DNA of 47,919 nt, taken from Solirubrobacterales bacterium. Lineage in GTDB: Bacteria; Actinomycetota; Thermoleophilia; Solirubrobacterales; 70-9. The translations under genes and the position numbers were made by a program. The notes below the pieces were generated by a model. That model was not told where the DNA came from. It made no database searches and saw only the letters and a list, made by a program, of their open reading frames with translations. This document shows positions 1 through 47,919 of this stretch, piece after piece; position 1 is the first letter of the stretch, and every line of letters begins with the position of its first letter. The DNA lies in the NCBI GenBank assembly GCA_020438345.1, contig JAGQUU010000079.1:1-47919 (forward strand). The letters are read 5' to 3'.

Positions 1-1808
1 AGACAATCGAGCTTGTCGATGCCTATGCACGCCAGCAGGGCACCTTCCATACGGCTGAATCGGCGGACCCGGCCTTTAGCGACACGCTCGAGCTTGAACT
101 CGACACCGTAGTGCCTTCGATTGCCGGTCCGAAGCGGCCGCAGGATCGGGTTGCCTTGTCCGACTCGAAGCCCGCCTTCCTGGAAGCGTTGAAGGAGTTC
201 GATGAGGAGGCTTCCCATGAGTTGAGTGCCTACGACGAGGCGCTCGACGAGTCCTTCCCTGCCTCCGATCCGCCCGGCGAGGATCATGTATCGAGTGAAC
301 TCGGCAAGCCAGCCGGAGCGCCGGTCGGCATGGCGCTGGAAGGCGAGCGCTGCTCGAAGGACAAGATCGCGGTCACACTTGAGGACGGCGCCAGGTTTGA
401 TCTTGACCATGGCCGGGTCGTGATCGCGGCTATCACGTCCTGCACGAATACCTCGAATCCTTACGTCATGGTCGGTGCCGGGTTGCTGGCCCGCAACGCG
501 CTCGCCAGGGGCTTGAAGCGCAAGCCCTGGGTCAAGACCTCGCTGGCCCCCGGATCGACCGTGGTCACCGATTATCTGGACAACGCCGGTCTGACCCGGT
601 ACCTGGACGATCTGCAGTTCAATCTGGTCGGCTATGGCTGCACAACCTGTATCGGCAACTCGGGCCCGCTCGCCCCGGAGATTTCAGCCGCGATTGACGA
701 GAAGGACCTGGTCGTTTGCTCGGTCCTTTCCGGCAACCGGAACTTCGAGGGGCGGATCAGCCAGGACGTCAAAGCGAACTACCTCGCCTCGCCTCCGCTT
801 GTTGTTGCCTATGCCCTGGCCGGTCGCATGGACATTGACATTCAGGCCGATCCGCTTGGTACCGATCCGGATGGTGTTCCGGTCTACCTCGATGACATCT
901 GGCCTGACCCGGAGGAGGTTTCAAGGGTGGTTGGTGAATCGATCCGCCGGGAAATGTTCGAAAAGAACTACGGCGATGTCTTCAAGGGTGACCAGAACTG
1001 GCAGGACGTCTCGGTGCCGGAAGGCGATCGCTACACCTGGCCTGACTCGACCTATGTCCGCAAACCTTCCTTCTTTGAGGACATGCCGGCGGATCCGCCG
1101 GGCCTGAAGCCAATTGAGAACGCCCGGGTTCTGGCCAAACTCGGCGATTCGATTACCACCGACCACATTTCACCCGCTGGCGCAATCAAAAAAGACAGTC
1201 CGGCCGGTGCCTGGCTGGTCGAGCAGGGGGTCGGTCCGGCGGAGTTCAATTCCTATGGCTCGAGGCGCGGGAACCACGAGGTGATGGTCCGGGGCACCTT
1301 CGCGAACATCCGGCTGCGCAACCAGCTGGTTGAAAAGTCCGGCGGCTACACGCGTCATTTCCCCGACGGTGTGGAGACCTCGATTTTCGAGGCCTCGAGG
1401 CAGTATCAGGCCGATGGTGTGCCGTTGGTTGTCCTCGCCGGCAAGGAGTATGGCTCGGGATCATCGCGGGACTGGGCCGCCAAAGGTACGCGTCTGCTTG
1501 GGGTCCGGGCAGTGATTGCGGAGAGCTACGAGCGAATTCACCGTTCGAATCTGATCGGCATGGGTGTGGTTCCTCTCCAGTACCCGGAAGGGGAGTCGAC
1601 CGACTCGCTCGGGCTGACCGGTGAAGAAGTGATCACCATCGGTGACCTCCAGGGGGGTGAGGCAAAGACCGTCATGGTTACGGCCGAGCGGGAGGGAGTG
1701 GATGCCGTCACATTCGAGGCCAAGGTGCGACTCGACACCCCGAACGAGATCCGGTACATCAACAACGACGGCATTCTTCAGACAGTCCTTCGCGACCTCA
1801 ACGCCTGA
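1..1808 (+). CDS. acnA: Aconitate hydratase, C-terminal two thirds (5' end outside window)
   Basis: This gene is cut by the window edge: the reading frame is open from base 3 through the TGA at 1808, giving about 601 residues against roughly 900 for the AcnA family. Aconitase isomerises citrate to isocitrate in the cytosolic TCA cycle. The [4Fe-4S] cysteines are visible in an ITSCTNTSNP motif and in GCTTCIGNSG, and the C-terminal swivel domain carries the GSSRDWAAKG active-site loop and IAESYERIHRSNL. An acidic insert with an ESFPASDPP motif precedes the first cysteine motif; I believe actinobacterial aconitases often have such a linker, but I am not certain. A GTG at 111 could be mistaken for a start, but homology runs upstream of it. 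It converges on the 2-oxoglutarate dehydrogenase gene, another TCA enzyme. Confidence 0.95.
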   Translation, partial: TIELVDAYARQQGTFHTAESADPAFSDTLELELDTVVPSIAGPKRPQDRVALSDSKPAFLEALKEFDEEASHELSAYDEALDESFPASDPPGEDHVSSELGKPAGAPVGMALEGERCSKDKIAVTLEDGARFDLDHGRVVIAAITSCTNTSNPYVMVGAGLLARNALARGLKRKPWVKTSLAPGSTVVTDYLDNAGLTRYLDDLQFNLVGYGCTTCIGNSGPLAPEISAAIDEKDLVVCSVLSGNRNFEGRISQDVKANYLASPPLVVAYALAGRMDIDIQADPLGTDPDGVPVYLDDIWPDPEEVSRVVGESIRREMFEKNYGDVFKGDQNWQDVSVPEGDRYTWPDSTYVRKPSFFEDMPADPPGLKPIENARVLAKLGDSITTDHISPAGAIKKDSPAGAWLVEQGVGPAEFNSYGSRRGNHEVMVRGTFANIRLRNQLVEKSGGYTRHFPDGVETSIFEASRQYQADGVPLVVLAGKEYGSGSSRDWAAKGTRLLGVRAVIAESYERIHRSNLIGMGVVPLQYPEGESTDSLGLTGEEVITIGDLQGGEAKTVMVTAEREGVDAVTFEAKVRLDTPNEIRYINNDGILQTVLRDLNA

Positions 1809-1883
1809 GCTACCCGGAAACCGGGGCGTTGTCCAGGACGCCGGGTACCGGGGGCGCCAGGCTTTCATGGCACCAGGAACCGG

Positions 1884-1927
1884 CCGTTCCAGGAGCCAGC
1901 CGTTCGGGGCATTGGGCTCCGGAACGG
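1884..1927. terminator. Hairpin downstream of aconitase
   Basis: Arms 1884-1897 and 1915-1927 pair over 13 bp with a single bulged A. There is no T-tract. It lies 75 bp after the aconitase stop and is plausibly part of a bidirectional terminator region between two convergent genes. Confidence 0.4.
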
Positions 1928-1939
1928 ACTCGAAACGAA

Positions 1940-1984
1940 ACTGGCCGGGATCTTCACCGCTATTCGGTGGAGATCCCGGCCAGT
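1940..1984. repeat. 45-bp near-perfect palindrome (20-bp stem, 5-nt loop)
   Basis: The left arm (1940-1959) and right arm (1965-1984) are reverse complements except for one T/G position at 1954/1970, which would still wobble-pair in RNA. The loop is 1960-1964. No T-run follows, so it is either an actinobacterial-type terminator hairpin or a REP/MITE-like palindrome. It sits between the convergent aconitase and 2-oxoglutarate dehydrogenase genes. Confidence 0.75.
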
Positions 1985-2046
1985 ACCTTCAGCAGGTCCG
2001 ATTCCGCCTCCGCAATGCCGACGCGACCGGGCTGGAGTTGGCGGAG

Positions 2047-2178
2047 AGGACCGCAAGACCTTGGGGGCAGGGCCGCAGGCCTTGAGCGTCAGGGCCGCAA
2101 GACCCGGTGGGCAGGGCCGCAGGCCGTGGGGGTCAGGGCCGCAGGCCGTGGGGGTCAGGGCCGCAAGATTTGGCGGGC
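2047..2178. repeat. 22-bp tandem repeat, six units
   Basis: Six head-to-tail 22-bp units start at 2047, 2069, 2091, 2113, 2135 and 2157. Each opens with AGGRCCGCARG, and units 4 and 5 are identical. A degenerate seventh copy, shifted by one base, starts near 2180. The period is not a multiple of three, so no reading frame is conserved through it. It is non-coding and lies in the aconitase/kgd convergent gap. Confidence 0.85.
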
Positions 2179-2258
2179 GAGGGTCGCGGGAGGCAGGGGG
2201 TCCGCGCGACCCTCACCACGCCTGCGCGCCGGTAGCCAGGGAGGGATGCCGACGCGAG

Positions 2259-2286
2259 CGCTTCCGGGGATAAACCTCCGGAAGCG
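2259..2286. terminator. GC-rich hairpin in the convergent gap
   Basis: The arms CGCTTCCGG (2259-2267) and CCGGAAGCG (2278-2286) are perfectly complementary over 9 bp around a 10-nt loop. A moderately T-rich stretch follows on the + strand. It may terminate read-through from either side. Confidence 0.4.
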
Positions 2287-2397
2287 GGCTTTGGAAGTTT
2301 CAAATGAGTGGCGACCCATCCGGGGCGCTCGGTCCGATCCTGCTCCTTCCCTTTTCTCCCTACTGCAACTGCGGACCTACAATGATCTTATACACCT

Positions 2398-2416
2398 ATT
2401 GACGACACGCGTCAAT
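2398..2416. promoter_or_regulatory. Small inverted repeat ATTGACG-N5-CGTCAAT
   Basis: Seven-base perfect arms (2398-2404 and 2410-2416) flank 5 bp, in an AT-richer patch 10 bp beyond the 2-oxoglutarate dehydrogenase stop. It contains the CGCGTCAA string that recurs in the repeats upstream of the giant gene at 10762. A protein-binding site is possible, but its place at the 3' side of both neighbouring genes argues against a promoter operator for them. Confidence 0.3.
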
Positions 2417-2426
2417 CGGGGGCCGG

Positions 2427-5400
2427 TCAGGGTGTCAGCGCGGTCAAAACTATGCGCTCCTGCTCCCGGATATGGGCAACTGAATAACCCTCCGAGGGGC
2501 TCGATCTTTCCGGTCGGCCCACATATCCGAGAGTGACTCCATCTGGCAGCAGATCAGGCAGTCTGCGCCGCATAACGCTCCACGCACCCATGTTTGCGGG
2601 TTCTTCCTGGGTCCAGACGACTTCCTTCAGGTTCGGGTATGTCTCGAAAAGTCCGGCGATCTGCTGTTTCGGGAAGGGGTAGAGAAGTTCGACCCTGGCT
2701 ACCGCGACATTCCCGGCTGCTTCCCGGGGAGCAGCCGCGTCGATGTCGTAGTAGATGCGACCGGAGCAGAGTACGAGCCGCTCGACCTTCTCGCGACGTT
2801 CAACCGCCCGCGGGTCATCGAGAATGAAGTGGAAGTGTTCTTCGGTCAGCTGCTTGAGGCTGGCAGTTGCGACGCTCTGACGGAGCAGACCCTTTGGTGT
2901 GAATACGACCAGGGGCCGGGCCTTCTTGATCATCGCCTGTCGTCTCAGAAGATGGAAATACTGGGCGGCATTGGAGGGGTTGGCGACCCGCATCGATCCT
3001 TCCGCGGCCAATGAGAGGAATCGCTCCATCCGGGCACTGGAATGTTCGGGGCCGGCTCCTTCATGGCCATGTGGGAGGAGAAGCGTGAGCCTGGAAGTGA
3101 GCCCCCACTTCGACTCTCCGGAGGAAATGAAACTGTCAATGATCACCTGCGCCGAGTTGGCGAAGTCACCGAACTGGGCTTCCCAGAGAACCAGGGAATC
3201 CGGGTTCGATGATGCGTATCCATATTCGAAACCGAGGCAGGCGATCTCCGAAAGCGGACTGTTGTGGAGCTCGAACGGCGCCTTGGCATCGGCGAGATGC
3301 TGGATCGGCGCGTACTTGAGGCCGGTCTTCTCGTCGTGAAGGACAAGGTGGCGCTGGGAGAAGGTTCCCCGCTCCGTGTCCTGGCCGGTCATGCGGATGT
3401 GCTTGCCCTCGGTGATCAGTGAAGCAAGAGCCAGCGCTTCAGCGTGGGCGAATTCCACGCCACCTTCCTCGAGCGCCTCAATCCTCCGGTCGAGTGGCTT
3501 GCGCAGCTTGCGGTGCACGGTGAAACTGGCCGGGACTTCAAGCAGCGCCTGGTTCAGCTCGCGCAGCCTCTCGGGTGAAACCGCAGTTTCGACAGGCGGG
3601 CTGGCCGACCGGTCAAGTTCCCCGGTCCCGATATTGGTGACGGTCGGGTCTTCGTAGACCCCGGAATCCATCTTTTCGCGCAGGGCGTCAAGAGTTTCCT
3701 TCAGGTAGGCACGGCGCTTTCCGGCCACTTCCCCCACTTCTTCGGCCGTGACCACTTTCTGTTCGATCAGTTGCTCGGTGTAGAGCTCGGAGACCGGCTT
3801 GTGAGCCTTGATCTTCGATGTCATGAGCGGTTGGGTGTAGGCCGGTTCGTCGGTTTCGTTGTGTCCGAAACGCCGGTATCCGATCACGTCGATCACGATG
3901 TCCCGGCCCCACCGTTCGCGGTAGGACATGGCGAGGCGCATCGCATGCGAACAGGCCTCGACATCGTCGGCATTCACGTGGAGGATCGGCACGTTGAAGC
4001 CCTTCGCCATGTCAGCCGCGTAAGGGGTAGAGCGGCCGTCGGTCGGGTTGGTCGTGAAACCGATCTGGTTGTTCTCGATGATGTGGATGGTTCCACCGAC
4101 CGAGTAGCCCTCAAGCGACTGGAGGTTGAAGGTCTCGGCGACCACACCCTGGCCGGGGAAGGCGGCGTCACCATGGAGGACCACGGGAACCGCACGAGCG
4201 GCGTCGAAACTGATCGTGCCACCATCGACCTCGCCTTGCGAATAGCGGGTCGCTCCGGTAATCACCGGGTCGACGAATTCGAGGTGACTCGGGTTCGGAT
4301 AGAGATGCACGGTAATCCGGCTGCCATCATCGAGCTCCGCCACGCCTTCATGCCCGTAGTGGTACTTGACATCACCCGTACCGCCATGCGGGATCGCCGC
4401 AACTGCCTTGACATCCTCGATTCGTTTGCCGCCTTCGAACTCCGCGAAGATCGCTTCTGCCGGCCGACGGACGGTGTGAGCGAGCACCGAAAGACGACCG
4501 CGGTGAGCCATGCCGAGCACTACTTCGCCGGCCCCGCCCTTGGCTGCGAGGGTGGTCAGTTCATCAAGCATGGTGACGATCGAATCGAGGCCCTCGATCG
4601 AGAACATCTTCTGGCCGAGATAGGCCTTTTCGAGGAAACGCTCGAATTCGAAAACATCGATGAGGCGGTTGAGCAGACGCTTTTGCTCATCCGCATCGAG
4701 CGGCTTCCGGTGCGCACCCGTTTCAACCATTTCCCTCAGCCAGACCCGCTGGCCATGAGATGAAATGTGCTCGAACTGATAACCGATAGATCCTGTGTAG
4801 GCGGCCTTCATCCGGGGCAGCGCTTCGAGCAGAGTTTCGCCAGGTACACCGATGCGGAGGATCGAAGCGGGAATCTGCGCCATCAGTTCGGAAGTGAGAT
4901 GCACCGTCTCCGGATCCAGGGCAGGGTCACCTTTCGGCTTGCCACCGAGCGGATCAAGATGGGCGGCGAGGTGCCCGTGGGTCCGGTAGGCCTTGAGCAG
5001 GGAAGTCGCAGCCTGTACGGCCTGGAGCAGTTCGGGACTGGGAGCCTCGGCTATCGCGCTTGGCGGGGAAGCGGCTGTCGAGACCAGTGGTGGTGCCAGC
5101 TTCGATTTGGGCTGCGCAGCCGTGAGAACGGTGCGGTCAATACCGAGGTCGTCGGCGACTGATTCGTAGAAATCACTGCCACCGGCGAGCAGTCCGTCGA
5201 GAGTCTTGAGGAAGTTGCCAGATTCGGCACCCTGGATGATCCGGTGGTCATAGGTTGAGGTCAGGGTCATGACCTTGGAGACGCCGAGCTGCTCGATCTT
5301 TTCCTGATCGGCATGCGACCACTCTGGCGGGTAAGCGATCGAACCAGCGGCGACGATCGTGCCCTGGCCAGTCATCAGCCGGGGCACCGAAGCGACGGTG

Positions 5401-6725
5401 CCGATCCCGCCCGGATTGGTGAGGGTGATGTTGGTGCCGACAAAGTCATCCGGGGTCAGCCGGTTCTCGCGGGTCTTTGTGATCAGGTCTTCGTAGTAGG
5501 CGTGGAAAGCCGGGAAGTCAAGCCGATCGGCACCCTTGATCGCCGGGACCATCAGGCTGCGTGAACCATCCTTCTTCTCGACGTCAACGGCGATACCGAG
5601 ATTGATGCTGCCGTCGGACACCGAGAAACTCTTGCCGTCCTTCTCTTCAAAGTGTCGGCCCATCACCGGCCATTCGCGGGCCGCAAGCACGATCGCCCAG
5701 GCAACCAGATGCGTGAACGAGACCTTCATGCCGCGCTCGGCGAGCTTCCCGTTGAGACCCTTTCGCTTGGCGTCGAGGGTGTCAACGGCGATGGTGCGGA
5801 ACGAAGTCGCGGTCGGAATCGACCGGCTTTCATCCATGGCTTTGGCCAGCATCCCGGCCGGACCGCGGAGCGCCTTTTCCTCGCGAGAGGCGCTCGCCGC
5901 TCCGCTCCCGTCTCCGGCTGCTAGTACGTCGCCTTTGGTCACCTTCCCTCCGGGCCCGGTGCCGGAAACCTGGCCGACTTTCAGTCCCTTCGCGGCGGCG
6001 ATTCTGCGGGCGAGCGGGGTTGCGCGCCCATCCCCGGTGTCGGTGACTTCCGGGACGTCCTGAGGGGCGGCCCCAACTGAACCGTCGACAGGGCCGCTGC
6101 CGGGACCGGGCACCATCTCCACGAGGGCCGCGCCAATTGAAACAACTTCATCGGGTTCAACCAGCAGCTTTGTGATCTCTCCGGCGGATGGTGCGGGTAC
6201 CTCGGCGTCGACCTTGTCGGTTGAGACTTCAATCAGGGTCTGGCCTTCATCGACTTTGTCCCCGGCTGCGACATGCCATTCGAGCACGGTCCCTTCGGTC
6301 ACCGACTCGCCCATCTCGGGCATCGTCACTTCAATCGGGTCAGCGGGCGTGGCTTCTTCCCCGGAGGCTGCCACGCTTCCGTTAGGCGAGCCGGAAGCCT
6401 TCGGATCGGGGCTATCTCCGAGGTCGGCGTCACCCTCGCCGGTAGCCGACGTGACCGACGGGCCGGAACCGCCGGCATCAGGGTTGATCACGGCCAGGAC
6501 AGAACCGATTTCAATCTCGTCATCGACCTCTGCACGGAGTTCCGCAATGGTGCCTGTGACCGGGGCAGGTACCTCGGCGTCGACCTTGTCGGTCGACACT
6601 TCCACGAGCGTTTCGCCCTCCTCGATGGTGTCGCCGACCACTACGTGCCATTCGAGCACGGTCCCTTCGGTCACCGACTCGCCCATCTCGGGCATCGTCA
6701 CTTCGACAGCAGTAGCTTCGGCCAT
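2427..6725 (-). CDS. kgd: 2-oxoglutarate dehydrogenase, E2-E1 fusion with two lipoyl domains
   Basis: This 1432-residue fusion should oxidatively decarboxylate 2-oxoglutarate and transfer succinyl to CoA in the TCA cycle. Domains in order: lipoyl domain 1 (about 6-80, lysine 47 in a TDKVD motif), acidic linker, lipoyl domain 2 (about 130-205, lysine 171), peripheral-subunit-binding domain (about 234-270), E2 acyltransferase (about 286-530, DHRIIQG around His494), and E1 (about 570-1432, with HRGRL at 741, GDAAFPGQG at 852 and NNQIG at 885 for thiamine diphosphate). As I recall, actinobacterial OdhA/KGD proteins have the E2-E1 fusion but no lipoyl domain, so this form is unusual. The ATG at 6725 is chosen because the lipoyl fold begins six residues later and because GGAG and a TACACT box lie just upstream. 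An in-frame start at 6776 would add 17 unconserved residues. Confidence 0.95.
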   Translation of the reverse strand: MAEATAVEVTMPEMGESVTEGTVLEWHVVVGDTIEEGETLVEVSTDKVDAEVPAPVTGTIAELRAEVDDEIEIGSVLAVINPDAGGSGPSVTSATGEGDADLGDSPDPKASGSPNGSVAASGEEATPADPIEVTMPEMGESVTEGTVLEWHVAAGDKVDEGQTLIEVSTDKVDAEVPAPSAGEITKLLVEPDEVVSIGAALVEMVPGPGSGPVDGSVGAAPQDVPEVTDTGDGRATPLARRIAAAKGLKVGQVSGTGPGGKVTKGDVLAAGDGSGAASASREEKALRGPAGMLAKAMDESRSIPTATSFRTIAVDTLDAKRKGLNGKLAERGMKVSFTHLVAWAIVLAAREWPVMGRHFEEKDGKSFSVSDGSINLGIAVDVEKKDGSRSLMVPAIKGADRLDFPAFHAYYEDLITKTRENRLTPDDFVGTNITLTNPGGIGTVASVPRLMTGQGTIVAAGSIAYPPEWSHADQEKIEQLGVSKVMTLTSTYDHRIIQGAESGNFLKTLDGLLAGGSDFYESVADDLGIDRTVLTAAQPKSKLAPPLVSTAASPPSAIAEAPSPELLQAVQAATSLLKAYRTHGHLAAHLDPLGGKPKGDPALDPETVHLTSELMAQIPASILRIGVPGETLLEALPRMKAAYTGSIGYQFEHISSHGQRVWLREMVETGAHRKPLDADEQKRLLNRLIDVFEFERFLEKAYLGQKMFSIEGLDSIVTMLDELTTLAAKGGAGEVVLGMAHRGRLSVLAHTVRRPAEAIFAEFEGGKRIEDVKAVAAIPHGGTGDVKYHYGHEGVAELDDGSRITVHLYPNPSHLEFVDPVITGATRYSQGEVDGGTISFDAARAVPVVLHGDAAFPGQGVVAETFNLQSLEGYSVGGTIHIIENNQIGFTTNPTDGRSTPYAADMAKGFNVPILHVNADDVEACSHAMRLAMSYRERWGRDIVIDVIGYRRFGHNETDEPAYTQPLMTSKIKAHKPVSELYTEQLIEQKVVTAEEVGEVAGKRRAYLKETLDALREKMDSGVYEDPTVTNIGTGELDRSASPPVETAVSPERLRELNQALLEVPASFTVHRKLRKPLDRRIEALEEGGVEFAHAEALALASLITEGKHIRMTGQDTERGTFSQRHLVLHDEKTGLKYAPIQHLADAKAPFELHNSPLSEIACLGFEYGYASSNPDSLVLWEAQFGDFANSAQVIIDSFISSGESKWGLTSRLTLLLPHGHEGAGPEHSSARMERFLSLAAEGSMRVANPSNAAQYFHLLRRQAMIKKARPLVVFTPKGLLRQSVATASLKQLTEEHFHFILDDPRAVERREKVERLVLCSGRIYYDIDAAAPREAAGNVAVARVELLYPFPKQQIAGLFETYPNLKEVVWTQEEPANMGAWSVMRRRLPDLLPDGVTLGYVGRPERSSPSEGYSVAHIREQERIVLTALTP

Positions 6726-6733
6726 GTGCTCCA

Positions 6734-6739
6734 AGTGTA
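6734..6739 (-). promoter_or_regulatory. Candidate -10 box (TACACT) for kgd
   Basis: TACACT ends 8 nt before the chosen kgd ATG. Transcription would start at or next to the start codon. A GGAG lies in the same 8 nt, so a Shine-Dalgarno reading competes with the leaderless one. Confidence 0.35.
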
Positions 6740-6880
6740 TGTATTCGCGGGCGCCTTGTTTTGTGCGTCTGGACAAGGTGGGTCGGGAATTCCGGATCGT
6801 CCCGCCCGCGCTTAGTTTTGACGGTGGCTGTAGTGTCTCCGCAAGTCCGCCAATTGCGTCGTTTGCTCGGAGGAGGAGCT

Positions 6881-8869
6881 GTGGATTACTTCATCACCGG
6901 AGGCACCGGTTTCATCGGCCGCTACCTGATCGAGAGGCTGCTGAAGCGGGACGGAAACGTCCACGTTCTGGTGCGCGAAGGTTCGAGGGGACGCCTCGAG
7001 GAAATCAGGGCGGGATGGGGTGAGGCGGGCGAGCGCGTGATCCCAGTTGTGGGGGACCTCAGCCAGCCGAATCTCGGTCTCGACGCCGGGCAGATTGCCG
7101 AGCTCAAAGGCAGGATCGGCGGCTTCTACCACCTGGCCGCGGTCTACGACATGGAAGCTGATGAGGAAGCGATCCGCATCGGAAACATCGAAGGGACGAT
7201 CAACGCGGTTGATCTTGCCAACGAGATCGAGGCCGGCTGTTTCAACCATGTCAGCTCGATTGCAGCCGCAGGTCTTTTCAAGGGAACCTGGCGCGAAGAC
7301 TTCTTCGATGAGGCCGAAGATCTGGACAAGCATCCCTACTTCCGCACGAAGCATGAGTCGGAGCGCATCGCCAGGGAGCGGACAACCGTGCCGTGGCGGG
7401 TGTACCGGCCGGGCATCGTGGTCGGTGATTCCGAGACCGGCCAGATGGACAAGGTCGATGGTCCGTATTACTTCTTCAAGCTGATTCAGCGGATCCGCAA
7501 TGTCCTGCCGCCATGGGCGCCGACGGTCGGCATCGAGGGCAAGCAGATCAACGTGGTCCCGGTTGATTTCATCGCCGACGCGATCGACCACATCAGTCAT
7601 CTCGAAGACAAGGACGAGATGGTCTTCCACCTGACCGATCCGAATCCGCTCCGTGCCGGTCAGATCATCAACCTGTTCGCCAGATCGGCCAATGCACCGC
7701 AAATGTCGATGCGACTTGATCCGCAGATGCTCGAAATCGTGCCGCCTGCGGTTCGTGGCGGTTTGATGATGCTGCCTCCGGTGAAGCGGATCAGCGATTC
7801 GGTTCTCGATGACCTCGGCATTCCACGTGAAGTCCTGGTCTACATCAACTATCCGACCAAGTTCGACTGCTCGAACACTCTCGCCGCCCTGGAAGGCACC
7901 GATATCGCTGTGCCGCCGCTGGCCTCCTACGCTGACCGGCTTTGGGATTACTGGGAGCGGAACCTTGATCCTGACCTTTTCAAGGATCGCTCCCTCGGCG
8001 GCGCGATCGGCGGCAAGGTGGTGATGATCACTGGCGCTTCCTCCGGTATCGGGGAAGCCGCCGCGATCAAGGCCGCCACGGCCGGCGCCAAGGTCCTGCT
8101 GGTAGCCCGCAGCCGTGACAAGCTCGAAGAGATCCAGACCACGATTGCCGAGGAGGGTGGTGAGGCCTTCGTCCATCCCGCCGACCTTTCGGACACGGAT
8201 GACATCGAACGGATGGCAGACGAAGTGCTGGCCGAGCATGGTCACGTGGATGTCCTGGTCAACAACGCAGGTCGGTCGATCCGGCGTTCCGTGGCTCTTT
8301 CCTACGACCGTTTCCACGACTATGAACGGACCATGCAGCTCAACTATTTCGGCTCTCTGAAGCTGATCCTCAAGCTGCTGCCGAGGATGCGGGAGCGCAA
8401 GTCCGGTCACATCATCAATGTCTCTTCGATCGGTGTCCAGACGAATGCACCGCGCTTTTCGGCCTACGTCGCCTCCAAGGCGGCACTTGACGCGTTCAGC
8501 CGCTGCATCGGTTCGGAGATCATTGATGACAAGTGCCACATCACGACGATCCACATGCCGCTGGTGCGGACCGCGATGATCGCTCCGACCAAGATGTATG
8601 ACGCATTCCCGGCGATCAGTCCGGACGAAGCGGCGGAGATGATCACCGACGCAATGATCCGCAAGCCCAAGAAGGTGGCGACCCGTCTCGGCACCTTCGG
8701 AGAGATGCTCTACACGCTCTCGCCCAAGGCTTCGGACGCGATCCTCAACACCGGCTACAAGCTCTTCCCGGATTCCAAGGCCGCGAAGGGTGATGACGAC
8801 GGGACCGACAAGGCCCCTTCGACCGAGGCAGTTGCCTTCGCGCATCTGCTTCGCGGCGTCCACTGGTAG
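6881..8869 (+). CDS. Fatty acyl-CoA reductase, two fused SDR domains
   Basis: This 662-residue protein has an extended-SDR domain at the N-terminus (TGGTGFIG at 6-13, YFRTK with Tyr153/Lys157) and a classical SDR domain at the C-terminus (TGASSGIG at 384-391, Tyr529/Lys533). The order, length and many stretches (AAVYDM, MDKVDGPYYFFK, NAGRSIRRS) match what I remember of the Marinobacter alcohol-forming fatty acyl-CoA reductases and mycobacterial AcrA1. The expected reaction is NADPH-dependent reduction of long-chain acyl-CoA to fatty alcohol. The GTG at 6881 is preceded by AGGAGGAG at 6871 and puts the Rossmann motif at residue 6. The next gene begins 3 bp after the stop, so the two are surely co-transcribed. 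Whether the product is the aldehyde or the alcohol cannot be told from sequence. Confidence 0.88.
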   Translation: MDYFITGGTGFIGRYLIERLLKRDGNVHVLVREGSRGRLEEIRAGWGEAGERVIPVVGDLSQPNLGLDAGQIAELKGRIGGFYHLAAVYDMEADEEAIRIGNIEGTINAVDLANEIEAGCFNHVSSIAAAGLFKGTWREDFFDEAEDLDKHPYFRTKHESERIARERTTVPWRVYRPGIVVGDSETGQMDKVDGPYYFFKLIQRIRNVLPPWAPTVGIEGKQINVVPVDFIADAIDHISHLEDKDEMVFHLTDPNPLRAGQIINLFARSANAPQMSMRLDPQMLEIVPPAVRGGLMMLPPVKRISDSVLDDLGIPREVLVYINYPTKFDCSNTLAALEGTDIAVPPLASYADRLWDYWERNLDPDLFKDRSLGGAIGGKVVMITGASSGIGEAAAIKAATAGAKVLLVARSRDKLEEIQTTIAEEGGEAFVHPADLSDTDDIERMADEVLAEHGHVDVLVNNAGRSIRRSVALSYDRFHDYERTMQLNYFGSLKLILKLLPRMRERKSGHIINVSSIGVQTNAPRFSAYVASKAALDAFSRCIGSEIIDDKCHITTIHMPLVRTAMIAPTKMYDAFPAISPDEAAEMITDAMIRKPKKVATRLGTFGEMLYTLSPKASDAILNTGYKLFPDSKAAKGDDDGTDKAPSTEAVAFAHLLRGVHW

Positions 8870-8872
8870 CCG

Positions 8873-10510
8873 ATGCGCCGACTCAAGCATTGGGGCTGGG
8901 GCTACGAAGATCAGCAGCGGCCGCATGCGGAATTGGTTGCGGCGGCCGAGGGTATCGTCCCTATGCTCGGCTTCGGACTGGAGCCGGAGCGTCCGGTGCC
9001 CCTGGAGCAGGTTGATCTCAGGGAATCCCGGCTCAGTTCGCCCGGCGGGATATTTACTGCCGAAAAGCATGAGCGGGCCGTCCACGCGCTCGGCAAGGCC
9101 TACCGTGACATCGTTCGCGGCTTCTATGGCCAGTTCGAGAATCCGCCGGACCTGGTCGCCTTTCCCGAAGACGAGGCCGGTGTGGAAGAAGTCCTTCAGC
9201 GGGCGGCAGACTGGGGTGCGGCGGTCATCCCCTTCGGGGGTGGTACATCGGTCTGCGGGGGAGTAGAGCCTCGCCTGGCTGATCCGGATCGTCCGGTCAT
9301 CTCCCTCGACACCACCCGAATGAGCCGCTTGCTCGATTTGGACGAAGCATCGCTCACGGCCCGGATTCAGGCCGGGGCCAGAGGTCCGGGGCTGGAGGAG
9401 CAGCTCAAGGCACACGGCCTGACGCTCCGCCACTTTCCGCAGTCCTTCGAATACGCCACACTCGGTGGCTGGCTGGTCACCCGGGCCGGCGGCCATTTTG
9501 CGACCGGGGAAACTCATGTCGACGACCTGACCGAGTCAATCCGGGCGATCACTCCGGCCGGTGAGTGGGAGAGCCGCCGCCTGCCCGGTTCGGGTGCCGG
9601 ACCTTCACCCGACCGGATGCTGCTGGGTTCAGAGGGGATCCTCGGTGTCGTGACCGAGGCCTGGATGCGTGTCCGCAGGCGCCCGGATTTCAAGGCGACC
9701 GCCACGGTCGAGTTCCCTCCTGGGGACCAGGGCTTCGCCGACGCGGCGATGGGGGCGGTTCGTCTGATCGCCCAGTCCCGGCTGATGCCGAGCAACCTGC
9801 GCCTGATCGACTCGCTGGAAGCCCGCACCACTATGGCCGGTGACGGTTCTGCGACCCTGCTGATCATTGGCTTTGAATCATCCGGCCAGCCGGTCGAGGA
9901 TCGCATGGACCAGGCGGTGGCGATCGCCGAGGGCCAGGGTGGCAAGGTGGCTTCGCGCAGCGGCTCGACCCCGGCCGACCAGGCGGCCGACTCGGCCGGC
10001 GGGGGTAGTGGCTCCGACCGCTGGCGCTCCACCTTCTTGATGGCGCCTTATCTCCGCGATACCTTCGTGGCCTGCGGCGTGATCTCCGAGACCTTCGAGA
10101 CCGCGATCACCTGGGGCCGCTTCCGTGAGTTCCACGCTTCGGTGCTGGCAGCCACCCGCCGGGCGGCGGCCGAGGTCACCGGCGCGCCGGTCGAGGGCGA
10201 GGGCGCACTCCGGGTCAGCTGCCGCCTTACCCATGTGTATCCGGACGGCGCGGCGCCCTACTTCACCGTGATCGCTCCCGCCAAGCGCGGCAGCGAGGTA
10301 GCCCAATGGGACGAGATCAAGATCGCCGCCTCCGAGGTGATCGAGACGGGTGGCGGCACGATCACCCACCACCACGCGGTCGGCCGCGACCACCGGTCCT
10401 GGTACGACCGTCAGCGACCGGATCAGTTCGCGGTGGCCCTGGCCGCCGCGAAGTCCGCGGTAGACCCGGACAACCTCCTCAACCCCGGCGTCCTGATCGA
10501 CGGCGAGTGA
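8873..10510 (+). CDS. agpS: Alkyldihydroxyacetone-phosphate synthase-like FAD enzyme
   Basis: This 545-residue flavoenzyme is of the PCMH/vanillyl-alcohol-oxidase type. It has a PFGGGTSVCGG diphosphate-binding loop near residue 120, a LGSEGILGVVTEA segment, and an HHH triplet at 499-501 in THHHAVGRDH. That triplet corresponds to the active-site triad of mammalian alkyl-DHAP synthase. The family swaps the acyl chain of acyl-DHAP for a fatty alcohol, making the ether bond of ether lipids. The length is near that of the M. tuberculosis AgpS homologue. The neighbour just upstream would supply fatty alcohol, which supports the assignment. Related FAD-linked oxidases such as D-lactate dehydrogenase are the main alternative; the HHH motif and the context favour AgpS. 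Confidence 0.82.
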   Translation: MRRLKHWGWGYEDQQRPHAELVAAAEGIVPMLGFGLEPERPVPLEQVDLRESRLSSPGGIFTAEKHERAVHALGKAYRDIVRGFYGQFENPPDLVAFPEDEAGVEEVLQRAADWGAAVIPFGGGTSVCGGVEPRLADPDRPVISLDTTRMSRLLDLDEASLTARIQAGARGPGLEEQLKAHGLTLRHFPQSFEYATLGGWLVTRAGGHFATGETHVDDLTESIRAITPAGEWESRRLPGSGAGPSPDRMLLGSEGILGVVTEAWMRVRRRPDFKATATVEFPPGDQGFADAAMGAVRLIAQSRLMPSNLRLIDSLEARTTMAGDGSATLLIIGFESSGQPVEDRMDQAVAIAEGQGGKVASRSGSTPADQAADSAGGGSGSDRWRSTFLMAPYLRDTFVACGVISETFETAITWGRFREFHASVLAATRRAAAEVTGAPVEGEGALRVSCRLTHVYPDGAAPYFTVIAPAKRGSEVAQWDEIKIAASEVIETGGGTITHHHAVGRDHRSWYDRQRPDQFAVALAAAKSAVDPDNLLNPGVLIDGE

Positions 10511-10675
10511 GAACTTCGCCGGCCTATCGGCCTGGCTGAATACCGTCCATCGCCGGTGGATTTCTTGATCCCGTAGCAGGTGGAACGGGTGCTTGCTGCC
10601 TGTCATGAGTCGGGATTTACCCTTATGCAAAGCGGATTCTGCGCGATCCCTGTCCATGTGCTATTCGTTAAACAT

Positions 10676-10754
10676 GATGCGTGTCAATTATTTTTGGTAC
10701 GACTCGTATCTTTGTGCCAATAATTAAAAACTGATACGCGTCAACAATTTTTGG
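10676..10754. promoter_or_regulatory. AT-rich control region with repeated GATRCG-GTCAA sites
   Basis: Two 22-bp direct repeats (10676-10697 and 10733-10754) match at 18 of 22 positions, are 57 bp apart, and end immediately before the start of the giant secreted protein gene. Between them lies an inverted, weaker copy (TACGACTCGTATC) and a TTGGTAC/GTGCCAA inverted pair. The region is sharply more AT-rich than its surroundings. It looks like a multi-site operator with a promoter. The rest of the 251-bp gap (10511-10675) shows nothing I recognise. Confidence 0.45.
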
Positions 10755-10761
10755 GGGTCGG

Positions 10762-13700
10762 ATGTCTGCCAACGGAATCAGTGCTGTCTCAACTGTCGCG
10801 AGCGCCTCGCTGCGGTCGGTCGGAGTCAGGATCCTGCTAGTTCTGCTCACCTCCCTGGCGGGCGTTTTCGCCTTCTCCGGCACTGCCTTTGCCGCCAGTG
10901 GCCAAGTCAAGATCCTCCCGGTCAACTATCCGCCGGCTCAACTGACCGGCACCGACGTCACCTACGTGGTGAACTTCACCTGCTCGGCGACCGAGGTTGA
11001 GATCTGCGGCGACGACCCGGAGATCCGCATCCCCATCAATCTCGACCCGAGCGCCACCCCGGTTCCGCCCTTTGACGATTGGACCTTCTCGGTGACCAGC
11101 GCTGCCACTCCCGGCCTCGTTTCCAGCTGGTCCCGCACCGGTAACGAACTGATCGTGAAGCTCGACCCGGCCAAGGTCACCCCCGGGGACTCGCTCACCA
11201 TCAACCTGGCCGTCCGACCGCCCAACCTGACCACGCCGAATGGCACCAGCTGGACCATCCTCCCGACTTACAGCTCCAGCACAATCTCGGAGACCGAAGC
11301 GCCCGAGGCGGCGCCGGGTGCCGTCAAGGCAGAAGGTGAGATCCGGGTTACCAAGGCTCCGTCCCCCTTCCAGCAGCTCTGGGTGGCCGGCAGCACCATC
11401 ACCTGGAAGATCACTGCGGATTGCAACTCGACTGGAACCTCCGGAGTCAACCTTGGCTCGCTCGCCTTCCCGGACGGCACAATGCTGGTCGATGATCTCC
11501 CCGCCGAGGTGGAATTCGTCTCGGCAAGCCCGGCACCGACATCGGCCCCGGCCGTAGGGGACACCGGTCAGGTCATCTGGGATCTTTCCGGCCCCGACGC
11601 CGCCCGCAACTGTGCGCAGGCCGGCGGTCAGCGCGACTTCGAGGTCGTGACGAAGATTCGCACCGGGCTCCCGGATGGGACCACGGTCAAGAACGTCGTG
11701 ACCCATTCGGGAACGCCGCTCGGCGAAAGCCCGATGCAGGACAAGGCCGACTGGGCGGTCACCGTGATCTCCAGTATTCCGACTCCCGGCAACAGTCTCA
11801 CCAAACGGGGCCACGGTCCGCTCGCGATGGGCGCCGCGCAACCCAACTCGGCCGAGCTCAAGGCGACCTATGCGGGACCGTGGATGGCACCTCACAACTC
11901 CTCGGTCACTGGTTGGGTCAGCCCCAGCACGTCGAATTCGGAGGTCTTGTACGACCTGGTGGTCGAGGCTCCGGCGATGCGGGACGTTTACCGGTACGAC
12001 GTGGTTGATCCGATGCCCTGCCTGGACAACAGGAGCGGTCCCTACTACGAGTCGCTCCCGGTCACCCCGCCGGTGAACGGTGTCGCCTCGGCCCCGCTTT
12101 GCGCTAATCCGGCGGTTCACCCCTACCGCCTATGGGTCTGGGCAGAGGGTCTGGACCAGGCGATCGCCAATGGTTGGCGGCCTCAGGCGATCAGAACTGA
12201 CGGCACTGCCATCGACCTGGCGCCCGTGCCTGGCTACAGCAGCATTCAAGGCAACTTCCTCGTCCCCGCCGCAGAAATTGGCGACATCACCGCCCTCCGG
12301 CTGCCGCCGACCAGCGACTTTCCGGGTCGAGTGAACGTTCGGATTGCCGGTTACGCCGATGAGACGACTGGCGACGGGGACATCCTCCGTAACGTCGCAG
12401 CCGCGTCGGTCTACGTGACCGGCGAGACCGACCCGCGGGCGAGTTGGACCCGTTCGGCCGATGTCTTCGTGCTCGAAACGCTGCCCCAGCTAGGAGTGAA
12501 GAAGTCGATGTCGACTGTCCAGTCGGACGGTCGATCCTCGATCACCCTGACCGGTTCGGCAACGCTTCCGCCAGCCGGCTACACGATGCCCGGACCCTTC
12601 GTAATCGCTGACCTTCTGCCGACCGGAATGACCCTGGGGACTCCCACGCCTGCCGACGGAAATCAACAGTTCAGCCTGCGCAAGGATGGTGTCAGCCAAG
12701 CTGCCGTCATCGGTCAGGCCGAACACATCGCCAACTTCGAAGGTACGGGCCGCACCCTCGTTCGATACACGATCCCGGCTTCTGCATTTAGCGGCGGTGG
12801 GTACTACGAAGTCTGGCCGGTCGGGACTCTTCCCGTCCGGGTCCCGGTGGAAGGACAGACCTTCATCAACAAGGCCAATGTCTTCATCTCGAACAACGGT
12901 CGCAACACCTTGAATGACTGCAGCACCCAGTTCGGCCCCTCCCACCCGCAAACACTCGAAACCGAAGATCCCCGGGATCTCGACGGAGACGGAGAGACCG
13001 ACCAGTACAACTGCTCGACCACAGCGCAGATCATCGCCCCGGCCCTCCCCGGCCCGGCTTTCGGTCTGAGCAAGCAGGTCCAGGGAGACCTCGACAATGC
13101 GGTGAAGGGTGCCGGCGAGATCGGCCTGACCACCGACGGAGGCCGGGGTGAATACACCCTCACCTGGAAGAACATCGGCTCCGAGCCGCTGACCGACCCG
13201 GTGATCTACGACATCCTGCCCCACGTCGGCGACACCGGTGTCTCTCAGGGTCAGTCCAATGTCCAGCGAGGCAGTGAGACCAGGACTCTGTTCGATTCGA
13301 TCACTGACCTGCCGACCGGAGTCACCGTCGAGTACTCCGGCTCCAGCAATCCCTGCCGCCCCGAGGTATACCCGGCCGCGCCTGGTTGCGTAAACGACTG
13401 GTCCTCGACCCCGCAGACCGACGTCAGGTCCCTGCGCTTCAAGACCATCGGCAGTTACGCGAGCGGCTCGAGCTTCTCGCTGAAGTTCAAGGTCAGCTTG
13501 CCTCTCGGCCAGACCGGGATGACCGCCTGGAACAGCGCCGCGACGGCCTCTGATTTCAACGGCTCCGCGCTGCTGCCAGCCGAGCCGCCCAAGGTCGGGT
13601 TGGTTTCCGAGCCCGCCGGCGAGGCGGATCTCGGCGTGGTCAAGACGAAGGAGTCGCCGGCGAACGTGAATACCGGTGACACGGTCACCTACGAGATCGT

Positions 13701-15576
13701 GGTGACCAATCACGGTCCGGCCGATGCGACCGGCGTCACGCTCCAGGACATCCTTCCGGACGGCCTAGAGGGCGTAACGGTCAACAACAGCGACTGCGCT
13801 GTTGCCGGGAGCGAGATCGACTGCGCACTGGGTGACCTGGCCAACGGTGCCAGCGTCACGATCACGGTGACCGGCAAGGTCAAGCCGGGTCAATCGAGCC
13901 TGGTCAACACTGCCGTGGTCGACGGCGACCTGCCCGACCCGAACCCGGACAACAACGAGGACGCGGTCACCACCCCGGTTACGCCGCAGTCTGATGTCCA
14001 AATCGTAAAGACAGTCGACGACCAGAACCCGCAGGCCGGTGACACCATCACCTACCGACTGACCGTGCGGAACAACGGACCTGATCTTGCCACCGGCGTG
14101 CGAGCCACCGATCACCTGCCGGTCGGCGTCACCTTCCTCTCGGCCGACGCACCCTGCGTCGAGGCCGGCGGCACGGTCAGCGGCGACTTTGGCAACCTCG
14201 CGCCAGGCCAGGAAGCCGACTGCGAGATCCGGGTCAGAGTGAACGGCTGGAATCCGGCCCCGACCTCGGCGGATCACGGCATCGACGTACAGAAGGTCGA
14301 GACCCAGGTTGATCTGAACCCGGGCGAGACACGGACCCTGACCGCCGAGTGCCCGACTGGCTTCTTCGTTTCGGACGGCTCTGTCCGGATCGACCACATC
14401 GACCAGGGCACCGGCAGCTGGGTTTCGCCTCAGGTGCTCGAGTCGCGTGCCAGCGATAGTCGCACTTGGCGGGGCACTGTTCGGAACACCGCTTCCGGAC
14501 GTGCCCAGGCGAAGATCTTCGCGGTCTGCATCCGTGAGACCACGAGTCCGGACACCACCGGCCACGACCTCCTGGTGACCGGCCCGGTGACCGAAACGGT
14601 CGATCTCCAGCCCGGCAACAACGAGGTAGTGCTCAACTGTCCGGTCGGTACGGTGGCGATCGCCCCCGGCTTCACCGCTGACTCGCCCGGCTACCTGGTC
14701 TACAGCCAGCCCGAAGGTGATGGTTGGAAGTTCAACTACAGCACCGACGCTGACGAGCCGAACGATCAGGTCACTTACTCGATCAGCTGTCTAGCCAGGG
14801 AGCTGGTTCAGGCTCGTGGCCACAGTCATCTGCTTAGCCTGCAGCAGATCTGGACCGAGCAGACGATCCAGCCGGGTCAGGTTCATGAAGTTCAGTTGAT
14901 ATGCCCGGACGGCAGCAGGGGTATCGTCGGTGGCTGGGATCTCGATCCCGGTCTGGTCTCCCTGGGCAACGACCCGCGTCCGGTGACCCGGGCCTTCAGG
15001 GTCTACAACACGACCGATCAACCGCTCCGGGTCCGGTACAGCCTGCTGTGCTTGGGCGATCGCACCACCAGCGGTGGGCAGGACGGGTCTAGGACCATCG
15101 TCAACACTGCCCGGGTTGTCAGCGTCACCCCGGATCCCGATCTGTCGAACAACCAGTCGTCGGTCACGGTCACGGCCACTCTGGGCGGCGGTTCAAATCC
15201 GGTCACCGACCCGATTCCGGTCGTGCCCGGCAAGCCTCCGGTGAACAATCCGACCGACCAGGACAGCCACCGGCCGGGCGTGACGCTGCTGTCGGCCAGG
15301 GTGAAGGCCGGTTCGGTCAGCATCACGCTGAAGGCGACGGGCCAGACCAGTGGCGTCGCCAAGCTGGTCACGACCAAGAAGGTCAAGGTTGGCGGCAAGC
15401 GCTACGGCAAGGGAACGGTGCTCGCCTCGGCCAGGTACTGGTTCGGTATGGCCGGCAGCAAAAAGATCAAACTGAAGTACAACCGCTTCGGCAAGCGAGT
15501 CCTCAAGCAGCGCAAGGCCAGACAGGCGAAGTTGGTCGTGGGCGGCAAGACCCTCGGTCGCTTGAAAGTTCGCTGA
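10762..15576 (+). CDS. Giant secreted DUF11-repeat protein with triple cysteine module
   Basis: This 1604-residue protein has an N-terminal signal peptide (hydrophobic core about 23-40, likely cleavage after an AFA motif near 44). A long region of Ig-like beta-domains follows, with at least two clear DUF11 domains (from about 956 and 1077, with hallmark VTNHGP and VRNNGP strings and PDNNED-type ends). Residues 1183-1265, 1280-1352 and 1369-1434 are three related modules, each with a QPG/NPG turn, a CPxG cysteine and a second cysteine near the end. A lysine-rich C-terminal beta-domain covers about 1490-1604. There is no LPXTG motif or terminal membrane anchor. It is probably a surface or matrix protein; no enzymatic motif is seen. 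The start is the first ATG before the signal peptide, with GGGGG nearby. It is the paralogue of the gene at 17021. Confidence 0.88.
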   Translation: MSANGISAVSTVASASLRSVGVRILLVLLTSLAGVFAFSGTAFAASGQVKILPVNYPPAQLTGTDVTYVVNFTCSATEVEICGDDPEIRIPINLDPSATPVPPFDDWTFSVTSAATPGLVSSWSRTGNELIVKLDPAKVTPGDSLTINLAVRPPNLTTPNGTSWTILPTYSSSTISETEAPEAAPGAVKAEGEIRVTKAPSPFQQLWVAGSTITWKITADCNSTGTSGVNLGSLAFPDGTMLVDDLPAEVEFVSASPAPTSAPAVGDTGQVIWDLSGPDAARNCAQAGGQRDFEVVTKIRTGLPDGTTVKNVVTHSGTPLGESPMQDKADWAVTVISSIPTPGNSLTKRGHGPLAMGAAQPNSAELKATYAGPWMAPHNSSVTGWVSPSTSNSEVLYDLVVEAPAMRDVYRYDVVDPMPCLDNRSGPYYESLPVTPPVNGVASAPLCANPAVHPYRLWVWAEGLDQAIANGWRPQAIRTDGTAIDLAPVPGYSSIQGNFLVPAAEIGDITALRLPPTSDFPGRVNVRIAGYADETTGDGDILRNVAAASVYVTGETDPRASWTRSADVFVLETLPQLGVKKSMSTVQSDGRSSITLTGSATLPPAGYTMPGPFVIADLLPTGMTLGTPTPADGNQQFSLRKDGVSQAAVIGQAEHIANFEGTGRTLVRYTIPASAFSGGGYYEVWPVGTLPVRVPVEGQTFINKANVFISNNGRNTLNDCSTQFGPSHPQTLETEDPRDLDGDGETDQYNCSTTAQIIAPALPGPAFGLSKQVQGDLDNAVKGAGEIGLTTDGGRGEYTLTWKNIGSEPLTDPVIYDILPHVGDTGVSQGQSNVQRGSETRTLFDSITDLPTGVTVEYSGSSNPCRPEVYPAAPGCVNDWSSTPQTDVRSLRFKTIGSYASGSSFSLKFKVSLPLGQTGMTAWNSAATASDFNGSALLPAEPPKVGLVSEPAGEADLGVVKTKESPANVNTGDTVTYEIVVTNHGPADATGVTLQDILPDGLEGVTVNNSDCAVAGSEIDCALGDLANGASVTITVTGKVKPGQSSLVNTAVVDGDLPDPNPDNNEDAVTTPVTPQSDVQIVKTVDDQNPQAGDTITYRLTVRNNGPDLATGVRATDHLPVGVTFLSADAPCVEAGGTVSGDFGNLAPGQEADCEIRVRVNGWNPAPTSADHGIDVQKVETQVDLNPGETRTLTAECPTGFFVSDGSVRIDHIDQGTGSWVSPQVLESRASDSRTWRGTVRNTASGRAQAKIFAVCIRETTSPDTTGHDLLVTGPVTETVDLQPGNNEVVLNCPVGTVAIAPGFTADSPGYLVYSQPEGDGWKFNYSTDADEPNDQVTYSISCLARELVQARGHSHLLSLQQIWTEQTIQPGQVHEVQLICPDGSRGIVGGWDLDPGLVSLGNDPRPVTRAFRVYNTTDQPLRVRYSLLCLGDRTTSGGQDGSRTIVNTARVVSVTPDPDLSNNQSSVTVTATLGGGSNPVTDPIPVVPGKPPVNNPTDQDSHRPGVTLLSARVKAGSVSITLKATGQTSGVAKLVTTKKVKVGGKRYGKGTVLASARYWFGMAGSKKIKLKYNRFGKRVLKQRKARQAKLVVGGKTLGRLKVR

Positions 15577-15623
15577 ACCGCCTCGCGAGCTCCGCCGGTC
15601 GACCAGCCGGCTGAGCATCCGCA

Positions 15624-15675
15624 ACCGTTAGATGCGACCTGGCAAACTCCAAGACGTCAGGTCGCATCTAACGGT
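15624..15675. terminator. 18-bp inverted repeat after the giant gene
   Basis: The arms 15624-15641 and 15658-15675 are perfect reverse complements over 18 bp around a 16-nt loop, 47 bp past the stop codon. No T-run follows. This is probably the transcription terminator, or a REP-like palindrome. Confidence 0.6.
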
Positions 15676-15811
15676 CGTGGAGCGGTGAATTAACCTCCAG
15701 CGCCCAGGAGGCGATGAACCGGCCGCTCCATCGCTTTGCTCAGACCGTGCTTGGTTGCATAAGCAGGTAACCTTTTCCGGCCGTGGCTTACCGGACTACG
15801 GGCCTCGAACG

Positions 15812-16720
15812 ATGGAATCCTCCTCCCCCCAGCACACCCTCACCGAGCGCGGACCTCTGCGCGCTGCCCTCAAGACTGCCCGGCCGCAGGAATGGGTCAA
15901 GAACGTTCTGGTTTTCGCCGGGGTCATTTTTTCCGGCCAGCTCGACGACACCTGGGCGATCGGCCAGGCGCTGATCACCTTTGCCTGCTTTTGCGCGATC
16001 TCCAGCGCCGGCTACTTCATCAACGACCTCAACGATGTCGAGCTTGACCGCCAACATCCGAAAAAGCGCTTCCGGCCGATCGCTGCCGGCCAACTTTCGA
16101 TCGGTGTCGCCTGGGTTGTCTCGGCTGTACTGGCGATAGGGGCAGTTGCGGTTGCCTTTGGTGTCGTCAACTGGCAGGTGGGGTGCATGGTGGCCGGCTA
16201 CGGCGTGATCCAGGTTGGCTACAGCTTCGGTCTCAAACAGATCGTGATCATTGACGTAATGACCCTCGCCACGCTCTTCATCCTTCGGGTGATGGCGGGT
16301 GCCGAAGCAGTAGATGCCCACGCTTCCGAGTGGCTGATCCTCTGCACAGGAATGCTTGCCTGCTTCCTGGGATTCACCAAGCGACGCCAGGAAGCCGTTT
16401 CGGAACTCCACGAAGGAACCAGCAGCCGACCCGTGCTCGAGCACTACTCGCTGCCGTTCCTCGATCAGATGGTTGCCATGGTCACGACCGGGACCGTGGT
16501 CAGCTACGCGATCTACACGGTCAACTCGCCACTCGCCGGCTCCGAGATGATGCTGACCATCCCTCCGGTCGTCTACGGAATCTTCCGTTACCTCTACCTG
16601 ATCTATGACCGCTCGGATGACCGTTCGACCGCAGCAATCGTGGCCGGAGACCGGGGAGTAATCATCGCCGGGGCAATCTTCGTCGCCGTGGCCCTGATCG
16701 TCCTTTACGCCTTCGACTGA
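15812..16720 (+). CDS. UbiA-family prenyltransferase, DPPR synthase-like
   Basis: This 302-residue integral membrane protein has about eight to nine hydrophobic segments. It carries the Asp-rich motif NDLNDVELDRQHPKKRFR followed by PIAAG, and a second conserved YSFGLK region. These match what I recall of decaprenyl-phosphate phosphoribosyltransferase (mycobacterial Rv3806c/UbiA), which makes the lipid-linked ribose precursor for D-arabinose polymers. Substrate specificity is inferred. The ATG at 15812 is preferred; a TTG at 15755 would add 19 unconserved residues. No strong ribosome-binding site is visible. The gene sits between the two giant secreted protein genes on the same strand, which is suggestive of cell-envelope work. 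Confidence 0.82.
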   Translation: MESSSPQHTLTERGPLRAALKTARPQEWVKNVLVFAGVIFSGQLDDTWAIGQALITFACFCAISSAGYFINDLNDVELDRQHPKKRFRPIAAGQLSIGVAWVVSAVLAIGAVAVAFGVVNWQVGCMVAGYGVIQVGYSFGLKQIVIIDVMTLATLFILRVMAGAEAVDAHASEWLILCTGMLACFLGFTKRRQEAVSELHEGTSSRPVLEHYSLPFLDQMVAMVTTGTVVSYAIYTVNSPLAGSEMMLTIPPVVYGIFRYLYLIYDRSDDRSTAAIVAGDRGVIIAGAIFVAVALIVLYAFD

Positions 16721-16780
16721 TCCCACGCCCAGGCGGCAACACTGCCCTCTTCGCAGGCTTTCATTCGCTTCACCCTGGAT

Positions 16781-16808
16781 TTGACAGATGCGCCCGAATC
16801 TGTAGAGT
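16781..16808 (+). promoter_or_regulatory. Sigma70-type promoter for the second giant gene
   Basis: A perfect TTGACA (16781-16786) is followed after 16 bp by TAGAGT (16803-16808). Transcription would start near 16815, leaving a leader of about 205 nt before the ATG at 17021. Confidence 0.6.
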
Positions 16809-16812
16809 TACT

Positions 16813-16931
16813 GGCCCATTGAACACGGGAGACGGGTTCAGGACTGTTTCGAGAACCGGCTGGATGCCGGGGGTCCTGAGAAAAACCCTGTAAGTTGCCA
16901 AAACTCGAACTCAGCGGCAACTGACCGGGCC
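16813..16931 (+). ncRNA. Structured 5' leader, class unknown
   Basis: Within the leader, GGCCC (16813-16817) can pair with GGGCC (16927-16931), enclosing three helices: TCAGGAC with GTCCTGA, an internal CCGGC/GCCGG hairpin, and AGTTGCC with GGCAACT. This closed multi-branch layout resembles a cis-regulatory RNA. I could not match it to a riboswitch class I know. The remainder, 16932-17020, ends with GGAGAAG before the start codon. Confidence 0.4.
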
Positions 16932-17020
16932 TTTGAGGCTTTCCCACCGTTCGCACCAGGCCAATTGGAAATTGACCGGGTACCGATTTCGGTGACCCAC
17001 ACAGAAAGTCTTGGAGAAGA

Positions 17021-20000
17021 ATGAACCCAGTTATTCGTGTAGTCGTTCGCCTAGTTCTCGTCGTAGCGGTTCTTGCCGCTGGACTTGTTGCAGCGTCACC
17101 CGCGCAGGCGGACCGCGCATTCAGCCTGCGTTTCACCGCGACGGACACCGGCAGCATCAAGGGCATCGCCAACACGAACATGACTTGCTCCACCGCACCC
17201 GGAGCAACTGGCAGCAGCACCTGCGTGAACGCGCGGAACGCCCCGGTCACGGACTCGATCAACAGTTCGAACGACTGGCGCAACAACAACGCCCACACCA
17301 GTGCCTACATCGACGTCGATTCCGATGGCAGCACTTTCAATTCTTCGACCGCTAACCAGACCCTCCCCGCAGGGTCCACCGTGCTCTACGCGGCTCTCTA
17401 CTGGGGTGGGCACTACTCCGGTGCCAGCAGCCCGGCCGACGCGAGCAAGCGCAACGAAGTCAAGTTCAAGGTCCCCGGAGCATCGGCTTACCAGACCGTC
17501 ACCGCCTCCACACTTGATGACGGTGTTGGAAGCAATAGCGGCCGCTACCAGGCTTTCGCAAACGTAACCAGCCTGATCCAGTCCTTGCCCAACGGTGGCA
17601 ATGGCACCTACGCGGTAGGCAACATCCAGTCCGCGATCGGCAGCGACCGCTACGCCGGCTGGAGCCTCATTGTCTCCTACAAGAACCCGAACGAGACGGT
17701 CAAGAACATGACCATCTTCGACGGTCTGGTCTCGATTTCCGGCACGACTTCAGCCAACATTCCGATTTCCGGGTTCCTGACCCCGCCGGCCGGACCGATC
17801 AACGCAGAAGTCGGATTCGTCACCTGGGAAGGTGACCTCGGCATCAGTGGTGACCGGGCCCAGATCAACGGCCAGTACCTTTCCGATGCCCAGCATCCTT
17901 CAACCAACTTCTTCGATTCCCGGATCTCGCACAACGGTGTGCTCTTCACCGACCGCAATCCTTCCTACCCGAACTCTCTGGGTATGGATGCAGCCTGGAC
18001 TCCCCCGCCACCCGGGGCAATCAGCAACAACCAGACTTCTGCGACCGTCAGGGTCAGCAGTTCGGGCGATGCATACCTCCCCGGTGTGATCACCTTCCAG
18101 GTTGAAGTCTTCTCGCCGAAGATCGATCAGGTGAAGACTGTGGTCGACGAAAACGGCGGCGATGTCGAGCAGGGTGACGTTCTCACCTACAAGGTTTCCG
18201 GCAAGAACAACGGGGACGACGGCACCGCCAACTTCGTGTTGCGTGATCCGATCCCGCCGAACACGACCTACGTGCCGGGGTCGATCAATGTCACCAAGAA
18301 CACCAACGCATCAACCGGTGGCAAGACCGACGTCTCCGGCGACGACATCGCCGAGTACGACTCGGTGAACGACAGGATCATCGCCCGTCTGGGAGAGGGT
18401 TCAAATGCTTCGGTCGGTGGCAACGTCAAGCCGGGCAACGAATACGAAGTGACTTTCCAGGTCACCGTGAACGGTCCGACGCCCAACCCGGTTCTGCCGA
18501 ATACGGAGCTCACCAATACGGCAACCGCCACCTACTCCAGCCAGACCACTTCGACACCGCTGACTACGAGCTCGACCGTGAAGTCCACCGTCAAGGCCCC
18601 GGATCTGAAGATCCTCAAGGTCCGCAGCGGTGCGCCGTTCGTGGCCGGTGGAAGCAGCGAGTACACGATCACCGTGAACAACCACGGCAATGCCCAGACC
18701 CAGGGTGCCGTCTCGGTCACCGATCCGCTCCCCGCCGGGCTGACCGCCACTGCGATCAATGCCCCCGGCTGGACCTGCAACAGCGTCCCGGCTTCCTCGC
18801 TCTCCTGTTCGCGCAATGACGCCCTCGCGGCCGGCAATGCCTACCCGCCGATCGTCGTGACCGTCGCCATTGACGGAAGCGTTTCCGAGGAGGTCGAAAA
18901 CACGTCGACGGTTTCAGGCGGTGGTGACGCGAACCTGAGTGACAACACTTCGAGCAGCACCAACCCTGTTACGAACGTTGCCGACCTCGAGTTGACAAAG
19001 ACCGCTTCGAAGGATTTGGTCATCCTCGGTGAGGACTTCACCTTCGACCTGACCGTGACGAACCATGGTCCCTCGAAGGCAACCTCGGTGGCGATCACCG
19101 ACGACCTGCCTGCGGGCCTCAGCTTCGTTTCCGCGACACCTCCCCCGGGTTGTGCGATTCAGCCGCTCTCGGGAATCCTGGGCTGTGAGATCGGCACGCT
19201 GAACAGTGGCGCCAGCCACACCGTCACAGTCACCGTCCACGTTGATGGTGATGCCTTCGGCACTATCGTCAACACGGCGACCGTCGGCGCGCAGCAGACC
19301 GATCCGAACCCGGACAACAACACCGATTCCGACCAGGTTGAAGTCGGCTCGGCCGACCTCAAGGTCACAAAGACCCTGAAGTCGCCCGCCTCTCCGGTCA
19401 CCGGCAGCAATGTCGTCTACGAGGTCACGGTCGAGAACCTCGGCCCGTCGGATGCGACCGGAGTCGTTCTGGTTGATGCTCTTCCCGCCGGCCTCGACGG
19501 AGTAAGCACGAACAAGGCCGAATGTGCGGTCAATGCGCCGAACGTTGATTGTGCCGTTGGAAACCTTGCCAGCGGTTCGAGTTTCACCGTCGAGATCAGC
19601 GGCACAGTCCTGCCCGGGACCGATGAGCTGGTGAACAACGCTTCCGCGACCGGCAATGAAAACGATCCCGATCTCACCAATAACTCGGACAAGGTCGAAA
19701 CGCCTGTCACCAAGGCGGCAGACCTCTCGATCGTCAAGAATGGGGATCCGTCCCAGGTGCTGCCGGGTGGCACGATTCTCTACACCTTCGTGGTCCATAA
19801 CGCGGGCCCCGACGAGGCGACCAACGTCGTCGTGACCGACACGCTGCCGGCCGGGCTCACCTACGTTGATGGTGCCCCGGGCTGTTCCGCGAACGGTCAG
19901 GTTGTGACCTGCTCGATTCATCCGATTGCCGCCGGGGGTACCAGCCAGACCGGTATCACGGTCAGCGTCGCAGGCAATGCTCACGGCACGATCACCAACT

Positions 20001-21643
20001 CGGCCCATGTCGGAGGCAATGAACCGGACCCCGACCCGTCGAACAACGACGACTCGGTCGACACGACGGTCCAGCCCCATGCGGATGTCGAGATCAACAA
20101 AACCGCTTCGCCTCTGAACCCGCGTCCCGGTGACACCATCACCTACAAGCTGAAGGCCAGGAACAATGGTCCCGACAGCGCGGCGAACGTTGTCGTCACG
20201 GACACCCTGCCGGTGGGCGTGACCTTCGTCAGCGCCGACTCGCCCTGCACCCAGGCTTCAGGCACGGTTACCTGTGAGCTTGGCACCCTTGCCCCCGGGC
20301 AGGAGGTCGAACTTGAAGTCAAGGTTACGGTCGACCATTGGGGCAATGCGGATCCTTCAGCGGACCACCTTCTGGATGTCCAGAAGGTCGAAACCCAGAT
20401 TGACCTGAACCCGGGTGAGCAGAAGACGATCCAGGCGGTATGCCCGTCCGGATACTTCGCATCCGATGGCTCGGTGCGGATCGATCACATCGATCAGGGC
20501 ACCGGTGACTGGACTGCCCCGCAGGTTCTGGAGTCGCGTGCTTCGGCACTCGATACCTGGCAGGGCACCGTCCGCAACACCGCTTCCGGCCGTGCCCAGG
20601 CCAAGATCTTCGCGGTCTGCATCAAGCAGCAGACCGGTGATGAAGGTGGCCACCACCACAACCTGCTGGTCAGCGACCCGGTTACCGTCACAACGTCGGT
20701 GGCTGCCGGCAAGACCACCAGGACCCTGCAGTGCGGTCCCGGTCAGGTTGCGATCCAGCCCGGTTTCATCGCTTCTGTTCCCGGCCATCTGGTCTACAGC
20801 CAGCCGGAAGGCAATGGCTGGAAGTTCGTCTATGACACCGACGCCAGTGGCACGGCTTCTTTCTCGATCCGCTGCATGACACGCCAGGTCGAGGTCGTCA
20901 ACGGTCACACCCACGATCTTGCTCTGGAGCGGATCTGGACCGAAGCCACCGTTCAGCCCGGTCAGGTGAACGAAGCTCAGCTGACCTGCCCGGACGGCAG
21001 CAAGGGCATTGTTGCCGGCTGGGACCTGGATGACGGCCTCGTTTCACTGGGTAACGATCCGCGTCCGGTGACCAGGGCCTTCAAGCTCTACAACCCGACC
21101 GATCATGCCCTCAAGGCCAGACTCAGTCTGCTCTGCCTCGGCAACCGGACCGGTGGTGAGCATCTGCCACCCAGAACGATCGTCAACACCGCGGCAATTT
21201 CCACTTCGACACTGGAATTCAACACCGGGAACAACAGTTCCACGGCTACCGTCGCAGCGGAAGACACCGACAACTACACCCCGATTGTTGATGATCCGAC
21301 ACCTGACAAGCCGACCCCGAACAACCCGATCGCAACCACGATCGTCGGGAAGGGTGTCTCCTATTCGGCCCGCGGAGTCACTTTCACCATCAATTGCTCC
21401 GGTCCCTGCAGCGGCACCGCGAAGCTGTTCACGACCAAGAAGTTGAAGGCCAAGGGCAAGAAGTACCGCAAGGGTACTGTGCTTGCTGCCAAGCGGTACT
21501 TCATCGGCCAGGCCGGGACCAGGAAGGTCACGTTGAAGGTCAGCGGCAAGGGCCGCAGGATCCTGAACAGCGGCAAGGCTAAATTTGCATTGCTGAAGTT
21601 GAGTGGAGGGACCAGCAAGGTAGTGAAGGTCGGCCGACGCTAG
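17021..21643 (+). CDS. Giant secreted DUF11-repeat protein, paralogue of the 10762 gene
   Basis: This 1540-residue protein has a signal peptide (1-30, cleavage after AQA) and an N-terminal beta-rich domain (about 31-365) of a type seen in bacterial surface proteins with isopeptide or DUF11 repeats. About six DUF11-type domains (370-1120) follow, each starting with an LxxTK/VNKT-like strand and NHGP/NNGP turns. Then comes the same triple cysteine module as its paralogue (from about 1127, 1225 and 1311) and a lysine-rich C-terminal domain. The N-termini of the two giants are unrelated, while the modules are close even at nucleotide level. TTGGAGAAG lies just before the ATG. It is likely exported and surface-associated; adhesion or sheath formation are guesses. 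Confidence 0.88.
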   Translation: MNPVIRVVVRLVLVVAVLAAGLVAASPAQADRAFSLRFTATDTGSIKGIANTNMTCSTAPGATGSSTCVNARNAPVTDSINSSNDWRNNNAHTSAYIDVDSDGSTFNSSTANQTLPAGSTVLYAALYWGGHYSGASSPADASKRNEVKFKVPGASAYQTVTASTLDDGVGSNSGRYQAFANVTSLIQSLPNGGNGTYAVGNIQSAIGSDRYAGWSLIVSYKNPNETVKNMTIFDGLVSISGTTSANIPISGFLTPPAGPINAEVGFVTWEGDLGISGDRAQINGQYLSDAQHPSTNFFDSRISHNGVLFTDRNPSYPNSLGMDAAWTPPPPGAISNNQTSATVRVSSSGDAYLPGVITFQVEVFSPKIDQVKTVVDENGGDVEQGDVLTYKVSGKNNGDDGTANFVLRDPIPPNTTYVPGSINVTKNTNASTGGKTDVSGDDIAEYDSVNDRIIARLGEGSNASVGGNVKPGNEYEVTFQVTVNGPTPNPVLPNTELTNTATATYSSQTTSTPLTTSSTVKSTVKAPDLKILKVRSGAPFVAGGSSEYTITVNNHGNAQTQGAVSVTDPLPAGLTATAINAPGWTCNSVPASSLSCSRNDALAAGNAYPPIVVTVAIDGSVSEEVENTSTVSGGGDANLSDNTSSSTNPVTNVADLELTKTASKDLVILGEDFTFDLTVTNHGPSKATSVAITDDLPAGLSFVSATPPPGCAIQPLSGILGCEIGTLNSGASHTVTVTVHVDGDAFGTIVNTATVGAQQTDPNPDNNTDSDQVEVGSADLKVTKTLKSPASPVTGSNVVYEVTVENLGPSDATGVVLVDALPAGLDGVSTNKAECAVNAPNVDCAVGNLASGSSFTVEISGTVLPGTDELVNNASATGNENDPDLTNNSDKVETPVTKAADLSIVKNGDPSQVLPGGTILYTFVVHNAGPDEATNVVVTDTLPAGLTYVDGAPGCSANGQVVTCSIHPIAAGGTSQTGITVSVAGNAHGTITNSAHVGGNEPDPDPSNNDDSVDTTVQPHADVEINKTASPLNPRPGDTITYKLKARNNGPDSAANVVVTDTLPVGVTFVSADSPCTQASGTVTCELGTLAPGQEVELEVKVTVDHWGNADPSADHLLDVQKVETQIDLNPGEQKTIQAVCPSGYFASDGSVRIDHIDQGTGDWTAPQVLESRASALDTWQGTVRNTASGRAQAKIFAVCIKQQTGDEGGHHHNLLVSDPVTVTTSVAAGKTTRTLQCGPGQVAIQPGFIASVPGHLVYSQPEGNGWKFVYDTDASGTASFSIRCMTRQVEVVNGHTHDLALERIWTEATVQPGQVNEAQLTCPDGSKGIVAGWDLDDGLVSLGNDPRPVTRAFKLYNPTDHALKARLSLLCLGNRTGGEHLPPRTIVNTAAISTSTLEFNTGNNSSTATVAAEDTDNYTPIVDDPTPDKPTPNNPIATTIVGKGVSYSARGVTFTINCSGPCSGTAKLFTTKKLKAKGKKYRKGTVLAAKRYFIGQAGTRKVTLKVSGKGRRILNSGKAKFALLKLSGGTSKVVKVGRR

Positions 21644-21668
21644 TCGACGGTCTCACGCCAGGTAGGGG

Positions 21669-21697
21669 AAGCCCCGGTCGAAAGGCCGGGGCTTTTT
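21669..21697 (+). terminator. Rho-independent terminator
   Basis: A 9-bp GC-rich stem (AAGCCCCGG with CCGGGGCTT) with an 8-nt loop runs into TTTTT, 25 bp after the stop of the giant gene. It is the only textbook terminator in the window. Confidence 0.9.
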
Positions 21698-21706
21698 ACT
21701 TGCAGG

Positions 21707-21762
21707 GTTTGAGCTGAACCGTTTGAACTGATCCGTTTGAACTGATCGGTTTGAGCTGATCC
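21707..21762. repeat. 14-bp tandem repeat, four units
   Basis: Four consecutive 14-bp units (GTTTGARCTGAWCS) start at 21707, 21721, 21735 and 21749, with at most two differences between neighbours. They lie between the terminator of the + strand gene and the end of a small - strand gene. Confidence 0.8.
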
Positions 21763-21784
21763 GTCCGGATCACACCAGACCGGG

Positions 21785-22108
21785 CTACTTCAGAACTTCG
21801 AGGTCGCTGGCCAGCTCGGTCTTGCCGTCTCGCTGGAACTGGACGTCGATCGTCTCATCCTTGTTGTAGAAGCCGACAACGCCAAGCAGCATGAACAGTT
21901 TGCGGCGACCGGCTTTTGTCTCCTTGATGATCTCCCTGGTGAACAGGATCTCGTTGCCACGCAGGGTGTAATCCTCACCCGTGGTCTGGGAGATACCGTT
22001 GATGAAGACCACAATCGGCTGCTCGGCACCCTCGGGGAGGGTGACCCTGCGTCCCGCGGCGTAGGAGCCTTTGGGGACCTTCTGCTCTGTCGGGGGCTGG
22101 TCGGTCAT
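21785..22108 (-). CDS. Small conserved-looking protein, function unknown
   Basis: This 107-residue soluble protein has alternating hydrophobic residues suggesting a beta-sandwich (VVFINGIS, YTLRGNEILFTREI, VQFQRDGK) and no cysteine. Its ATG overlaps the TGA of the upstream 114-residue gene by four bases (22105-22108), so the pair is translationally coupled. It follows citrate synthase in the same direction. I do not recognise the family. Confidence 0.7.
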   Translation of the reverse strand: MTDQPPTEQKVPKGSYAAGRRVTLPEGAEQPIVVFINGISQTTGEDYTLRGNEILFTREIIKETKAGRRKLFMLLGVVGFYNKDETIDVQFQRDGKTELASDLEVLK

Positions 22109-22449
22109 TCGCTCAGGAACATTTTTAGTGATTTCATCGCTTCGGCGAGGTCCGAGCCGTCGAGTTGCTGGCGACGGACCCCACCGGCGTAGGGAATGAC
22201 GGAAAGGTCTCCCTGGATATCGAGGCCCGCGGTTGCAGGACGGAACATGCCCTTGCCGGTGATCTCTATCCGCGCATTCACGATGCTGGCTGGCTCATAG
22301 TCGCGGATTGCGGAGACCTTCTTCAGCGGTCCTTCGGCGATCACCTCATCAGCAGCTCGCCGGGCCGCAGCGATTGCCTCGTCGAGGTCATCAAAGCGCT
22401 CGCGTGACACATCGGAGCCGTGACGTACTGTCAGCTTCCAGTTGGACAA
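22105..22449 (-). CDS. Small protein of unknown function behind citrate synthase
   Basis: This 114-residue protein begins with WKLTVRHG and an alpha-helical segment rich in Ala/Glu (ALDEAIAAARRAADEV-like), then beta strands (VNARIEITGKGMF) and an LDGSDL...SL C-terminal helix. The start is a TTG at 22449 without a clear ribosome-binding site, 35 bp after the citrate synthase stop, so co-transcription is likely. It overlaps the next gene by ATGA. It has no known motif; function unknown. Confidence 0.7.
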   Translation of the reverse strand: MSNWKLTVRHGSDVSRERFDDLDEAIAAARRAADEVIAEGPLKKVSAIRDYEPASIVNARIEITGKGMFRPATAGLDIQGDLSVIPYAGGVRRQQLDGSDLAEAMKSLKMFLSE

Positions 22450-22484
22450 GAGAGGAGATCAGCCTGCCGGCAGTTGCCGTCGGC

Positions 22485-23870
22485 TCAGGAAGGCCGGGTG
22501 GCGGGGCCTGAAATCCGTTCGTTGCCCTTGCGCTCCCCGAGCGGGATGTAATCCGCTTCACGAGCACCGGTGTAGATCTGGCGCGGCCGGGAGATCTTCT
22601 TGTCCGGATCATCGGTCATTTCGAGCCACTGGGCGATCCAGCCTGCGGTCCGGGCGATTGCGAAAATCACGGTGAACATTCCCGGGGGGATTTTCAAGGC
22701 TTCGTAGATGATTCCCGAGTAGAAATCCACGTTCGGGTAGAGCTTGCGCGAAGTGAAAAACTCGTCGGCGAGGGCCTGCTTTTCAAGTTCTGTCGCGATC
22801 TCGACCAGCGGGTTGTATTCGGTGGCCTCGAAAACTTCATCAGCGTGGCTCTTGATGATCCGGGCGCGAGGGTCGTAGTTCTTGTACACCCGGTGACCGA
22901 AGCCCATCAGTTTCTCTTCGCGGTTCTTCACCTTTTCAAGAAAGTCAGGGATGTTCTCGACCTTTTCGATGTGGCGCAGCATCTTCAACACGGCCTCGTT
23001 GGCACCGCCATGGAGCCGCCCGTAGAGCGCGGCAATGCCGGCGGCGACCGCCGAATAGGGATCGACGTCAGAGGATCCCACGCCCCGTACGGCGCTGGTG
23101 GAACAGTTCTGCTCGTGGTCCGCGTGAAGGATGAAGAGCACATCGATGGCCTTGGCGAGCCGTGGGTCCGGCTCGTACTTGGTTTCGGTCATCTTGAACA
23201 TCATCGCGAGGAAGTTCTCCGGGTAGGAGAGGTCGTTGTCAGGGTAGACGTAGGGGAGACCAAGGTTGTGCCGGTAGGAGAACGCGGCGAGGGTTGGCAT
23301 CTTGGCGATCAGCCTGATCGTCGCCAGATAGCGCTCGATCGGGTCGTTGATCTGGTTGGCATCCGGGTAAAAGGTGGAGAGGGCGCCGGTTGAAGCGAGA
23401 AGCATCCCCATCGGATGTGCGTCGTAACGGAACCCCGCCAGGAACTTCTTTATGTCCTCATGGACGAATGTGTGGTGGGTCACGTCATGGACCCAGGCCT
23501 CCAGCTGCGGACGGGTTGGCAGTTCACCGAAGACCAGCAGGTAGGCGACCTCAAGGTAGGTCGAATGCTCGCAGAGTTGTTCGATCGGAATGCCACGATG
23601 TTGCAGGATCCCTGCTTCGCCGTCGATGTAGGTGATCGATGAGCGGCAGGAGGCCGTATTGGTGAACGCCGGGTCGAAAGCCATCATCCCGAAATCGTCT
23701 TCATGGACCTTGATCTGGCGCAGGTCCAGAGCCTTGATCGTGTCGTCCTCGATCGGGAGTTCGTAGGTCTGCCCGGTCCGGTTGTCGGTGACCGTGAGAG
23801 TGTCGTTTCCGACGGCTACGTCGCCTTCCTCACTTCCGGCGGTCGCTTCGGTCTGCTGTTCGGTCCCCAT
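22485..23870 (-). CDS. gltA: Citrate synthase
   Basis: This 461-residue type II citrate synthase condenses acetyl-CoA and oxaloacetate. The catalytic residues are visible as His287 (LHGGANEA), His326 (MGFGHRVY) and Asp382 (VDFYSG), with HADHEQN at 249-255. The N-terminal 60 residues include the beta-rich domain typical of Gram-negative-type allosteric enzymes, after an acidic extension of about 20 residues. GAGGAG stands just before the ATG. It lies 60 bp behind the PfkB kinase gene and 35 bp ahead of two small genes, so a four-gene transcript is possible. Confidence 0.96.
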   Translation of the reverse strand: MGTEQQTEATAGSEEGDVAVGNDTLTVTDNRTGQTYELPIEDDTIKALDLRQIKVHEDDFGMMAFDPAFTNTASCRSSITYIDGEAGILQHRGIPIEQLCEHSTYLEVAYLLVFGELPTRPQLEAWVHDVTHHTFVHEDIKKFLAGFRYDAHPMGMLLASTGALSTFYPDANQINDPIERYLATIRLIAKMPTLAAFSYRHNLGLPYVYPDNDLSYPENFLAMMFKMTETKYEPDPRLAKAIDVLFILHADHEQNCSTSAVRGVGSSDVDPYSAVAAGIAALYGRLHGGANEAVLKMLRHIEKVENIPDFLEKVKNREEKLMGFGHRVYKNYDPRARIIKSHADEVFEATEYNPLVEIATELEKQALADEFFTSRKLYPNVDFYSGIIYEALKIPPGMFTVIFAIARTAGWIAQWLEMTDDPDKKISRPRQIYTGAREADYIPLGERKGNERISGPATRPS

Positions 23871-23930
23871 GCTTCTCCTCGAATACTGATCTCTTTTCTC
23901 TGTCCAGAGCAGTATTTCAGTTCGGCATAT

Positions 23931-24839
23931 TCAGACCGAGAAGTCGGTCATTGATCGGAGTGCTTCAAGGCGGGCTTCGATTTCATCCCGGGTCAGGCGA
24001 CTGACTCTCTCCGTTCCGAACTCCTCGACGTTGTAGGAGGCGAGGACGGTGCCGTAGCCCATCGCGGTCCTCAGGGTCTGCTGATTGATTTCTTCGGCTT
24101 CGCCGTCGATATAGCCGAGAAAGCCACCCGCGAAAGAGTCGCCTGCCCCGGTCGGGTCGCGCACGTCTTCAAGCGGGAAACCGGGAAGGGCGAAAAAGCC
24201 ACCCGGCGTGAAAAGAGCAGCGCCGTATTCACCCTGCTTGGCGATAACCGCACGAGGACCCATTGCCATTACTGCGGCTGCCGCCCGGGCAAGGTTCGGT
24301 TCCCCCGTAAGTTGCCGGATTTCGGCATCGTTGATCAGCACGCAATCCACCTCGGATATCGCCTGGATGAGCGAATCCTTCGCGATGTCAATCCAGAGAT
24401 TCATGGTGTCGAGGCCGACGAAGCCGGCATCACCACACTGGGCCCGGACCTGACGTTGGAGATCAGGCTGGATGTTCGCCAGAAAAAGCATGTCGGCAGC
24501 GGTCGAAGCCTCGGACAACTTCGGCTGGAACTCGCCGAAGACATTCAGACGGGTGTCGTCAGTGTGGGCAGTATTGAGATCGAACTCGTAGTGACCCTTC
24601 CAGAAGAACGTTTCGCCCGGCACCCGTTCGATGTCATCGGTGATAACCCCGCGGTTCTCGAGCACTTCGAGTTCGGTCTGGGTGAAATCGTCACCTACTG
24701 GCCCCACAACGCGGACATCGGTGAAGAAGCTGGCAGCAAGGGAAAAGTGGACTGCGGACCCGCCCAGCATGCGATCACGCTCCCCGAAGGGGGTGCTCAC
24801 AGCGTCAAAAGCGATCGATCCAACCACGGTCAGAGACAT
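23931..24839 (-). CDS. PfkB-family carbohydrate/nucleoside kinase
   Basis: This 302-residue ribokinase-fold enzyme opens with VVGSIAFD and the GGSAVHFSLAA substrate-side motif and ends with the PfkB signature DPTGAGDSFAGGFLGYI, which carries the catalytic Asp. The family phosphorylates sugars or nucleosides with ATP; the substrate is not readable. The ATG at 24839 is chosen because the first beta strand follows directly and a TACGAT box sits 7 nt upstream. A GTG at 24857 would add six residues. It is divergent from the quinone-oxidoreductase gene and leads into citrate synthase. Confidence 0.88.
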   Translation of the reverse strand: MSLTVVGSIAFDAVSTPFGERDRMLGGSAVHFSLAASFFTDVRVVGPVGDDFTQTELEVLENRGVITDDIERVPGETFFWKGHYEFDLNTAHTDDTRLNVFGEFQPKLSEASTAADMLFLANIQPDLQRQVRAQCGDAGFVGLDTMNLWIDIAKDSLIQAISEVDCVLINDAEIRQLTGEPNLARAAAAVMAMGPRAVIAKQGEYGAALFTPGGFFALPGFPLEDVRDPTGAGDSFAGGFLGYIDGEAEEINQQTLRTAMGYGTVLASYNVEEFGTERVSRLTRDEIEARLEALRSMTDFSV

Positions 24840-24846
24840 GCCCGGA

Positions 24847-24852
24847 ATCGTA
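24847..24852 (-). promoter_or_regulatory. Candidate -10 box (TACGAT) for pfkB, leaderless
   Basis: TACGAT ends 7 nt before the ATG at 24839, the spacing expected if transcription begins at the start codon. No ribosome-binding site is seen. Confidence 0.45.
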
Positions 24853-24877
24853 TCCACCAGCGTGAGAAGATGGTTTG

Positions 24878-25825
24878 GTGAAAGCGATCCAGATTGAGGA
24901 ATTCGGCGGGCCGGAGGTCATGAACCTGGTCGAGTTGCCCGAACCGGTGCCCGCCGAAGGCGAATCGCTGATCAACGTTCGTCGCACCGGAGTCAACTTC
25001 TCCGACACCCACATCACAAAAGACCAGTATGTGGCCAGACAGAAGCTTCCGCTCGTGCCCGGAATCGAGTTCATTGGAGTCGACGCCGGCGGCAGACGGG
25101 TGGCTGCGGTGGTGCCACACGGGGCCTACGCCGAAAAGATCGCTGTGCCGGAGTCAAATCTCGTCGCGGTCCCGGATGGCGTAAGTGACGAGCAGGCGGC
25201 CGGCGTTCTGATCCAGGGTGTGACCGCAGACGCGGTCCTGCGGATTTCCGGCTGCCTGAAGCCGGGCGAGACGGTCGTGATCGGGGCCGCGGCCGGCGGT
25301 ACAGGCAGTCTCGCCGTCCAGTTGGCCCGCTCAATGGGTGCGGGACGGATCATCGCACTGGCCTCCGGCGAGGAGAAAAAGCAGCTGGTGCTCGCTCTTG
25401 GTGCCGACCGGGTGATCGACTCACGGAGCGACGATCTCGGCGAGGAAGTGCTTGATGCCGCGGACGGAAAAGTCGATGTCGTGCTCGAGATGGCGGGTGG
25501 TGATTCCTTCGACCAGTTGCTCGAAACGCTCGGTCCTTTCGGCCGCATGGTCGTGGTCGGAATTGCCACCCGTAAGCAAAATGAGATCAGGACTGGCAAA
25601 CTGCTGAAACACAGCCTTAGTGTTACCGGCTTCTGGCTGATGCACCTGCTGGCCCGTCCGGAACTCGCCCGCGACTCGATCGACCGGGTTTTCGGGGCCA
25701 CCGCCCGCGGTGACCTGAAAGCCGTGTTGGGCGGAACGTACGGCCTTTCAGAAGCCCGGCAGGTCCATCGTGACATCGCCGGGCGCAAGACCGTCGGCAA
25801 GCTGCTGCTGGACCCAAGTAGATGA
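24878..25825 (+). CDS. Quinone oxidoreductase-like MDR dehydrogenase
   Basis: This 315-residue medium-chain dehydrogenase starts with KAIQIEEFGGPEV, typical of NADPH:quinone reductases. The GroES-like domain includes GVNFSDTHI, and the Rossmann glycine motif is AAAGGTGSLAVQLA. The zinc-binding cysteines of alcohol dehydrogenases are absent. The start is set at the GTG at 24878, with GAGAAG upstream; a TTG one codon earlier is possible. Its stop overlaps the DEAD-box helicase start by ATGA, so the two are coupled, though their functions are unrelated on present knowledge. Confidence 0.88.
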   Translation: MKAIQIEEFGGPEVMNLVELPEPVPAEGESLINVRRTGVNFSDTHITKDQYVARQKLPLVPGIEFIGVDAGGRRVAAVVPHGAYAEKIAVPESNLVAVPDGVSDEQAAGVLIQGVTADAVLRISGCLKPGETVVIGAAAGGTGSLAVQLARSMGAGRIIALASGEEKKQLVLALGADRVIDSRSDDLGEEVLDAADGKVDVVLEMAGGDSFDQLLETLGPFGRMVVVGIATRKQNEIRTGKLLKHSLSVTGFWLMHLLARPELARDSIDRVFGATARGDLKAVLGGTYGLSEARQVHRDIAGRKTVGKLLLDPSR

Positions 25826-27372
25826 CAGAAAACAAAGAACAGACAGAAGAGACACTTTTCAGGGATCTCGGGCTGAACCCCGAGATCCAGCAGGCGATCG
25901 ACGAGATCGGCTTCGAGAAGCCGAGCCCGATCCAGGCCGAAGCGATTCCGGAGCTGCTGAACGGCCATGATGTGATCGGCCAGGCTCAGACCGGGACCGG
26001 CAAGACGGCGGCCTTCGGCCTGCCAATGCTGCAGTACCTTGATCCAGGGAACGACGAGGTGCAGGCGGTCGTGCTGACCCCCACCCGTGAGCTCTGTATC
26101 CAGGTCACCCAGGCGCTCCGGTCATATGCGGAGCACCTCGACATTGAGATAGTCGCTGTTTTCGGTGGGGCTCCGATTCGCAGCCAGCAGGCGCAGCTCC
26201 GTTCCGGCGCACATGTGGTCGTAGCGACCGTGGGCCGGATGAAGGACCTGATCTCCCGTCGTTCGCTGGTCCTGACCGCGGCCCGGTTCGTGGTTCTCGA
26301 CGAGGCCGACGAAATGCTTGACCTGGGCTTTCTCGAGGATGTCGAAAAGATCCTCCGGATGTGCCCCAGTGGCCGGCAGACAGCACTTTTCTCGGCCACG
26401 ATGCCTCCGCCCATCAAGCGTCTCGCCGACACCTTCATGTACGACCCGGTGGTCATATCGATCACTCCGAAAACTCTCACCGTGGATGCGATCGAACAGG
26501 CTTTTGTTGAAGTTTCCGGGCGTGAAAAGGTCGAGAAGCTGGTGAAGGTGGTCAAGGCGGAGGATCCCGAGCAGGCGATCCTTTTCTGCCGGACAAAGAT
26601 CGGTGCTTCAAGGCTCGAAAAGGACCTCAAGAATCGTGGACTGGATGTCAAGGCCCTACACGGTGATCTCAGCCAGGGTGTCCGGGACGGTGTGATGCTC
26701 GCCTTCAAGAACCACAGGTGCAAACTTCTGGTTGCCACCGATATCGCTGCCCGCGGACTCGATGTCGATCACGTCACCCATGTCATCAACTACGACATTC
26801 CGAACTCTTCCGAAACCTATGTTCACCGGATTGGCCGCACTGGCCGGGCGGGTCGCACGGGTCGGGCAATCACTTTCGTCACCCCGGATCAGCGCCGGGA
26901 CCTCGAACAGATAAAGGCCGATGTAAAGGCGTCCATCTCGGAGTGGGAAACGCCGGAAGACCGGATCGAACACGCCCGGCCGCCCCGCCGCAAACGCAGG
27001 GGTCAGGAGGCGGCACCGCTTGATGAGCAGCCGACGGTCGCGGTCGAGAAGGTCGGGGAATTCGACGAGGTTGTGGAAGTTCCGCTGGCATCAGATCCTG
27101 ACCAGCAGCAGGAAAGTGTCCCTGAAGTTGCCGACGGGGAGGTCAAGCTTTTCGTGAATCGTGGTGCCCGGTCCGGAATCACCGAGGAAGATCTCAGGTG
27201 GGCTCTCCGGGAAGGCGCAGTTCTCAGCGAGGATCAGGTAGCAGACGTCCGGGTTCTCGACCGATTCTCATTCGTCGAAGTCGATGGTGATATCGCTGAA
27301 CGGACCGTGGAGTTCCTGGACGGAACCAGGCTCAAGGGCTCCGGCATCCGGGTTGAGATCGCTCGCAACTGA
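25822..27372 (+). CDS. deaD: DEAD-box RNA helicase with DbpA-type RNA-binding tail
   Basis: This 516-residue helicase has motif Q (GFEKPSPIQAEAIP), Walker A AQTGTGKT, PTREL, DEAD, SAT, RGLD and HRIGRTGR all in place. After a charged linker (about 375-430, with basic PPRRKRR) comes a beta-alpha-beta RNA-recognition-like domain (about 438-516) of the DbpA/CsdA type. Such proteins unwind structured RNA in ribosome assembly and cold adaptation. Four-base overlap with the upstream oxidoreductase gene fixes the start at 25822. Confidence 0.95.
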   Translation: MTENKEQTEETLFRDLGLNPEIQQAIDEIGFEKPSPIQAEAIPELLNGHDVIGQAQTGTGKTAAFGLPMLQYLDPGNDEVQAVVLTPTRELCIQVTQALRSYAEHLDIEIVAVFGGAPIRSQQAQLRSGAHVVVATVGRMKDLISRRSLVLTAARFVVLDEADEMLDLGFLEDVEKILRMCPSGRQTALFSATMPPPIKRLADTFMYDPVVISITPKTLTVDAIEQAFVEVSGREKVEKLVKVVKAEDPEQAILFCRTKIGASRLEKDLKNRGLDVKALHGDLSQGVRDGVMLAFKNHRCKLLVATDIAARGLDVDHVTHVINYDIPNSSETYVHRIGRTGRAGRTGRAITFVTPDQRRDLEQIKADVKASISEWETPEDRIEHARPPRRKRRGQEAAPLDEQPTVAVEKVGEFDEVVEVPLASDPDQQQESVPEVADGEVKLFVNRGARSGITEEDLRWALREGAVLSEDQVADVRVLDRFSFVEVDGDIAERTVEFLDGTRLKGSGIRVEIARN

Positions 27373-27392
27373 GCCGTGACCATGTTTACCGC

Positions 27393-27437
27393 CTGAATCC
27401 TCTGGTTCATTGCGGTCGCGGCGACCGTCTGATTCAG
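27393..27437. terminator. Cruciform-like bidirectional terminator candidate
   Basis: An outer CTGAATC (27393-27399)/GATTCAG (27431-27437) pair encloses an inner CGGTCG-CGG-CGACCG hairpin (27413-27427). It lies between the convergent helicase and receiver genes. No T-run is present. Confidence 0.45.
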
Positions 27438-27471
27438 AAGGCCAGCGGCCCGGCGAACCGGGGTCCGGCGT

Positions 27472-27819
27472 TCATTCGTGAACCAGGCGGCTGATCGCTA
27501 TCAGGAGCGGCTCGAACTCGATCGGCTTCGCGAAGACGGCGTCGGCCTTCCGCCGCTCATCGGGACGCAGGTCCTGGGCGGTCACGAGTATGACCGGCAG
27601 TTCTCCGTGGCGTTCGCGAATTCGATCCAGGGTTTCCAGGCCGTCGAGGCCCGGCATTGTCACGTCGGCCAGAACCAGATCCGGCAGCCTGGCATCAAGT
27701 TCCTCCAGAGCATCGATTCCGTTCGACACCACGTCAACCTGGTGCCCGGCCATTTCAAGTCGCCTCCTGAGCAACAACGCAATGGCCGGGGAATCCTCAA
27801 TGACGAGAATCCGGTTCAA
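27472..27819 (-). CDS. Stand-alone response-regulator receiver domain
   Basis: This 115-residue CheY-like protein consists only of a receiver domain: acidic pocket IED (8-9), phospho-acceptor Asp52 in LADVTMPG, Thr80 and Lys98 (AKPIEF). There is no output domain. The TTG start at 27819 overlaps the TGA of the histidine kinase gene (TTGA), so expression is coupled and the kinase is the obvious phosphodonor. Output must go through protein contact or a phosphorelay. Confidence 0.9.
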   Translation of the reverse strand: MNRILVIEDSPAIALLLRRRLEMAGHQVDVVSNGIDALEELDARLPDLVLADVTMPGLDGLETLDRIRERHGELPVILVTAQDLRPDERRKADAVFAKPIEFEPLLIAISRLVHE

Positions 27820-28883
27820 ATCGGACCGGGGTCACCCGGTGTCAGTGCTGTCCGGAAAGTGACCGGGAACCAGAGGGTGAAGCGGGTTCCCTCGCCCGGA
27901 GTGGAATCGACGGTGATCTCGCCACGATGCAGCTGGATCAGAAGTTTCGTCACCGAAAGACCGATCCCGGATCCGGTGCGGTCACCTGTGGTCGCCGCTC
28001 CACGCCGGAATGTTTGAAATGCCTCCTCGGGCGGATCGAACGGCAGACCGTCGCCATCATCGCTCACCTCGATCGCCAGCCGGTCCCCGACGATTCCGGC
28101 TTTGACTTTGATCGCGGTGCCGCCAGGGTTGTGGGTGGATGCATTGTTGATCAGATTGGAGATCATCTGGGTTGTGCGAGCTTCATCGGCCTTGATCAAC
28201 GGCAGGTCGTTTTCCACTTCGCAGGTCAAGGTCTGACCTCGCTCCTCGATCGGGCCGCGGAGGGCCGCGACGACGGAATCGAGTGCTTTCCCGGGGCTGA
28301 CATCGCAGATGTTCAACCTCAACTCGCCGAAGCTGTTGCGGCTCAGGTCGAACACATCATCAACAAGCACAGCCAGATGCCGGGCGGTGGTTTCAATCTG
28401 CCTGGTGGCTTCGACCTGCTCGGGGGTCAGGTTGGTGGTGTCCATGTTCAGGATCTCCGAGAATCCGGTCAAGGTGGTAAGCGGCCCTCGGAGCTCGTGG
28501 GATGCGGCCATGGTGAAGGCGGCCCGTCGTGCGTTCATGTCCCCGTTCCAGTCGGTTTTCCAGAACGTCATTGAGTGTTCACCGTGGTCGTTGGTACCGG
28601 GCCAGGCCAACCAGTGGTGTTCGGTACCCCCGGGTTCCGCCGGGAAGGTCGTGATTTCTCCCCGGATCAGCAGGCGGTCGACCATTTCACGATGCGTCAG
28701 ACGTTCCAGCGCCGGTCTCAAGACCACCCCTGGCCTCAGAGAAGGAGCATGGTCGGACACGAACCGGTTTGTCTGGAGAATCACGCCCTCTCTGTTCAGC
28801 GTGATCAGCCCGAGAGGCATCGCGTCGATAGAACGCCGAAGCAAACCCGCGTCGTCCTCCGGTAGCCCGTCCCTGAACTCCAT
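27816..28883 (-). CDS. Soluble PAS-type sensor histidine kinase
   Basis: This 355-residue kinase has no membrane segment. Residues about 12-60 form a PAS-like sensor (SIDAMPLGLITLNREGVILQ), His129 lies in the HisKA motif ASHELRGPL, and the ATPase domain shows N (NLINNAS), G1 (SDDGDGLPF) and G2 (GSGIGLSVTK). A cytosolic cue is implied. The ATG at 28883 is preceded by TAATCT at 6 nt and has no Shine-Dalgarno. It is followed with a 4-bp overlap by a receiver-only partner. Confidence 0.92.
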   Translation of the reverse strand: MEFRDGLPEDDAGLLRRSIDAMPLGLITLNREGVILQTNRFVSDHAPSLRPGVVLRPALERLTHREMVDRLLIRGEITTFPAEPGGTEHHWLAWPGTNDHGEHSMTFWKTDWNGDMNARRAAFTMAASHELRGPLTTLTGFSEILNMDTTNLTPEQVEATRQIETTARHLAVLVDDVFDLSRNSFGELRLNICDVSPGKALDSVVAALRGPIEERGQTLTCEVENDLPLIKADEARTTQMISNLINNASTHNPGGTAIKVKAGIVGDRLAIEVSDDGDGLPFDPPEEAFQTFRRGAATTGDRTGSGIGLSVTKLLIQLHRGEITVDSTPGEGTRFTLWFPVTFRTALTPGDPGPI

Positions 28884-28889
28884 GGAGGG

Positions 28890-28895
28890 AGATTA
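28890..28895 (-). promoter_or_regulatory. Candidate -10 box (TAATCT) for the histidine kinase, leaderless
   Basis: TAATCT ends 6 nt before the ATG at 28883. The intervening CCCTCC cannot serve as a ribosome-binding site. Confidence 0.5.
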
Positions 28896-28967
28896 GAGGT
28901 TGTCCCGAAATGACTCCGGGCCGTGGGAGTCTGGCTGTGGGAGGCGCCATCCGGCAGGCGTCCCTCG

Positions 28968-28973
28968 TAGTCT
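28968..28973 (+). promoter_or_regulatory. Candidate -10 box (TAGTCT) for the phosphotransferase gene, leaderless
   Basis: TAGTCT ends 7 nt before the ATG at 28981, with no ribosome-binding site between. Confidence 0.5.
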
Positions 28974-28980
28974 GTCGATC

Positions 28981-30018
28981 ATGAACTTCCAGACCGATGG
29001 AATCTCGCAAGGTCCGCTGGAGGAATGGTTCCGGGAGCGGGTGATCGATCTCGAGCCACCCCTGGATTACGAGAAGATCCATGGCGGCATGTCGAACCTC
29101 ACCTACCTGGTCACCGACCAGAGCGGGGCACGGTGGGTGCTGAGGCGTCCGCCACTCGGCAAGACACTCGGGTCAGCGCATGACATGGGAAGGGAAGTCA
29201 AGGTCGTGACCGCCCTGGAAGGTACCGGTGTCCCGGTGCCGCCGGTAGTCGGGTATTGCGAGGATCCGGAGGTCACGGGTGCGCCGTTTTACGTCATGGA
29301 GTTCATCGAAGGTCCGGTGATTCGGGGGCCCGAGCAGGCAGCGGCTTTCCCCGGCAAAGAACAGCGAAGCCGTCTCGGTGAAAGCCTTATCGAAACCATG
29401 GCCCGGATCCATTCGGTCGACCTGACCGATGTCGGACTGGCCGACCTCGGCCGGCACGACGGATACGTCCAGCGCCAGCTCAAGCGCTGGTCGGGCCAGT
29501 GGGAGAAATCGAAAACCCGCGACCTTCCCCTGATCGACGAAGTCCACAGTCGTCTGGTCGAGCTGGCCCCGCCGCAGTCGGCCACCACTCTGGTTCACGG
29601 TGACTACCGGCTGGACAACGTGATCTACAGCCCGTCCGGCGAGGTGGCAGCGGTGGTTGACTGGGAGCTCTGCACGATCGGGGATCCACTGGCTGATCTC
29701 GGGCTTCTGATGGTTTACTGGCGTGAATCCGGGGATCAGCCGATTCCGCTGATCACGCCCGCCACGGTCGAGCCGGGGTTTCCGAAACGCGAAGAACTGG
29801 CCGCTCGTTACGCGGAGATCACCGGCCGGGACATCTCGGCGCTCGACTATTTCGTCGCGCTCGGTTTCTGGAAGCTCGCGATTATCGCCGAGGGGGTCCT
29901 GGCCCGCTTTGCCGCGGGTCAGTACGGCGAGGATGTCAGTGAAGTCGTTGAGCGCTCAAAGGCGACGATCGACCTGCTGGTCACCCAGGCCTCACGAGCG
30001 ATCGACCGCTCCGCCTGA
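28981..30018 (+). CDS. APH-family phosphotransferase, ACAD10/11 kinase-like
   Basis: This 345-residue protein has the aminoglycoside-phosphotransferase fold: GGMSNLTYLV nucleotide loop, RRPPLGKTLGSAHDMGRE, catalytic HGDYRLDN (His206-Asn213) and the metal-binding VVDWELCTIGDPLADLG. Relatives include the kinase domain of ACAD10/ACAD11 and LvaA, which phosphorylate 4-hydroxyacyl-CoA, rather than drug-resistance kinases. The start at 28981 is supported by the TAGTCT box 7 nt upstream. It converges on an acyl-CoA dehydrogenase gene with only 2 bp between the stop codons, matching the two domains that are fused in animals. Confidence 0.85.
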   Translation: MNFQTDGISQGPLEEWFRERVIDLEPPLDYEKIHGGMSNLTYLVTDQSGARWVLRRPPLGKTLGSAHDMGREVKVVTALEGTGVPVPPVVGYCEDPEVTGAPFYVMEFIEGPVIRGPEQAAAFPGKEQRSRLGESLIETMARIHSVDLTDVGLADLGRHDGYVQRQLKRWSGQWEKSKTRDLPLIDEVHSRLVELAPPQSATTLVHGDYRLDNVIYSPSGEVAAVVDWELCTIGDPLADLGLLMVYWRESGDQPIPLITPATVEPGFPKREELAARYAEITGRDISALDYFVALGFWKLAIIAEGVLARFAAGQYGEDVSEVVERSKATIDLLVTQASRAIDRSA

Positions 30019-30020
30019 GG

Positions 30021-31250
30021 TCAGGCCGTCTCCGAAGCAGCACGCTTCTTCAGGAAGCGTCCCACTTCCCTTCTCGCAATTACCATTTTGTGGACCTCGT
30101 CCGGGCCGTCGGCGAGCCGGAGGGTACGGCTGTAACGCCACATTGCGGCGAGCGGCGTGTCCTCTGTCATGCCGAGCGCGCCGTGGACCTGGATCGCACG
30201 ATCGAGCACGTCCATGACCATGTTCGCGGCAACCACCTTGATCATTGAAATCTCCTGGCGGGCAGCCCGTTTGCCGATCGTGTCCATCTTCCAGGCGGCG
30301 TTGAGTGAAAGCAGCCTCGCCTGGTCGATCTCCATTCTCGATTTCGCAATGAAATCCTGAACGAACTGCTTGTCGGCCAACGGTCCACCGAAAGCCTCCC
30401 GGTCCGCTGCCCTCAGGCACATCATTTCCAGGGCCCTTTCAGCAGTACCGATCGCCCGCATGCAGTGGTGGATGCGGCCGGGGCCAAGCCGGTCCTGGGC
30501 GATCAGAAAGCCGGCTGCGCGGGTACCGAGCAGGTTCGCTTCGGGCACCCTGCAGTCGCGATAGATGATCTCCGCATGGCCCGGCCCCTTGTCGTGGCCC
30601 ATGACCGGCACCGGCCGGACCAGGTCGAAGCCGGGGCTGTCAACCGGCACGATGATCATCGAGGCATTCGCGTACGGGTTATCGCTTTGCTCGGTGTTCA
30701 CCATCGCGATCGCGAACTCGGCCCCGACCGCACCCGACGTGAACCACTTGTGGCCGTTGACGATCCATTCGTCGCCTTTGAGTTCGGCCCGGGCAGCCAG
30801 ACCGGTCGGATCGGAACCGGCGGTGTCGGGCTCGGTCATCGAGAAACAGCTTCGGATGTCGCCGTTCAGGAGAGGCTCGAGGTACTTCGACTTCTGCTCA
30901 TCGGTGCCGTGCTCAAGGAGGATTTCCATGTTGCCGGTATCCGGAGCGGAGCTGTTGAAGGCCATCGGGGCACAAAGCGGACTGCGTCCCATCTCTTCAC
31001 AGAGAAAGGCGTATTGCCAGTTGTTGAGGCCGGCTCCGTATTCCTCGTCCGGGAGGAAGAGGTTCCAGAGACCCTCCGACCTGGCCTTTTCGCGGATCTC
31101 GACCAGGGCGGCCGGATAGGCGACACCGGGCTTGACTTCGTCATCGAGCGCCTGATGCAGCTCTGCTTCCCGCGGGAAGATGTGCTCGTCCATGAAAGAG
31201 CGGACACGTTCGAGGAGACCTTCAACTTCAGCACCTGCTTCGAAATCCAT
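30021..31250 (-). CDS. Acyl-CoA dehydrogenase, ACAD10/11-like
   Basis: This 409-residue flavoprotein has the ACAD signatures SMTEPDTAGSDPTG (substrate/FAD loop), NGHKWFTSGA, and QVHGALGMTEDTPLA near the C-terminus, ending in DGPDEVHKMVIAR. That last motif and an HHCMRAIG helix are typical of the ACAD10/11-FadE branch, where the usual catalytic glutamate position differs. It is expected to act on an acyl-CoA in fatty- or hydroxy-acid breakdown. The ATG at 31250 has TAGCGT 7 nt upstream. The neighbouring APH-like kinase on the other strand is the probable partner. Confidence 0.92.
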   Translation of the reverse strand: MDFEAGAEVEGLLERVRSFMDEHIFPREAELHQALDDEVKPGVAYPAALVEIREKARSEGLWNLFLPDEEYGAGLNNWQYAFLCEEMGRSPLCAPMAFNSSAPDTGNMEILLEHGTDEQKSKYLEPLLNGDIRSCFSMTEPDTAGSDPTGLAARAELKGDEWIVNGHKWFTSGAVGAEFAIAMVNTEQSDNPYANASMIIVPVDSPGFDLVRPVPVMGHDKGPGHAEIIYRDCRVPEANLLGTRAAGFLIAQDRLGPGRIHHCMRAIGTAERALEMMCLRAADREAFGGPLADKQFVQDFIAKSRMEIDQARLLSLNAAWKMDTIGKRAARQEISMIKVVAANMVMDVLDRAIQVHGALGMTEDTPLAAMWRYSRTLRLADGPDEVHKMVIARREVGRFLKKRAASETA

Positions 31251-31257
31251 GGGTCGG

Positions 31258-31263
31258 ACGCTA
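31258..31263 (-). promoter_or_regulatory. Candidate -10 box (TAGCGT) for the acyl-CoA dehydrogenase, leaderless
   Basis: TAGCGT ends 7 nt before the ATG at 31250. Confidence 0.45.
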
Positions 31264-31339
31264 CTACCCGGAGAAGTGTTGCAGCAGGTGAAGGTCGGCC
31301 CGAGAGGCGGAGCCCGGTCTTGCCGGCGGGCCTCCGGAC

Positions 31340-32068
31340 TCAGACCCGGTGGTAACGGGCGAAAAGGTCGCCTTCGGATTCGTTCAGCGTTTCAAGCTCG
31401 AAATTGACATGGCCAGGCAGGTTTGCCTCGAGAATCCGGGGGGCGTCTCCCCCGGTCGCCACGGGGGTGGTGGTCAGGAACAGATCGTCGACCAGATCAC
31501 CAGCCAGTAACTGGCCGAAGAGACTAGGCCCTCCCTCACAGAGCAGGCAGCGAACCCCTTCCTCTTGACGCAGTCTCTTCATGACTTCGCGCAGGTCGAG
31601 CAGGCCGTCGATTTCGACCAGATCAACCGGAGTCAAGGTTTCAGGCATCGAATTCTTGTGGGTGAAGATCATCACCCGGCCGTGGCCGCTGGTGAAGAGC
31701 GGAGCATCGAACGGCAAGTCAAGGTTACCGCTGACGATCACGGCGAGAGCATCGGCTTCCAGTCCGTTCTGCTTCCGACGTTCCCGGTGCTGCGGCCGGG
31801 AGGAAATCCGGCCGTAGCGCTCCGACCGCATCGTGCCACCTCCGATCATGACCGCGTCGAAACGACTCCTCAGGCCAAGCAGGTGAGCTGTGTCGGCCTC
31901 CGAGCCGAGACTCTTCGAGCTGCCGTCAATCGCCGCCCTTCCGTCGATTGTGGAGATCATGTTCACCGCCACCCACGGTCGGTCGTCGTGGGCCCTCTCC
32001 CAGGGGCGGTACCTGTCAAGTTCGGAGTCGAGGTCGGTCGGACCAGGGTCGGGGATCAGGCGGCGCAT
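31340..32068 (-). CDS. RibD C-terminal-type pyrimidine/dihydrofolate reductase family protein
   Basis: This 242-residue protein matches the reductase half of RibD: VAVNMISTIDGRAA, DAVMIGGGTMRSERYG, and CEGGPSLFGQLL with the phosphate/NADPH-binding loop. It lacks the deaminase domain. In riboflavin synthesis this fold reduces the ribosylamino-pyrimidine to its ribitylamino form; stand-alone copies in actinobacteria may have other pteridine or antifolate-related roles. No other riboflavin gene is nearby, so the pathway role is uncertain. The start is supported by TAACCT 6 nt upstream. Confidence 0.82.
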   Translation of the reverse strand: MRRLIPDPGPTDLDSELDRYRPWERAHDDRPWVAVNMISTIDGRAAIDGSSKSLGSEADTAHLLGLRSRFDAVMIGGGTMRSERYGRISSRPQHRERRKQNGLEADALAVIVSGNLDLPFDAPLFTSGHGRVMIFTHKNSMPETLTPVDLVEIDGLLDLREVMKRLRQEEGVRCLLCEGGPSLFGQLLAGDLVDDLFLTTTPVATGGDAPRILEANLPGHVNFELETLNESEGDLFARYHRV

Positions 32069-32074
32069 TCCCTC

Positions 32075-32080
32075 AGGTTA
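32075..32080 (-). promoter_or_regulatory. Candidate -10 box (TAACCT) for the RibD-like gene, leaderless
   Basis: TAACCT ends 6 nt before the ATG at 32068; the spacer GAGGGA is too close to the start to act as a normal ribosome-binding site. Confidence 0.4.
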
Positions 32081-32122
32081 CCCCCGGACCGGAACGTCAA
32101 CGGGAGGTCCGGACGGGTCCGG

Positions 32123-33115
32123 TCAGGAGTAGTCGTGCCAGCCTTCGAAATCCCGGCCGGACCATTCCTTCAACCCGGCCACATCCTCACGGAAGTGACC
32201 TTTCAGGGTTTCCATCAGATCATCCGGAATCTCCGGTTTGGGGGCCGGGGGCTTGTCCGGGTCATGGACAACCTTTTCGACCATCCAGCGCATCGACTCG
32301 GGTAGCCGGTCGAAGTTCCGGTCAAATGCCCGGAAGCCGGGAAGTTTGATCAGCTTCTCCATGAACTGGTACTTGTCGTCATGTTTGGCCGAGGATTTCT
32401 CCCACTGGCGGTCCCACTGCTCGGAAGTGAAGTTCTCGTCAACGCCAAGGAAAGTGAAGGCCTGCCGCATGGTCGCGTCCCGTTCGCGCCCGAGATCCTC
32501 CTGGGTGATGATTTCGATCTGGTCGCGGTCGAAATACTCGAGGTAGGGCTGAAGCTGCATCCAGTACTGGGAACGCTGGATGTACGCAGAGTCAGCCTGC
32601 TCGAGGGTCGGGGCGAACTCGCGGGTCTCGTAGCCGGCACCGGTCGCGTGGACCCAGTGGGAAAGGATCCGCTTGATTGGATCGCGGACCATGTAGATCA
32701 ACTTCACATCGGGGACATGCTTGCTGATCCGTTCGGCAACCCCGTTGAAACGAGGGCGGTTCGTGTAGTGGGGGGAGGACTCGCCGTTGATCTTCACCGA
32801 GCTGTCAAAGCGGTTCTCGTACCAGTCGAAACCGAGATCCCAGTTCTGTTCGGCGGCAAAGAAGTTGAGTTCCTTCGGCTTCGACATGTGGATTTCGGGG
32901 TGAAGGCCCAGGTAGTGATGAATCGAGGTCGTTCCACACTTGAGGCCACCGATGATGATCATGTTCGGCAAGGTGGCCGTCTTGCTCTTCCGGCGTGGGA
33001 GCCGGCGGTTGCGATCCGCCGTGAATCGCTCGCGTGCGCGCGAGCACATGGCGTCGTCAGCCGGGTCGTAGGTGGCCTCGGGGGCGGTCACGTTTGTATC
33101 GGGTGTTTTTGACAC
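32123..33115 (-). CDS. Sulfotransferase
   Basis: This 330-residue enzyme carries the PAPS 5'-phosphosulfate loop IIGGLKCGTTSIHHYL (about 52-67) and the 3'-phosphate motif VRDPIKRILSHW. The family transfers sulfate from PAPS to a carbohydrate or lipid hydroxyl; the substrate is unknown. A basic N-terminal stretch (RRLPRRKSK) precedes the fold. I place the start at the GTG at 33115, which has TACACT 8 nt upstream. The frame stays open further but would then run through the promoter and into the divergent gene. It is divergent from the DUF2804 gene. Confidence 0.88.
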   Translation of the reverse strand: MSKTPDTNVTAPEATYDPADDAMCSRARERFTADRNRRLPRRKSKTATLPNMIIIGGLKCGTTSIHHYLGLHPEIHMSKPKELNFFAAEQNWDLGFDWYENRFDSSVKINGESSPHYTNRPRFNGVAERISKHVPDVKLIYMVRDPIKRILSHWVHATGAGYETREFAPTLEQADSAYIQRSQYWMQLQPYLEYFDRDQIEIITQEDLGRERDATMRQAFTFLGVDENFTSEQWDRQWEKSSAKHDDKYQFMEKLIKLPGFRAFDRNFDRLPESMRWMVEKVVHDPDKPPAPKPEIPDDLMETLKGHFREDVAGLKEWSGRDFEGWHDYS

Positions 33116-33122
33116 GGCCGAG

Positions 33123-33128
33123 TAGTGT
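33123..33128 (+). promoter_or_regulatory. Candidate -10 box (TAGTGT) for the DUF2804 gene, leaderless
   Basis: TAGTGT ends 8 nt before the ATG at 33137. It overlaps by five bases the -10 box of the divergent sulfotransferase gene. Confidence 0.5.
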
Positions 33129-33129
33129 A
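33124..33129 (-). promoter_or_regulatory. Candidate -10 box (TACACT) for the sulfotransferase, leaderless
   Basis: TACACT on the - strand ends 8 nt before the GTG at 33115, offset by one base from the opposing TAGTGT box. Confidence 0.5.
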
Positions 33130-33136
33130 ACCGGGA

Positions 33137-34045
33137 ATGACCGATCCGATCCTTGCCGCGTCTCTTGCGGCCTCTCCTCCGGAAGTTGGCATTCGGAAGC
33201 TCCCGTGGCGCGGACCCTCCGGCGAACGGCCGGACCTGCCGATCCCCCCGGCCCGTCAGCCGCTGTTCCACAAGGGGCTCATGCGCAAACGCTGGCGATA
33301 CGTCGGCTTGTACGGAGATGAAGTGATGCTGTGCGCGGGCGTGGTCCGGATCGGAATCTTCAACCACACGTTCTGGTCAGTCTGGGACCGCAACGCGGCT
33401 GGAGGGGAAGGCCGGGTCTTCGAGCACACCCACCTGCGCCCTGGCCGCCCGGAGGTGATCCTCGACGGACCGCGGGTCCAGGTCAGGAGCGCCGAAGTCG
33501 AGGCGGATCTTCGTTTTGGCGAGATTGAACCGATCGAAGTGGTCAGTCCGAACGGCCGTGGCTGGGGATGGACCCGCAAACGGGCCGGTGTGCCGGTCAA
33601 CGGCCGGATTACAGCGGGCGATCGTTCCTTCAACGTGAGTGGATTCGGGGTCGACGACGAATCGGCCGGGTATCACGCCCGCAAAGTGAGCTGGTTCTGG
33701 TCGGCGGGAATAGGAGTGGCTACAGATGGCCGGGCCCTGGGCTGGAATCTGACCGAGGGGATAAACGATGCGCCGACTTGCAGCGAACGGGCGGTCTGGG
33801 TGGATGGTGTTCCCCGCGAACCGGCTCCGGTCCGGTTTGACGGACTCGAGGCAGTGAGCTTTTCTGATGATGCCGAGCCAGGGCTCCGGTTTCATTTCAG
33901 CGGTGCTGAACGCCGGCGCAATGACAACTTCGGGTTGATCCGGTCTGACTATGTGCACCATTTCGGTGAGTTCAGGGGTCGGCTCGACGGCATCGAACTG
34001 GCCTCCGCCGCCGGCGTGATGGAAGAACACAAGGTCACCTGGTGA
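33137..34045 (+). CDS. DUF2804 domain protein
   Basis: This 302-residue protein matches the DUF2804 pattern as I recall it: repeated beta strands, SYHARKVSWFWSAG-like core, then GWNLTEGINDAPTCSER and VWVDG. The fold is thought to be lipocalin-like and its function is not established. There is no signal peptide or membrane segment. Only 21 bp separate its ATG from the start codon of the divergent sulfotransferase gene, and both -10 boxes sit inside that gap. Confidence 0.8.
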   Translation: MTDPILAASLAASPPEVGIRKLPWRGPSGERPDLPIPPARQPLFHKGLMRKRWRYVGLYGDEVMLCAGVVRIGIFNHTFWSVWDRNAAGGEGRVFEHTHLRPGRPEVILDGPRVQVRSAEVEADLRFGEIEPIEVVSPNGRGWGWTRKRAGVPVNGRITAGDRSFNVSGFGVDDESAGYHARKVSWFWSAGIGVATDGRALGWNLTEGINDAPTCSERAVWVDGVPREPAPVRFDGLEAVSFSDDAEPGLRFHFSGAERRRNDNFGLIRSDYVHHFGEFRGRLDGIELASAAGVMEEHKVTW

Positions 34046-34142
34046 GGGCGTCAAGAACATCCGCCTCAAAGACGTGGACCAATTCAGGGCTCTGGCTTGG
34101 GATGGGCAGGGCTCTGGCATGGGGTGGAACCGGCCCCGGGAG

Positions 34143-34158
34143 GAACCTGCCCAGGTTC
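34143..34158. terminator. Short hairpin between convergent genes
   Basis: GAACCT (34143-34148) and AGGTTC (34153-34158) form a 6-bp stem with a 4-nt loop touching the stop codon of the - strand gene. The rest of the 112-bp gap has two copies of CAGGGCTCTGGC and nothing else I recognise. Confidence 0.35.
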
Positions 34159-34820
34159 TAGGTTGACCAGCCCCCGTAGACCGGCCTGACTTTCCAGCGC
34201 CAGGGTGGTTCGTCCCCGGCGGGCAGGTCATAGTGGTTTCGGCCCGGCAGGATCTCAAGCGGCACCAGTCGTGGACTGTCCTGAAGCAGGACCCGAGTGC
34301 CCGAAGCTGCCTGGATCTCCTCCGGGCCGGCCTTGCGCTCAACCAGCTCCCAGCCGATCGAAGGCCGGTAGAACCAATACTTGATCGTCCAGCCCTCACT
34401 GGCTTTGAGTCTCCGGACTTCCGTGAACAGGGTCAACCTCCGGTTGGAGGTGGTCAGCCGGTCGTCACCGGCCGGAACCGCGCAGCCCGGCCGTTGGCAG
34501 TAACGGAAATCGACCGGCCCGAGCAGCACCCCGCCCGGTCTGGTGACCGAGGTCGGGTCCGGGGCGAGCCAGCGAACGGCCCGGGCCAGATCCCAGCCGT
34601 AGGCCGAAACCGTCGGGTGCTGGCGGCACACCCCTGGTTCACGGGGTCCACACGCAATGCGGTTGGCGATCCTTGTTCCGAGCCCATGGCCGGGCCTGTC
34701 ACCGGCACCCGCCAGGTAGGCAGCCCCCAGCACGGCTAGCAGCATCGCGAGCATGAGAATGATCCCGATCTGCTCGACGGTCGCGGAACCCCGGGTCTCT
34801 GAGGGCCGAAAAAGGGACAT
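34158..34820 (-). CDS. Membrane-anchored pseudopilin-like protein, function unknown
   Basis: This 220-residue protein has a short N-terminal RGSATVEQ motif followed by one hydrophobic helix (about 17-40), like TadE/Flp-type pilin-related proteins. The exported part has four cysteines (CGPREPGVC and CQRPGC) that could form two disulfides, then a beta-rich region with WTIKYWFYRPSIGWELVE. No other pilus gene is nearby. The ATG at 34820 has TAGCTT 6 nt upstream. Confidence 0.7.
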   Translation of the reverse strand: MSLFRPSETRGSATVEQIGIILMLAMLLAVLGAAYLAGAGDRPGHGLGTRIANRIACGPREPGVCRQHPTVSAYGWDLARAVRWLAPDPTSVTRPGGVLLGPVDFRYCQRPGCAVPAGDDRLTTSNRRLTLFTEVRRLKASEGWTIKYWFYRPSIGWELVERKAGPEEIQAASGTRVLLQDSPRLVPLEILPGRNHYDLPAGDEPPWRWKVRPVYGGWST

Positions 34821-34826
34821 ATGAAG

Positions 34827-34832
34827 AAGCTA
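34827..34832 (-). promoter_or_regulatory. Candidate -10 box (TAGCTT), leaderless
   Basis: TAGCTT ends 6 nt before the ATG at 34820; no ribosome-binding site is present. Confidence 0.45.
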
Positions 34833-34907
34833 GGGAGGATCTGCTCAACTGTGGCTCGACAGACGCAACGATTCCGTTACAGACCGCACCCGAGGACCCC
34901 GGACCGC

Positions 34908-34913
34908 TAGATT
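34908..34913 (+). promoter_or_regulatory. Candidate -10 box (TAGATT), leaderless
   Basis: TAGATT ends 6 nt before the ATG at 34920. Confidence 0.5.
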
Positions 34914-34919
34914 GGACCC

Positions 34920-35189
34920 ATGGAAGGTTCCCCATTCAACATGTTCGGAGACCCCGACGAGCTGCGTCAGCGGATGCAGGAGATGGCCGATCAGATGCAG
35001 TCCTCGCAGGAGGTTGCCTGGGCCGATAATGCAATCCGGCTCGCGGTCGAGATGACCGTCGCGTCGATCGCGAGACTTGACCTTTCCGGCAGTTCGGACG
35101 AGCAGGCGATGCAGGTTCGTGACGCGATCCGTGTCGTCTTTCCCGAGGCTGTCACCCTGGTCAGGGAAGCCCGCCAGGGACTCCGCTGA
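34920..35189 (+). CDS. Small helical protein, function unknown
   Basis: This 89-residue protein is predicted to be all-helical: a Met/Gln-rich first helix (LRQRMQEMADQMQSS), then two amphipathic helices. There are no cysteines or membrane segments. Its TGA overlaps the probable CTG start of the alpha/beta-hydrolase-fold gene, so the two form an operon driven by the TAGATT box. I do not recognise the family. Confidence 0.75.
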   Translation: MEGSPFNMFGDPDELRQRMQEMADQMQSSQEVAWADNAIRLAVEMTVASIARLDLSGSSDEQAMQVRDAIRVVFPEAVTLVREARQGLR

Positions 35190-35944
35190 ACGATCTCGCC
35201 TTCACCGACCGGGGGAACGGCCCGCCGGTTCTCCTGGTCCACGGGACCGGCACTGACTCGTCCGTCTTCGATGACGTATCCGGGTCCCTGACGGACAGAT
35301 GGCGTTTGATTACCCCGGACCGCCGGGGCTGGGGCAGGTCAATCCCGGATTCGGAGTACCGCCGTACATCGATCGCCGAGCAGGCGATCGAACTTGCCCC
35401 GCTGCTGAAACAGGCCGGGGCCTCGCCCGCGACTGTCATCGGCCTCGGTTTCGGGGCGGTCGTCGCACTCGAACTGGCCCTCGCGGATCCTGAACTTGTC
35501 GCACGGGCTTTCCTGATCGAACCGCCGGTACTGGGGGCGATCAGCGCCGCCAATGAAGGCATGTCAGCCGATGTCGAGGCAATCCGGGCTGCGGCGGAAG
35601 AAGGAGGAGAGGAAGCGGCCTACCGGCTCTTTCTTTCGGGCGCTCTTCACACCCTCGGGGCCGGAGCCGAACGCTGGAGCGAGCATGCAGACAGGGGACC
35701 GGCGGCCGCCCGTTCATTTCTGGTCGAAGTGCCTGCCGTACCGGCCTGGCCGCTCGATCCGGTCCGCCTCGCCGCGCTTGAATCCGAAGTCATCGTTGTG
35801 ACGCAGCCCTCGACTCCCGCCTTGCTCGGGCGGGCAGCGGAAACCGTGGTTGATCGAGTCCCGGGGGCGGGGGCGATGCACACGAGCCGTGACGGAACCG
35901 CGGCAATTTCCGCGATGCTCGACGGACCGCTGCCCTGGGAGTGA
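35186..35944 (+). CDS. Alpha/beta-hydrolase-fold protein lacking the nucleophile
   Basis: The fold is clear: VLLVHGTGTDSSVFDDV (oxyanion region), ITPDRRGWGRS, the nucleophile-elbow region, and a C-terminal AGAMHTS with the usual His. But the elbow reads GLGFG instead of GxSxG, so the nucleophile is Gly, and the strand that normally bears the acid reads VVTQPSTP without Asp. It may be catalytically dead. Homology extends upstream to 35186 with no ATG, GTG or TTG in frame; a CTG there overlaps the previous TGA (CTGA), behind an AGGGA. The first ordinary start, a TTG at 35306, would delete the oxyanion strand. About 252 residues. Confidence 0.75.
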   Translation: MNDLAFTDRGNGPPVLLVHGTGTDSSVFDDVSGSLTDRWRLITPDRRGWGRSIPDSEYRRTSIAEQAIELAPLLKQAGASPATVIGLGFGAVVALELALADPELVARAFLIEPPVLGAISAANEGMSADVEAIRAAAEEGGEEAAYRLFLSGALHTLGAGAERWSEHADRGPAAARSFLVEVPAVPAWPLDPVRLAALESEVIVVTQPSTPALLGRAAETVVDRVPGAGAMHTSRDGTAAISAMLDGPLPWE

Positions 35945-36007
35945 ATCAGAGACGTTCCTTCAACCGGTACGACTGCCACAAGGCAGGCGGCGACAGGTAG
36001 CGGTGGT

Positions 36008-36742
36008 TCAGAGGGCCTGAATCCGGATGCGGGCGGAACCGCCGCGGCGGAAAAGGATGCCGATCAACTCCAGCGGTACCGCGACGATGAACGCCGGAAC
36101 TGCGACCACAACCGAAATGAACCAGTCCAGGCCCCGCTTCCAGCGTCGATCGGCCGTTACCCCGTGAGCCTTGCCGAAAGCCCCGAGAGCAACATTCTGG
36201 CCGAAGGTGAACAAGTTAAGTCCGGACTGCCACATTGTCGCAATGCCTCTGAGGGGGCGCCAGCCGGTTGCTGACACGATCTGGTCACGGACGGCTATAA
36301 GGCGGACCACTGATTCAGGCGTGAAGCGGTACCGGCGTTCGGTGCCGAGTCCGGTCCATGCCCCGCCTGTAAGCCAACAGTTCAGGGAAGAACGGTTGTC
36401 GAACAGGTACGACCCGTCCGCGTCTCGATCCGAGTCCAGCTCCGCGAGTGCATCCCCGGCGGTCCCAGGGTCAAAAAGAAACTCACCGGTTTCACTGGTG
36501 GAAAGGCGGGTCGAGGACCCCGGCGAAGCACCTTCCTTCTCCGCTTCACCGGCGCGAGCCGGAAAGTGAAACCGCTCACCAAAGCTCAGGACTCCGAGAC
36601 CGCAGGCCTCACAACGATGGGCGATCCCGGTTCCGACCGGCATTCCGACCCAGGGAAAGAGCGGCTCCGAGCAGGCAGGGCAAGGCGGATTGTCCGGTCC
36701 GGCTCCGGCTTCGAGAGGTACGTGAGGGAGGTTGATGGTCAC
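36008..36742 (-). CDS. Zinc-ribbon membrane protein, function unknown
   Basis: This 244-residue protein has an N-terminal zinc ribbon (Cys21-x2-Cys24 and Cys44-x2-Cys47), a middle polar domain with a WLTGGAWTGLGTERRYRF stretch, and a C-terminal hydrophobic hairpin (about 205-235) with one or two membrane spans. The GTG at 36742 has TACGCT 9 nt upstream, overlapping the -10 box of the divergent 60-residue gene. I do not recognise the family; the middle region resembles bacterial methyltransferase-associated zinc-ribbon proteins only loosely. Confidence 0.72.
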   Translation of the reverse strand: MTINLPHVPLEAGAGPDNPPCPACSEPLFPWVGMPVGTGIAHRCEACGLGVLSFGERFHFPARAGEAEKEGASPGSSTRLSTSETGEFLFDPGTAGDALAELDSDRDADGSYLFDNRSSLNCWLTGGAWTGLGTERRYRFTPESVVRLIAVRDQIVSATGWRPLRGIATMWQSGLNLFTFGQNVALGAFGKAHGVTADRRWKRGLDWFISVVVAVPAFIVAVPLELIGILFRRGGSARIRIQAL

Positions 36743-36750
36743 GGTCGGTG

Positions 36751-36756
36751 TAGCGT
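36751..36756 (+). promoter_or_regulatory. Candidate -10 box (TAGCGT) for the 60-residue gene
   Basis: TAGCGT ends 9 nt before the ATG at 36766 and overlaps the opposing TACGCT by five bases. Confidence 0.4.
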
Positions 36757-36757
36757 A
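36752..36757 (-). promoter_or_regulatory. Candidate -10 box (TACGCT) for the zinc-ribbon gene
   Basis: TACGCT on the - strand ends 9 nt before the GTG at 36742. Confidence 0.4.
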
Positions 36758-36765
36758 TCCACGCG

Positions 36766-36948
36766 ATGAGTTCGTCTGTATCCCCGGAAGATCCGCTTGG
36801 CAGCAATATCGAATCGGCGATTGTCGCGGTTTCGCCGCTGCTTGACCTGGTCCTTGCGGTCGGCGAACGCATATCGCGGATCGCCGAACCCGTTGATTAT
36901 GAGTACTACCCGGTCCATGATGAAGACGAGGACATCCCCGAGGGCTGA
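36766..36948 (+). CDS. 60-residue acidic small protein, function unknown
   Basis: A short frame with a hydrophobic-amphipathic helix (IESAIVAVSPLLDLVLAVGERI) and an acidic C-terminus (HDEDEDIPEG). It has its own candidate -10 box, a clean ATG, and no competing gene on either strand. It is probably real, but too short to be sure. Confidence 0.55.
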   Translation: MSSSVSPEDPLGSNIESAIVAVSPLLDLVLAVGERISRIAEPVDYEYYPVHDEDEDIPEG

Positions 36949-36984
36949 TCGTCTATAGGCTTGCCCGGCCCTCGGGCCCTGACG

Positions 36985-37926
36985 ATGATCACCAAGACGC
37001 AGATACTCGCGCGCGAGAAGAAATGGACTCTGCTGGCCGGAATTGCTTCCGTAGCTGGTGTGGCGATCATTCTCGCGACCTTCTCCGGTTCGGCCGCTGC
37101 CGTACGCGCTTCTGCCGGTCTGGCCGAGGAACTGGTCCGGATTGAGGGTGATCGTTCCGGCATGCTGGTGGCCAGCATCGGCCAGCTAATCGGCTGGTGC
37201 CTGCTGGCGATCCCGCTGGTTTTCATGTTCAAGGCGGCATCGGCCCGGGCCCCGCAGGTCAGGACAGCTCTGCTCGGGGTGATGATCATCGCCCCGCTTC
37301 TTCTCGGGATCGGAAGCCTGCTCAGCGCCGCTTCGGTACTCGAAGCCGCAGCGGACTACAAGGATGTCGATCAGGCTGCGATCAGCAAATGTTTTGATGG
37401 GAAGGTCGAAGAGGCGACCGGCGAGATCACCGAACAGGAGCGCGAAGACTTTCGCACTGAATGCGAGGACGACGAAGCCTCGGAGATCCGGAGCGACACT
37501 TCACTCGCCTCGATCGAAACCGGTATCGGGTTGGCCGGGCTGCTCGGTTTCACCTTCTCGGTGATTTACGTGTCACTCTGGTCAATGCGGACCGGTCTGC
37601 TCTCACGCTTCTGGGGTTCACTCGGGATTGCTCTCGGTGCGGTCTTCGCTTTCTTCACCCTATTCACACTGGTCTGGTTCATCTATCTCGGGCTGCTGCT
37701 CGCCGGTTGGGTGCCTGGAGGCAGGCCGGGGGCCTGGGCTTCCGGAGAAGCCATGCCCGCGCCCAGACCCGGAGGTCGCGACCCTGACGACGATGTGATC
37801 GAGGGCAGCGCCGAGACCATTGATGCTGCTGAACTCGAACCGGGCGAGGGCGAATACGTCGACGCCGACGGACTGGAAGATGAGCAACAGGGTGAACGTC
37901 GCAAACGCAAGAAGCGGAGCGACTGA
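36985..37926 (+). CDS. Multi-pass membrane protein with charged tail, function unknown
   Basis: This 313-residue protein has about five hydrophobic segments (roughly 17-37, 60-82, 93-115, 172-195, 205-235). An acidic loop between the third and fourth carries a Cys pair (SKCFDG, TECEDD). The cytosolic C-terminal tail of about 70 residues is strongly acidic, then ends in a basic RRKRKKRSD. The ATG at 36985 is chosen; a TTG at 36961 would add eight residues. It lies 25 bp before the PucR regulator on the same strand. Family not recognised. Confidence 0.75.
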   Translation: MITKTQILAREKKWTLLAGIASVAGVAIILATFSGSAAAVRASAGLAEELVRIEGDRSGMLVASIGQLIGWCLLAIPLVFMFKAASARAPQVRTALLGVMIIAPLLLGIGSLLSAASVLEAAADYKDVDQAAISKCFDGKVEEATGEITEQEREDFRTECEDDEASEIRSDTSLASIETGIGLAGLLGFTFSVIYVSLWSMRTGLLSRFWGSLGIALGAVFAFFTLFTLVWFIYLGLLLAGWVPGGRPGAWASGEAMPAPRPGGRDPDDDVIEGSAETIDAAELEPGEGEYVDADGLEDEQQGERRKRKKRSD

Positions 37927-37951
37927 GTCGTCATCTGCGACGATTCGGGGC

Positions 37952-39574
37952 ATGGCCTCGTTTTTGACTGTCGCCGGGTTTCTTGAACTGCCGATAGTCA
38001 AGACTGCCCTGCCCGAGCTGGTCGCCGGTGAAGAAGGGATTGACGCCGAGGTACGTTGGGTTCATCCGCTCGATGTGCCTGATGTCTCCGATCTGCTGAG
38101 GGGCGGAGAAATGATTCTCACCACAGGTGTCTCGATCGGTGAGGATGCTTCCGCCCAACGTCGCTTCATCCGGGATCTCGAAGCTGAAGGAGCGGTCGGC
38201 GTTGCCGTGGAACTCGGTTACACCTGGCACCGTGAACTGCCCAAGGCCCTGGTGGATGAGGCAAACCGCCGCCGCATCCCGATGGTTGCGCTTCGCCGTG
38301 GAATCCGATTCGTGGAAGTCTCCGAAGCAGTCAACGGCAGCCTGCTGGATTCCGGCCATGCTTTGGCTCGCCGGGGAGAAGAACTGCACCGCAGCCTGGA
38401 CCGGCTTGTCCTCGCCGGGGAAGGAGCAGAGGCAGTGCTTTCGGAGGTGTCGCGCCGAATTTCGAATCCGGTGGTGCTGGAAGACGCACGGCGTGAACTG
38501 GTTGCAATCGGGTCAGTAACGAAGTCCGAGAATGAGGTGGTTGACACCTGGTCCGGTCTGAAGTGGCCTGATCGCAATTCCGGCGAAGCGGATGGGGCAG
38601 CGGCCCATCCGGTGCTGCTGAGGGGACGCAATTGGGGTCGGGTAGTCGCCCTGCAGACCGACAACGAGTTCGACCGTTTCACTCCGATCGCACTTGAGCG
38701 TGCCGCTGTCGCTGTCGGGCTTGGCTTGATGAGAGGGGGCGAGGAGGACGAGCTTCGGGCTCGTTCCCGGGGCAACCTGCTGTTCGAGCTGGCTGCCGGT
38801 CTGATGGAACCACTGGCCGCGGCACGCAGAGCATCGACGCTTGGCTTTCCCCGCAGACATGGCAGGCTGGTGCCGATAGCGGCGGTGTGGCGCAGTGACA
38901 CGATTGGTGATGACCAGAGCTTCGAGGAGGCATGGGCTTCGCTTTCACCGGCGATAAGGGCAACTCTGGCGGAACCCGACCGCCCCGCCTTGTTGGGGGC
39001 CCGGGGCAATTGCATGCTCGGGGTTCTGGACCGTGGAACGCTTGGGTCCGAATCAGATGACGTCGCCTCGCGAGAGCGACTGGCAAGGCTCTTCGCCGGA
39101 GTTCTCGCCCGTCACGAAATCGACCCCGCATCAGTCGCACTGGCGATCGGCGGTGCTTCAGGCAGCTGGGAAGATCTCGCTCCGGCGCTGGTCCGGGCCA
39201 GGTTCGCGGCGGAAGCCGGTGCTGCCGGTCCGGTCAGGGCATGGCATGACGCCAGCCGGACAGAAATCGGACAGTTGCTCCTTTCGATTCGGGGTACTCC
39301 GGAACTGTCCCGCTTCAGTGACGAACGACTGGGTCCATTACTGGACCTTCCAGGTGAACGGGGCAAGGATCTGCTTGAGACCCTGGAGGTGTTCCTTCAC
39401 TGTGGCGGTCGGAAAACCGAAGCCGCAGCGATGCTGGGCATTGAACGGCAGTCGCTCTACCATCGGCTTGCCCGAATCGAGGGGTTGCTGGACGTTGACC
39501 TCCGGGAAGGCGACACAATCCTCGCTCTGCACCTGGCCGTGATGATCCGGCGGCTGCTTGACCAAAGGACCTGA
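37952..39574 (+). CDS. PucR-family transcriptional regulator
   Basis: This 540-residue protein has an N-terminal PucR domain (FLTVAGFLELPIVKTALPELVAG, then VRWVHPLDVPDVSDLLRGGEMILTTG), a GGDEF-like/CdaR middle region, and a C-terminal PucR-type helix-turn-helix (GRKTEAAAMLGIERQSLYHRLARI). Such regulators control purine, amino-acid or sugar-acid catabolism; the inducer is unknown. The ATG at 37952 fits the domain start. Nothing nearby is an obvious target, so autoregulation or remote targets are likely. Confidence 0.9.
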   Translation: MASFLTVAGFLELPIVKTALPELVAGEEGIDAEVRWVHPLDVPDVSDLLRGGEMILTTGVSIGEDASAQRRFIRDLEAEGAVGVAVELGYTWHRELPKALVDEANRRRIPMVALRRGIRFVEVSEAVNGSLLDSGHALARRGEELHRSLDRLVLAGEGAEAVLSEVSRRISNPVVLEDARRELVAIGSVTKSENEVVDTWSGLKWPDRNSGEADGAAAHPVLLRGRNWGRVVALQTDNEFDRFTPIALERAAVAVGLGLMRGGEEDELRARSRGNLLFELAAGLMEPLAAARRASTLGFPRRHGRLVPIAAVWRSDTIGDDQSFEEAWASLSPAIRATLAEPDRPALLGARGNCMLGVLDRGTLGSESDDVASRERLARLFAGVLARHEIDPASVALAIGGASGSWEDLAPALVRARFAAEAGAAGPVRAWHDASRTEIGQLLLSIRGTPELSRFSDERLGPLLDLPGERGKDLLETLEVFLHCGGRKTEAAAMLGIERQSLYHRLARIEGLLDVDLREGDTILALHLAVMIRRLLDQRT

Positions 39575-39602
39575 TCCGGAGACGAGGCTTCGGCCGGTCC
39601 TG

Positions 39603-40184
39603 CTAGTCGATTGAACCGGCGATCAGGATGCCGGCCGCCACCCCGGCCGCGGCCGCGAGAACGAACACGGTCAGCACGGCGTTTCGACGATCCGGCTGAA
39701 TTGCGCGAAGCAGCCAGGGAATTCCGGCCAGTGCGGGGAGTCCCATCAGCGCGAACATGATCCCGCAGACCCACCAGCCGACGGTACTGCCCATACCCTC
39801 GGGCGGATTTATCGCGTAGTCGATGAAGTTGTAGCCAAGCGAGATAAACAGGGCGGGCCAGCCGAGCAGCAGGAGCGAGGCTGCACCCCGGGCTGATTTC
39901 GCAGCACCCAACATGGCCACGAAAAGACCGATGATCCCGGCCGGGATGCCCGTGAACATCAACAGTTCGGCTCCGTCCGGGCAGTGCTGCTGAATCACAT
40001 ACGGGCCACCTTCGGCGCAGTACCCGCCGACCTCCATTACGTCCCGCATGCCGAACCACAGAGCAGTGATGCCATAGGAGAGCATCGCCATGCCGATGAA
40101 GAAGATCAGGTATCCGACGTAGGGCGGGGACTCGTTTTTCGGTATGTGGGCGAGGCGATCGGTGAGATCGGATGGATCAGACAC
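39603..40184 (-). CDS. Four- to five-span membrane protein, function unknown
   Basis: This 193-residue protein has hydrophobic segments at about 22-45, 75-92, 98-118, 135-155 and 167-190. An exported loop after the first contains two cysteines (GYCAEGG and QQHCPDG). The GTG at 40184 has TATGCT 6 nt upstream. It converges on the PucR gene and diverges from the beta-helix protein gene. I do not recognise a characterised family. Confidence 0.78.
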
Positions 40185-40190
40185 AGCCGG

Positions 40191-40196
40191 AGCATA
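40191..40196 (-). promoter_or_regulatory. Candidate -10 box (TATGCT), leaderless
   Basis: TATGCT ends 6 nt before the GTG at 40184. Confidence 0.45.
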
Positions 40197-40277
40197 GCCG
40201 TAAGTTCAGGGGCTTCGGGGGAATCTCAGGGTGGCACCCTGATGTGGGATAGCAGGCGCGGATCGAGACTGCCATCC

Positions 40278-42566
40278 ATGATCAAGAAACCAAACAAGAA
40301 TCTGCTTCCTGTCGGCCTGCTCGCGCTGATCGCCGGAATTCTCCTGCTCGGTGCGGCCCAGGCCGGTGCCGCGACAATCACGGTCACCACAACGGCCGAT
40401 GAGAATGCCGCCGCTGTCGACAACGGGCAGTGCTCCCTGCGCGAGGCGGTGTCCGCCGTCAGCACCAATACGGCGGTCGACTCCTGCCCGGCCGGTCAGG
40501 CCCATCCGGCAACCGACATCATCGAGCTCGCCTCCGGCGCTCTTTACACCCTGGGTGGTGCCGGCAACGAAGATGGCAACGCTGGCGGTGACCTCGATCT
40601 CAGCGGTGGCGGCCCGGTCGAGATCACCGGTGGTTCGGGTTCCCGCGCAGCGATCAACGGTTCGGACATCGATCGGGTGATCTCGAACGGTGGCTGGCTT
40701 CCGCTGACCCTGCGGAACATCCGGGTCTATAACGGTGAAACCCACCATCCGGATGCGGTCGGCCGGGGAGGTGGCATCTTCACGAACGGGCATCTGACCC
40801 TGATCGATTGCCTGATCGCAGGCAACTCGTCACCTGACGCGAACGGCGGTGGGGTTGGTGGCTATGGATCGGCGACGATCACCCTCGAGAACACGACGGT
40901 GAGTGACAACTCGACAGGTGGTTCCGGAGGCGGAGTGTTCGCCCAGGGCTACGTAAAGATCGATGGCAGCACTTTCTCTGGCAACACGGCCAATTCCGGT
41001 GGTGGCCTCAGCTCTTCGGGCGGCCGGGTTGAGATCGGCACTTCGGTCTTCTCGAACAACGAAACTCCAAACGTTTCATCCCGAGGTGCGGGGATGGACA
41101 TCGATTCAATCTCGGGTGCTGGTCCATTCACCATTTCCGACAGCCGGATCCTCAACAACAAGTCAGGTCGCCAGGGTGGTGGCATTTACTTCACCAATGG
41201 TGGCGGCGCAACCCTGGTCGTGGAGGACAGCCTGGTCAAGGGAAACACCGCGAAGTCGACGACCAACAACGCGCCGTATGGGGCAGGGATCTCAGTTTCA
41301 AGTGGAAACCTGACGCTGAACCGGACCGCAGTTACCGACAACTCGGTGACCTCTGCCCAGACCGGCGTCCGCGGCGGTGGCATCTATCGCTTCAGCCCGA
41401 CGGGCGAGATGCTGATCACCGACTCGGTGATTGCCAATAACTCTGCCACAACCACCTCGTCCGGAAGCCAGGCGCAGGGTGGGGGGATTCACGGAGCTGA
41501 CGGTACGATCCGGGTCTTCCGGTCAACCTTCACTGGCAACTCGGTCTCCGCGTCCGGGAGCCATCCCGGCGGGGCGATCTTCTCCGGTCCGAACAACGGG
41601 ACTGTGAGAGTCACCGGCTCGACCTTCACCGGCAACAGCGCGGGCAGGGGCGGGGCGATCGGTGCCTTGAGCTCCAGCGCCGTGGTCAGTTTCTCCACAT
41701 TCACCGGCAATTCCGCCGCCCAGGGCGGCACCCTCTACACGCAGGACACCGGCACCCTCGAGATCCGGGGATCGATTGTCGAATCCCAAACGGCCGGCTC
41801 CTGCGGCGGCACCGGAATCACATCGGCGGGTGGCAACCTGGCCAGCGATCCGGCCTGCGCTTTCGCCGCTCCCGGCGATCAGGTCGGAGTGGCTGATCTC
41901 GGTCTCGGGGTCAAGGCCGTGGAAGCTCAAGTTGGTCCGGGGTCGGACCCGCAGTTCCTCGAGCTCTATCCGCTGTCCGAAACCAGCCCGGCTCGCGATC
42001 TGATCGAAGCGGCTGAATGCCTCGATGCCGAAGGAGCGGCCCTGGTTCTCGATGGGCGAGGCAAGCCGCGCCCAGTCGCCGGCAAGTGCGATTCGGGAGC
42101 CTGGCAGCACGAAGCTCCGGCCGGACCCACCGGAGACACCGGGTCGACGGGAAGCACCGGCGACACGGGCAGCACAGGAACGACCGGCAGCACGGGCCAG
42201 ACCGGACCCAGCGGACCAACCGGAGGCAGCGGACCAACCGGCGGCAGCGGACCAACCGGCTCGACCGGACTTGCGAGCTTGATCTTTGGCAGGGCCGAGC
42301 TCAACCGCAAGAAAGGCACCGCGACGGTCCCGGTCGAGGTCAACATGGCAGGTCAGCTGCGGCTCAAGGCCAGCAAGGCGGTGAAGGGTCAGCTCCGCAA
42401 AGCCGACAGGGCGAAGGTCATCCGGATACCCGTGAAGCTCAAGCCGAAGGCCGCCCGCAAGTTGCGCCGGACCGGCAAATTCAAGGTGACCCTGAAGTTC
42501 ACCTTCGATCCGGCCGGAACGCCGTCAGTCACCAGGAATCGGCAGCTGACCTTCCGTCGGAAGTAG
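40278..42566 (+). CDS. Secreted CSLREA/right-handed beta-helix protein with collagen-like stalk
   Basis: This 762-residue protein has a signal peptide (1-31, AGA cleavage region) and a CSLREA motif ([12 protein letters not shown] near 48-60). A long parallel beta-helix (about 85-520) follows, with repeated GGGI and STFTGNSA turns. After a small disulfide-type segment comes a Gly-x-Thr collagen-like tract (about 614-664) and a basic C-terminal beta-domain (about 665-762). It is likely a surface or secreted polysaccharide-binding or adhesive protein; no catalytic residues can be assigned. The ATG at 40278 is chosen directly before the signal peptide; an ATG at 40242 is a possible alternative. 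It has no LPXTG anchor. Confidence 0.86.
42118..42270 (+). repeat. Collagen-like Gly-x-Thr coding repeat
   Basis: About 50 codons encode Gly-Pro-Thr/Gly-Ser-Thr-type triplets. The last part is an 18-bp DNA tandem repeat encoding GPTGGS, two near-identical units plus a third that diverges. It lies inside the beta-helix protein gene. Confidence 0.8.
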
Positions 42567-42590
42567 CCCGGGCTCCAACAGGTCGCCGGC

Positions 42591-44585
42591 TCAGGCCGGG
42601 CCGGCGACCTGGGCCTGAAGCTCCTCGACAACCGACGGGTCACGCAGGGTGCTGACGTCGCCGAGTTCCTTGCCGTCGGCGATGTCGCGGAGCAGACGAC
42701 GCATGATCTTGCCCGAACGGGTTTTGGGCAGGTCGTCCGCGAAATAGATCGCTTTCGGGCGGGCCAGCTTGCCGATTCGATCGGCCACATGTTCCCGCAG
42801 TTCGTCGGTGAACTCGCTGCCGGGAGGAGCTTCGTCATTGGGGGTCGCGAAAGCGATGATCGCCTGACCGGTGAAGTCATCGGGTATCCCGATCACCGCT
42901 GCCTCGGCGACATGCGGATGGGAGACCAGCGACGATTCAATTTCCATCGTTGAGAGACGGTGTCCGGAGACATTGATCACATCGTCGATCCGGCCGACCA
43001 CCCAGAAGTAGCCATCTTCATCGCGACGGGCGGCATCGCCGACCAGGTAGGTCTCCTTTCCGTAGCGGTCCCAGTAGGCGTTGAAGTACCTTTCCGGTTC
43101 CTTGAACAGGCTCCGCACCATCGCTGGCCAGGGGCGGGTCAGAACCAGGGTTCCTCCGCCTTCCTCGATCTCGTTTCCGTTGTTGTCATAGATCGCGGCC
43201 TTGATTCCGGGGAGGGTGGTCGTGGCCGAGCCCGGCTTGGTCGTAGTGATCCCCGGCAGCGGGGAGATCATCATCGCCCCTGTCTCGGTCTGCCACCAGG
43301 TGTCCACGATCGGGCAGCGGCTGCCGCCGATGTGCTCGTGGTACCAGAGCCATGCCTTCGGGTTTATCGGTTCGCCAACCGACCCGAGCAGTCGTAGCGA
43401 AGTCAGGTCGTGGGCGGCCGGGAGCTCCTCGCCCCACTTCATGAAAGACCGGATCACGGTCGGGGCTGTGTAGAGGATGGTCACTCCGTAGCGCGCGACG
43501 ATCTCCCACCAGCGATCACGGGTCGGAAAGTCAGGTGCGCCCTCGAACATGATCGAAGTAGCGCCATTGGCGAGCGGGGCGTAGACGATGTAGGAGTGGC
43601 CGGTGACCCAGCCGATGTCCGCCGCACACCAGAACACGTCGTCGGTCTTGAGATCGAAAACCATCTGGTGGGTCGCCGAAGCCTGGGTCAGGTAACCGCC
43701 GGTGGTATGGACGATCCCTTTTGGCTTCGCGGTCGAGCCGGAGGTGTAGAGCAAGAAGAGCGGATCTTCGGCATCCATCGGCTCCGGTTCGCATTCCGGG
43801 CTGGCCGCAGACAGGGAAGATGCCCAGTCGATGTCACGACCCTGCTTGAGCGGAGGTTCGGTGCCACAGCGGTCGAACACGACCACAAGTTCCATCTCCG
43901 GCAGGCTGTCGAGGGCATCGTCGATCGCCGCTTTCATGGGCATCGGTTCGCCGCGTCTGAGAGTGGCATCGGCAGTGATCAGGGCCCTGGCCTCCGAGAA
44001 CGCCATCCTCTCTCGCAGAGATTCGGCGGAGAACCCGCCGAAGACCACGTTGTGGATCGCCCCGATACGGGTGCAGGCCAGCATCGCGACTGCGGCTTCC
44101 GGAACCATCGGCATGAAGATCCCGACTACGTCGCCCTTGCCGATGCCGTTTTCCTTGAGGACATTCGCGAGACGCCTTGTCTGGTCATGGAGCCAGCTGT
44201 ACGTGACCGAGATTCGTCCCCCGGAATCGCTGCCGACTCCGGTCACCGGCATGTCTTCCGGTCCGGCGTCTTCGGCTTCCCAGTGGTAGGCGATCCGGTC
44301 GCCGCGGCCCGCCGCCACATGTCGGTCAAGGCAGTTCGCGCTGACGTTCAGTTTGCCGCCGGCGAACCATGTTGCGTGGGGCGGGTCGCTCCAGTCCAGC
44401 ACCGTGTCCCAGGGTTCGATCCAGTCGAGCTTTGCGGCCCAGTCAGCCCACCAGCCTTCCGGATCGGCGTCCGCCCGGTCATAGACCTCAGGGTCGTTGA
44501 ATTCGGCATTCGACGCGAAATCAGGTGGTGGGGGAAATGTCTGCTCGGTCTTGAGCAGAACATCAAGTTCTGACTGATCGGCCAT
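42591..44585 (-). CDS. acs: Acetyl-CoA synthetase
   Basis: This 664-residue AMP-forming ligase activates acetate to acetyl-CoA. Visible motifs: WFAGGKLNVSANCLDRH, the P-loop YTSGSTAKPKGIVHT, DTWWQTETGA, YLVGDAARRDEDGYFWVVGRIDDVINVSGHR, and the acetylation-prone lysine (about 626) in KTRSGKIMRR. The ATG at 44585 has GGAGGAG at good spacing. It ends 24 bp from the stop of the convergent beta-helix gene. The product feeds citrate synthase elsewhere in the window. Confidence 0.96.
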   Translation of the reverse strand: MADQSELDVLLKTEQTFPPPPDFASNAEFNDPEVYDRADADPEGWWADWAAKLDWIEPWDTVLDWSDPPHATWFAGGKLNVSANCLDRHVAAGRGDRIAYHWEAEDAGPEDMPVTGVGSDSGGRISVTYSWLHDQTRRLANVLKENGIGKGDVVGIFMPMVPEAAVAMLACTRIGAIHNVVFGGFSAESLRERMAFSEARALITADATLRRGEPMPMKAAIDDALDSLPEMELVVVFDRCGTEPPLKQGRDIDWASSLSAASPECEPEPMDAEDPLFLLYTSGSTAKPKGIVHTTGGYLTQASATHQMVFDLKTDDVFWCAADIGWVTGHSYIVYAPLANGATSIMFEGAPDFPTRDRWWEIVARYGVTILYTAPTVIRSFMKWGEELPAAHDLTSLRLLGSVGEPINPKAWLWYHEHIGGSRCPIVDTWWQTETGAMMISPLPGITTTKPGSATTTLPGIKAAIYDNNGNEIEEGGGTLVLTRPWPAMVRSLFKEPERYFNAYWDRYGKETYLVGDAARRDEDGYFWVVGRIDDVINVSGHRLSTMEIESSLVSHPHVAEAAVIGIPDDFTGQAIIAFATPNDEAPPGSEFTDELREHVADRIGKLARPKAIYFADDLPKTRSGKIMRRLLRDIADGKELGDVSTLRDPSVVEELQAQVAGPA

Positions 44586-44694
44586 CTGGACTCTCCTCCG
44601 GTAGTTCCGGGTTTCCTCGGATGGTCAATGCTAGACCCCGGGCACGAATCGCTCAAACATTGCGGGGTCGGCCACGGACCGTGCCAGTGCCGGA

Positions 44695-45312
44695 TCAGTT
44701 TTCGCCGAAGTGAAGTACCCAGATGCGGGCGCCCGGTATCCCTTCAAAACGTCCTTTGATGATCCCCGCCCCGATGTCACTGAAGCCGTCACTGAGGATC
44801 GCGGCACGGTGACTCGCGGATTTCATCCAGGCGATGAAGATCGCCCGGGAACGCCCGAGCGAACCGCTACCCCAGGCAATGTTCTCGCCGGTGGCCCAGC
44901 CGCCTTCGCCGAGATAGCCGGATTTGCGGATCCAGTAGCCGAAGGGGCGTCCACATGCGGTGTGACTGAACGAGCATCGCAGGATGTCCTGTGCCTTCCG
45001 GTTTGCCGACCAGGTCAGCTTGCTCTGGACCCGGTACGCACTGAGGCCCGTCTCCTTCCGGGCGTAGTTGACCATGCAGATCATCGACTTGCGGGCCTTC
45101 GTCATCGCCAACCCGCCTCCGCTCGCAGGCTGGTCCGGACAGATCCGGGCCGGCGGGATCAATCCCGCCGCGCCTGCGCCATCAGGGCCGAACGGCAAAA
45201 GGGCGACCGCGAGGGTTGCGATCGCTGCCACAAGGACAAGCAGGGTTGACCGGCTGGCTACGCTTGGTGCAGGCGAACGGAAGGCAGGAAAGGAAAATGA
45301 CGGGCGATTCAT
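44695..45312 (-). CDS. Secreted CAP-domain protein
   Basis: This 205-residue protein has an N-terminal signal (hydrophobic core about 23-41) and a CAP/SCP-like domain: [12 protein letters not shown], then [18 protein letters not shown], and [20 protein letters not shown] with the conserved His. Four cysteines in the mature part suggest disulfides. Bacterial CAP proteins are secreted with mostly unknown roles. The ATG at 45312 lies 15 bp inside the 5' end of the divergent msrB gene as I have placed it, so the two start regions overlap. Confidence 0.85.
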
Positions 45313-45701
45313 CAAGGTTCACCATGACAGACACGGACTGGCGACGAAAGTTGTCGTCGGAAGCGTATGAGGTCACCCGCAATGCGGCGACCGAACGACC
45401 TTTCACGGGTCCGCATCTGGACAACAAGGAGGACGGTTCCTATTCCTGTGTCTGCTGCGGGAGCAATCTTTTCTCTTCGGACGCGAAGTTTGATTCGGGT
45501 TCCGGCTGGCCCAGTTTCACCGAACCGGCGAATCTGGAACACGTCGAGCTGAGGTCCGACCGAAGTCATGGCATGGTTCGGACTGAAGTCGTCTGTCGCC
45601 GGTGTGAAGCTCATCTCGGCCATGTGTTTCCCGACGGCCCGGCACCAACCGGCCAGCGCTACTGCATAAACGGGTGTGCATTGGAATTCAACAAAAAGTG
45701 A
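45297..45701 (+). CDS. msrB: Peptide-methionine (R)-S-oxide reductase
   Basis: This 134-residue MsrB repairs oxidised methionine. It has two zinc CxxC pairs (CVCC near 54-57 and CRRC near 102-105), [17 protein letters not shown], and the catalytic cysteine in RYCINGCAL. The ATG at 45297 follows AGGAAAGGAAA; an ATG at 45324 is possible and would remove the overlap with the divergent CAP gene. The last five codons belong to the first copy of a 45-bp tandem repeat that continues downstream. Confidence 0.92.
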
Positions 45702-45836
45702 ATGTGACTGAATTCCAGGGAGTTGTTCCGATTCAACAAAAAGTGAATGTGACTGAATTCCAGGGAGTTGTTCCGATTCAACAAAAAGTGAATGTGACTG
45801 AATTCCAGGGAGTTGTTCCGATTCAACAAAAAGTGA
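45686..45836. repeat. 45-bp tandem repeat, three units plus a partial fourth
   Basis: Three identical 45-bp units start at 45686, 45731 and 45776, and a 16-bp partial unit at 45821. The first 16 bases of each unit equal the last codons and stop of msrB. No spacer lies between units, so it is not a CRISPR. Each unit includes GAATTC, and the region is AT-richer than its flanks. The period is a multiple of three, so peptides encoded on either strand repeat, but no ribosome-binding site suggests a gene. Confidence 0.95.
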
Positions 45837-45914
45837 GGATGAAGCTCCCGCGCGACCGGCTCGAAGCTGAACTCCCTGGCCAGCGCGCCGGCACCGGGCT
45901 TGCCGATACTCCCT

Positions 45915-45978
45915 CCTGCCAGCGGCAGGTCTATTGGGTCAGCAATCGTGCGGACGCCTTGCGGTGTTGGGTGCTGAC
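45915..45978. terminator. Hairpins between msrB and fdhD
   Basis: CCTGCC-AGC-GGCAGG (45915-45929) and a GTCAGCA/TGCTGAC pair (45938-45944, 45972-45978) lie between the two convergent genes and may terminate transcription from both. Apart from these and the 45-bp repeat, the 294-bp gap shows nothing I recognise. Confidence 0.35.
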
Positions 45979-45995
45979 AATCGCCTTTGGGTGGC

Positions 45996-46889
45996 TCATG
46001 CGCTCGGCATTCGTTCCTCGGATTTCGGCATCGCTGTTGTTCCGGAGTTCCTGCCCGAGCCGGTGATGATCCTATCGGGACGGCTGTAGGCCACCAGCGC
46101 ATTGCCCCGGACGAACCCGGCCAGGGACATGCCCGCTCTCAGTGCCAGTTCAGCGGCCAGAGATGACGGCGCCGAAACGGCCGAGAAGATCGGAATACCC
46201 GCCATCCATGCTTTCTGGACCAGTTCGAAACTGGCCCGGCCAGAAACCTGAAGTACACAACCGGAAAGCGGCAGACGGTCTTCCATCAAGGCCCAGCCGA
46301 TCACCTTGTCAACAGCGTTATGCCGGCCCACGTCCTCACTAAGTACCAGCAGCTCGCCGCTGGTCGCGTCAAAGAGTCCGGCCGCATGCAGGCCTCCGGT
46401 CCGGTCGAAGATGTCCTGGCTTTCCCGGAGCCTGTCCGGCATCGCGAGCAGGCATTCGAGGTTGACTTCCGTTTGGTCATCGGTGAGGCAGAACACCGAA
46501 CTGGTTTCAACCGCGTCGACGCTGGCCTTGCCGCAGATCCCGCAGGAACTGGTTGTGTAGAAGTTACGCGCCAGTTCGGGCGAAGGAGGTTCGATCTCCG
46601 GCCCCAGTTTGATGTCCAATACGTTGTAGGAATTCGCTCCGTTGGCCGTCGCCCCGCGGCAGTACTGCGCCGCTTCGAAACCTTCGCGGTCAGAAATGAC
46701 TCCTTCCGAGACGAGGAAACCGGCGGCCAGCTCATAGTCGTTACCGGGGGTCCGCATGGTCACGGCCAGGGGCATACCGCCAACCCGGATCTCGAGGGGC
46801 TCCTCACCGGTCAGTGAGTCCCTTCGGCGTTGCGGCGCGGAGCCGATCGAAAACCGGGTCACCGTCGACTCTGAAACCACTCTTCCCAC
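45996..46889 (-). CDS. fdhD: Formate dehydrogenase accessory sulfurtransferase FdhD
   Basis: This 297-residue protein carries the FdhD signature SSCGICGK (the CxxC pair that passes sulfur from IscS to the Mo/W cofactor), EEPLEIRV near the start, RTGGLHAAGLF, EDVGRHNAVDKVIG and the C-terminal SGRASFELVQKA. The GTG at 46889 is chosen because TATTAT stands 6 nt before it; a GTG at 46907 would add six residues but has no promoter-like box. No formate dehydrogenase gene is in the window. Confidence 0.93.
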   Translation of the reverse strand: MGRVVSESTVTRFSIGSAPQRRRDSLTGEEPLEIRVGGMPLAVTMRTPGNDYELAAGFLVSEGVISDREGFEAAQYCRGATANGANSYNVLDIKLGPEIEPPSPELARNFYTTSSCGICGKASVDAVETSSVFCLTDDQTEVNLECLLAMPDRLRESQDIFDRTGGLHAAGLFDATSGELLVLSEDVGRHNAVDKVIGWALMEDRLPLSGCVLQVSGRASFELVQKAWMAGIPIFSAVSAPSSLAAELALRAGMSLAGFVRGNALVAYSRPDRIITGSGRNSGTTAMPKSEERMPSA

Positions 46890-46895
46890 GGCTCG

Positions 46896-46901
46896 ATAAT
46901 A
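46896..46901 (-). promoter_or_regulatory. -10 box (TATTAT) for fdhD, leaderless
   Basis: TATTAT, the best -10 match in the window, ends 6 nt before the GTG at 46889 and decides between two in-frame GTG starts. Confidence 0.6.
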
Positions 46902-47006
46902 GGACACCCCCGGCGGGCTTCAGCAGGTTGGCCCGGATTTCGCCGCAAACGGTCCTACCCGGAGCGCGAGGCATGTTCACTGATAGCTACGGCCACCGTT
47001 TCCGGG

Positions 47007-47660
47007 CTAGCGGGAAGTGAGGCGCATCGAAGGGTCGGGGTCCAGGAATGAGTACCGGGTCGCGATGGCGACGGCCTGGGTGCGGGTTTCAACGCCGAGC
47101 TTCCTGACCACATTGCGCACATGCGTGTAAACGGTCGCTGTCTGGATGCCGATCTTCTCCGCTACTCCCTGGGCCCTCATTCCGGTTGCCAGCAACGCCA
47201 GAATTTCCCGTTCCCGGTCGGAAAGGGCCTGCAGGCGCTGCAGCTCGTCGTCCTGGTCAAACTGACCTTCGAAACCGGGGTACCAGCTGCCACCGGCCGT
47301 CACGGCTTCGCAGGCATCACGGATCTGCTCGAAGCTTGCCGATTTGACAATTAAACCCGATGCCCCTTCTCTGGCGGCCAGCCGGACGAGGTTGGCATCG
47401 TCGTGCGCGGTAAATACAAGCACCTTGATCCCGGGAAACCGGGTAAGGACCCTCCGGGTGGCTTCGATGCCGTTGACTTCCGGCATTTCGATGTCGATGA
47501 TCACCAGTTCGGGCTGATGTTTGCGGACTGCCGGCAGGACGCTGGCGCCATCGGCAACTTCCGCAACCACTTCAAAGCCGGGCAATTCGTCAATCCGGGC
47601 CTGGATCGCCTGCCTGACGATCCAGTGATCGTCGCAGATCAGGACCGGGACGTCGGTCAC
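47007..47660 (-). CDS. NarL/FixJ-type response regulator
   Basis: This 217-residue regulator has a receiver domain (acidic pair at 10-11, phospho-acceptor Asp56 in IIDIEMP, Lys near 106) and a LuxR-type helix-turn-helix (about 145-205, [15 protein letters not shown] and [14 protein letters not shown]). The GTG at 47660 overlaps the TGA of serS (GTGA), so it is translated behind seryl-tRNA synthetase. No cognate histidine kinase is adjacent. Confidence 0.93.
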
Positions 47661-47919
47661 GGTCCGCCGATCACCGCCGGGGCACCGAACGCAACAAGGA
47701 CTTCCGGGATCACCACCGTGCCGTCGGGTTGTTGATGGTTCTCGAGCAGGGCGATGATCGTCCGGCCAACCGCGACGGCAGTTCCGTTCAGGGTGTTGGC
47801 GAACTCGGGAGGTGCACCCGGTTCAGGCCGGAACCTGCAGCCGATGCGCCGCGCCTGAAAGTCCGTTGTGTTCGAACACGAGGTGAGTTCGCGATACCTG
47901 CCCTGGCTGGGAATCCAGG
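47657..47919 (-). CDS. serS: Seryl-tRNA synthetase, C-terminal end (rest outside window)
   Basis: The last 86 or so residues of a class II synthetase. [17 protein letters not shown] and motif 3, [18 protein letters not shown], with the ATP-binding arginine, followed by a VIPEVL ending, are characteristic of SerRS. It charges tRNA-Ser. The gene begins beyond the window edge. Its stop codon overlaps the start of the response regulator. Confidence 0.93.

What the first reader, a model, noticed from the sequence alone, without database searches (positions are those of the whole stretch)
28981..31250. Convergent APH-like kinase and acyl-CoA dehydrogenase: split ACAD10/11
The two proteins correspond to the kinase and dehydrogenase domains fused in animal ACAD10/ACAD11, which, with bacterial LvaA-type kinases, process 4-hydroxyacyl-CoAs through a phosphorylated intermediate. 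Here they are separate, on opposite strands with 2 bp between stops, each with its own leaderless promoter. This predicts growth on 4-hydroxy acids or gamma-lactones.
Basis: partly seen in the sequence, partly recalled or inferred. Interest (0 to 1): 0.55.

Follow-up and report, generated by a model that had tools for sequence, protein, structure and literature searches.

The report
Split ACAD11-like kinase and dehydrogenase pair
Two bacterial genes that face each other encode the two enzyme halves that animals fuse into ACAD10/ACAD11 to burn 4-hydroxy fatty acids; the enzymes are of a known kind, but their lasting head-on arrangement, and a third ACAD10-like gene beside them in related bacteria, are worth testing.

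Summary
An APH-fold kinase (28981-30018, +) and an acyl-CoA dehydrogenase (31250-30021, -) converge with 2 bp between stops. The dehydrogenase carries the ACAD10/11 signature (Arg upstream, HCMR, catalytic Asp instead of Glu); the other own-genome dehydrogenases readable there do not. The kinase keeps the matching catalytic and CoA-contact residues. Both are closer to mouse ACAD11 (36%, 47% identity) than to a LvaA/LvaC pair (30%, 36%); drug-kinase models score far below cut-off. The LvaB family (DUF6285) is absent from the genus. So this is an unfused ACAD11-type pair, not LvaA-type. Leaderless starts are supported: TANNNT lies 5-11 nt before the start in 13/13 genus kinases and 14/14 dehydrogenases, against 3/65 and 1/70 control windows. 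All 23 family genomes with both orthologues on one contig have them convergent. Growth on 4-hydroxy acids or lactones is not predicted by anything nearby. Beyond the finding: in 22 of 51 relatives with the kinase a HAD gene lies within 200 bp of it, so ACAD10's three domain types occur as separate genes (all three together in part of the window's family); the window's genus lacks it. New member of a known kind; moderately interesting.

The parts
28981..30018 (+). APH-fold kinase, ACAD10/11 kinase-domain type (345 aa)
   Evidence: Pfam APH 9.3e-53; PDB relatives 9o56, 3dxp, ACAD11 8v3v; R71-E72, R165, D208, N213, D227 conserved in 79 of 79 aligned relatives
30021..31250 (-). acyl-CoA dehydrogenase of ACAD10/11 (LvaC-like) type, with HCMR motif and catalytic Asp (409 aa)
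   Evidence: 47% identical to mouse ACAD11 dehydrogenase domain; R254, R259, H262-C-M-R265, D381 match ACAD11 R626, R631, 634-637, D753
28968..28973 (+). TANNNT (TAGTCT) -10-like element, 7 nt before the kinase ATG
   Evidence: 13 of 13 genus kinases have TANNNT ending 5-11 nt before the start, against 3 of 65 control windows
31258..31263 (-). TANNNT (TAGCGT) -10-like element, 7 nt before the dehydrogenase ATG
   Evidence: 14 of 14 genus dehydrogenases, against 1 of 70 control windows
30019..30020 (.). 2-bp gap between the convergent stop codons
   Evidence: sequence; convergence kept in all 23 family genomes with both orthologues on one contig

Best explanation
An unfused ACAD11-type pair. 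Step 1 (inferred): the kinase uses ATP to phosphorylate the 4-hydroxyl of a 4-hydroxyacyl-CoA, with D208 as catalytic base and R71/R165 holding the CoA. Step 2 (inferred): the dehydrogenase, using FAD and Asp381 instead of the usual Glu, with R254/H262/R265 gripping the 4-phosphate, removes the phosphate in a redox-neutral reaction to give a 2-enoyl-CoA. Step 3 (general knowledge): enoyl-CoA hydratases take the product into beta-oxidation. Shown here: the genes, the residues, the relationships, the conserved convergence and the conserved leaderless-type -10 elements. Each gene is probably transcribed on its own as a leaderless mRNA. The role is more likely clearance or salvage of 4-hydroxy acids than dedicated growth on them.
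For: Dehydrogenase 47.2% identical to the mouse ACAD11 dehydrogenase domain, 36.2% to a LvaC; kinase 36.4% to the ACAD11 kinase domain, 29.6% to a LvaA. All signature residues present; D381 in 111 of 111 and H262 in 110 of 111 aligned relatives. The other own-genome dehydrogenases lack them: 6 of the 7 could be read at the catalytic position, all with a canonical EGT Glu, and 5 of the 7 at the HCMR position, none with it. Bacterial orthologues from B. pseudomallei replaced either half of ACAD10 in vitro (PMC11342911, passages). Kinase and dehydrogenase co-occur: both in 50, kinase only in 1, dehydrogenase only in 3, neither in 7 of 61 genomes (Fisher p 2e-6, not corrected for kinship). Convergent in 23 of 23 family genomes with both orthologues on one contig. 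Seven enoyl-CoA hydratase-family and seven AMP-binding matches in the own genome.
Against: No activity, substrate or expression data. Many relatives elsewhere lack the partner close by: 42 of 80 dehydrogenase loci had no kinase in the DNA held, and 18 of 29 phylum-wide kinase loci had neither dehydrogenase nor HAD within about 1.5 kb, so kinases of this clade may serve other substrates. In family f3 the closest dehydrogenase (69-74%) is not next to the kinase. HCMR counts are partly by construction: one search used IHHCMRAI as one of six search patterns.
Confidence: 0.8

Rival explanations
1. The kinase phosphorylates another small molecule or another hydroxyacyl-CoA, and its nearness to the dehydrogenase is only inherited gene order.
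For: Kinases 43-57% identical across the phylum often have no dehydrogenase within about 1.5 kb (18 of 29 loci had neither dehydrogenase nor HAD); the two genes cannot form one operon here; the nearest family f3 dehydrogenases are unlinked to the kinase.
Against: Co-occurrence 50/1/3/7; convergence kept while the other neighbour of the kinase changed (HAD in sister genera, histidine kinase in the window); CoA-contact Arg conserved in 79 of 79.
Confidence: 0.14
2. LvaA/LvaC-type levulinate or 4-hydroxyvalerate pathway that supports growth.
For: Same two enzyme families; LvaC also has HCMR and the Asp.
Against: 29.6% to LvaA; DUF6285/LvaB absent from all 18 genus genomes searched (LvaB is DUF6285); LvaA groups with a DUF6285-partnered kinase, away from the window; no lva-like reductase or synthetase next to the pair.
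Confidence: 0.05
3. Aminoglycoside or macrolide phosphotransferase (resistance gene).
For: APH fold; the nearest solved structure, 9o56, is named 'Aminoglycoside phosphotransferase' by its depositors.
Against: APH(3') model 39.7 bits against a cut-off of 205, Mph models about 19 bits against 500-650, while the ACAD11 kinase domain scores 164. In the tree 9o56 sits among Bacillaceae kinases that lie on the same strand near an ACAD11-type dehydrogenase. No resistance enzyme was itself put in the tree.
Confidence: 0.01

Closest known systems
Mammalian ACAD11 (PDB 8v3u/8v3v; PMC12440821)
   Same: kinase and dehydrogenase domains with the same catalytic and phosphate-binding residues; no HAD part
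   Different: one fused chain in animals; here two genes on opposite strands
Mammalian ACAD10 (PMC11342911)
   Same: same two enzyme activities predicted; in its mature form the dehydrogenase is also separate from the kinase
   Different: ACAD10 has an N-terminal HAD domain that restrains the kinase; the window's genus has no linked HAD gene, though sister genera do
LvaA/LvaB/LvaC of the Pseudomonas lva operon
   Same: separate genes for kinase and dehydrogenase; HCMR and Asp in LvaC
   Different: more distant in sequence; one operon with LvaB, LvaD and LvaE; here no LvaB and a convergent layout
PDB 3dxp (kinase) and 4hr3 (dehydrogenase), free-standing solved proteins
   Same: closest free-standing solved relatives together with 9o56 (35.7% and 47.6% identity)
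   Different: function not given by the molecule names shown; 4hr3 has HAMR in place of HCMR

Membership tests
ACAD10/11-type dehydrogenase (4-phosphoacyl-CoA) | Arg upstream of HCMR, the HCMR motif, and catalytic Asp instead of Glu | tested here: met
   R254, H262-C263-M264-R265, D381; the other own-genome dehydrogenases readable at these sites do not have them (residues named in PMC12440821)
ACAD10/11-type kinase (4-hydroxyacyl-CoA) | Catalytic Asp and Asn, metal-binding Asp, CoA-contact Arg equivalent to R176 and the Arg beside the alphaC Glu | tested here: met
   D208, N213, D227, R165, R71-E72. The paper's number R86 does not fit the PDB chain (Arg-Glu at 83-84), so that one is matched by description. 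The metal-binding role of D227 is recalled.
ACAD10/11-type kinase (4-hydroxyacyl-CoA) | Groups with the ACAD11 kinase rather than LvaA or drug kinases | tested here: met
   SH-aLRT 85 for the branch joining it with ACAD11 and proteobacterial kinases, LvaA outside (quick tree, distant outgroup, no drug kinase in it); drug kinases by model scores only
ACAD10/11 | Kinase and dehydrogenase fused in one chain | tested here: not met
   separate convergent genes
ACAD10 | HAD domain | tested here: not met
   no HAD gene beside the kinase in the 14 genus genomes with the kinase orthologue; the only matches there are about 34-41% identical and unlinked
lva operon system | LvaB (DUF6285) subunit | tested here: not met
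   0 of 18 genus genomes; LvaB = PF19802; window genome 73.7% complete
lva operon system | linked LvaD-type reductase and LvaE-type synthetase in one operon | tested here: not met
   neighbours are histidine kinase, response regulator, RibD_C, sulfotransferase, DUF2804
Aminoglycoside/macrolide phosphotransferases | score above the curated model cut-offs | tested here: not met
   39.7 of 205 bits; about 19 of 500-650 bits
ACAD10/11 and LvaAC enzymes | turnover of 4-hydroxyacyl-CoA via 4-phosphoacyl-CoA | not testable with these tools
   needs purified enzymes

The most novel reading that the evidence does not exclude
In Solirubrobacterales-type actinobacteria the complete ACAD10 parts list exists as separate genes: a HAD protein with only the first Asp of the DxD motif (as reported for ACAD10), an ACAD11-type kinase and an ACAD10/11-type dehydrogenase. 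In these cells the HAD protein would act in trans as the brake on the kinase, so the regulation found in animals predates the gene fusion. The window's genus has lost the brake and keeps a minimal, ACAD11-like pair in a convergent layout.
Probability: 0.3. Interest if true: 0.6.

Novelty: new member of a known kind. Interest (0 to 1): 0.42.

Why it matters
ACAD10/11 were assigned to 4-hydroxy-acid breakdown only in 2024-2025, and the role of ACAD10's HAD domain is open. A bacterial set in which the parts are separate genes, with one genus lacking the HAD, would let that role be tested with simple purified proteins. PMC12440821 states that the HAD domain has no homologue in the lva operon (passage); here a HAD gene lies within 200 bp of an ACAD11-type kinase in 22 genomes.

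Tried and rejected
A drug-resistance kinase was rejected on model scores. LvaA-type was rejected on identity, tree position and the missing LvaB. I considered that loss of the second HAD Asp marks kinase-linked HADs only; rejected, because unlinked paralogues also read DFGGV (L144, L146, L147). As a caveat from recall, some HAD enzymes with DxG motifs are active, so the motif does not prove a pseudo-enzyme. A consensus promoter and terminator scan gave nothing beyond chance. A direct comparison with the ACAD10 HAD sequence was not possible: no eukaryotic genome is held, and no ACAD10 chain came up in the PDB search. I made no structure predictions, because solved relatives exist. Papers: PMC11342911, PMC12440821 and PMC6692424 were seen as passages; Rand et al. 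2017 is not held and is cited through them. The listings showed no paper whose title or abstract start describes a bacterial HAD-kinase-dehydrogenase cluster; most subscription journals are not held.

Rows dropped: the L104 kinase from the promoter count (contig end); partial hits below the coverage limits; identical sequences merged; the trees used a chosen part of the loci. One search covered 149 genomes and gave loci for the best matches only; the 29 other than the window were examined. One search covered 41 genomes of the 61 used.

Full report
Observation. The two ORFs are real and placed as stated: kinase 28981-30018 (+) and dehydrogenase 31250-30021 (-), with two bases between the stop codons. 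Pfam gives APH for the first and the three acyl-CoA dehydrogenase domains for the second. The window lies in a 73.7%-complete, 2.15-Mb draft genome in 278 contigs; the nearest named records are uncultured Solirubrobacterales and Thermoleophilia.

Identity of the dehydrogenase. Its best solved relatives are 4hr3 and ACAD11. It is 47.2% identical to the mouse ACAD11 domain and 36.2% to LvaC of a Pseudomonas plasmid lva operon. PMC12440821 reports R626, the HCMR motif (634-637) and catalytic D753 as the features that let ACAD11 handle 4-phosphoacyl-CoA (passages). The window has R254, H262-C-M-R265 and D381 at those places. PDB chain numbers are one lower than the paper's. Seven other dehydrogenase matches were found in the own genome; six of them could be read at the catalytic position and all six have a canonical EGT Glu, and none of the five readable at the HCMR position has the motif. 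Among 111 aligned relatives, D381 is in 111, R265 in 111, H262 in 110 and C263 in 107; one of the six patterns used to find part of these was IHHCMRAI, so the HCMR count is partly by construction.

Identity of the kinase. Best solved relatives are 9o56, 3dxp and ACAD11; identities are 37.9%, 35.7% and 36.4%, against 29.6% for LvaA and no significant match to thiamine kinase. The catalytic and CoA-contact residues are kept in 79 of 79 aligned relatives. The paper's R86 does not fit the chain (Arg-Glu at 83-84), so that position is matched by its description. In a 67-row quick tree the window falls among actinobacterial kinases, in a wider group with ACAD11 and proteobacterial kinases (SH-aLRT 85, modest), while LvaA joins a DUF6285-partnered Thermus kinase. 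Rooting used distant ThiK and long branches are flagged, so the deep order is uncertain. APH(3') and Mph models score far below cut-off.

Not the lva system. LvaB is Pfam DUF6285; it is absent from all 18 genus genomes and found in 4 of the 41 genomes searched, 3 of them above the cut-off. No LvaD- or LvaE-like gene was identified next to the pair. The acyl-CoA synthetase-like gene found in the window is an acetyl-CoA-synthetase-like ORF at 42591-44585, 11 kb away.

Arrangement. The 37 family genomes (G000-G036) split as follows: 23 have both orthologues on one contig, all 23 convergent; 6 have them on different contigs (in G003 and G011 both genes lie at or near contig ends); 2 have only a distant relative of at least one (G012, G020); 2 only the dehydrogenase; 1 only the kinase; 3 neither. 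Gaps in the 23 are under 200 bp in 15, 450-1649 bp in 6, 5.9 kb in one and 18.4 kb in one; in the last, the flanks on both sides match the window's flanks. These genomes are related, so 23 is not 23 independent events. Among the 80 dehydrogenase loci, 7 are convergent, 27 co-directional, 4 divergent and 42 without a kinase in the DNA held. Co-occurrence over 61 genomes is 50 both, 1 kinase only, 3 dehydrogenase only, 7 neither.

Expression. TANNNT ends 5-11 nt before the start in 13 of 13 genus kinases and 14 of 14 genus dehydrogenases, against 3 of 65 and 1 of 70 equal-width control windows; no Shine-Dalgarno-like motif was flagged. This fits leaderless mRNAs with separate promoters. The species are related, so the counts are not independent. 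In five congeners (L091, L093, L094, L095, L108) the TAG stop of the upstream gene, RibD_C by position and by its C-terminal residues, is also the first half of the dehydrogenase's TANNNT. Start sites are inferred, not measured.

The HAD gene. In L113 a HAD protein is encoded head to head with the kinase. It matches the epoxide-hydrolase-N-terminal-like HAD model TIGR02247 at 105.9 bits, below its cut-off of 125.4, and soluble epoxide hydrolase in the PDB. By comparing, 22 of 51 relatives with the kinase have such a gene within 200 bp of it: 10 in the window's family (divergent from the kinase, other genera) and 12 in two sister families (downstream of the kinase, same strand). None of the 14 genus genomes with the orthologous kinase has one there; the only matches are 34-41% identical and unlinked. 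In Saccharopolyspora (L083, L084) HAD, kinase and dehydrogenase follow one another on one strand, in the domain order of ACAD10. In a sample of 29 phylum-wide kinase loci, 5 had the HAD, 6 the dehydrogenase and 18 neither within about 1.5 kb, so the link is recurrent but far from universal. The HAD proteins have DxG at the DxD motif, as PMC11342911 reports for ACAD10 (passage), but unlinked paralogues do too. PMC12440821 says the HAD domain has no homologue in the lva operon. Homology of these HADs to the ACAD10 HAD domain in particular was not tested.

Mechanism. Shown: genes, residues, relationships, linkage, promoter-like motifs. Inferred: phosphorylation of a 4-hydroxyacyl-CoA, redox-neutral removal of the phosphate, entry into beta-oxidation. 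The genome has seven enoyl-CoA hydratase-family and seven AMP-binding matches. Substrate chain length and physiological role are open; salvage or detoxification fits better than dedicated growth because no uptake, activation or lva-type regulatory gene was found clustered with the pair. A histidine kinase and a response regulator lie next to the kinase gene on the other strand; whether they have anything to do with it is unknown.

Verdict. The pair is a new member of a known kind with an unusual, conserved convergent layout.

Noticed in passing
L113:2293-2943 and 21 other relatives: A HAD gene lies within 200 bp of the kinase in 22 of 51 relatives with the kinase, giving the three domain types of ACAD10 as separate genes; absent beside the kinase in the window's genus.
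   Followed up: partly
L091, L093, L094, L095, L108: The TAG stop codon of the upstream RibD_C-like gene doubles as the first half of the dehydrogenase's TANNNT -10 element.
   Followed up: partly
L096-L097 (G010), L118 (G032): About 18 kb and 6 kb lie between the two convergent genes, with matching flanks on both sides, so the spot between the stops tolerates insertions. Contents not annotated.
   Followed up: no
L083:3053-6203, L084: HAD, kinase and dehydrogenase genes on one strand in the domain order of ACAD10, in Saccharopolyspora.
   Followed up: no
PDB 9o56: Named 'Aminoglycoside phosphotransferase' by its depositors but groups with kinases encoded near ACAD11-type dehydrogenases; the name may be misleading.
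   Followed up: partly
L154 (NZ_MF344569.1 208500-217500): An lva-like operon lies on a Pseudomonas aeruginosa plasmid; its LvaB matches Pfam DUF6285, which gives that family a likely role.
   Followed up: partly
window 10762-15576: A 1604-aa ORF with DUF11 repeats, probably a surface protein.
   Followed up: no
window 32123-33367 and 33137-34045: A sulfotransferase-domain gene and a DUF2804 gene on opposite strands upstream of the dehydrogenase side; the listed ORFs overlap if the longest sulfotransferase start is used.
   Followed up: no
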